DNA of 37,288 bases. It comes from a bacterium. Lineage in GTDB: Bacteria > UBP6 > UBA1177. The notes under the pieces were generated by a model. It was not told where the DNA came from, ran no database searches, and saw only the letters and a list, made by a program, of their open reading frames with translations. The stretch covers positions 1 through 37,288 of the forward strand of contig JAEESW010000024.1 of assembly GCA_016290135.1 (NCBI GenBank), in the 5' to 3' direction. Within the stretch, counting starts at the first letter, position 1; the number at the start of each line of letters is the position of its first letter. Of the stretch, positions 1-37,288 are shown in pieces. Position numbers and translations under genes: made by a program.

Positions 1-2
1 TT

Positions 3-1013
3 GACGATACTGGAGACGAAAAAAAGAGAGATTTTCCGAATATCAGCGAGTTTACCGAGGCTCTGAAAGAAGTTTGTAAAGACAAAGAGTTCGGCGAGCG
101 TCTTCAGGGTGAGTATTCGGGTTCGCTTATCGCCAGATTCGGAAGTCTGGAGAGAGGTGGCAAGGGCGCAATGCTTAACTGCCGGAAATCTATTTTCAAT
201 TTTGAAGAACTCATAGAACAAAAAATCGTTTTCGAGCTTGAAGAGTTGAAAGATCCGGCTGACAAGGCTCTTCTGATGTCGCTGATTTTGATGAAACTGG
301 CTCACGCAGCAAAACTGAAATATAAAGAAAACAAAGATTTCAGGCACATAACGCTTATCGAAGAAGCTCACAGAGTTCTTTCAAAGCCTGAACCAGGTGT
401 TGCCGATTCTAAAAAATACGGAGTGCAGGTTTTTGCCGACATGATTGCTGAAGTCCGCAAGTATGGAGAATCATTTGTGATTACAGACCAGATCCCGGCT
501 CAGCTCACGCCGGAAGTCATCAAAAACACAAACACTAAAATAATTCACAAAATTTTCTCGAAAGACGACAAGGAAATTGTCGGCAGCACAATGTCACTCA
601 ACGACAAGCAGAAAGATTATCTTTCAAAAATGAAAGTCGGCGAGGCTGTCATGTTTTCGCAAGGCTGGGACAAAGCTGTCAATGTGAAGATAAAAATGAC
701 AGATGAAAAACTGCAGGAAGAACCGGATGACAAGAAGGTGTGCGAAAAATGCGCCGACAAGTATCTGCTGAACGAAAGAAGGTTTGTGAAATTTGTTAAT
801 AAAAACTGCAATCAAGACAGCCAAGAGAAAATTCCGAAATTTGAACTGGAAGGAATTGATCAGGCAAAATTTGTCACGCGGTTTGTGGAAAGCTTGGCAA
901 TCACTGCCAAAAAACACAAGGAAGCTGAAAAGTTTATAAAAGACATATTGGAAAGCGGCTTAACAATAAGGGAAGTTCGCGAGAGTGAATTTTATTATTA
1001 TTTTTTCAACTAA
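3..1013 (+). CDS. HerA/DUF87-type ATP-binding protein, C-terminal part (5' end outside window)
   Basis: The reading frame is open from base 3, so the gene enters from the left and only its last 336 codons are visible. The first internal ATG (171) has no convincing ribosome site and is unlikely to be the start. Seen: a Walker B-like LIEEAHRVL followed by a long helix, then ESFVITDQIPAQLTPEVI and NTNTKIIHKI, the order found near the C-terminus of HerA/DUF87 hexameric ATPases (Walker B, sensor strand, arginine-bearing segment). A Cys pair (CEKCADKY) follows, then a helical tail. The family pumps or translocates DNA and in accessory loci often works with a nuclease encoded just upstream; here that region is off the window. 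The next gene starts 10 bases after the stop, so it is probably co-transcribed. The family call is good; the specific role is unknown. Confidence 0.72.
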   Translation, partial: DDTGDEKKRDFPNISEFTEALKEVCKDKEFGERLQGEYSGSLIARFGSLERGGKGAMLNCRKSIFNFEELIEQKIVFELEELKDPADKALLMSLILMKLAHAAKLKYKENKDFRHITLIEEAHRVLSKPEPGVADSKKYGVQVFADMIAEVRKYGESFVITDQIPAQLTPEVIKNTNTKIIHKIFSKDDKEIVGSTMSLNDKQKDYLSKMKVGEAVMFSQGWDKAVNVKIKMTDEKLQEEPDDKKVCEKCADKYLLNERRFVKFVNKNCNQDSQEKIPKFELEGIDQAKFVTRFVESLAITAKKHKEAEKFIKDILESGLTIREVRESEFYYYFFN

Positions 1014-1023
1014 GGAGGAAAAA

Positions 1024-1671
1024 ATGGGATTTTTTATTGGTGTAGGACTGCTTATTCTCGGTATTGCTGCTAAAGCGGCAGCGGCTGTAAAAATTGTTGC
1101 TGCATGTTTGAAAGTTGCAGTTGTGGCTATTCGGACAATGCTGCCGACAATTATTATGATTTATGAACTGCTTAAAGAATTGGGACTTCTTAAAGAAAAC
1201 GAAAAACCTGAAGAAATCGGAGACCGCTGCAAACAGGCAGAGGAAGCCGGAATTGACAGAACTAAATTCAACACTTTTGAAGAGTATGAGAAAGCAATAC
1301 GGGAATTCAAGCTTGATCCCGAAAAATCGAAAAATATAAGCTCTGATGACAAATATCGCTACTTTCTCGGATTTTCATCAATGATGGTTGAGGAAAAGTT
1401 GAGAAATAAATTCGATGACTTTGTAAAATTTGCGAAGTGTCTGACGAAATTCGATGATTTAAAAGTTTTTTCCAAAGAAATTTATGAAACATTCAAAGAG
1501 AAAGACCTTCCTCTCGGCAAGATAGACAACTTCTTCAATAAAGATCTCAAAACATCTGAAGATATCGCGATCGAGAAGGCACTTGTCGAAGCTTGGCAGA
1601 AAAAAGAGCCCGAAAAAACTATAGACGATATCCTCAATGAATTCAAAGAAATGAAAAAATCGGCGGAGTAA
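1024..1671 (+). CDS. Unknown protein with hydrophobic N-terminus
   Basis: 215 residues from the ATG at 1024, chosen because TAAGGAGGAAAAA precedes it directly. The longer reading from 985 would overlap the ATPase and add a poor N-terminus. Residues 1-55 are a long hydrophobic stretch rich in Ala, Val and Ile with a few Lys/Arg, which could form one or two membrane helices or an amphipathic pore-like hairpin. The rest is charged and helical (many Lys, Glu, Asp), probably cytoplasmic. No catalytic motif is recognised. It sits between the HerA-type ATPase and the coiled-coil protein (1 base gap), so it is probably part of the same operon. I do not recognise the family. Confidence 0.7.
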   Translation: MGFFIGVGLLILGIAAKAAAAVKIVAACLKVAVVAIRTMLPTIIMIYELLKELGLLKENEKPEEIGDRCKQAEEAGIDRTKFNTFEEYEKAIREFKLDPEKSKNISSDDKYRYFLGFSSMMVEEKLRNKFDDFVKFAKCLTKFDDLKVFSKEIYETFKEKDLPLGKIDNFFNKDLKTSEDIAIEKALVEAWQKKEPEKTIDDILNEFKEMKKSAE

Positions 1672-1672
1672 A

Positions 1673-2581
1673 ATGAAAACGATATTATTTTTGTTGCAGA
1701 AAGGTCAATTTTCGGCGGTTATAGGCGATAAAAAATGCAATTTGCGTGGCGGAGAATCCATGTCTTTTGTAGAATTCGATTCTGAAAAAATTGTCGAATC
1801 CTTTGAAAATAGTGACTATTTTCTTCAAGACTGTAAAGGTTGGAATGACACGAAACTTTTTATTCTTTATGACAGCGAAAGCGCAAAGTATTTGTTCAAT
1901 ATCATTGACGGTTTTGAGATAAAAAGAATAGCCGCAGAATGCAAAAACTTCTCTTTTCAGATAAAACTTGAGGAAAAAACGATTGATTTGAACGGCAACG
2001 TCGAAGAACTCTTGAAATACCTTGAAAACGGCGATGCAGTCGTAATAGCGGAAAAAGACAAAAAAATTAAGGCTCTGAAAAACGAAATCAAGGAAAAAAA
2101 CGAAACAATCAAGAAACTGGAAAGCGCAAGCTCTGAAAAAGACAAAACAATCTCTAAATTGAACAAACAAGTCGAGAAGCAAAAAGAAGATCTGAAGGAA
2201 ATGCAATCGAATGTAGACCCGTATTCCAAGCTCAATTTCATAGACAAAGGCGATTACATTGAACTGAAAAAGCCGATCGGCACTATCAAAAAGATACAAA
2301 AAGGTTATGTAAGGCGTAACTTTTCAAATGCTGAAAAATATGCAAAGAATCTTGCTTTGGATGGCGGCGGTTGGCGTCTTCCGACGAAAGAAGAACTCAA
2401 AACAATCTATAAAATTAAAGATGTGTGCGGAATCAAAAATGTTGACGGATTATTTTGGTGTTCTAAAAAAAATGTTGTTGATTTTTGTTGCAAGACGAAT
2501 GGGGCACGAGCGTCACTATTTAAATTGAACTTACTGACAACCGATACCTCCAAAAATTATTATGTTCGTTGTGTGAAGTAG
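1673..2581 (+). CDS. Coiled-coil protein with Lcl/DUF1566-like C-terminal domain
   Basis: 302 residues, starting 1 base after the previous stop with GGCGGAG as ribosome site. Three parts are visible: an N-terminal beta-rich region (1-120) with no recognised motif; a Lys/Glu heptad coiled coil at about 127-179; and a C-terminal domain (about 185-302) with GGGWRLPTKEEL (232-242), a Trp-Cys strand and a final YYVRCVK. The WRLPT...VRC pattern is the hallmark of the Lcl/DUF1566 domain, a C-type-lectin-like fold often found at the ends of surface or accessory proteins. No signal peptide is evident, so it probably stays in the cytoplasm with its operon partners. A sensor or binding role for the C-terminal domain is inference. 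Confidence 0.7.
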   Translation: MKTILFLLQKGQFSAVIGDKKCNLRGGESMSFVEFDSEKIVESFENSDYFLQDCKGWNDTKLFILYDSESAKYLFNIIDGFEIKRIAAECKNFSFQIKLEEKTIDLNGNVEELLKYLENGDAVVIAEKDKKIKALKNEIKEKNETIKKLESASSEKDKTISKLNKQVEKQKEDLKEMQSNVDPYSKLNFIDKGDYIELKKPIGTIKKIQKGYVRRNFSNAEKYAKNLALDGGGWRLPTKEELKTIYKIKDVCGIKNVDGLFWCSKKNVVDFCCKTNGARASLFKLNLLTTDTSKNYYVRCVK

Positions 2582-2608
2582 AAAAAGCTAAATTTCAGGA
2601 GAAAAATT

Positions 2609-3595
2609 ATGAGTACTTCATCTGAAATCTTAACCGGTATTATAGCAGCTCTTGTTACAGCGTGGTTTACTAAAAGTTCCACTGACAAAAAAAACTCACT
2701 TCAATATATAACAGACGAACGAAGAAAATGGCGCGACGAAATAAGAAGTGAAACTATAGAGACAGTGGCTTTGCTCAGGAAGTTGGAAACCACAGAATCA
2801 AACGTTTCTTGTTTGAAAAACTTTGACAACCCAAATTATGTTAAACTCCAAAAACATATTGCTTTTTTTGAAACCAGACTAAATCCCATCGATAATGAAG
2901 ACAAAGCAATATTGCGCATTCTAAAAAGTTTTTTGCCGAACGGAAAAAAACAGATTGAAAATCCTATTGAAGAATTTCAAGATGGAATAGCTCTTCTTCT
3001 TAAACATGACTGGGAACGTTCAAAAAATGAGGTTAATAACAAAGGTAAAATCGCTCTCATCATATTTTCATTGATTTTTACAACTCTTCTTTCTTCTCTA
3101 CGTACCATCAAAGGAGACATAGACATTGTCAATTGTGCTTTTTCAGCAAAAATTTTTTTTAATTCAGTCAAAGTTCTTAGAGATACTAATGTGCTGTATT
3201 TAATTGCATTCTTCTTGGATATGGCGTCAATATATTATGCCTTTCAATTGCTTTTGAGATTTTTATCAAGGGATCACAATTTTGTTGTTACAGAGAAAGA
3301 GTCTAAGTTTTTTGAGCTATTCGATGTTCATTTAAGGGTTAGCAGAAAAAAGGAAGAAAATAATTGTATGATCAAAATAAAGCCTGTTTTGTATTGTTCA
3401 ATTTTTGCTTTTACAGTGACTCTATTCTTACTTTATATTCTTGTTCTTTTTTTAGCTTGGCATCTTTGTGAAATAATGACTTGTTGCAATAAAATGACAA
3501 TAATAGTGATATTTTTTACAACATGCATATTCTCTTTGATTGTGTGTAAATTTTGTTGCGATAAAATTGATAAGAATGCAAACAGAGAGGATTGA
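2609..3595 (+). CDS. Multi-spanning membrane protein of unknown function
   Basis: 328 residues; the ATG at 2609 has a good ribosome site (CAGGAGAAAAATT). Hydrophobic segments lie at about 7-21, 148-163, 194-217, 260-285 and 296-315. The first helix is followed by YITDERRKWRDEIR (33-46), a motif I have seen after an N-terminal membrane helix in small accessory membrane proteins, but not one tied to a known activity. The cytoplasmic 45-145 region is charged and helical. The coding sequence is strikingly A+T-rich compared with the housekeeping genes further right, which suggests recent acquisition. It starts 27 bases after the Lcl-domain gene and probably closes the operon. An effector or membrane-anchor role is possible but unproven. 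Confidence 0.7.
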   Translation: MSTSSEILTGIIAALVTAWFTKSSTDKKNSLQYITDERRKWRDEIRSETIETVALLRKLETTESNVSCLKNFDNPNYVKLQKHIAFFETRLNPIDNEDKAILRILKSFLPNGKKQIENPIEEFQDGIALLLKHDWERSKNEVNNKGKIALIIFSLIFTTLLSSLRTIKGDIDIVNCAFSAKIFFNSVKVLRDTNVLYLIAFFLDMASIYYAFQLLLRFLSRDHNFVVTEKESKFFELFDVHLRVSRKKEENNCMIKIKPVLYCSIFAFTVTLFLLYILVLFLAWHLCEIMTCCNKMTIIVIFFTTCIFSLIVCKFCCDKIDKNANRED

Positions 3596-4087
3596 GAACA
3601 TAGAGCAAGAACACTGCATTCATATTGAAGAACTAGAAAAAGCATCTGATTTTTTCCATCAATTCTGAAGTCCTGAAGAAATCTTAAAGCCAAAACACAG
3701 AATAAAAATCCGCAGGATTGAGCGAACCTGTAGTTGAAGAATGTTTCGGCGAAAACAGCCCGAGTAAAACGATAGAGACGAGCATCTTTAAGGTCGTCAG
3801 TAAGCCGCAATTCTACAAATTATGTATGATTTCGGGAATCCATGATGAATCCATAACTTCGAAAGCGAAGCACTGCTTAGCCAAATCTTTGAGTGATGCG
3901 CCGATATGGTAAAGAGTTTGGGGAATGTCCGATTATCCTTTTGTACCTTTTAAAGAGTTGTGAAGATTTTTTTCAAAATAATCTCTGTCTTAAAATATCA
4001 TATATTAAAATATTTTTACTTTTATTTTCGTAAAATTTTATTATAATGCTGTGAAAAATTTGTTGTTTGTAAAAATGTTGGTGGAAT
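3596..4087. other. 492-base stretch without a convincing gene; decayed coding traces
   Basis: A 30-codon frame starting inside the previous gene (3576-3668) reads into ...EELEKASDFFHQF and, past a stop, continues as SPEEILKPKHRIKIRRIER. A 64-codon frame from a TTG at 3718 to 3912 ends ...AKHCLAKSLSDAPIW. Neither has a proper start with a ribosome site, and their amino-acid texture is protein-like only in patches, which suggests the remains of one or more broken genes. The last 150 bases (about 3960-4087) are very A+T-rich and hold the likely promoter of the next gene. No RNA gene or hairpin terminator was found. Confidence 0.3.
4042..4047 (+). promoter_or_regulatory. -10 element (TATAAT) before the DUF1016 gene
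   Basis: A perfect TATAAT lies 40 bases before the ATG at 4088, inside an A+T-rich stretch. No good -35 hexamer is seen at 16-18 bases, so the promoter call rests on the -10 alone. Confidence 0.4.
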
Positions 4088-5071
4088 ATGAATGAAATTG
4101 ACAATAGATTCGATGAAATAGCCAGAATAATCGAAGAAGCCCGCGACACAGCTTATCGCAGGGTGAATGAAGCTTTGATTATAATGTATCGCAGGATAGG
4201 GCGTTTTCTTTCCGAAAAATCAAAAGATGCAAACTACGGTGACGGCTATGTTGATTCTCTTTCAGAATATATTCAAAAACATTTCCCTGGCATTAAAGGT
4301 TTTAACCGACGCGGTCTCTATCGAATGAAGCAGTTTTATGAGATTTATGCAGAAAATGAAAAAGTGTCAGCACTGCTGACACAATTGAGTTGGACCAATC
4401 ATCTGCTTATTATGTCCGGCAGCAAAAGTGATGAAGAACGGGAATTTTATATGCGCCTTGCGGCAAAAGAACATTATAGTTCAAGAGAGCTTGAGCGGCA
4501 GATGGACAGCGGATATTATGAGCGTTATATGCTGTCTCAAGGCAAATTGCTGCCTGACAAGCTGCACTCTCAGGAAAATCCGTTCCTCGACTCGTATGTG
4601 GTGGAATTTCTTAATTTGCCTAAAACATTTCAGGAAAACGACTTCCGTAAAGCTTTGGTGAAGGGAATGCGCAATTTCATTCTCGAATTGGGCAAGGATT
4701 TTTCTTTTGTTGGAGAGGAATATCCGATACAAGTCGGCGGCGATGATTTTCGTATTGATCTGCTGTTTTTTCATCGCACTCTGCACTGTCTTGTGGCAAT
4801 AGAACTGAAAGAGGGAAAATTTAAACCGGAATATGTTTCAAAAATGGATTTTTATTTGGAAGGATTGGACAGACAAGTCAGAAAACATGACGAAAATCCA
4901 AGTGTTGGACTTCTGCTTTGTGCGTCAAAAAATGACGAAGTGGTCGAATATGCCATGAGCCGCACACTCTCTCCGATGATGATAGCTCAGTATCAGTTGC
5001 AGCTGCCGGATAAGAATATCCTGCGCAGAAAATTGCAGGAATTGGCAAATTTACCGAAAATCGAAGAATAA
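4088..5071 (+). CDS. DUF1016/YhcG-family PD-(D/E)XK nuclease
   Basis: 327 residues, the usual family length. The start at 4088 follows a GGTGGA ribosome site. The N-terminal half (about 1-150) is the helical DUF1016_N domain, with the typical ALIIMYRRIGRFLSEK and GFNRRGLYRMKQFYEIY segments and the QLSWTNHLLI motif. The C-terminal half is the PD-(D/E)XK nuclease domain: Asp224 in DDFRIDLLFFH, then Glu239 and Lys241 in VAIELKEGKF, with LEGLDRQVRKHDENPSVGLLLCASK completing the fold. The catalytic triad looks intact. Relatives such as E. coli YhcG are predicted nucleases often found near restriction systems or in accessory islands; no methyltransferase or helicase gene adjoins this one. The gene has its own promoter region and stands alone. 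The family call is firm; the biological role is unknown. Confidence 0.9.
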   Translation: MNEIDNRFDEIARIIEEARDTAYRRVNEALIIMYRRIGRFLSEKSKDANYGDGYVDSLSEYIQKHFPGIKGFNRRGLYRMKQFYEIYAENEKVSALLTQLSWTNHLLIMSGSKSDEEREFYMRLAAKEHYSSRELERQMDSGYYERYMLSQGKLLPDKLHSQENPFLDSYVVEFLNLPKTFQENDFRKALVKGMRNFILELGKDFSFVGEEYPIQVGGDDFRIDLLFFHRTLHCLVAIELKEGKFKPEYVSKMDFYLEGLDRQVRKHDENPSVGLLLCASKNDEVVEYAMSRTLSPMMIAQYQLQLPDKNILRRKLQELANLPKIEE

Positions 5072-5092
5072 TTTTTTCATATTTTTTTGCGT

Positions 5093-5111
5093 TTGGACAT
5101 TATATGCCCAA
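5093..5111 (+). promoter_or_regulatory. Small inverted repeat before the acidic-protein gene
   Basis: TTGGACAT and ATGCCCAA flank a 3-base centre (one G-T pair). It lies just upstream of a TATAAT at 5121-5126 that serves the gene at 5159, so it could be an operator or overlap a weak -35 region. It has no T run after it and is not a typical terminator. Confidence 0.3.
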
Positions 5112-5120
5112 CCAGGCGTT

Positions 5121-5126
5121 TATAAT
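5121..5126 (+). promoter_or_regulatory. -10 element (TATAAT) before the acidic-protein gene
   Basis: Perfect TATAAT 33 bases before the ATG at 5159. The best -35 candidate, TTGGAC at 5093, is too far away (22 bases), so an activator or an imperfect -35 would be needed. Confidence 0.4.
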
Positions 5127-5158
5127 CATTCTCGTCAACTTTTTTTATGGAGGAAATT

Positions 5159-5476
5159 ATGACAAAAAACACAATCAGAAAGAATGAAGAGATGATCATC
5201 GACGCGGTTATTGTTGCAGCAGAGGACGGAAACGAAGTCGTTCCGGACGCATGTGAAAACGAAGACGGAGAAACGGAAGAGTACGGCGAGGAAACCAGCG
5301 GCGGAGAAAACGAGCCGGGTTTGATCGAGAGCATTTTCAATTTCATTGACACGATTAAAAACGATGAGGTGTCACGCGAGATCGCTTTCGAAGAATTCGG
5401 GGAGATGTGCCGCGACGGAATCGACGAACTCTGTGACATTCTTAAAGAATTTCCGAAGATTTTCGAGAAAGAGTAA
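5159..5476 (+). CDS. Small acidic protein, unknown
   Basis: 105 residues. The ATG at 5159 is preferred because ATGGAGGAAATT lies directly before it; the in-frame ATG at 5147 overlaps this ribosome site. The first 20 residues are mixed. Residues about 25-55 are an acidic, Glu/Gly-rich linker. The last 50 residues (PGLIESIFNFIDTIKNDEVSREI...CDILKEFPKIFEKE) look like two or three amphipathic helices. There is no signal peptide, membrane helix or known motif. The gene has its own -10 box and is followed by a hairpin, so it is probably a single-gene unit. It could be a small regulator or partner protein; no function is assigned. Confidence 0.6.
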   Translation: MTKNTIRKNEEMIIDAVIVAAEDGNEVVPDACENEDGETEEYGEETSGGENEPGLIESIFNFIDTIKNDEVSREIAFEEFGEMCRDGIDELCDILKEFPKIFEKE

Positions 5477-5485
5477 GGTCTTTTG

Positions 5486-5520
5486 TGCGGCGGTTTTGAA
5501 AGAATGCCGCCGCAGTTTCT
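5486..5520 (+). terminator. Intrinsic terminator after the acidic-protein gene
   Basis: Stem TGCGGCGG (5486-5493) pairs with CCGCCGCA (5507-5514), 13-base loop, followed by GTTTCT and further T-rich sequence. It starts 10 bases after the stop codon. The T run is interrupted, so strength is uncertain. Confidence 0.6.
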
Positions 5521-5647
5521 TTGTTACAGCTGTTTCGCTCCTGTTCCTCTCGCAATTCCCAAAAAATTGAGTAGAATATGGCGGAAAGCCGGTGTTCTTG
5601 CATAGAAGAGAACGATTCGGCGCAACGGTAAGGAAATTTGGCGGGTC

Positions 5648-6421
5648 ATGCTTGAGATCAAAGATCTTTCAGTCGAAATATCGGGAAAAAAGATAATAGA
5701 GGATATTTCTTTTTCTGCGGAAAATGCGGAAAATATTTCGCTGATAGGGGCAAACGGCGCAGGAAAGACCACTCTTCTGCGTGCTGTATCGTCACTTCTC
5801 AGGCATTCCGGCAGTGTCGCTGCAGACGGGGCCGATATCGTCTCCATGAGTGAGCGGGAGCGGGCGAAACTTATTTCGTTCGTGCCGCAGGGGGCTGAGG
5901 TGACCGGAGATTTCGATGTCGTGCACTTTCTTGAGCTTTCCCGTTATCCTTACAAAAAGCCGTGGGAGAAGATCACTGCTGAAGACAGGTGTGCGATAGA
6001 AAAGGCGATGGAGCTTACTGATACTAAAAAATTCGCGGACAGGAAGATCGGCACTTTGAGCGGCGGAGAGAGGCAGCGTGTCCTTATTGCCGGAGCTATT
6101 GCGCAGGAAAGCGGGATACTGCTTCTTGACGAGCCTTTGACTTATCTCGATCCTGTGCAGCGGATAGGGATCTCCGAGATTATCCGGAAGATCGCAGCCG
6201 GCGGCAGACTTGTGATAACTGTGACGCACGAGATCAACGAGGCGCTCGTTTTTTCGGACAGGATCCTCGCCATGAAGGGGGGAAGGCTCATTTTTGACGG
6301 GACTCCGGCGGAACTTGTGAAAAGCGGGACTCTCGAGACTCTGTTTGACAGCGGATTTATGACTTTCGGGAACCTCAACGGCGGGAAAACTCTCGTCTTT
6401 CCGAAAAACACTCAGGCGTAA
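5648..6421 (+). CDS. ABC transporter ATP-binding protein (siderophore/cobalamin-type)
   Basis: 257 residues, complete. Walker A is GANGAGKTT (34-42), the Q-loop is ISFVPQG, the signature is LSGGERQRVLIAGAIAQ (from about 137), Walker B is ILLLDEPLTYLDP, and the switch histidine is in VTHEINEAL. The sequence is closest in style to the FecE/FhuC/BtuD group that energises uptake of iron-siderophore or cobalamin through a paired permease. No permease or binding protein gene is next to it in the window: a small acidic gene lies upstream behind a terminator and nadD converges from the right, overlapping by 10 bases at the stop codons. The substrate is therefore open. The ribosome site is weak (AAGGAAATTTGGCGGGTC). 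Confidence 0.88.
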   Translation: MLEIKDLSVEISGKKIIEDISFSAENAENISLIGANGAGKTTLLRAVSSLLRHSGSVAADGADIVSMSERERAKLISFVPQGAEVTGDFDVVHFLELSRYPYKKPWEKITAEDRCAIEKAMELTDTKKFADRKIGTLSGGERQRVLIAGAIAQESGILLLDEPLTYLDPVQRIGISEIIRKIAAGGRLVITVTHEINEALVFSDRILAMKGGRLIFDGTPAELVKSGTLETLFDSGFMTFGNLNGGKTLVFPKNTQA

Positions 6422-6972
6422 AGCCCGTTTTTTCTGATATATCCGGATATCCCGGCGGGAAGAAAAATGTCGGGATCCTTTCCTTCTTTTATCATCGTTT
6501 TGATCATCGTGCTCGATATGTCGGGAAGGGAAAATCCGTCTTTTTCATCTTCTCCGCGGCCGATGACTACGATCTCGCGGCACATTTCCTCGATCTTGTC
6601 GAAATCTTTCCATTTTTTGCGGACTTTCCAGTTGTCAGAGCCGATGAGCAGCGAAAAATCGTTCTCGGGAAAGTTCTTTTTGAGGTATGTGATGACATCA
6701 ACGGTGTAAGCGACCTCAAGCCCCGTCTTTCTTTCGGTGTCGAGGACTTTCACTCTTGTCCCGAAAGGTCTCGCCATGATGCGGCACATTTCAAGACGCG
6801 TGTCGAAGTCGCCCGGACGGAAGCCGAAAGGGTGGGAAAAACTCGGGATCACCCAGACTTCATCGAAACCGTATTTCTCAAGAGCCAGAAATATGCTGAG
6901 CTGGTGTCCCAGGTGCGGCGGGTCAAATTTGCCGCCGAAAACAGCTGTATTTTTTCGCGATGAGATGCTCAT
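6412..6972 (-). CDS. nadD: Nicotinate-nucleotide adenylyltransferase NadD
   Basis: 186 residues. It joins nicotinate mononucleotide and ATP to give deamido-NAD in NAD synthesis. Seen: the nucleotidyltransferase signature GGKFDPPHLGH (13-23), which matches the family GGxFDPxHxGH, a later IGSDNW strand that binds the nucleotide, and the ISSTMIK motif near the C-terminus (family ISSTxIR, here with Lys for Arg). Length fits the family. The start overlaps the stop of the upstream unknown gene by 4 bases (ATGA type), marking it as the last gene of the prmA operon. Its end overlaps the convergent ABC gene by 10 bases. A related adenylyltransferase of NMN type is possible but less likely. Confidence 0.85.
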   Translation of the reverse strand: MSISSRKNTAVFGGKFDPPHLGHQLSIFLALEKYGFDEVWVIPSFSHPFGFRPGDFDTRLEMCRIMARPFGTRVKVLDTERKTGLEVAYTVDVITYLKKNFPENDFSLLIGSDNWKVRKKWKDFDKIEEMCREIVVIGRGEDEKDGFSLPDISSTMIKTMIKEGKDPDIFLPAGISGYIRKNGLYA

Positions 6973-8033
6973 TTTGTCTGGTAAACGATCTTTCTAAGTT
7001 TTTCCTTTACTTCTATCTCGATCTTCTCGTCCCTCAGTATTTTCGTCAGTTCAGGTATGAGGTCGGGAAAATCGGCCGTGAACTTTTCAACAGTCCTGAC
7101 AAACGCGGTCTTTGATTCGGTGATTCTCGGATCTCCGTCGTGGTTTTCCGCCCAAAGAAGGGGAATGACTGTCCGACGGATCGTATTCACGTCAGTGTAT
7201 TCTGTGATCTGGGCGAAAATCTCCTTGTGGGCGAGCGGGATGTTGTGAAAATTGTAGAACAGATTGCCGTTTACTGCCTGTTCTATGAAATAAGGTGCTT
7301 TTTTTGCAAACGATCTGCGGAAGTCATCGGCATATTTCAGGCGGAGTTTTTCCCTGAGCAGCTGAAGTGCCTTCAAGCGGTCTCTTTCGTGCTCGGAAAT
7401 GAGGAACAGCAGGAGTATGTCCGCTGTCGGCCTGATATGCATCGCCTCAAGTATCTTCGAGGTGTATTTTTCGCTGTTGAACTGGTAAAGAATCATTTTT
7501 GTCAGCTGCTCGATATGCTCTTTCGGAACGAAGCTGAGTTCCGTCATGGCAGAGAGATAGAACGCAAGAAAACCGATGTCGGAGTGCTCGATGAATGTCT
7601 CGATATCGTTTTCGGCGATCTGAATGAGCTGTTTGTTGATGTTGTCTGAAAAACTCATGCCGAACATATTGTGCTTTCTGAATATGAAACTGACGAGTTC
7701 AATAAGGAGTCCTGTGTCGCTGCCGATTATGTCAGAGAACATCTCACGAAGTTCAATGTTGTTGTAAGTCGTTGATTTTATGAATAAATTGTTGAGCTCT
7801 CCCCTTAGGAAAGCTTTGGCCGGTCCGTAAAAGACTCCCGTTTTTCTTTCGTTCACGGATGCGCTTTTCAGAAAGACATAAAGCGACGAAATGTCGAGCA
7901 GACGGTTCGATCTGACAAGCGTTTCCATGATCTGTGTCACGGTCTCTCCGCATTTGTCGGCGTTTTCACCGCTTTCAGCAGTATCTTCCAGATATTTGAT
8001 GTAAAACTTGAGAGGCTTGTCTTTAAAGTCCAT
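6969..8033 (-). CDS. Helical-repeat-like protein of unknown function
   Basis: 354 residues from the ATG at 8033, preceded by GGATAG. A TTG at 8045 would add four residues and overlap dapF further. The protein is almost wholly helical with regular Leu spacing, which suggests HEAT-like or similar alpha-solenoid repeats. It has no signal peptide, membrane helix or catalytic motif. A more basic patch (ERDRLKALQLLREKLRLKY) lies near the middle. It is locked in an operon between dapF (5-base gap) and nadD (4-base overlap), so it is probably expressed steadily with housekeeping genes. Possible scaffold or protein-binding role; I do not recognise the family. Confidence 0.75.
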   Translation of the reverse strand: MDFKDKPLKFYIKYLEDTAESGENADKCGETVTQIMETLVRSNRLLDISSLYVFLKSASVNERKTGVFYGPAKAFLRGELNNLFIKSTTYNNIELREMFSDIIGSDTGLLIELVSFIFRKHNMFGMSFSDNINKQLIQIAENDIETFIEHSDIGFLAFYLSAMTELSFVPKEHIEQLTKMILYQFNSEKYTSKILEAMHIRPTADILLLFLISEHERDRLKALQLLREKLRLKYADDFRRSFAKKAPYFIEQAVNGNLFYNFHNIPLAHKEIFAQITEYTDVNTIRRTVIPLLWAENHDGDPRITESKTAFVRTVEKFTADFPDLIPELTKILRDEKIEIEVKEKLRKIVYQTK

Positions 8034-8037
8034 ATTT

Positions 8038-8853
8038 CTATCCAAAATCCTGTCCTTCGAACTCGCCTGTAAAAATCTTCAAAGGGATCCCGGAAATGAA
8101 AGTCTCTCCGTCGCTGTTTACTGTGTAACTGATGTCTCCGCCGGGATATTTGACGGTAAACACTTGATTTTCTTTGATTTTTCCGATACTCAGCAAAGTG
8201 TTTACAACTGCTGCGCCGCCTGTTCCGCAGGCTAAGGTCCGTCCTGCGCCGCGCTCAAAGACATCGACTTTCGCGCAGTTTTTCACAAGGTCGATATCAG
8301 TCACAAGTTCGACGTTCGTCTCATAGCCGAGTTCGCGCAGTTTCCAAAGTTCCTCCACATCGGTGCCGGTGCCGTTCTCAGCGATGTAGACGAGGTGAGG
8401 ATTGCCGGTAGAGACTCCTGTCCTGATGAATTCGCACCCGCCGAAAACCACCTTTCTTGTCTTGTCGGTTATGTGCGCCTTTCCGAGCGATGCGCTGATA
8501 GTGTAAGTGTTTCCCGCCTTTTCGCATCTCGCTTCGAGCAGGCCGTTTCCGGTCTCGATCCTAAGCGGATCAAAGTGCATGCCGCAGTCTTTGATAAGGT
8601 AAAGAGCAAAGCAGCGGATCCCGTTGCCGCACATTTCTGCGACCGAGCCGTCGCTGTTGAATATCGTCATTTTCGCGTGGGCCTCTTTGCTTTCGGGGGC
8701 AGAGTGGAGAAGTATCCCGTCGGCGCCTATTCCGAACCTTCTGTCGCAGATCCTGACGATGTGCTCTTTAGTCAGCGCAAAACTGCCGAGCGTGGGTTCG
8801 TTTATGATGACAAAGTCGTTTCCGGCCGCTGAATATTTGAAAAAACGGATCAT
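8038..8853 (-). CDS. dapF: Diaminopimelate epimerase DapF
   Basis: 271 residues, normal length. It converts LL- to meso-diaminopimelate for lysine and peptidoglycan synthesis. Both catalytic cysteines are visible: Cys75 in AEMCGNGIRC and Cys209 in TLACGTGGAAV. Other hallmarks are the N-terminal YSAAGNDFVII, RFGIGADG and the GNPHLVY strand. The ATG at 8853 abuts the gtrA stop (8854), so the two genes touch. Its presence implies DAP-type peptidoglycan, in line with RodA and MltG elsewhere in the window. Confidence 0.96.
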   Translation of the reverse strand: MIRFFKYSAAGNDFVIINEPTLGSFALTKEHIVRICDRRFGIGADGILLHSAPESKEAHAKMTIFNSDGSVAEMCGNGIRCFALYLIKDCGMHFDPLRIETGNGLLEARCEKAGNTYTISASLGKAHITDKTRKVVFGGCEFIRTGVSTGNPHLVYIAENGTGTDVEELWKLRELGYETNVELVTDIDLVKNCAKVDVFERGAGRTLACGTGGAAVVNTLLSIGKIKENQVFTVKYPGGDISYTVNSDGETFISGIPLKIFTGEFEGQDFG

Positions 8854-9363
8854 CTATTTCTCTTCTTTGGGCTCTTCGATGCGTTTCAAAGCTTCATCTC
8901 TGAATCTGAAGACGACGAATTTGCTGCCGAAGAAGTTGGTGAACATTCCGGCCGCGATACCGCCGATATTTGCGAGATCAGGAGTGATATTATTGAAGAT
9001 GAGCAGGAATGTGTAGAAAGCGTATCTCGGGATGAGCGAGAAAAGGCTCACTGCAAAAAATTTGCCGAAAAGTTTGATCGAGATCCTGTGTTCCTCGGTC
9101 TCTTTTTTGAAAGTCCAGAGATGGTTGATGAGATAGTTCTGGATGACTGCCGCAACATAGCCGAAAACAGGAAGTATGAAAAGAAGTATCGTGTCGGCCG
9201 TGGTCCTGTCCTTGCCTGCGTTTACTTGCAGGAGCCATAGGAAAACGTGGTAGATGACCGCGTCTGTGATTACTCCGAGACTTCCTGTCACGCAGAAGCG
9301 CATAAACTGGAATTTTGTCAAAGCGGTGTAAACATCCTTTAGATTTTTAAAAAATTCCTTCAT
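8854..9363 (-). CDS. GtrA-family membrane protein
   Basis: 169 residues from the ATG at 9363, chosen because AAAGGAGGGAAAA lies just before it; this makes a 4-base ATGA overlap with the prmA stop. Four hydrophobic helices are visible, with the family's typical opening FMRFCVTGSLGVITDAVIYH and the NYLINHLWTFK motif after the second helix, and FVVFRFRD at the end. GtrA-like proteins are four-helix flippase-type proteins for undecaprenyl-phosphate-linked sugars or related cell-surface polysaccharide work. No glycosyltransferase partner is adjacent, so the substrate is unknown. Confidence 0.85.
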   Translation of the reverse strand: MKEFFKNLKDVYTALTKFQFMRFCVTGSLGVITDAVIYHVFLWLLQVNAGKDRTTADTILLFILPVFGYVAAVIQNYLINHLWTFKKETEEHRISIKLFGKFFAVSLFSLIPRYAFYTFLLIFNNITPDLANIGGIAAGMFTNFFGSKFVVFRFRDEALKRIEEPKEEK

Positions 9364-10142
9364 TTTTCCCTCCTTTTCAAAAGATATCCTGACCATTCGT
9401 TTTCACTTGTTTTTTCAATGAGTTCGAATTCTTCGTCAAGTCCCATCCGCTGCATAAAGACAGGATCTTCGGCCTTAAGAACGCCTGAAAGTATGAGCCA
9501 TTTCGAGGTGAGGCGCTTGAGGTCGTCCGAAAGGAAATAGAGGACGGAAGAGATGATGTTGGCGATCACGAGATCGTATTTCCCCTCGAATTTGAAGATC
9601 GGTTCTCCGCTTAAAGTTATTGAATCTTTCATATCGTTGAGCCCGATATTTTCGGCAGCGTTTTCGAGCGCGTCTGGGTCGTTGTCGACAGCTGTCGCCT
9701 TGATCCCTTTTTTCAGTTTTGCTGCCGCGATAGCAAGGATCCCCGAACCTGTGCCTGCGTCAAATAATGTGTTGATATTACTGTCTTTTTTTAATAGTTT
9801 CTCGACGAATCCGAGAGCGAGCCTCGTCGTTTCGTGATGCCCTGTGCCGAAACCGCGGGCAGGATTGATCACGATATCGCCTTCGTCCTTTTTCCACGGA
9901 GGGACCACGGTGAGCGATCCGATTTTTACGGGGACGAAATACTCGCGCCATGTCTCTTTCCAGTCTCCGTCGGAAATGACTGATATGTTGTATTCTTTCA
10001 ACTGGTCCCTGACGCTTTCACTCTTCTCGAAATAGAGGATCGTCGCGTTTTCCTTTTCCTCGCTGCCTAAAAAGCCGTCGATCCCGATGAATTTGTCTGT
10101 CGGCGAGTCTTTCGGGACCGCTATCTGATACCACTGATTCAT
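9360..10142 (-). CDS. prmA: Ribosomal protein L11 methyltransferase PrmA
   Basis: 260 residues from the ATG at 10142, preceded by GAGGATATT; a longer reading from 10163 lacks a ribosome site. It uses S-adenosylmethionine to trimethylate ribosomal protein L11. Seen: GDWKETWREYFVPVKIG and INPARGFGTGHHETTRL, both typical of PrmA, then the SAM-binding motif I DAGTGSGILAIAAAKL with the acidic AVDNDPDALENA and the IANII catalytic-side motif. It is the first gene of the minus-strand operon prmA-gtrA-dapF-unknown-nadD, in which all genes touch or overlap. Confidence 0.9.
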   Translation of the reverse strand: MNQWYQIAVPKDSPTDKFIGIDGFLGSEEKENATILYFEKSESVRDQLKEYNISVISDGDWKETWREYFVPVKIGSLTVVPPWKKDEGDIVINPARGFGTGHHETTRLALGFVEKLLKKDSNINTLFDAGTGSGILAIAAAKLKKGIKATAVDNDPDALENAAENIGLNDMKDSITLSGEPIFKFEGKYDLVIANIISSVLYFLSDDLKRLTSKWLILSGVLKAEDPVFMQRMGLDEEFELIEKTSENEWSGYLLKRREK

Positions 10143-10166
10143 AATATCCTCCGCAAAAAGCACGAA

Positions 10167-10194
10167 AGGATAGCCGCGGGGTCGGAAAATGCAA
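10167..10194 (-). promoter_or_regulatory. Promoter of the prmA operon
   Basis: On the minus strand TTGCAT (10194-10189), 16-base spacer, TATCCT (10172-10167), 25 bases before the prmA ATG. It stands back to back with the rodA promoter. Confidence 0.5.
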
Positions 10195-10200
10195 TATTTC

Positions 10201-10228
10201 TTGCAAGTAGGCGTGAAAGTGATATATC
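10201..10228 (+). promoter_or_regulatory. Promoter of rodA
   Basis: TTGCAA (10201-10206), 16-base spacer, TATATC (10223-10228), about 30 bases before the rodA TTG start. The -35 boxes of the two divergent promoters are only 6 bases apart. Confidence 0.5.
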
Positions 10229-10259
10229 CTTCCGGGTTTTTTGTCCGGAGTCCAGTCCG

Positions 10260-11348
10260 TTGCCGAAGAAAAAGATAGACATCCTTTTGATACTTCCGAT
10301 CGCCGCGATACTTTTTCTCGGTCTCGTCTCGCTCAGCAGCGCGCTGATGGCCAAATTCTACATCCAGCTGATCTGGGTCGTTCTTGCGACAGGAGTGTTT
10401 CTTTTCGCATCATATTCCGATCTGCGCGTTTTTGAAAGGGCTGCGATCCCGATCTATTTTGCGAATGTCGTGTTGCTCGTGCTTGTTCTTCTTATCGGCC
10501 GTACAGGCGGCGGCGCCCAGAGGTGGCTTGATATCGGTTTCATGAACTTTCAGGTGAGCGAGCTGACAAAAATCTCAATGATACTTTTCATCGCATACCA
10601 GTTCAACCTCAAGCCGACTCTCGAGGACGGATACAACCTGATCGACATCCTGCCTGAGGCTTTCGGCATATTCATTCCGGTCCTTTTGATCTACAAAGAG
10701 CCCGATCTCGGGACGGCGATCCTTGTCGGGGCCGTTTCTGCGGCAATGATACTTTCGACGAAGATCAACAGAAAATGGCTCCTCGGAGTCGTCATTTTTG
10801 TCATGGTCTCGGCACCGATCCTGTGGATGTGGGGGCTCCACGACTATCAGAAGACCCGTGTCCTTTCGCTGGTTTCGATGCTTATGGGCGAGGAGTCTCA
10901 GGAGCTCAACCAGACTTCGCAGTATCACATCAAACAGTCGATAATCGCGGTCGGAAGCGGCAGGCTGCGCGGCAAAGGCTACAACCGCGGAACTCAGAAC
11001 ATGCTCCGTTTCATCCCTGAGCATCACACCGATTTCATTTTTTCGGTCTATGCCGAAGAGTTCGGTTTTTTCGGCGTTCTTATCCTGCTTTTTCTCTATT
11101 TTCTGCTGCTGGCGCGGATCCTGCTGCTTGTCGCAAACGTCAAGGACAAGTTTTCGGCGCTCATCCTTGTCGGTTCGTGCGCCCACATCTGGCTGCAGGT
11201 GCTTGTCAACATCGGAATGGTCACCGGGGTCCTTCCTGTCGTCGGCATCCCGCTGCCGTGGTTCTCGTACGGCGGAAGCTCGCTGATCTTCAACATGATG
11301 CTCATGGGACTGGTACATAATATCAGTTTACATCGGTGTTATGTTTAA
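10260..11348 (+). CDS. rodA: RodA-type SEDS peptidoglycan glycosyltransferase
   Basis: 362 residues from a TTG at 10260 with CCGGAG as ribosome site; no nearby ATG fits. The protein is polytopic (about ten hydrophobic helices). SEDS hallmarks are GGGAQRWLDIGFMNFQVSEL, YKEPDLGTA (with the catalytically important Asp), GRLRGKGYNRGTQ, FIPEHHTDFIFSVYAEEFG, and the C-terminal PVVGIPLPWFSYGGSS. These fit RodA, which polymerises glycan strands for side-wall growth with a class B penicillin-binding protein; FtsW is the alternative, but the length and loop sequences lean to RodA. No mreBCD or PBP2 gene is nearby, so the gene is detached from its usual cluster. Confidence 0.88.
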   Translation: MPKKKIDILLILPIAAILFLGLVSLSSALMAKFYIQLIWVVLATGVFLFASYSDLRVFERAAIPIYFANVVLLVLVLLIGRTGGGAQRWLDIGFMNFQVSELTKISMILFIAYQFNLKPTLEDGYNLIDILPEAFGIFIPVLLIYKEPDLGTAILVGAVSAAMILSTKINRKWLLGVVIFVMVSAPILWMWGLHDYQKTRVLSLVSMLMGEESQELNQTSQYHIKQSIIAVGSGRLRGKGYNRGTQNMLRFIPEHHTDFIFSVYAEEFGFFGVLILLFLYFLLLARILLLVANVKDKFSALILVGSCAHIWLQVLVNIGMVTGVLPVVGIPLPWFSYGGSSLIFNMMLMGLVHNISLHRCYV

Positions 11349-11373
11349 ACCGGGATTATCGTTATTATCGATT

Positions 11374-11433
11374 CGCCGCCGTCGAAATATCGAAATCTCG
11401 AAATTTCGAAATACCGGCAAAAAATCGGCGGCG
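11374..11433. repeat. Hairpin enclosing four tandem 8-bp repeats
   Basis: Arms CGCCGCCG (11374-11381) and CGGCGGCG (11426-11433) are perfectly complementary. Between them lie four successive copies of TCGAAATN (11382-11389, 11390-11397, 11398-11405, 11406-11413), the third and fourth overlapping a palindrome CGAAATTTCG. There is no T run, so it is not a classic terminator, though it could stop or stabilise the rodA transcript. Confidence 0.6.
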
Positions 11434-11465
11434 TCGACCAGAACGACAGGCGGAGGCGCAAAAAA

Positions 11466-11494
11466 TTGACAAAAAATGCTCTTTTCGCTAACTT
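11466..11494 (+). promoter_or_regulatory. Promoter of the coiled-coil protein gene
   Basis: Perfect TTGACA (11466-11471), 17-base spacer, TAACTT (11489-11494). The leader would be about 70 bases to the ATG at 11570. Confidence 0.55.
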
Positions 11495-11569
11495 CCGCGC
11501 GTTTGTTTTTTGTATTCATTTGATTTTAGACGTTTTTTGGAATTATTCACTATAAGAAGGAAGGAAAAA

Positions 11570-14500
11570 ATGATCAGAAAATCGTTGGTTTTGGCATTCA
11601 CACTTCTTGTTTCGCTCTCTGTCTTCGCGGCGGATCCGAAGATGTCGGTAGCACCGGCAACCGGAGAGGGCGATGCCGCAGAAATGGCGAAAAATCTTTC
11701 GAAAGAGTTCAAGATCCTTTACAAAACCGTTAAAGGTGCAAAGCTTTCCGATGTCGATTCGGCAAGCGCCGGCAAGTTCAGAAAATGTGCCGGAAAACTG
11801 AAATGCGCAAAGGACGAAGCTAAAAAAATCAAAAAATCGCAGTATCTCCTTTTCCCGGTCGTAAAGACAACGGATGAAGGATTTTCGGCGATCCTCTACA
11901 TCCTGGACAAGAACGGCAAGCTTGTTAAAAAGCAGAATGTCGATGTCGCAGGAGATACTGATGCTGAAGATTTCGCTTCGGAAGTCGCGGCAAAACTCAT
12001 GGACGCTATCGCAAACATGACCGAAGGCGGCGAAGAGGGCGATGACGAAGAGGAACCGGCTCCGAAGGAAGAGGCTCCGAAGTTGACCGACAGAGAGAAA
12101 AAGGAGGTCCTCCGCGCCGGTTTCAAGGCATACAAGGCAGGCAAGGGCAAAGAGGCATCCAATCTTTTCAGAAAGGCCGAGAATCTCTCTCTTGCCGATA
12201 CGGTAGACGAGATAGTCCAGGCTGTCGAAGACGCTAAGACCATGACCAAAAACGGTGATGCCTCAAAGGCTGTCGATACGGTGAACAAAGTCGAAAAGAA
12301 AGACTTCGACCTCAGGGAAAAAGGCTACAAAGAGCTCCAGTTCATAAAGGAGACCAACAAAAAGCGCAAATACAATGAGCCGGGAAAGGACGATTACGAC
12401 AAGGCGAGACGCACTTTCAAAAGTGTAAAGCAGGATATGAAGACGATCTCGGTATGGCGCGACGGCGAAATGAAAAAGCTCGAAGATTCGATGGCGGGAA
12501 AACTTGACGAACAGAAGAGACTCGCCGACAAATTCGAAGAAGACGAGAAAAAACAGGAAAAAGCCGAGAAAAAACAGGAAAAGGACCATCAGAAAAAGAT
12601 AGAAACTTTGAGGGAAAGCATCGAAAACCTCGACGCGACCTACCGCGACAGGCTCAAAAAGACCGACAAGGAGATCGAAAAGCTGAACAAGCAGCTCGAA
12701 GACGACAGACCGGCTGAAGAGATGTACAAAAAGGAGATCGAAGAGGAGATCGCCGCTATAGAAAGCAAGTACAAACAGGGAAGCAAGGATCTCAAGAAAC
12801 AGCTCCTTCAGGCAAAGAAACAGGCAAAGACCGACGGCGAAGCGGCCGAGAAAGAGTATAATGACAAGCTCCAGGCTCTCGAAAAATCGAATTCCGACCT
12901 TGAAAAGCAGGTAAAGAAGCTTACGAGGGAAGTCGAGAAGATGGAAAGCGAGTTCGAAGCGACCGAGCAGAAGGAAGCCGAGAAGTTCGACAAGAGCATA
13001 GCTGCGGCCGAAGCTCAGGATTCGAAAGACCTCGAGGCAGCCGAAAAGAAGGCGGACGAAGAGACCGAAAACCTCAACAAGCAGCTTGAGGATTACGACA
13101 AGAAAATTTCCGCTTACAGTGAAAAAGCGGACAAGATCGATTCTGAGATCAGTGATTTCAGCGACAAACAGGAAGAGAAACTGAGCAAAAATCAGGAGAA
13201 ATTCGACAAGAAACGCGAAGATGCAGAGCGCAAGTTCGAATCCGAGAGAGGAGCTGCTGAGGAAAAGGCCGAGCAGGCTTACGGAAAAGAGCAGGCTGCA
13301 CGCGCGAAGAAAGTCGAAACTCTTGAATCCCAGATGTTCGAGATTCAGGACAAGGTCGAAAACTATGAAAAGAATCCTCAGTGGCAGAAACTTAAAAAGG
13401 ATGCCGCAGCCGCTTCGAAAGATCTCGCGAAATTCGAGGACGGACACGACAAGTTCATAGAAAAAGAGACCGCTTCCGCTTCCAAAAACTACAAGGCGGA
13501 ACTGGCAAAGATAGATGCTGACCAGAAAAGTGCCAATGCCGATATCAAAAAAGAGACGGCGGCTTTCAAGACCAAGAAGGAATCCGAAAAGAAGGCTCTT
13601 GCCGCTGACATGAAGAAGGCTGAGCAGGAAAAATCGGCTTTCGAAAAGGACATCAAGAAAAAACAGGCGACTATCAACGCCAACAAAAACAAAAAGATAA
13701 AAGAGATCGAAGGCCGTGCTGCGAAACGCGAAGCTGAGAGAACTTCGAAAGCAAAACAGAGAAAGGCTGCCTACGACAAAAACGCGGCTGAAAAGAGAAA
13801 ACAGCTCGCAGCTCTCGAAAAACAGCTTGACGCGGCAAATGCAAATTCTGAAAAAACGAGAGACACACTTGCTCAGCAGCTTGAAAACAAAAAGGCGGCT
13901 TCCGAGAAGAAAGTGAACGACCTTGAGATCGCACTCGAGCAGAAGAAAGAAGCGAACGAAAACGCTATCGAAAAAGAGAAACAGGCGGTCTACGCAAAAT
14001 ATGAGAAAAAGGCCGAAACCGACAAAAAAGCGATAACTGCAAAGATCGCTCAGCTTGAGAACAGTTCAAAAACTTTCATCGCGCAGAGAGGAAAAGAGGA
14101 GGCGAAACTCCGCGCTGACCTTGAAGCGGCAGAGAAAAAGACCGACACGATGAAGGCCGGCTGGGAAAAGGACGCTGCGAAGAGAAAGGCTGCTTACGAG
14201 TCGAACCTCAAGGCTGCCGAAAAACGCGAAGCTGCAGCAAAGACCAAATACGAACAGTCGAAAAACAGCATCGAAAAGCAGTATAAGGCAAAGGTCGACG
14301 CTCTTATCAAAGAAAAATCGATCTCTTTCTCAACCGGAAGCGAGTTCAAGGAAGAGCGTGACAGAAGCTATGAATTCAGCGCATACACGAAGCAGTTGAA
14401 CGCAGTCAAGGCTGACGCGCTTGCAGCGCAGGGCATGGAAAAACTCAGGGACGAAGAGATCGCCGAGGCGAGAAAGTTCTTCTTCGACGCTCTCTACACC

Positions 14501-14725
14501 GATGCGAACAGCAAATCGGCCCAGAACGGTCTCGCTGAGATCGAAAAGACAGCGGCGGCAATGTTTGACAGAGCTTATGCCGATGTTCAGGCCGGTGACA
14601 TCAGTTCGGCTAAGAAAGTCCTTATCAAACTTAGAAAGGAACTCAGCCCGAAGAGCGCTTACTATCTCAGAGTCCTCGCTCTTATCGAAGACACGAAAGA
14701 GGGCGGAGATTCTTCCGAGGATTAA
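11570..14725 (+). CDS. Large secreted coiled-coil protein
   Basis: 1051 residues from the ATG at 11570 (AAGGAAGG before it); an upstream in-frame start at 11510 would spoil the signal peptide. Residues 1-20 (MIRKSLVLAFTLLVSLSVFA) are a clean Sec signal. Residues about 25-150 form a small domain with CKAKDE-like Cys pair and alternating strands (SQYLLFPVVKTTDEGFSAILYILD) that resembles stress- or lipoprotein-associated domains, but weakly. An acidic linker (GGEEGDDEEEPAPKEE) follows, then roughly 700 residues of almost uninterrupted Glu/Lys/Ala coiled coil, and a last 130 residues with TPR-like helices. The cell site should be periplasm or outer surface. A structural, spacer or stalk role is inference. 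It has its own promoter; the transporter gene follows 52 bases later. Confidence 0.8.
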   Translation: MIRKSLVLAFTLLVSLSVFAADPKMSVAPATGEGDAAEMAKNLSKEFKILYKTVKGAKLSDVDSASAGKFRKCAGKLKCAKDEAKKIKKSQYLLFPVVKTTDEGFSAILYILDKNGKLVKKQNVDVAGDTDAEDFASEVAAKLMDAIANMTEGGEEGDDEEEPAPKEEAPKLTDREKKEVLRAGFKAYKAGKGKEASNLFRKAENLSLADTVDEIVQAVEDAKTMTKNGDASKAVDTVNKVEKKDFDLREKGYKELQFIKETNKKRKYNEPGKDDYDKARRTFKSVKQDMKTISVWRDGEMKKLEDSMAGKLDEQKRLADKFEEDEKKQEKAEKKQEKDHQKKIETLRESIENLDATYRDRLKKTDKEIEKLNKQLEDDRPAEEMYKKEIEEEIAAIESKYKQGSKDLKKQLLQAKKQAKTDGEAAEKEYNDKLQALEKSNSDLEKQVKKLTREVEKMESEFEATEQKEAEKFDKSIAAAEAQDSKDLEAAEKKADEETENLNKQLEDYDKKISAYSEKADKIDSEISDFSDKQEEKLSKNQEKFDKKREDAERKFESERGAAEEKAEQAYGKEQAARAKKVETLESQMFEIQDKVENYEKNPQWQKLKKDAAAASKDLAKFEDGHDKFIEKETASASKNYKAELAKIDADQKSANADIKKETAAFKTKKESEKKALAADMKKAEQEKSAFEKDIKKKQATINANKNKKIKEIEGRAAKREAERTSKAKQRKAAYDKNAAEKRKQLAALEKQLDAANANSEKTRDTLAQQLENKKAASEKKVNDLEIALEQKKEANENAIEKEKQAVYAKYEKKAETDKKAITAKIAQLENSSKTFIAQRGKEEAKLRADLEAAEKKTDTMKAGWEKDAAKRKAAYESNLKAAEKREAAAKTKYEQSKNSIEKQYKAKVDALIKEKSISFSTGSEFKEERDRSYEFSAYTKQLNAVKADALAAQGMEKLRDEEIAEARKFFFDALYTDANSKSAQNGLAEIEKTAAAMFDRAYADVQAGDISSAKKVLIKLRKELSPKSAYYLRVLALIEDTKEGGDSSED

Positions 14726-14777
14726 TCCGATTAAAAATTTTCTTTTCATTTTTCACTTTTAAAAATCAGAGGTTTCA

Positions 14778-16637
14778 ATGAGCAGAGAAAGCAACAACGA
14801 AATTTTGTCTCCCGAAAAAGCCGCTTCGGCAGAGGAGGCGCCGAAAAAGCCGCTCACTTTGGAGGAACAGTACGAAGAGGACGACCGTCAGTGGCTAAAG
14901 AACGTCTATCAGGGCGATGTCAAGCAGCTCACTGTCCGTGCTGTCGTCATGGGAATGATCATCGGCGGACTTATGAGCCTCACCAACCTTTACATCGGCC
15001 TTAAAACGGGCTGGGGCCTGGGTGTCACGATCACGGCATGCGTCCTTTCGTTCAGCATCTGGAAGCTGCTGCGCGTCATATTTCCGAAGATCTTCAAGAC
15101 CGACATGACGCTTCTTGAGAACAACTCGATGAAGTCAACGGCTTCGAGCGCGGGCTACACGACAGGCGGAACGATGGTGAGCGCGATCGCGGCTTATATC
15201 CTCATCACAGGGCAGCATCTCAACTTCTGGGTGCTCACTGCCTGGACTGTCTTCCTCGGGATCGCTGGCGTCGTCATGGCTATACCGATGAAAAAGCAGA
15301 TGATAAACATGGAAAAACTGCCTTTCCCGTCGGGAACAGCTACGGCTGAAACGCTGAAAAGCCTCTATGCAGGCGAGGAGAGCAAAAAACAGACGCGCAC
15401 TCTTCTCGGATTCGCGCTGGGCGGCGCTGTGCTGACAGTCATCCGGGACTATTTCGAATGGATAAAATACACATACTCCGTCTTCGGCGCGAAACTTGCC
15501 GAATACACCGTTTCGATGGAAACGAGCCTCATCATGGTCGCGGCAGGCGGGATCATGGGCTGGAGAACGGCGTGGAGCATCCTTTTCGGAGCTATACTTA
15601 ATTATATAGTATTGGCTCCTTACATGTTCAAGATCGGTGCGATAACCGAACTCGGCTACCGCGGGATCAGCAGCTGGAGCCTCTGGTTCGGCGCTTCGGT
15701 CATGGTCGCTGCGGGATTCACATCCTTCCTCATGCAGTGGAAAGTCGCGCTCAAGGCGTTCGCGTCGCTCAAGGATCTTTTCTCGACAAAAAAGCGCGAA
15801 CTGAGCGAAATCGAAAAAGTCGAAGTTCCGATGAGCTGGTTCTTCTGGGGGATCATTGTCGGCGGGACCGGCATCGCGCTCATCATGCTTTTCGCGTTCG
15901 ACATTTCTGTCTGGGTCTCGGTGCTTGCAGTCATTCTTTCTTTCTTCCTTTCGATCGTTGCATGCCGTGCAACGGGTGAAACGGATACGACCCCTGTCGG
16001 CGCGCTCGGCCAGGTAACGCAGGCTTTCTACGGAATGCTCCGCCCTGGCAGCAAAGTCACGACGCTTATGACCGCGTCTATCACTTCCGGTATCGCGGGT
16101 TCTTCGGCCGACCTTCTCACAGACCTCAAGACCGGATACATCCTCGGCGCTAACCCGAGAAAGATGTTTTTGGCGCAGTTTATCGGCATTTTTGCAGGCA
16201 CTATCGTCATAGTTCCTGCATTCTACCTCATTGTTCCGACTCCAGATGTTCTCGGAAGCGACTATTTCCCGGCACCTGCGGCGCAGGTCTGGTCGAGAGT
16301 CGCGGATCTGCTGGCTCAGGGATTTTCGACGCTTCATCCGACAGCAAAGATAGCCATGCTCATCGGTGTGGTGGTCGGCGTGATCATCCCGCTTCTTGAA
16401 AAATGGTTCCCGAAAGCGGCGAAATTCATCCCGTCGTCGATGGGGATAGGTCTCGCTTTCGTCATTCCGTTCTGGAACTCGCTTTCGATGTTCCTCGGGG
16501 CTTTGATCGTCCTCATCATCGAGCACAAAAAGAAATCTCTTGAGGAATACATCGTTCCGGCGGCATCGGGGATCATTGCCGGAGAGTCGCTGGCCGGAGT
16601 CTTTATCATCCTGCTTTCGACTGTTTTCGGCGGTTAA
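14778..16637 (+). CDS. OPT-family oligopeptide transporter
   Basis: 619 residues, polytopic with about 14-16 hydrophobic helices after a charged 50-residue N-terminus. Hallmarks of the OPT/YSL family are NLYIGLKTGWGLGVTITA near the first helix, ENNSMKSTASSAGYTTGG, EKLPFPSGTATAETLKSLY, and GIAGSSADLLTDLKTGYILG in the second half. The bacterial branch is about this size and is thought to import peptides or metal chelates coupled to protons; the substrate cannot be read from sequence. The ribosome site is AGAGG 6 bases before the ATG. It may be co-transcribed with the coiled-coil gene because no terminator is visible in the 52-base gap. Confidence 0.92.
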   Translation: MSRESNNEILSPEKAASAEEAPKKPLTLEEQYEEDDRQWLKNVYQGDVKQLTVRAVVMGMIIGGLMSLTNLYIGLKTGWGLGVTITACVLSFSIWKLLRVIFPKIFKTDMTLLENNSMKSTASSAGYTTGGTMVSAIAAYILITGQHLNFWVLTAWTVFLGIAGVVMAIPMKKQMINMEKLPFPSGTATAETLKSLYAGEESKKQTRTLLGFALGGAVLTVIRDYFEWIKYTYSVFGAKLAEYTVSMETSLIMVAAGGIMGWRTAWSILFGAILNYIVLAPYMFKIGAITELGYRGISSWSLWFGASVMVAAGFTSFLMQWKVALKAFASLKDLFSTKKRELSEIEKVEVPMSWFFWGIIVGGTGIALIMLFAFDISVWVSVLAVILSFFLSIVACRATGETDTTPVGALGQVTQAFYGMLRPGSKVTTLMTASITSGIAGSSADLLTDLKTGYILGANPRKMFLAQFIGIFAGTIVIVPAFYLIVPTPDVLGSDYFPAPAAQVWSRVADLLAQGFSTLHPTAKIAMLIGVVVGVIIPLLEKWFPKAAKFIPSSMGIGLAFVIPFWNSLSMFLGALIVLIIEHKKKSLEEYIVPAASGIIAGESLAGVFIILLSTVFGG

Positions 16638-16690
16638 GACACTGTTTTTCATCGTTTTTTTATATTGGAGAGGTTTTTTGCTTTTTTTAC

Positions 16691-16718
16691 TTGACAAAAA
16701 AAACGGTGACCTTAAAAT
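16691..16718 (+). promoter_or_regulatory. Promoter of the Asp-Thr-repeat lipoprotein gene
   Basis: Perfect TTGACA (16691-16696), 16-base spacer, TAAAAT (16713-16718), giving a leader of about 60 bases to the ATG at 16785. This is one of the strongest-looking promoters in the window. Confidence 0.7.
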
Positions 16719-16784
16719 TTCAAACGGTTTTTTTACAACATGAATTTAAGGGTTTTTTTACTAACTTTTTTTAGGAGATTTCAA

Positions 16785-17891
16785 ATGAAGAAATTCACAC
16801 TTGCTCTCTTGGCGATTGTTTTCGCCCTCTTTGTTGTCAGCTGCGGCGACAGCAAAAAAGATGATCCGACCGACACGACTCCGGACACGGACACCGACAC
16901 GGACACGGACACGGACACCCCCGACACGGACACCCCCGACACGGATGAGCCCGACACGGATGAGCCCGACACAGACCAGCCGGCAGCATGCAAAATTGAT
17001 GATGCTTACAATGCATCTCAGTTTGACAACTTCTATGCTTTCAAAGGTTCAGGTATCATCAATGATGAAAACGCTGACGATGTTGACATGACGACTATGA
17101 CCAAAACATCGATTTACCTTGAAGATCATCCTGACTACAACCTTAAGATGACACAGTCCTACTTCCTCAATGCAACTCTGACCAACGGAATGAAATCTGT
17201 TGTTCTTATCGGCATGGGATACGCTTCGAACGGTTATCCGAACCTTCAGATCCAGGCTATTATTCCTGATCAGTGGTTCGAAGCTATCGATGAGCTTACG
17301 ACTGAGTATCCGGATGATTTCGACCGCGCTCCGTTTGCTCCGATGATCAACGTTGCTGCTCTTGACCTTCATGTTAAAGGCCAGCAGATCGAATGGTACA
17401 AAATGTGCACCATCGCAATCAACACCTATGCACCGGTAGAAATCGCTCAGGGCGATATGCCGGAAGGTTCTTTCCAGTACTGCTACGGCAAAGACGGAAC
17501 TTATGAACCCGGCCAGACCTTCAAACTTGGTCTTGATGCAAAACTTACCGACAAATTCGAAGACATTCAGGCTGCTTACAACGAAGGTGTAGAAGAAGGC
17601 GCTGAAGGTTATGTTGCAACAGAAGCTGACCTCTGCACATGCATTTCTTTCGAAAGCGGCGATGGCAAAGAGATCGAATGCCCGGCTGAAGATGATACGG
17701 ACACCGATACGGACACTGACACGGATACCGATACAGACACTGATACCGATACAGACACTGATACGGACACCGATACAGACACCGACACCGATACGGACAC
17801 TGACACAGACACCGACACGGATACTGACACAGACACCGATACGGATACTGACACAGACACCGATACGGATACTGACACCGTTGAGCCGTAA
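16785..17891 (+). CDS. Lipoprotein with Asp/Thr repeat at both ends
   Basis: 368 residues from the ATG at 16785 (TTAGGAG before it); the in-frame ATG at 16740 would bury the signal. The signal peptide ends in the lipobox VVSC (Cys20), and GD follows. Next is a Thr/Asp/Pro spacer (about 27-65). The middle domain (about 67-302) has five or more Cys (ACKIDD, YKMCTIA, YCYGKDG, LCTCIS, IECPA), likely disulfide-bonded, and beta-rich texture without a known motif. The C-terminus is a run of 31 Asp-Thr dipeptides ending VEP. Mature lipoprotein, probably outer-membrane and surface-facing. Strong promoter and terminator suggest high, single-gene expression. I do not recognise the middle domain. Confidence 0.8.
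   Translation: MKKFTLALLAIVFALFVVSCGDSKKDDPTDTTPDTDTDTDTDTDTPDTDTPDTDEPDTDEPDTDQPAACKIDDAYNASQFDNFYAFKGSGIINDENADDVDMTTMTKTSIYLEDHPDYNLKMTQSYFLNATLTNGMKSVVLIGMGYASNGYPNLQIQAIIPDQWFEAIDELTTEYPDDFDRAPFAPMINVAALDLHVKGQQIEWYKMCTIAINTYAPVEIAQGDMPEGSFQYCYGKDGTYEPGQTFKLGLDAKLTDKFEDIQAAYNEGVEEGAEGYVATEADLCTCISFESGDGKEIECPAEDDTDTDTDTDTDTDTDTDTDTDTDTDTDTDTDTDTDTDTDTDTDTDTDTDTDTDTDTDTDTDTVEP
16882..16980 (+). repeat. Imperfect Asp-Thr/Pro codon repeat
   Basis: Near-tandem copies of GACACG-type hexamers and, further on, 15-base units such as GATGAGCCCGACACG, coding for the spacer after the lipid anchor (TPDTDTD..., then TDEPDTDEP). Copy number is likely to vary between strains. Confidence 0.7.
17694..17879 (+). 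repeat. 31 Asp-Thr hexanucleotide repeats
   Basis: 186 bases of in-frame six-base units, GAY-ACN, where codons alternate GAT/GAC and ACG/ACC/ACT/ACA. Higher-order units of 12-30 bases repeat towards the end, a sign of slippage or unequal exchange. It codes for the acidic C-terminal tail of the lipoprotein. Confidence 0.85.
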
Positions 17892-17913
17892 TGGTTTTTA
17901 TAGTCAGTTTTTT

Positions 17914-17941
17914 AAAGGGCACTTCGGTGCCCTTTTTTTTT
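17914..17941 (+). terminator. Strong intrinsic terminator
   Basis: Perfect 9-bp stem AAAGGGCAC / GTGCCCTTT with a TTCG tetraloop, then a long T run. It lies 22 bases after the lipoprotein stop codon. Confidence 0.93.
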
Positions 17942-17952
17942 GCCTTGAATTG

Positions 17953-17981
17953 TTGATTTTTTTTGATTTGGTTCCTATACT
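17953..17981 (+). promoter_or_regulatory. Promoter of the methyltransferase-like/two-component operon
   Basis: TTGATT (17953-17958), 17-base spacer, TATACT (17976-17981), about 31 bases before the ATG at 18013. Confidence 0.55.
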
Positions 17982-18012
17982 GAATTTATCGAACTTTGAA
18001 AGGTGAGAAAAA

Positions 18013-19608
18013 ATGGATAAAAGAAAAAAACTTGTAAAACTTTTTTACGAAATCGACGAGTTTATCAGGCAAAAATCGCTGAACTCAGATCCTTATTCCT
18101 TTTTGCTGAACAAATTCTGGCTGTCGCTTCAAAACAAGCGGCCGGCTGCAGGAAATTTGGTCGGGATAGGCAAAAACGATTTTTCACTTATAAACAACGA
18201 GTTCTCCGACAGGCTCGGGCGCGATTTTGTCCTTTCGCTTTCTGTCACCGCCATCCTTTCGCTGCCTGCGGAAAAAGTGATCGAACTCCAGAATGTAAAG
18301 GTTCAGCCTAAACAGTCCGTTCTTGTCCTTTCCGATACGATAGTCCTGCCTTACGAAACAGAGAAAAAAGTCCAGCTTTTCATCGGTTACAGTTCCGAAA
18401 AAACGAAAGAACCGCCTTTCAAAAATATCGAATATTACCCCGTTTCGAGGGATGCCGCGCTTTCGATCTCGATCCAGACGACCTTGTTCGACCTCATGAG
18501 TGACGAAGGGACGCAGCTCAGGCCGATAGCGTTCGACTTTATTTTTGACGATGCCGCGCACTATCCGTTTCCCGGAGAGAACAGACTCAACACTTTGTCT
18601 GTCCTGCTCAGGCCGAGCGGCGTTTTTTACCTCGTGACGAAAAAAGTTTTTCTCTCTTCTCCGCTCACAGGAAAGGACAAGAAAAATCTCTATTCTCTCT
18701 TCGAGACAGAGGAGATCGACCGTTTTGCCGATTTTCTGCAGCTCAAACTGCTCAAAAAGGTCGAAGGCCGGCTGCCCATGCTTCCGCCGAATATCCTTAT
18801 CCGCGACTCCGAAAGCGGAAAAACGCTCGAACTTGACAGGGCGTGCCTTGATTTCAACCATCTCTGCACTTTCAACGACAGCGTCACGGCAGAGCAGCTC
18901 GCCCTGGTCGCCAAGATCGAAGAAAAAGCCGGAGCGACATGCGGAGACCACTTCAGATTTTTCCTCGGAATGTTCAGGAACGCGCCGGTGGACGACCTTA
19001 TAGAACCGCTTCGCAAGAGCGCGGCATACCATCCGTTCGTCACTTCGAAGGAGGTCGTTCCTTACAACAGTTTTAAAGTGAAAAAATATATTTATCCCGA
19101 TCCGAAAGCATTTTTTCAGATCCCGCCGGAAAGCAGTTTTGAGAGCAAAAAGCTGCTTATGAAGTATCTCTCGGTGAGACCCGTGTTTTCATACGACGAG
19201 GACGGTCTTTACTTTATGAACGATGTCGCTGCGGTCATTCCGCGCACTCCTGATATCGATTTCTTTTTTGCGGAAGGCTATCTCAATTCAAAACTTGTCG
19301 AATTTTTCTACAAGATAAAATTTCCGCATCACAACAAATTCTTGAAGAAAAATTTCAACAAGATCCCGTTTTTTCTATGCGGAAAGAACCTTCAGCACAT
19401 AATTGCGGAAGAAGTTCGGAATATACGAAGGATCCGCGGCGAAATGGCGCTTTTCGGGCACAATCAGGATTTCGATGACGAGATCAGGGCCGCTTCCGAA
19501 AGGCTTGACGGTTTTGTTTATCAGCTTTTCAGACTCAATCAGGATGAAATCGCCGTCATTGAACGCTATCTCGGTGAAAACCAAGGGAGCGGGGAGGAAG
19601 AAAAATGA
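18013..19608 (+). CDS. Protein resembling an Eco57I/TaqI-type adenine methyltransferase, catalytic motif missing
   Basis: 531 residues; AAAGGTGAG precedes the ATG. The second half reads like the target-recognition region of Eco57I-type N6-adenine methyltransferases: ATCGDHFRFFLG (308-319), a strand-rich stretch, RPVFSYDEDGLYFMNDVAAVI (389-409), LNSKLVEFFYK (424-434), FNKIPF (448-453), and the closing LDGFVYQLFRLNQDEIAVIE (498-517), which matches the family's ID-LVY-LY-L-EEE-I ending. In the first half, LRPSGVFYLVTKKVFLSS (199-216) looks like the strand after the active site, but where NPPY should be there is FDFIFDDAAHYP (174-185), and no motif I (DPxxGxG) is clear. It is therefore probably inactive as a methyltransferase and may be a DNA- or SAM-binding protein. 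It overlaps the response-regulator gene by 4 bases. The family call is by eye. Confidence 0.55.
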   Translation: MDKRKKLVKLFYEIDEFIRQKSLNSDPYSFLLNKFWLSLQNKRPAAGNLVGIGKNDFSLINNEFSDRLGRDFVLSLSVTAILSLPAEKVIELQNVKVQPKQSVLVLSDTIVLPYETEKKVQLFIGYSSEKTKEPPFKNIEYYPVSRDAALSISIQTTLFDLMSDEGTQLRPIAFDFIFDDAAHYPFPGENRLNTLSVLLRPSGVFYLVTKKVFLSSPLTGKDKKNLYSLFETEEIDRFADFLQLKLLKKVEGRLPMLPPNILIRDSESGKTLELDRACLDFNHLCTFNDSVTAEQLALVAKIEEKAGATCGDHFRFFLGMFRNAPVDDLIEPLRKSAAYHPFVTSKEVVPYNSFKVKKYIYPDPKAFFQIPPESSFESKKLLMKYLSVRPVFSYDEDGLYFMNDVAAVIPRTPDIDFFFAEGYLNSKLVEFFYKIKFPHHNKFLKKNFNKIPFFLCGKNLQHIIAEEVRNIRRIRGEMALFGHNQDFDDEIRAASERLDGFVYQLFRLNQDEIAVIERYLGENQGSGEEEK

Positions 19609-21005
19609 AAAATAAGTGGAAAATACTGATCGTAGATGACGATCTTTCTATTTCGAGAAGTTATCAGAAGTATCTCGGCTCTGAAGGCTACACTGTCTTT
19701 ACGGCTGATGACGGCCGCTCCGGATTCATGATGATAGAGAAAGAGCGTCCGGATCTTGTGCTTCTCGATATAAACATGCCGGTGAAGACCGGTCTTGAAC
19801 TTCTTGAAGACCTGAACAGGGTGTTCGAGAAGAAAGATATGCCGCTCATAATAATGCTGACTGCATACGGCGACCTTGATGCGGCGATAAAGGCGATGAG
19901 TCTGGGTGCATACGAGTTCCTGACAAAGCCTGTCCCGCTTGAAAAACTCCGCTCGACAGTGGAATGCGCGCTTGAAACGCTCACTTTGAAAGAGCGTGTC
20001 GCCTACTTTATTGAACCTGACAGCACTCCGTTCAAAGATACGATAATCGGCAGGGATCCGCTGATGGTCGATATCTACAAAACTATCGGGACTTTGAAAG
20101 GAAACAAGGCGACGGTCCTTGTTACCGGAGAAAGCGGCACGGGTAAAGAGATGGTTGCGAAGGCGATACACGAAAATACAGTTCCGGGCGAGCCTTTTAT
20201 CGCGATAAACTGCGCTGCGATCCCTGAAAACCTGATCGAAAGCGAACTTATGGGATATGTCAAAGGCGCTTTTACCGGTGCGACGGCAAACCACGACGGC
20301 AAATTCGAGCTCGTAAAAGGGGGAACGCTTGTCCTGGACGAGATCTCAGAAATGCCCTATGACTTTCAGACAAAGCTCCTCCGTGTCATTCAGGAGCGGG
20401 ATTTTTATCCTATCGGGGCTTCCGACAAAAAGCGTTTCAACGGCAGGATCGTCGCGCTTACCAATAAAAATCTCAAAGAACTCGCCGAAAACGGAAAGTT
20501 CAGAGAAGATCTTTTTTACCGTCTGAATGTCATCTCAATCTCCGTGCCGCCGCTGCGGAATCACATGAACGATCTTGAAATGCTCATCCTGCACTTCATA
20601 AAAAAGGCGAATTTTACTCAAAACACCGCGATCCAGAGCATTACGAAAGAGGCTGTCGACTACCTCAGATCCCACACGTGGCCCGGCAATATCCGCGAGC
20701 TCGAAAACACGATCCTGCACGCTTCCGTAAAGGCTAAGGACAAGATACTCACCCGTGACAGTTTTTCATCGTTCCTTGTTCCCGAGAAGAAAGACCAGTC
20801 GTCCGCAGGAACGAGGCAGAATACCGTTGATGACCTTGTTATGCCGGAAAAACTGATGCCTCTGCGCGATGTCGAAAAAAATTATATAGAGTTCGTCCTC
20901 AGGCAGACGAACTGGCATAAAGGCAAGACAGCCGAACTTTTGGGGATAACGCGCCCGACGCTTGACAAGAGGATCGAGGAATTCGGTTTGCACAAAGATG
21001 TCTGA
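19605..21005 (+). CDS. NtrC-family sigma-54 response regulator
   Basis: 466 residues, with GGGGAGGAAG as ribosome site. Receiver domain (about 6-120): acidic pocket in IVDDD (9-13), phosphoacceptor Asp55 in LLLDINMP, Thr86 and Lys108. AAA+ domain (about 148-385): Walker A GESGTGKE (175-182), the sigma-54 contact loop GAFTGA (221-226), Walker B TLVLDEIS (241-248). The C-terminus has a Fis-type helix-turn-helix, KGKTAELLGITRPTLDKRIEEFGL. It should activate sigma-54 promoters when phosphorylated by the kinase encoded next. The start overlaps the upstream gene by 4 bases and the end overlaps the kinase gene by 8, so the three are translationally linked. Confidence 0.95.
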   Translation: MKNKWKILIVDDDLSISRSYQKYLGSEGYTVFTADDGRSGFMMIEKERPDLVLLDINMPVKTGLELLEDLNRVFEKKDMPLIIMLTAYGDLDAAIKAMSLGAYEFLTKPVPLEKLRSTVECALETLTLKERVAYFIEPDSTPFKDTIIGRDPLMVDIYKTIGTLKGNKATVLVTGESGTGKEMVAKAIHENTVPGEPFIAINCAAIPENLIESELMGYVKGAFTGATANHDGKFELVKGGTLVLDEISEMPYDFQTKLLRVIQERDFYPIGASDKKRFNGRIVALTNKNLKELAENGKFREDLFYRLNVISISVPPLRNHMNDLEMLILHFIKKANFTQNTAIQSITKEAVDYLRSHTWPGNIRELENTILHASVKAKDKILTRDSFSSFLVPEKKDQSSAGTRQNTVDDLVMPEKLMPLRDVEKNYIEFVLRQTNWHKGKTAELLGITRPTLDKRIEEFGLHKDV

Positions 21006-22998
21006 ATCAGCTTCTTTTATATATTTCGTTATTTTTTTTGCTATAGTGGCCTCTTCTTTAGGCTGGCACATCATGATAAAGGGCAGGGGACTTCCTCAAA
21101 ATCTCTGGCTCTTTTTTATTATGATGTCTAATGTTTTTATTTTTTCATCGCTCGTGGCGGTATATTTCCCGTTTTCAAAAGTCTATTTCTTCGTTGCGAT
21201 GCTTTGTCTGGTAATATTTTCAACACTTTATATCTATTCATTCCCGCATGCAGTCCTTCCCAACATGATATGGATGTCGATAATACTGTTTTCTGTACTT
21301 TTTATGGTCGTTCTGTTTATCTATGTCAAAGAAAGGCTCTATCTTGTCTACTTTTCGCTGCCTGTGATCTCGCTTGCACTGGATGCCCCGATAATATTCA
21401 GGAAGATCAAATACTTGAATGTAAATGTGAAAAGGAATGTCCTTTTTAATATCTCGGTGGTGGCACTGCTTTCCATTCTGATGCCCGCCGCTTCGGCAAC
21501 GGCTGTGAGAGCCTACAACGCTTTTTATTTCAATGTCGCGGCAATGGTCTTTTCAGTCCTTCTTGTCGTCTGCTGCGGGCTTTTCGTCCATACCAACCAA
21601 ATGTCGTCAACAGGTTTGAACAAGATAAACTTCTGGCTTGTCATGCTGCTTGGAATTCCGGCGGCGTTTCTTGCCAGCTTGTTGTTTTCATTAAGATTTT
21701 TTGTAACACGCTTTTTCGGGAGCACCTATTTTTCGCTCGTTGTCCTCTGCGCTCTGTTCCTGCTTTTTATGCTGATCGGCATCGCGATCTCATACTTCTC
21801 ATCAGCGGTCGAAAGTTTCATACACAAGAGCCGGAATTATTATCAGACTTATCTGAACAAATTCCGTCTTGAGATCGAAGATATCACCGAGGCGCCGCTT
21901 CTTTTCGACAAATTTTATGAGTGTGTCACAAGCTGGTTCCACGAAGTGAAGCAGATAAAGTATGTCTATCTCGACGAACTTTTGTGGCAGAGCAGCAAAA
22001 TGCCCGTCGAGCTCTACGACGGAAGCGACGATTTCCAGCCGCTTCTCAGCGAGCAGTTCCTTCTGCACGAGACCTATGTTTCAAAGGATTTTGCCCTAAT
22101 TTCTGTTCCGACACTTGAAGGTTTCGTCAAAAAGACCGGCGGTGATTTTTTTCTGCCGGTGATATACCGGAACGAACTTTCCGGATTTCTGGTGATAAAT
22201 TCAAGGAATGTTTCCCACAATGCGATGCTCTGCATCAGCAACCTTTTGGAGATGCTCCTGAACAAGTTCGAGAAGATCTCCCTTTTCGCGACGGTCATCG
22301 AAACAGAGAAAAAATTCGAAATGCTCAAGCACTTCAAAGAGGTCGATAAAATGCTCTCTTTCGTCGCGCACGAGCTCCGTTCGCCGATGACATCGATAAT
22401 GTTCAACATCGAAGTCGTGAAAGACGCGATAGACAGGAAGAAAGAGGTCGATACGGAATATCTCGACATTTCGCTCAAAGAACTTAAGCGCATCAACGAG
22501 ACGATAGAAAAGATGCTCGTCTACGGGAGAAACATCAAACTTTCGCCTTATCCCTACAATTTCAGGTCGTTTTTTGCCGAGATGAAACAGTTCTTTAGTT
22601 TTGCGAACCAGACTGTCAATTTTACCGATCAGACCGGCGGGAAGGAGTTCATGTTCGACTGGGATGTGCTGAAAAATGTCTTCGTCAACCTTGTCAACAA
22701 CAGCCTTCAGGCTTTGGAAAAGGTCGACAGGGTAGGCAGAGTCAGAGTGACGGTGGCGAAAAAACGGAAAAAACTGCTTGTCGAGGTCGCCGACAACGGT
22801 CCCGGAATACCGCCTGAACACAAAGATTCGATCTTTGAGCCCTTTTACACGACGAAAAAGAACGGAAACGGGCTCGGACTCGCGACCTGCGAAAAGATCG
22901 TCAGACTTTCCGGCGGTTCGATAATCCTGAGCGAAACTTCTCCCGCAGGAACGGTTTTTCACATCACATTCCCGATAGAATCAGTCAGCGTCAAATAA
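20998..22998 (+). CDS. Membrane histidine kinase (partner of the sigma-54 regulator)
   Basis: 666 residues from the ATG at 20998, which overlaps the regulator stop by 8 bases; an ATG-like start at 20962 lies deeper in that gene. The first ~270 residues hold about eight hydrophobic helices, an unusual multi-pass sensor like those of the 7TM or PrsK type. A cytoplasmic region (about 275-440) looks like a GAF-type domain. The kinase core has the phosphoaccepting His458 in VAHELRSPMTS, N-box NLVNNSLQAL, G1 DNGPGIP, F-box FEPFYTTK and G2 GNGLGLA. The overall layout resembles PrsK-like kinases paired with PrsR-type sigma-54 regulators, but that is inference. It should phosphorylate Asp55 of its partner. 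The signal sensed is unknown. Confidence 0.92.
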   Translation: MSESASFIYFVIFFAIVASSLGWHIMIKGRGLPQNLWLFFIMMSNVFIFSSLVAVYFPFSKVYFFVAMLCLVIFSTLYIYSFPHAVLPNMIWMSIILFSVLFMVVLFIYVKERLYLVYFSLPVISLALDAPIIFRKIKYLNVNVKRNVLFNISVVALLSILMPAASATAVRAYNAFYFNVAAMVFSVLLVVCCGLFVHTNQMSSTGLNKINFWLVMLLGIPAAFLASLLFSLRFFVTRFFGSTYFSLVVLCALFLLFMLIGIAISYFSSAVESFIHKSRNYYQTYLNKFRLEIEDITEAPLLFDKFYECVTSWFHEVKQIKYVYLDELLWQSSKMPVELYDGSDDFQPLLSEQFLLHETYVSKDFALISVPTLEGFVKKTGGDFFLPVIYRNELSGFLVINSRNVSHNAMLCISNLLEMLLNKFEKISLFATVIETEKKFEMLKHFKEVDKMLSFVAHELRSPMTSIMFNIEVVKDAIDRKKEVDTEYLDISLKELKRINETIEKMLVYGRNIKLSPYPYNFRSFFAEMKQFFSFANQTVNFTDQTGGKEFMFDWDVLKNVFVNLVNNSLQALEKVDRVGRVRVTVAKKRKKLLVEVADNGPGIPPEHKDSIFEPFYTTKKNGNGLGLATCEKIVRLSGGSIILSETSPAGTVFHITFPIESVSVK

Positions 22999-23068
22999 CT
23001 GCGGGTAATTTTTTCCGGGCGCCGGCAGCAGGAAACTTGAGAAGTCTGTTGGCATGCTTGGGTTTTAT

Positions 23069-23097
23069 TTGACTTATACAAATTCAACAATTAGAAT
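23069..23097 (+). promoter_or_regulatory. Promoter of the Ser/Thr kinase gene
   Basis: TTGACT (23069-23074), 17-base spacer, TAGAAT (23092-23097). The predicted transcript start near 23104 leaves about 30 bases before the ATG at 23134, which supports that start over the TTG at 23113. Confidence 0.7.
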
Positions 23098-23133
23098 AAC
23101 AATAGAATTTTTTTGTTTTTTGCGGGTAAGTTT

Positions 23134-25044
23134 ATGGAAGAAAATAGCACTACTTATAAGTTACCGAGATTATTCGGAAAATATTATCTTCTTGAATTGA
23201 TAAATGTCGGAGGTATGGCCGAAGTCTTCAAAGCGAAGATGTTCGGAGTAGAGGGTTTCGAGAAGATCGTCGCGATAAAAAGGATCCTTCCTGAAGTCGC
23301 AGAGGACGCTGAATTTATAAAAATGTTCGTCGATGAGGCGAAGATCGCGGTAAAACTCCAGCATCCCAATGTCGTTCAGATATTCGAGCTCGGAAAGATC
23401 GAAGATTCTTATTTCATCGCGATGGAGCTTATCAACGGCAAAGATCTCAAGACTATCAGGAAAAGGCTGAAAAGGGTCGATCTGCTGATGCCGGTCGAAC
23501 AGAGCGCATACATCATTTCGCAGGTTTGCGACGGTTTGGACTATGCGCACCGCAAGACGGACGAGAAGATGAATCCTCTCAATATCGTCCACCGCGACAT
23601 TTCACCTCAGAACATGATCGTTTCTTATGAAGGAACGGTAAAACTCATAGATTTCGGTATCGCTAAAGCGAAGAGCAAATCAACGAAGACTCAGGTCGGA
23701 ATGCTGAAAGGAAAGTTCAGCTATATGTCGCCCGAACAGGTGAGCGGCCAGCCGATAGACAGACGAAGCGACATTTTCTCGCTCGGTGTCGTTTTCTTTG
23801 AAATGCTCACGGGAAAACGTCTTTTCCTCGGCAAGAACGATGTCGAAACGCTTGAAAAGATCAGAAAAGCGGAAGTCCTGCCTCCCAGCGTTTTCAACAG
23901 CGCGGTGCCGCCGGAACTCGACAGGATAGTCCTGAAGGCCCTTGCAAAAGACAGGGAAGACCGTTACCAGTGGGCAAGTGAATTTTCGGAAGACCTTAAA
24001 AAATTCAGTTATTCGAGCGGAAAAAGTTTCTCCCGTCAGGATATGATGAACTTCATGAGCGAGTTCTTCGCAGACGAGCTTGAGGAAGAGACCGCCAAAC
24101 TCGAGGAATATCACAAAATCAAAAAACCTGCCGAGATGCCGCTCCGCGAGGCGACGCAGCTCGACCGCAGGGATGCGACCTCGGTCGATGACGAAAAATC
24201 GGTCATCCACACAGCTTCTTCATCGAAAAAGCTGGCTCTGCTCTTTGCGGCAGTCGTTGTCGCCCTCGGTTTTGTGATCTCGCTTTTCGTTGTGATGAGC
24301 GGGAATAAAAAGGAAAAAACTTCGCTTATCGTTGATTCTAACGAGAAAAAAACGATAGTTGTCGTAGACGAGAACACGATGTACCAGAAGCGGTGCGAAA
24401 CTCCGTGCGTGATCGACGGTCTTCTTGCCGGTCAGCATGAGATCTCGTTTTCGAAGAACGGTTTCGTCGATGTGAAGGAGAGTATTTTTCTGAGCAAAGG
24501 CGACAATGTTGAAAAGTTCGTCAAAATGTACCGCATCGGTGAGCAGAAGACTATGATCACAGTGAAGTCTGATCCCGACGGCGCAACTCTTTACATCAAC
24601 GACAAAAAGGTGCAGGCTGCTACACCAACGATCGTAAACGATATTCCGGTAGGTCTTGACATCGTAGTCAGAGTCGAAAAGCACGGATACTTCCCGTACG
24701 AAGAGAATATCGGCAAAGTGCCTGCAAACATGAACAAGGAAGTGAGCGTGATCCTTAAACCCAAAAATTCATCCGCGCAGTCAAAATCGAAAAAATCGGA
24801 TAAATCGTCAAAGTCATCGGTTGTTGAATCGGGCGATCCGGCATTCCTCACGATAAACAGCATGCCGTGGGCGAATATCTACATTGACGGCAAACTTATC
24901 GGTTCCACGCCGATATCAAAGCACAAACTTCCGGCAGGAAGTTACAAGATCCAGTTCAAAAACCCGAAGTCGAAAATCGACAAAACCATTCCTGTCGAAC
25001 TTAAACCAGGTGAAACAAAAAGACTGATCGAAAAATTCGACTGA
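23134..25044 (+). CDS. Ser/Thr protein kinase with PEGA domains
   Basis: 636 residues. Kinase domain (about 16-292): glycine loop VGGMAEVF, Lys49 in VAIKR, helix-C Glu68, HRDISPQN (153-160) with catalytic Asp155, DFGIAK (173-178), MSPEQVSG activation-segment end. All key residues are present, so it should be active. A juxtamembrane region follows, then one membrane helix (about 367-388), then about 245 periplasmic residues with PEGA-type repeats: SDPDGATLYINDKKV and SMPWANIYIDGKLIGSTP are clear, and an earlier degenerate copy ends near residue 475. The SKSKKSDKSSKSS linker separates the last. This Pkn/Hanks-type layout is common in myxobacteria-like bacteria; the PEGA part may sense envelope state. 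It has its own promoter. Confidence 0.93.
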   Translation: MEENSTTYKLPRLFGKYYLLELINVGGMAEVFKAKMFGVEGFEKIVAIKRILPEVAEDAEFIKMFVDEAKIAVKLQHPNVVQIFELGKIEDSYFIAMELINGKDLKTIRKRLKRVDLLMPVEQSAYIISQVCDGLDYAHRKTDEKMNPLNIVHRDISPQNMIVSYEGTVKLIDFGIAKAKSKSTKTQVGMLKGKFSYMSPEQVSGQPIDRRSDIFSLGVVFFEMLTGKRLFLGKNDVETLEKIRKAEVLPPSVFNSAVPPELDRIVLKALAKDREDRYQWASEFSEDLKKFSYSSGKSFSRQDMMNFMSEFFADELEEETAKLEEYHKIKKPAEMPLREATQLDRRDATSVDDEKSVIHTASSSKKLALLFAAVVVALGFVISLFVVMSGNKKEKTSLIVDSNEKKTIVVVDENTMYQKRCETPCVIDGLLAGQHEISFSKNGFVDVKESIFLSKGDNVEKFVKMYRIGEQKTMITVKSDPDGATLYINDKKVQAATPTIVNDIPVGLDIVVRVEKHGYFPYEENIGKVPANMNKEVSVILKPKNSSAQSKSKKSDKSSKSSVVESGDPAFLTINSMPWANIYIDGKLIGSTPISKHKLPAGSYKIQFKNPKSKIDKTIPVELKPGETKRLIEKFD

Positions 25045-25083
25045 TTTTCCGCTTTTTTCGCATAAATCGACCAACATTTTTTG

Positions 25084-25111
25084 TTGTGAAGCAGGGATAA
25101 ATGTATATAAT
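25084..25111 (+). promoter_or_regulatory. Promoter of the serpin gene
   Basis: TTGTGA (25084-25089), 16-base spacer, perfect TATAAT (25106-25111), 43 bases before the ATG at 25155. Confidence 0.6.
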
Positions 25112-25154
25112 TATTCCGCTTAATGCTCGTACTAAATGTTTTTGGAGGTTCTAC

Positions 25155-26558
25155 ATGACTAAAAAATCATTATTGACTCTTGTTTGGGCAATTTTTCTTG
25201 TTTTAATGCTTGCTGCCTGCGGAAACGACAAAAAAGAAGAATCTGAAATCACCGACACCGATAACACGGACACAGTTACAGATACTGCCGATAGTTGTGA
25301 TACGGAAACTTCCCCGGATGAAGACAACGCAGACTCAACCGATAGCTGCGATACTGAAACGGTCACGGATGATGATAATACCGATGCTGGTTGGGAAACT
25401 AAATATCAGAAGGCTGATGAAAGCGCGGAAAAGGTTTCCGAAGATGTCGTAAAGGCAAACAACAGGTTCGGGATGAAGATTTTCAGCCGCTTGGCAAAGG
25501 AAGAAGGGGCTAAGAACATAATGATTTCACCGCTTTCAATCTCGATTGCGATGGCCATGACCGCCAACGGCGCGGTTGATGAGGCTCTTTCCGAAATGAA
25601 GGAAGTGCTCGGATTCGGCAACATGAATATGCCGGATGTCAACGAACAGTTCGAGCAGCTTATCGCAAGTCTTGTTGAAGCTGACAAATATATGACACTT
25701 GAAATCGCCGATTCACTCTGGCTGGATGAGCGGTTTGCTCCTGACGTAAAGGATGATTTCATTTCCGTCCTTGAGGATTACTACAGCGCGGCTCTTTTCA
25801 CGGAAGACTTTGCAGACCCGGCAACGGCTGATAAAATCAACTCCTGGGTATCGGAAAAGACTCACGAAAAAATAGGCAAAATAATTGGGGAAATAGGCGC
25901 AAACACCGTTATGTACATTATCAACGCCGTCTATTTCAAAGCTGGATGGACACATCCTTTTGCAAAAGGTTTAACTTATAGTCAAAAATTTCAGCTTTCA
26001 GACGGCAATATCAGGGAAGCTGATTTGATGCATGCGGGAGGAGACACTTATACCTTCAAAATTGTTAAAGAAAACTATTCTGTCGTAAGAATTCCGTACG
26101 GCAGAGGTGTTTTTGCATTCTACGCAATAGTGCCTTCCGGCAATGTCGATGATTTTATCGACAAGATTGCTCAAGACGATATCAATTCCTGTTTTGAAAG
26201 TCTGCGCGAATCCTTTGATTTCAGTCTGGGACTTCCGAAATTCAGATTTGCTTACGAAAAATCTCTGAAAGACACCTTTAAAACACTCGGAATGGAGCGT
26301 ATATTTGCAGGAGGACTGGAGAATATATCAAGTAATGTCGAAAATCTGCATATCAGCAATATTTTCCACAAGACTTTTATCGAGGTCGATGAAGAAGGAA
26401 CAGAGGCTGCCGCTGTCACAGCTGATTCCGCTGATACAGGAGAAGACTATACTCCACCCAGCGTCTTTGCCGATCGTCCGTTTGTTTTCGTAATCCGCGA
26501 CGAAAGAACTGGATCGATTCTTTTTGTCGGCAAAGTCGAAGATCCGACTGCTGAATAA
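25155..26558 (+). CDS. Lipoprotein serpin (protease inhibitor)
   Basis: 467 residues from the ATG at 25155 (TTGGAGG before it). The signal peptide ends in the lipobox LAAC (Cys22); an acidic Asp/Thr/Glu spacer of about 60 residues follows, then a full serpin fold (about 95-463). Serpin landmarks: NIMISPLSISIAMAMTANGA, NAVYFKAGWTHPF, LPKFRFAYEKSL, and the hinge EEGTEAAAVTA (413-423), which keeps the small residues needed for loop insertion, so it is predicted to be inhibitory. ADRPFVFVIRDERTGSILFVGKV is the classic end. The reactive bond lies in ADTGEDYTPP: counting from the hinge puts P1 at Gly429, counting back from the RPF motif puts it at Asp431. The target protease is unknown; an envelope-anchored defence against host or competitor proteases is inference. 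Confidence 0.94.
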   Translation: MTKKSLLTLVWAIFLVLMLAACGNDKKEESEITDTDNTDTVTDTADSCDTETSPDEDNADSTDSCDTETVTDDDNTDAGWETKYQKADESAEKVSEDVVKANNRFGMKIFSRLAKEEGAKNIMISPLSISIAMAMTANGAVDEALSEMKEVLGFGNMNMPDVNEQFEQLIASLVEADKYMTLEIADSLWLDERFAPDVKDDFISVLEDYYSAALFTEDFADPATADKINSWVSEKTHEKIGKIIGEIGANTVMYIINAVYFKAGWTHPFAKGLTYSQKFQLSDGNIREADLMHAGGDTYTFKIVKENYSVVRIPYGRGVFAFYAIVPSGNVDDFIDKIAQDDINSCFESLRESFDFSLGLPKFRFAYEKSLKDTFKTLGMERIFAGGLENISSNVENLHISNIFHKTFIEVDEEGTEAAAVTADSADTGEDYTPPSVFADRPFVFVIRDERTGSILFVGKVEDPTAE

Positions 26559-26628
26559 TACTTCCAGAATTTAAATCAGATATTACAGCTTTGCCTTTAG
26601 AATTTTTTCCGCTTCTTTCAGAAATTTT

Positions 26629-27660
26629 TTAGTAAACGAATTTGTCGCGTCTGCCCTGGACCTGATAGTGTTCAACAGCCGCGTTGTGCTCTTTGAGCGT
26701 TTTTGAGAAATAGTGGTAGCCTTTTCCTGTCGCGACGAAGTAGAGATAGTTCGTTTTGTCGGGATGGAGAACGCTTTTTATCGCGCCGTCGCCAGGGAAG
26801 CAGAGGGGAGTTGCGGGAAATCCGTAGCGTGTGTAAGTGTTCCACGGATGATCTGTCATCAGGTCTTTTTTGGTGATGTTTCCGTTGAATTTTGGCAGAA
26901 GGCCGTATATTACAGAAGGGTCTGTCTGCATTTTCATTCCGATCTTCTTCCTGTTGAGGAAAACTGATGCGATTTTGGGCTGTTCGTCCTTTGCGCCGGT
27001 CTCTTTTTCAACGATCGATGCCAGTTTTAAGAGATCGTAAACATCCATCTCCGATCTTTCGATTTCGGCTTGATATTTCGCCAGAGTCGCCTTCATCTGC
27101 TCAGCCATTTTCTTCATGACGGCGATGATGTCGCTCCCTCTCGGAAAGCTGTAAGTCGAGGGGAAAAGCAGCCCTTCGCAGCTTGTCTTGTTCTTTGCGC
27201 CGATGGATCCGAGGAAGTTCCTGTCGTGGCAGACTTCAAGGAATCTGTCGCTTCCGTTCATCCATTCCAGAGTTTTGAAAACAGCTGCGGCATCGTATTT
27301 GTTGTAACCTTCAGGAATTGTGAAAGAGTAGAGTTTCACTTTGCCGCTCATTATTCTTTTTGCAGCCTCTTCAGGTGTCGTTTCGCCCGAAAATTCGAAT
27401 TCGCCCGTTTTCAGCGATTTTCCGAAATCTTTCTCTTTGATCATCCACATGAACTGTTTTGCGTCTGTGATGACTTTTGCCTCGGAAAGTTTTCTTGCCG
27501 CGGTGTTCCAGGTGTTCCCTTTTTCGATGACTACAGTTGTTCCGGCGGGGACGTCGACAGCCGTCTCTTTGAAAGACTGGTAACCGCTGTAGACCGAATA
27601 ACATTTGAAAAATACAATTGCAACCGCGATCAGAAAAACCGCAAGTATGATCTTTTTCAT
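26629..27660 (-). CDS. mltG: Endolytic murein transglycosylase MltG
   Basis: 343 residues, with one N-terminal membrane helix (about 3-19). It cuts nascent glycan strands at the inner membrane and so sets glycan length. Seen: the YceG/MltG fold with an N-terminal LysM-like region, LASIVEKETG with catalytic Glu218 (same number as in E. coli), MQTDPSVIYG, and WNTYTRYGFPATPLCFPGDGAIKSVLHP, where the E. coli family has PxPIxNPG. It is the last gene of the panC-folK-unknown-der-mltG operon, 2 bases after der. Confidence 0.93.
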   Translation of the reverse strand: MKKIILAVFLIAVAIVFFKCYSVYSGYQSFKETAVDVPAGTTVVIEKGNTWNTAARKLSEAKVITDAKQFMWMIKEKDFGKSLKTGEFEFSGETTPEEAAKRIMSGKVKLYSFTIPEGYNKYDAAAVFKTLEWMNGSDRFLEVCHDRNFLGSIGAKNKTSCEGLLFPSTYSFPRGSDIIAVMKKMAEQMKATLAKYQAEIERSEMDVYDLLKLASIVEKETGAKDEQPKIASVFLNRKKIGMKMQTDPSVIYGLLPKFNGNITKKDLMTDHPWNTYTRYGFPATPLCFPGDGAIKSVLHPDKTNYLYFVATGKGYHYFSKTLKEHNAAVEHYQVQGRRDKFVY

Positions 27661-27662
27661 GA

Positions 27663-29033
27663 TTACCCCTTTTTCGGCTTTTTAAAGCTGTGTCTGTAGA
27701 CTATTTTTACCGGAACTCCTTCGTAAGGGAAGGCTTCATAAAATTTGTTCAGGAGATATCTGTCATAGGAAAAATGGATGTCGTTCGGCGCGCTCACTTT
27801 GATGACGACCGTGAGCGGCGAAGTCTGTTCCATCGTTATCCCGTTGAAGTGTATCATCTTGTTGCGTCTCGTAAGAGGCGGCGGATTTTTGGAGAGAACG
27901 GCCGAAAGCCACTCTTCCAGAGTTTCATCGTCGATCATTTTGCGGTAGTTTTCATGGACGTAAAGTACCTTTTCGAGCAGTTTCTGCACCCGCATGCCCT
28001 GCATCGCCGAGATCGAGATTATCGGCGCGTAGGGGGCGAATTTTATCCTGTCGCGGAGATCCTGCACGATCTTTTCGTAAGTTCCTGTCTCTTTTTCAAT
28101 GAGATCCCACTTGTTGATGACGATGATTATCCCTTTTCCTTTGTCGTGTGCAAGCCCTAAAATGCGGAGATCCTGGTCTGTCGCCAGTTCCTGAGCATCC
28201 ATCATGAAAATGACGATGTCTGAACGGTCGACAGAGTGGAAAGCGCGGACGATAGCCGCTTTTTCCATGAGCATTTCGATTTTTTTCTTCCGTCTGATTC
28301 CGGCAGTATCGATGAGGCGGAGCGTCTTTCCCATGAATTTTGCAGTTGAATCTATCGGATCCATCGTGGTTCCCGGGATCGGGCTCACGAGCATCTTGTC
28401 CTGACCGATGATTTTGTTGACGAGAGTCGATTTTCCTACGTTCGGACGGCCGAAAATCGCAATCTTTATCTCTTCCGGAGCCGGCGGAAGCTTTTCGTTT
28501 ATCTCTTTTTCTGTCCAGAAATCCTTTGTAATGTCGTCAAGCATGTCGAAAACGCCGTAACCGGTCTTTCCTGAGACAGGATAAACGGTTTCTGCACCTG
28601 TTTCGTAAAACTCGGCAGCCGCGATCTCTCTGTTTTCGGAGTCGATCTTAGATACTGCAAGCCACGATCTGAGCCCTTTGACGCGGATAAGATGATAGAT
28701 CTCCTTGTCGCTACCGGTAAGACCTGCCTCACCGTCGCAAAGCATGAGAACGCCGTCGACCTCGTCGAGAACTTCGTTTATCTGGTCTCTGATCCCTTTT
28801 GTTATCGCGTCGGTCTCGTCTTCATCGATATGGAAGCCGCCTGTGTCGATGATTGTGAAGGGTTTGTCGTCGTAAACCAGATCCTGATAGTTCAGATCTC
28901 TCGTGACGCCCGGCATATCGTCGACGATAGCCGAGTTTTTGTTCAGTATCTTGTTGAACAGAGTCGATTTTCCGACATTCGGGCGGCCTACTATCGCGAT
29001 AAGCGGCTTGACGTTGTTGATAATTTTACTCAT
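27663..29033 (-). CDS. der: Ribosome biogenesis GTPase Der (EngA)
   Basis: 456 residues, the usual length. It has two tandem GTPase domains, each with a full P-loop (GRPNVGKSTLFNK from residue 16; GRPNVGKSTLVNK in the second), DTGG and DTAG switch motifs, and NKWD in the second. In the first the G4 motif reads SKID rather than NKxD. The C-terminal KH-like domain is present (LTRRNKMIHFNGITMEQTSPL). It assists 50S subunit assembly. The start overlaps the stop of the upstream 101-residue gene by 4 bases. Confidence 0.97.
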   Translation of the reverse strand: MSKIINNVKPLIAIVGRPNVGKSTLFNKILNKNSAIVDDMPGVTRDLNYQDLVYDDKPFTIIDTGGFHIDEDETDAITKGIRDQINEVLDEVDGVLMLCDGEAGLTGSDKEIYHLIRVKGLRSWLAVSKIDSENREIAAAEFYETGAETVYPVSGKTGYGVFDMLDDITKDFWTEKEINEKLPPAPEEIKIAIFGRPNVGKSTLVNKIIGQDKMLVSPIPGTTMDPIDSTAKFMGKTLRLIDTAGIRRKKKIEMLMEKAAIVRAFHSVDRSDIVIFMMDAQELATDQDLRILGLAHDKGKGIIIVINKWDLIEKETGTYEKIVQDLRDRIKFAPYAPIISISAMQGMRVQKLLEKVLYVHENYRKMIDDETLEEWLSAVLSKNPPPLTRRNKMIHFNGITMEQTSPLTVVIKVSAPNDIHFSYDRYLLNKFYEAFPYEGVPVKIVYRHSFKKPKKG

Positions 29034-29335
29034 TTTTTCCTGCGCTGTCTTTTAGACTTGAAAGATATGTTTACTTCAATGTTTTCAAGGACTTCTGCGA
29101 TAAGTGCCGCTTTGTCTGCTTTGTCGAACTGCGCTTTGATCTCCTTGCGGATCTGTTCCGAAACGGCGTTCGTTATCTCGTTTTTGAGTTTGCTTCCCTG
29201 CGCAAGGAGCTGGTTCGATATTTCAGCGGCCAACTGCTTCGTGAAAGTGAGGTCGAAATTCTTGTTCACAGCCTCGATGATCTCGTTTGAGAACGGCACT
29301 TTTTCGAGGAATTTGTCAACGATTTTCCCAGCCAT
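29030..29335 (-). CDS. Small helical protein, unknown
   Basis: 101 residues. It overlaps folK by 20 bases upstream and der by 4 bases downstream, so translation is coupled on both sides. It looks wholly alpha-helical, with an amphipathic first half (VDKFLEKVPFSNEIIEAVNKNF), a middle rich in Ala/Gln/Leu, and a strongly basic tail (FKSKRQRRKK) that could bind RNA or ribosome. There is no Cys or catalytic motif. The operon position next to Der, a ribosome assembly GTPase, makes a ribosome-related role attractive but unproven. I do not recognise the family. Confidence 0.7.
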   Translation of the reverse strand: MAGKIVDKFLEKVPFSNEIIEAVNKNFDLTFTKQLAAEISNQLLAQGSKLKNEITNAVSEQIRKEIKAQFDKADKAALIAEVLENIEVNISFKSKRQRRKK

Positions 29336-29849
29336 AGTCTTCTCCTTCTATTTTGAAAGGGCATAATTTCTCTATTTTCTGACCGACGAAGCGGCTCTGT
29401 CCGTTTTCGAGGATCGAATGAAACGCCGATTTTTCCCTGCCGAAGTAATCTGATGTGTCTATGATCTCAAGTGTCGGAAATATCACGAAAAGTCTGTTTT
29501 CGGCCTCTTTGTGCGGTATCGAAAGATCGGGCGAATCGAAACTTCCGTTTTCCCAGAAAATGATGTCGAGGTCGATGTTGCGCGGCCCTTTTTCCACGGT
29601 CTTGACTCTTCCCATCACGCGTTCGATCTCTTTCAGTTTTTCTAAGAGCGCCTGCGGTTCCAGCGATGTTTCGACAAGCAGCGACATGTTCAGAAAATCG
29701 CGCTGGTCAAGATAGTCGACCGGTGTCGAAGCATAGACGCTCGAGCAGTCTTCCACGAAGATGGATCTCTCTTCGAGTCTGCTTATCGCCGTTTTCAGGT
29801 TTTCCATCGAATCACCGGTGTTCGAGCCCAAGGAAAGCAGGTATTTCAT
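29316..29849 (-). CDS. folK: HPPK, folate pathway pyrophosphokinase FolK
   Basis: 177 residues. It transfers pyrophosphate from ATP to 6-hydroxymethyl-dihydropterin in folate synthesis. Seen: SLGSNTGDSMENL at the start, SSVYASTPVDYLDQRDFLN, the metal/ATP loop GRVKTVEKGPRNIDLDIIFW, and the pterin-side IPHKEAENRLFVIFPTLEI (family PHxxxxxRxFVLxPL, changed slightly). It starts 23 bases after panC, so the two vitamin genes share an operon. Confidence 0.93.
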   Translation of the reverse strand: MKYLLSLGSNTGDSMENLKTAISRLEERSIFVEDCSSVYASTPVDYLDQRDFLNMSLLVETSLEPQALLEKLKEIERVMGRVKTVEKGPRNIDLDIIFWENGSFDSPDLSIPHKEAENRLFVIFPTLEIIDTSDYFGREKSAFHSILENGQSRFVGQKIEKLCPFKIEGEDYGWENR

Positions 29850-29872
29850 CCGTCAGAATTTTTGAACAGTTG

Positions 29873-30733
29873 TTATTTTCCAATGTAAAGATTGTCGATG
29901 AGCCTTGTCGTTCCGACATATACAGCCGTGAAGATCCTGGAGTCTGCGGCAAGATCCGCGCTTCTTTTGAGATCTTTCGTGCTGCGGATCTCAAAGTAGT
30001 CGATCTTTGATCCGGGAACAAGTTCCGTGATCATTTTTTTTGCCTCGCTTTCGAGAGTTTCGACCGGAACGGTTTCGTTTTTCGAATGCAGAATGGCGGC
30101 CTTTTCTTTGATGATATTCATGACTTTGTAAATGTTCGGCGCAACTGCGAGCTCGCTTTCCGAAAGGTAGCGGTTCCTTGAACTTTTTGCAAGGCCGCTC
30201 TCTTCTCTGACAGTCGGGACTCCCACGATTTCAAGCGGGAAGTGGAGGTCTGAGACCATTTTGCGGATGATAGTGAGCTGCTGATAGTCCTTTTCTCCGA
30301 AGAATGCGAGATCGGGCTGCGCTATATTGAAAAGTATCGAAACGATCTGCGCTACACCGTTGAAATGGATGGGGCGGCTTTTTCCGCAGAGGATGGAAGT
30401 CATCTCTTTGTCGACATTCAGCGTGACGAGCGGCTTTTCCGTGCCGTATATCACTTCGTTCGTCGGAAGGAAAACATAGTCTGCGCCTGCTTCCCTGCAC
30501 TTTTTGAGGTCTTCTTCGACTGTCCGCGGATACTTCTCGTAGTCTTCGTTAGGACCGAACTGCGTCGGGTTTACAAAGATCGAAACCATAGTCTCGCCGC
30601 ATTTTTCAACACTTTTTCTGATAAGGGTGAGGTGGCCTTCATGGAGCGCACCCATCGTAGGAACGAGACCTAAAGTGGTCTTGCAGCTTTTCCGAGCCTC
30701 TCTTACTTCGCTTATTTCATGTAAAACTTTCAT
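29873..30733 (-). CDS. panC: Pantothenate synthetase PanC
   Basis: 286 residues from the ATG at 30733 (GGAG before it); the in-frame start at 30760 has none. It makes pantothenate from pantoate, beta-alanine and ATP. Seen: PTMGALHEGHLTLI (25-38), VSIFVNPTQFGPNEDYEKYPR, FFGEKDYQQLTIIRKMV, and SSRNRYLSESE, all active-site signatures. It is the first gene of the minus-strand operon and lies opposite the nitroreductase gene across a 147-base divergent region. No panB or panD is in the window. Confidence 0.96.
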   Translation of the reverse strand: MKVLHEISEVREARKSCKTTLGLVPTMGALHEGHLTLIRKSVEKCGETMVSIFVNPTQFGPNEDYEKYPRTVEEDLKKCREAGADYVFLPTNEVIYGTEKPLVTLNVDKEMTSILCGKSRPIHFNGVAQIVSILFNIAQPDLAFFGEKDYQQLTIIRKMVSDLHFPLEIVGVPTVREESGLAKSSRNRYLSESELAVAPNIYKVMNIIKEKAAILHSKNETVPVETLESEAKKMITELVPGSKIDYFEIRSTKDLKRSADLAADSRIFTAVYVGTTRLIDNLYIGK

Positions 30734-30765
30734 AATGAACTCCGATAGTTGATAAAACACAGCCT

Positions 30766-30794
30766 CTTATACCAAAAATAATTAAGGTTTTAAA
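30766..30794 (-). promoter_or_regulatory. Promoter of the panC operon
   Basis: On the minus strand TTTAAA (30794-30789), 17-base spacer, TATAAG (30771-30766), 32 bases before the panC ATG. The -35 is a moderate match. Confidence 0.4.
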
Positions 30795-30820
30795 GTTTTT
30801 GAGGCGGCATTTTGTTGATA

Positions 30821-30848
30821 TTGACATTGTTTTTAGAACAATTAAATT
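30821..30848 (+). promoter_or_regulatory. Promoter of the nitroreductase-ridA-lipoprotein operon
   Basis: Perfect TTGACA (30821-30826), 16-base spacer, TAAATT (30843-30848), 32 bases before the ATG at 30881. Confidence 0.6.
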
Positions 30849-30880
30849 TAACGGTCTATTGATTATTTTAGGAGGGTATT

Positions 30881-31492
30881 ATGAAAAAAATCGTCTTTTT
30901 GGCCGTTTTGGCAGCATTTTTTTCCGTTTTCGGAGGTGAAAAGATGAACAACGAAACAACAAAAACCATTTTCAACAGGAAAAGTGTAAGAAACTATGTC
31001 GAGACCACTATCTCGCCTGAAACTCTTGAATTTCTGGTCCGCGCCGGAATGGCCGCACCGTCGGCAGTCGACAGAAGACCGTGGGAATTCATTATCATCA
31101 ATGATAAAAATGTTGTGAAAAAACTCAGTGACGCGCTTCCTAATGCAAAAATGGCGGAAAAGGCGGGATACGCGATAGTTGTTGCGGGTAATATCGAAAA
31201 ACAGGCTGGCGGCAAAGATTCGACTTTCTGGATCATGGACTGCAGCGCGGCTGTGGAAAACATTCTTCTTGCAGCTGAATCGCTCGGACTCGGAGCTGTC
31301 TGGACCGCAGTTTATCCCAATCCTGACAGGCTTAAACCGGTGGTCGAAACGCTAGGCCTTCCTGCAAATATCGTTCCTCTCGCGTTTATTCCGGTCGGAA
31401 AGCCGGCAGGGAGCGACAAGCCGAAAGATAAGTTCGATAAAGAAAGGATCCATTGGAATCACTGGTCAAATAAAACCAAACCTGCAAAATAG
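30881..31492 (+). CDS. Nitroreductase-family flavoprotein with signal peptide and a second internal start
   Basis: 203 residues from the ATG at 30881 (strong AGGAGGG). The nitroreductase fold is clear: FNRKSVRNY (FMN phosphate-binding RRSxRxY type), [42 protein letters not shown], and [13 protein letters not shown]. Family members use FMN and NAD(P)H to reduce nitro or quinone compounds. Residues 1-17 ([17 protein letters not shown]) look like an export signal, which is unusual for the family. A second ATG at 30944 (Met22) has its own near-perfect ribosome site, GGAGGTGA, 4 bases upstream, and would give a normal 182-residue cytoplasmic enzyme. Either form, or both, may be made. The gene is followed by ridA after 11 bases. 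Confidence 0.88.
30932..30946 (+). promoter_or_regulatory. Internal ribosome-binding site and second start in the nitroreductase gene
   Basis: GGAGGTGA at 30932-30939 followed by AAAG and ATG at 30944-30946, in frame with the longer gene. The spacing is ideal, and it sits exactly where the signal-peptide part ends. Confidence 0.55.
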
Positions 31493-31503
31493 GAGGAGGA
31501 AAA

Positions 31504-31881
31504 ATGAAAAAAATAATCAGCTCACCCAACGCTCCGGCCGCGATAGGTCCTTACAGCCAGGCAGTTGAGGCAAACGGCACGATTTATGTTTCCGGTCAGC
31601 TTCCCGTTGATGTGAAGACCGGCAAATTTGTTGAAGGCGGCATCAAAGAACAGACGGAACAGTCACTCAAAAATATCGGAGAGATCCTCAAGGCAGCGGG
31701 CTGCGGCTATGAAAATGTCGTGAAAACCACTGTGCTTCTGAGCGATATGAACAATTTCAAGGAGATGAACGAAGTCTACGCGAAATTCTTCACTTCCGAC
31801 TGTCCGGCAAGGGCTGCTTTTCAGGTGGTCAAACTTCCGCTCGGTGCAATGGTCGAGATCGAGTGCATCGCAGTCAAATGA
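31504..31881 (+). CDS. ridA: RidA-family enamine/imine deaminase
   Basis: 125 residues, near the family's usual length. RidA hydrolyses reactive 2-aminoacrylate formed by PLP enzymes. Seen: [19 protein letters not shown] near the start, [20 protein letters not shown], and [23 protein letters not shown] with the substrate-binding Arg103 and the acidic Glu118/Glu120 pair that matches the catalytic Arg and Glu of E. coli RidA. AGGAGGAAAA directly precedes the ATG. It is cotranscribed with the nitroreductase upstream and the lipoprotein downstream (13-base gap). Confidence 0.95.
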
Positions 31882-31894
31882 CGGTGATTTCCGT

Positions 31895-32659
31895 ATGAAA
31901 AGGATATTTTTCTTTTTTCTTTTAATTCTGCTGCTTGTTTCCTGCTCGACAGTGCCTGTAAAAACGGTGGACGAGAAGGGGACCTACGCGTGGGAGTCTG
32001 AAAAATTTGAACTTAATCCGCAGAATCAGGCATTTTCGGCGGAAGGTGCCGTTACTATGTGGATAGACGTCGAGCAGTTCAAAGGCAAGTTCACGGGCGA
32101 TTACCAGATCCTTTCATCTGATCCCGAAAAGTGGCGCATGATAATAACCGGACCGTTCAATATTTCGGTCGCCACCGTGATAATAAACGGCGGAACAGCG
32201 AATATTTTTCATGAGGGGATATGGGACAGTGGTCCGTGGAGCGAAATTTCGAAGCAGCTTTTCAATGCCTCTGTCGACGGAGATCTTTTTTCGGTGATGC
32301 TGGGCGGCAGATTCCGCTTCGAAGGAGAGTGCGCGGAACTCGGGACCGGAGAAAAACTGTGCCGGAAAAACGGTATCTACTACAAGATCGCCGGAGGAAA
32401 AGTGCTCGAGATCGCAAGCGGCGACCTCTATATCGTTTCGGAAAAGAAAAGACATTTCCCGACCGGGAAAGGGCGTCGCGGAAAAGGTAAAAAACAAGGC
32501 GGCGGCACAGTCGAAAACCGGAAACGCTGGATCGGTGTGAACCGCGGAAGACCGGCATTCATTTTTGAGAACAAACATCTCGACACTTCGGCAGAACTTC
32601 AAAACTCGCTTTTTGAAGCTCCGAATTCTGACGAACCTGATATTTTTGATGAACTTTAA
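31895..32659 (+). CDS. LolB/DUF4292-like lipoprotein
   Basis: 254 residues from the ATG at 31895; the in-frame ATG at 31844 overlaps ridA and spoils the signal. The signal peptide ends at the lipobox LLVSC (Cys17), and STVPVK follows. The mature part (about 35-185) is beta-rich (FSAEGAVTMWIDVEQFKGKFTGDYQI, KWRMIITGPFNISVATVIINGG), resembling the half-barrel of LolB and DUF4292 lipoproteins that carry or receive other lipoproteins at the outer membrane. The tail holds a very basic patch (KGRRGKGKKQGGG), then acidic residues. A LolB-type role is inference from pattern; no identity search was possible. Confidence 0.7.
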   Translation: MKRIFFFFLLILLLVSCSTVPVKTVDEKGTYAWESEKFELNPQNQAFSAEGAVTMWIDVEQFKGKFTGDYQILSSDPEKWRMIITGPFNISVATVIINGGTANIFHEGIWDSGPWSEISKQLFNASVDGDLFSVMLGGRFRFEGECAELGTGEKLCRKNGIYYKIAGGKVLEIASGDLYIVSEKKRHFPTGKGRRGKGKKQGGGTVENRKRWIGVNRGRPAFIFENKHLDTSAELQNSLFEAPNSDEPDIFDEL

Positions 32660-32662
32660 AAA

Positions 32663-32684
32663 GGAGGCGTCGGAAAACGCCCCC
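32663..32684. terminator. Shared terminator between convergent lipoprotein and rpoD genes
   Basis: Stem GGAGGCGT (32663-32670) / ACGCCCCC (32677-32684) with one mismatch and a 6-base loop. On the minus strand TTTTT follows the stem directly, so it should end the dnaG-rpoD transcript; on the plus strand only GTTTC follows. Confidence 0.75.
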
Positions 32685-32689
32685 TGTTT

Positions 32690-34705
32690 CTACATGAAAT
32701 CGTCCCAGGAAGTCTTTTTGCCTTTGAGCATCTTCTTGAGTTTGATGACCGCCTTTGCCTCGATCTGTCTGATCCTTTCGCGGGTCACGCCGAATTCCTT
32801 TCCGATCTCGTCAAGTGTGAAAGAGTCGGTCTCGCCTATGCCGAAACGCATTCTGATGACCTTCTCCTCTCTCGGTGTGAGACCGTGGAAAAGTTCTCTA
32901 ATTATTTCGGCCATGTTCTGGCGCGCGGTGTAGTCTTCAGGACTTAAAGTCTTCGGATCTTCGACAAAATCCTGAAGCTGGCTGTCTTCGTCTTCTCCGA
33001 TCGGAGTCTCAAGCGATATCGTCTCTCTCGCGCTGCGCCAAACTTTACGGATCTTGTCTTCGGGAAGGTTCATCTGTTTCGCGACATCTGCGATAGTAGG
33101 TTCAAAGCCGTTTTTGTTTGTGAGTTCCTTTATGGTCTTGTTGATCTTGTTCATCATCTCGATCATGTGGACGGGGATCCTTATTGTCCTGCCCTGATCG
33201 GCGATAGCTCTTGTTATCGACTGTCTGATCCACCATGTTGCATAGGTCGAGAATTTGTAGCCTCGGTGATATTCAAACTTGTCGACTGCTTTGATAAGAC
33301 CTATGTTGCCCTCGCAGATGATGTCTTTGAAATCAAGACCGCGGTTGTTGTATTTCTTGGCGATGCTGACAACGAGCCTGAGATTGGCCTGGATAAGTTT
33401 GTTCTTTGCATCGCGGACAGCCTCTTTTGCGATCCTTAGCTTCTTGGAATTTTCCGTGAGTTCGGCTATCGAAAGAGTCGTTTCGGCTTCAAGTTTCTTG
33501 ATGCTGCGTTTTGTCTGGTTAATGAGGGCATAAGTTTCATTAATGTGCATTTTGTTGGCATCAACGAGCGGGAATTTGTCGGGATCGGCTATTATCTCGC
33601 CCATCTGTTCGAAGCTCATGTTTGCGTCGTCTTCCATCATTTTGATGTTGTTCTGGAGCTGTTTCGCCTTGTCGTTGTAAGCTTTGATCTTGTCACAGAG
33701 AGAGTTGATGTAAGACTTGTTGAGCCTCATTTCAATGACTGTGTCGATCATTTTGTCGACGATCTCGTTGAGAGCCGCCAGATGTTTTTTCTTGGCATCG
33801 GACCTGAGATGCGGTGTTTCGAGCAGTTTCTGGACTTTTATTTTGTCTCTGTTCAGTTTTTTAAGTTCGTCGATGCATTTGATCGTAGCCTCGATAAGCG
33901 ACTGGTTCCTTTCGCTGTTCTGGATCTCTTTCGGGGTCGGAGCCTTCGGCTGTTTTGCCTTTTTGCCCTGAGCTTCAGGATCTACCGCATCGTCTTCGTC
34001 ATCGTCATCGATGTCGGCAGCATTTTTTTCAGCTTCGAAATCGTCGTCGTCATCCTCGTCAGACATGTCGTCGGCATCGCCTCCGATCTCTTCGTCCTGC
34101 TCTCTGACGATCTCTTTGATGTTGAGCTGCCCGTTGTTGACTTTGTCTGGGATCGTGACGATCTCTTTGAAAGTGATGAAGAAATCAAGGAGAAGGCGTA
34201 TGATGTCCTTTTCCCCGCTTTCAATCTGTTTTGCGATTGTGACTTCACCCTCTTTGTCGAGGAGCGGAACAGAACCTATGGTGAGCATATACATCCTGAG
34301 GGGATCTTTTCTCCCGCGTTCGTGCGAAGTCGCGGAAGTTTTCTTCATTATTTCGGCAACGGTGTCGGCAGAAGGCACTTCAGTCTCGTCCGGAACAGTC
34401 GGGGCAATCCCCATCTTTCTGTCGAGATTGAAATCGTCAGGCAGAACATTGAAGAGCATATCCATATCGTCAACATTGAAATCGTCGGGGACCATTTTGT
34501 TGAAATCCTGCGGATCGGTGACATTGTCAATGTTCTGCAGAATATTTTTCGCGGTCTGTTCAAGCGATTCCTTCGGGTTTCTTCCTTCCTGCTGAAGCTG
34601 TCTCACTCTGTCGGAGATCTGTTCCTCTTTTTTTCTGCGGTTCAAAGCCTCAGAATCTCTTGTGATCGTGTTCCTTTTTTTCATGAAAGGCAGAATCCTG
34701 CTCAT
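32690..34705 (-). CDS. rpoD: RNA polymerase primary sigma factor RpoD
   Basis: 671 residues, with GAGAGGGAAAAA before the ATG at 34705. Conserved parts: region 1.2 [21 protein letters not shown] (134-154); a long non-conserved block with an acidic stretch (about 205-243, many Asp/Glu); region 2 (about 437-507) with [33 protein letters not shown] and [20 protein letters not shown]; region 3; and region 4 (about 595-660) with the helix-turn-helix [21 protein letters not shown]. The first 130 residues do not look like a standard region 1.1 and hold two PDDFN repeats (73-77 and 89-93). It recognises the TTGACA/TATAAT promoters seen here. It starts 10 bases after dnaG. Confidence 0.97.
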
Positions 34706-34715
34706 TTTTCCCTCT

Positions 34716-36473
34716 CTAATATAAATTATCCGAAGTAATTCTGTTGTCTCTTTCTATTTTTTTAAGTTCTCTGTTTTCTTTAATAATATCAGCTATTTTC
34801 TGTTTAGCCTCATCGCTCGGGTCGCTGCACAGGGTTTTGTAGAGCATCTCGTTCTGGGCGATCTTTATCCCGGCGATCTCGCGAGTGAATGATTTTTCGA
34901 TGTAAGTTTCGCTTTTGCCCTTGAACTCCTCCGCTATATCTCCCGAAGGATCGACATTTTCAAGGATGCTGTCCATCGGCTCTCCTTCGTCATAGGCTTC
35001 CGATATCCTGTCTATCAGCGCGCCGTATCCCGAATATGTGAAGTAGTCGCGCACTTCTTCGAGCGGTTTTATGAATTCATTGTGGAGAAGGGCGATAATG
35101 ACCGGTCTGCGCAAATTTTCGAAACTGTAGCCTTCATACGGATTGTGCTGTCTGACCTCGCTCTCTGCGGCCTTCGCGGTGAGAGTCTTTACCTGCGACA
35201 GAGCCGGTCTGAAGATCCTGATCTCTCCGTTCGACCTTTTCTGCACATGATTCGCGTAAGCCTTTGTCTTGTTCGCCGGGATGTTCTTGAAGATATCGCG
35301 TATCGCGTGCTCTGTATTGAGCTTTTCCTCGACGTTGTCGAGTGAGTTGAAAATAGAGAGCTGTTCATCAAGAAGTTCCTGGAAAAGAGGATGCGAATTC
35401 TCGATCAGCGCGCGTATTTTTTCTTCGCCGCCCTCTTTTTTCAGCATGGAATCGGGATCTTCGCCTTCATCCGGAATGAAAGCGACCCGGAGGTCGAGCT
35501 TTTCGGGAACAGTCAGTTTCGCTATCCTTTTTGCAGCTTTGCGGCCGGCACTGTCGCCGTCAAGCATGACGACAAGAGGTTTGTTGAATTTGCTCAGTAT
35601 CTCGAGATGATCGTCGCTTACGGCTGTTCCGAGAGCAGCAACGGCAGTCTGAAAGCCGTGCTGGTGCATCGCCACGACATCGAAGTAACCTTCACAGAGG
35701 ACGACATAAGGAAATTCACGGAGCGATTCGCGGACGAAATCTATACCGAAAAGGTTGTGCTTTTTATTGAAGACAGGCGTGTCGGAGGTGTTGAGGTATT
35801 TAGGCCCGCTGTTCGTGCCCGACATGACCCTTCCGCCGAACGCTATGACGTTTTTGCGGCTTATTATGGGGAACATCAGACGGTTGAAGAAAAAAGAGCG
35901 GACTTTGGAGTTCTCGTCTATTTTGACAAGGCCGGCACGCGCCGCAGTGCTGAGGCTCACGCCGTTTTCCTGCAACTGAGCGATGAAGTCGTCGCCGTCT
36001 CCGATGAAACCTATCGCGAAACGACGCTTCATTTCATCCGTTACCCCGCGCTTTTCGAGGTATTCACGCGCCTCGGTGCTGTTCTCGAGGTTCTGCATGA
36101 ATATCCTGGCGGCTGTTTTGTTGGCCTCGAAGATCTCGTTTCTAAGCTGCTCTGCTTCTCTGTCGATTTTGGGTTCGTCCTTCAGAAGTTCGGGGATATT
36201 GAAATCCTCTCCGAGTTTTTTGACTGCGTCAGAATACGAATAACCTTCCTTTTTCATCAAAAAAGTTATTGCGTTTCCCGATATTCCGCAGCCGAAGCAG
36301 TAAAAGAAATTCATGTCGGTGTTGATGTGGAAAGAGGGGGTCTTTTCGTTGTGGAAAGGACACAGACACTTGAAGCCTTTTCCGGTCGGCTCCAGCTTGG
36401 CATACTTCGAGATCAATTTGTCAAGGGAAATGCGCTCGGAAACGAGCCTGTTGACTTCAGCATACAATGCCAA
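34716..36473 (-). CDS. dnaG: DNA primase DnaG
   Basis: 585 residues from a TTG at 36473, chosen because GGAGGAG lies 6 bases before it; the open frame continues to 37160 but that part overlaps the lipoprotein gene and has no start signal. It makes RNA primers at the replication fork. Seen: CHC2 zinc finger with Cys38, His41, Cys59, Cys62 ([18 protein letters not shown]); catalytic core [20 protein letters not shown] motifs [16 protein letters not shown] and [14 protein letters not shown]; and a helicase-binding C-terminal part, which is short but complete. The pair dnaG-rpoD is the macromolecular synthesis operon without rpsU. Confidence 0.95.
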
Positions 36474-36501
36474 CGCAACTCCTCCAAAAAAAAGGCTGAT
36501 T

Positions 36502-36529
36502 ATTCTATTATTTAATTTTAAAAAATCAA
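36502..36529 (-). promoter_or_regulatory. Promoter of the dnaG-rpoD operon
   Basis: On the minus strand TTGATT (36529-36524), 16-base A/T-only spacer, TAGAAT (36507-36502), 28 bases before the TTG start. Confidence 0.65.
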
Positions 36530-36606
36530 TAGGACATCGAAAAAAATCCCGGATCGTGCCGAATTCTGACGGAAACCCGTGCTTTGCAAAATTCTGTTTC
36601 TCCCAC

Positions 36607-36634
36607 TTGCCTTTTTTTACAAAATCTTTAAAAT
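36607..36634 (+). promoter_or_regulatory. Promoter of the thrombospondin-repeat lipoprotein gene
   Basis: TTGCCT (36607-36612), 16-base spacer, TAAAAT (36629-36634), 32 bases before the ATG at 36667. Confidence 0.55.
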
Positions 36635-36666
36635 CTTTTGTTCTTTGATTTTTATTGAGGTCTAAA

Positions 36667-37288
36667 ATGAAAAACTCTGTGATTTTCGCGATTTTTCTTT
36701 CGTTTTTCTTCTTCGGATGCGGAGAGGAGATGAAACTTGTCAGTTCCGGCAGTTTTGAAGACAACACCGGCGATATTATAGCGCCGGATCTTGACGAAAC
36801 TCCCGATGAAGACGGCTCGGCTGATGAAACGCCTGACACTGAAAGGCCCGAAAGGGATGATGAATGGGCAAGACCTTCCGATGATGATGAAGGCGGCAGC
36901 GGCGGTGACGGCTGGGGAGGCGAGGATGACCCCGATGAAAGACCTGACAGCGACAGCTGGCGTCCCGGCATAGACGATGAGAACGATCCGTGGAGCGATA
37001 ATGACCCGGTAGACAGAGATTCGGACGGTGACGGAGTTCTTGATAGCGAGGACGGATGTCCGGCAGATCCGAACAAGACTGAGCCGGGATCCTGCGGATG
37101 CGGAGCTGTTGACAGCGATTCCGACCTTGACGGCGACGGTGTCATAGACTGTATCGACAACTGCCCGAACGATAAAAACGCGGATCAGGCCGACCTCGAC
37201 GGCGATGGTCTGGGCGATGCGTGCGATGACGATCTCGACGGCGACGGTGTCAGAAACATGGAAGACAACTGTGTCAAAGTCGCAAATC
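36667..37288 (+). CDS. Lipoprotein with thrombospondin type 3 (calcium-binding) repeats, 3' end outside window
   Basis: The frame is open from the ATG at 36667 (TTGAGG before it) to the right edge, giving 207 visible residues. The signal peptide ends in FFFGC (Cys19, a lipobox-like site with Phe-Gly before the Cys). A 100-residue Asp/Glu/Pro/Gly-rich spacer with Trp residues follows (DDEWARPS, DGWGGEDDPDERP). From about residue 118 it becomes thrombospondin type 3 repeats: DRDSDGDGVLDSEDGCP, then SDLDGDGVIDCIDNCPND and ADLDGDGLGDACDDD, then LDGDGVRNMEDNC, whose Asp side chains bind calcium and whose Cys pair. Such repeats form rigid calcium-stiffened stalks on cell-surface proteins, often with an OmpA or adhesion domain after them; that part is off the window. 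It is divergent from dnaG. Confidence 0.85.
   Translation, partial: MKNSVIFAIFLSFFFFGCGEEMKLVSSGSFEDNTGDIIAPDLDETPDEDGSADETPDTERPERDDEWARPSDDDEGGSGGDGWGGEDDPDERPDSDSWRPGIDDENDPWSDNDPVDRDSDGDGVLDSEDGCPADPNKTEPGSCGCGAVDSDSDLDGDGVIDCIDNCPNDKNADQADLDGDGLGDACDDDLDGDGVRNMEDNCVKVAN

Follow-up and report, generated by a model that had tools for sequence, protein, structure and literature searches.

A predicted lipoprotein serpin of genus UBA1177 (UBP6) with a variable reactive loop and probable recent exchange between species

The window, the whole stretch of 37,288 nucleotides that was analyzed, carries on its forward strand a lipoprotein serpin gene (25155–26558, +), recognized from its translation and from profile and PDB sequence matches, which encodes 467 aa without an internal stop. 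The mechanically called ORF begins farther 5′, at 25101. We preferred the ATG at 25155 as start because a GGAGG sequence, the likely ribosome-binding site (25144–25148, +), lies 6 nt before it. The translation begins with a leader (25155–25220, +) made up of a signal peptide and the lipobox LAAC (residues 19–22), Cys22 being the predicted lipidated residue; this leader also occurs on other payloads. It is followed by an acidic spacer rich in D, T and E (about residues 23–79; 25221–25391, +) which includes two DSCDTET motifs, and which is longer by one 17-residue unit in the orthologue L054. A lipoprotein signal and a spacer of about 60 residues, as put forward in the preliminary description, were hence both recovered, the spacer measuring about 57 residues. 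The serpin domain comprises residues 101–464 (25455–26546, +; PF00079 match).

On its sequence, the protein is a full-length member of the serpin family (PF00079, MEROPS I4). The profile PF00079 matched it over positions 2–370 of 370 with 338 bits (cut-off 27; E 9.2e-101), and a PDB sequence search gave 201 distinct chains at E ≤ 1e-3, the best of them miropin of Tannerella forsythia (5ncs, E 7.6e-57), followed by conserpin and then tengpin; the earlier assignment as a bacterial serpin is thereby confirmed. The serpin fold is predicted from sequence homology; an AlphaFold model obtained from a shallow alignment of six sequences (the window protein and L054–L058) had a mean pLDDT of 35.9. The orthologues L054 and L055 are 94 and 96% identical to the window serpin. 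Because of these orthologues, of the presence of serpins in 26 of the 28 genomes of the phylum, and of a body dN/dS of 0.13–0.33 in nine pairs of the window's clade, we do not take the ORF for a chance one.

Upstream of the gene, a 79-nt segment defined by alignment (25065–25143, +) is present in the window and in genome G001 and missing from genomes G011 and G007 of the same genus; its second half is similar to the upstream region of the paralogue L043. A promoter scan returned a weak promoter-like sequence, TTGTGA-16-TATAAT (10 of 12), at 25084–25111 (+); the five promoter-like sites of the whole upstream region, compared with 2.8 ± 1.5 in shuffles, are not convincing. No terminator was found in a scan of the serpin gene region. 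The left neighbour is a Ser/Thr kinase with PEGA domains (23113–25044, +), at whose 3′ side lies the recurrent serpin slot, and the right neighbour is a convergent mltG/YceG gene (26629–27660, −), which directly adjoins the kinase in 7 of the 15 genomes of the genus. A 1071-aa ORF lies elsewhere in the window, at 11510–14725.

The reactive center loop together with its hinge runs from P17 (Glu413) to P10′ (Arg441) at 26391–26477 (+), as counted on the translation. The hinge EEGTEAAAVTA (residues 413–423) is intact and of the inhibitory type, in agreement with the preliminary description, and ADTGEDYTPP follows it directly on the C-terminal side. Loop alignment and the human spacing rule place P3–P1 on Asp427-Thr428-Gly429 (DTG↓E, the arrow standing for the P1–P1′ bond), with P1 at Gly429 (26439–26441, +), Glu430 as P1′ and Asp431 (26445–26447, +) as P2′. 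P15–P1 is then 15 residues long and the primed side 12. Among the human inhibitory serpins tabulated in PMC6379291 (n = 30), P15–P1 has 15 residues in 28 and 14 in 2, and the primed side has 9–14; with Gly429 as P1, the primed side is therefore within the human range, and extra residues are normally found on that side. DTG occupies P3–P1 in all seven close homologues with a perfect hinge, three of which are near-identical orthologues. Since DTG is the most frequent motif in the spacers as well, its conservation at P3–P1 may be compositional.

It had previously been suggested, on one alignment, that P1 is Asp, and the protein could accordingly be an inhibitor of Asp-specific proteases, comparable to CrmA or to a granzyme B inhibitor, with Asp431 as P1. 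Such an alignment does exist: when positions are counted back from the conserved PF on the C-terminal side, P1 is Asp in five of seven members of the window's clade. The same count gives Gly in the two others, and the close orthologues L019 and L034 carry GGD, so that only one acidic residue is kept. Moreover, P1 at Asp431 needs a P15–P1 length of 17, which occurs in none of the 30 human inhibitory serpins of the table, and one or two residues added to a serpin loop destabilize the complex up to a million-fold (PMC6379291). With 17 residues against the 14–15 of human serpins, and with this destabilization, Asp is unlikely as P1, and we consider inhibition of Asp-specific proteases very improbable. 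The acidic-P1 class (CrmA, SERPINB9 type) was also tried as a class assignment and rejected, as canonical spacing puts Gly429, not an acid, at P1. Miropin reportedly uses non-canonical reactive bonds, to judge by the title of a paper in reference lists. The siropins are cut at P3–P2 and P6–P5 and not at P1–P1′ (PMC5127057), hence the canonical bond of the window serpin may not be the one used; both cases count in favor of Asp431. The bond used would most likely lie at or beside Gly429 (D-T-G↓E).

By parity, P6 should face inward upon loop insertion, and human SERPINB11 is a non-inhibitory serpin. In the window serpin P6 is Asp424, a residue that among the rows of the human table SERPINB11 alone has there, and Asp at this position may hinder insertion. 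Core copies have loops of canonical length (for instance VGEN↓AMP), and in the seven rows of the window's clade with a perfect hinge the loop is two or three residues longer, two in the case considered here. The hinge P15–P9 is identical in seven of the nine members of the clade and degenerate in two sister copies, L043 (G011; GTESAGYT) and L045 (G001; GAESGAYA), which are possibly turning non-inhibitory. Asp at P6, the longer loop, the degraded sister hinges, and a loop dN/dS that in some pairs is close to 1, as lost constraint would allow, would all suit a non-inhibitory or mainly substrate-type serpin, whose cut loop would insert too slowly or whose domain would now serve for binding or structure. 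Against this stand the hinge P15–P9 without any difference in seven of seven members, the low dN/dS of the body, and the recent spread of the intact gene among species, and we regard such a serpin as unlikely.

UBP6, alias Candidatus Asafiota, is known from a sulphidic cave, freshwater, anaerobic sludge, hypersaline lake sediment and rumen (PMC11382960), and in one survey the rumen genomes that the available text assigns to it all belong to the genus UBA1177 (PMC7820578), from which we infer that the genus is rumen-type. Of the 28 genomes searched from the phylum, 26 have a serpin, as do all 25 of the order, one of which has only a fragment; the same search in genomes of other phyla found a serpin in 2 of 13. 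One of these other-phylum genomes, G033, had four serpin matches (at loci L006, L032 and L063), one of which is a short fragment. The idea that bacterial serpins are sporadic does not hold for this lineage. The contact with animals that had been suggested along with it is plausible solely through the rumen occurrence of the genus (PMC7820578), and none of the results points to a host protease. Mimicry of a host or acquisition from animals has little in its favor: the nearest PDB relative is bacterial, and the available text of Spence et al. offers no phylogenetic support. A scan of viral contigs with the serpin alignment returned 94 matching stretches, none of which was a relative, and therefore no link to phages.

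The genome of the window has four serpins with four different loops, namely the window copy, a tandem pair beside cysS and one copy on a short contig. The tandem pair (L065, 7939–10849 of contig C57) lies between cysS and a histidine kinase gene and has the loops VGEN↓AMP and YSDK↓LSA; its cysS neighbourhood recurs in several genomes of the genus. Over the whole set, 82 ORF matches corresponded to 64 distinct serpins, of which 58 entered the loop table and the tree. Of the six set aside, L031 and L067 are fragments, L029 and L030 are distant copies, and the remaining two are duplicates truncated at the locus ends; of the partial serpins at contig ends only a part was retrieved. The tree contains a core clade, present in 12 of the 15 genomes of the genus (support 94), and the clade of the window serpin, here named for its MTKK leader, with nine rows from 5 of the 15 genomes (support 99).

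To compare loops, the mean pairwise difference in P8–P6′ was divided by that of the body and ranked against sliding windows. The ratio is 2.66 in the window's clade (nine rows, rank 2 of 360) and 2.48 when seven rows are used (rank 17 of 357), a set in which 16 windows outside or overlapping the loop match or exceed its variability. The core clade has 0.79 (rank 212 of 368), and for core copies from other genera and families values of 0.98 and 1.20 were obtained; the tandem and FPGF clades stand at 1.92 and 1.88, respectively. The loop is preserved among core copies and varies in the window's accessory clade. Loop dN/dS in the nine pairs of the window's clade is 1.04, 0.91 and 1.00 in three, 0.17–0.40 in five, and one pair is unchanged. 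Nei–Gojobori counts over 19 pairs did not show positive selection on the loop, the ratio ranging from 0 to 1.04 and never being clearly above 1. Change in the accessory baits is rapid, and these counts fit relaxed constraint as well as diversification.

These distributions also bear on whether the serpin might be a housekeeping guard that shields the cell's periplasm and envelope from proteases it has itself secreted, rather than from an outside enemy. Such roles have been proposed by Spence et al. for ancestral-like prokaryotic serpins (PMC8233489), and a core serpin that is universal in the order and has a conserved loop is what a guard of this kind would look like. The proposal fits the core copy better than the accessory one, whose distribution is patchy (5 of 15 genomes), whose loop varies and which seems to have been exchanged recently, and for the window serpin we give it a low probability.

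The slot between the PEGA-domain kinase and mltG holds a serpin in 3 of the 15 genomes of the genus (the window, G001 and G011). In seven it is empty, kinase and mltG adjoining with about 10–70 nt between aligned ends. G007 has another lipoprotein there and G014 has other genes between kinase and mltG, which in G013 are found on separate contigs; behind the kinase, G005 carries two serpins and G010 three, all from other clades. Synonymous divergence of the serpin in the three pairs formed by the window, G001 and G011 is 0.064, 0.065 and 0.026, whereas in the same pairs it is 0.90–1.45 for the kinase, 0.44–0.83 for mltG and 0.46–0.83 for engA. Between G001 and G011 the exchanged stretch extends into mltG, where 201 of 941 windows reach 88/89 or better. 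The dS of the core serpin is 0.54 between G000 and G001 and ranges from 0.19 to 0.95 over 11 genomes, to be compared with 0.74–1.56 for mltG over 14 genomes; some core copies (G009, G007) may have been exchanged too. Because the serpin dS of 0.026–0.065 is far below that of the neighbours (0.44–1.45), and because empty sites exist, the gene appears to be recent at this site, and its spread between species by recombination at one site is the best explanation.

The leader and the payload also mix. In G007 the gene in the slot encodes a 267-aa lipoprotein whose body is an unrelated domain without a Pfam match, and its leader plus 20 nt upstream is identical to that of the G011 serpin at 89 of 89 nt. 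The flanks of these two genomes are 84.7% (kinase) and 83.3% (mltG) identical, and none of 1488 windows of the same length reaches 88/89. Conversely, the serpins L049 (G011) and L046 (G008) are 89.4% identical over 1371 nt starting from within the spacer, and their leaders cannot be aligned. A search with the leader DNA gave 27 matches in 10 of the 15 genomes. The 24 leader genes analyzed carry a serpin (10), CTIK (7), CTIK plus VGEC (4), VGEC (2) or another domain (1), CTIK and VGEC being lipoprotein domains named here; one leader is thus found with interchangeable C-terminal domains, in five payload arrangements and at the same slot in G007 and G011. L092 (no gene read), L107 (a 31-nt match), L109 (same place as L097) and second matches inside L097, L105 and L109 were left out, and L100 was counted as a serpin on its search match and not on a gene reading. 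The nearest leader belonged to another payload in 16 of the 24 genes (15 depending on ties), compared with 15.2 ± 2.7 in label shuffles, so a payload cannot be predicted from its leader. The comparison is small and its nearest neighbours are noisy, and it is the two clear cases (G007/G011 and L049/L046) that carry the argument.

CTIK and VGEC, exemplified by L004 (2258–3133, −), L079 (667–1470, +) and L101 (1518–2678, +), often lie beside serpins or are fused to one another. A protein search with P0003 gave 11–42 matches per genome of the genus, many of them to leader and spacer alone. Neither domain matched a Pfam family at the gathering score, and the NCBIfam search of both payloads returned only leader-driven matches below threshold. 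In a PDB search P0003 had one weak match to its leader (E 0.021) and L101 none.

The mixture of leaders and payloads might instead go back to one abundant lipoprotein leader inherited long ago from a common ancestor, and not to recent recombination. Signal peptides are short and constrained, a search of the window's spacer DNA found no repeat family that could act as recombination joint, and the 24-gene comparison has the limits just given. An identity of 89/89 nt at one slot between flanks of 84.7 and 83.3%, and 89.4% identity over 1371 nt behind unalignable leaders, argue the other way, and we think common descent alone quite unlikely. If recombination is accepted, an exchangeable system of envelope display can be sketched, in which a common leader and acidic spacer would carry payloads (serpins with different baits, CTIK, VGEC and at least one more) recombined at the same slots between species. 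The bait of the core serpin would be fixed and the accessory baits would shift, as a shared stock against the proteases of rumen neighbours, in the manner of polymorphic toxins but defensive. We advance this as a tentative and rather speculative proposal.

With its signal peptide, its lipobox Cys and an LspA homologue in the genome (E 2.4e-33), the protein has the predicted attributes of a bacterial lipoprotein. Homologues of Omp85 and LolA are also present; the LolA model also matches two archaea among the controls and is the weakest of the three. Together they make an outer membrane and lipoprotein processing likely, and the protein is probably fixed to the outer envelope. The lipobox Cys would be lipidated and the acidic spacer would keep the serpin domain off the membrane. 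A protease cutting the exposed loop would then be caught by insertion of the loop into sheet A (suicide inhibition). The targets would be serine, perhaps cysteine, proteases, and the Gly429 bond would be a better match for enzymes accepting small P1 residues, such as elastase- or subtilisin-like ones, than for Asp-specific proteases. Given the rumen-type lineage, the proteases warded off would probably come from other microbes or from plant material. The core copy would keep its bait, accessory copies such as that of the window would carry altered baits, and leader and spacer would be interchangeable with those of lipoproteins bearing other payloads. An envelope-anchored inhibitory serpin with a small P1, belonging to a recombining lipoprotein family, is the reading that we favor, at about an even chance.

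Several known systems share parts of this arrangement. Miropin, the closest solved structure by sequence, has the same EEGTEAAAVTA hinge and is envelope-associated with suggested surface exposure (PMC4604654), resembling the anchor predicted here, but its loop differs after P7 and has no DTG. It comes from a periodontal host and its targets include plasmin (PMC8233489); the available descriptions of miropin mention neither a family of acidic D/T spacers nor an exchange of leaders. Siropins, the serpin of Bifidobacterium longum and tengpin (group T of Spence et al.) are likewise bacterial serpins with an inhibitory-type hinge, some from gut species, and the two paralogous siropins of E. siraeum have dissimilar loops (48% loop identity; PMC5127057). 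Dockerin serpins of the Clostridium thermocellum and Ruminococcus flavefaciens cellulosomes are held at the surface of fibre degraders, one from the rumen (PMC3573020, PMC2721979), but by dockerin–cohesin binding, whereas the window serpin would be held by a lipid anchor. The lipobox proteins APD1 and APD2 of Amoebophilus and polymorphic toxins (Zhang et al. 2012, PMC3482391) combine a conserved signal peptide/lipobox front with highly variable C-terminal domains. Their payloads are toxins or effectors, whereas here they are a protease inhibitor and two domains without a Pfam match.

Membrane-anchored prokaryotic serpins are a class already known (PMC8233489), and so, separately and as far as the cited texts go, are surface serpins of the rumen and lipobox fronts with variable effectors. 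UBP6 is not among the phyla named in the available text of Spence et al. (PMC8233489), and a search of the open-access literature, judged from its listing, returned nothing joining serpins with UBA1177, Asafiota or UBP6. That literature apparently contains no description of a serpin family that runs through a lineage, some members with fixed and others with varying baits, on an interchangeable lipoprotein leader. Should the exchange of leaders and payloads hold, it would constitute a natural modular lipoprotein display built on protease defence and not on attack. The roles of bacterial serpins have been called enigmatic by Spence et al. (PMC8233489); an order in which every sampled genome has a serpin, the core bait being conserved and the accessory ones diversified, and in which one accessory copy seems to have been transferred recently, provides a case in which these roles can be tested.
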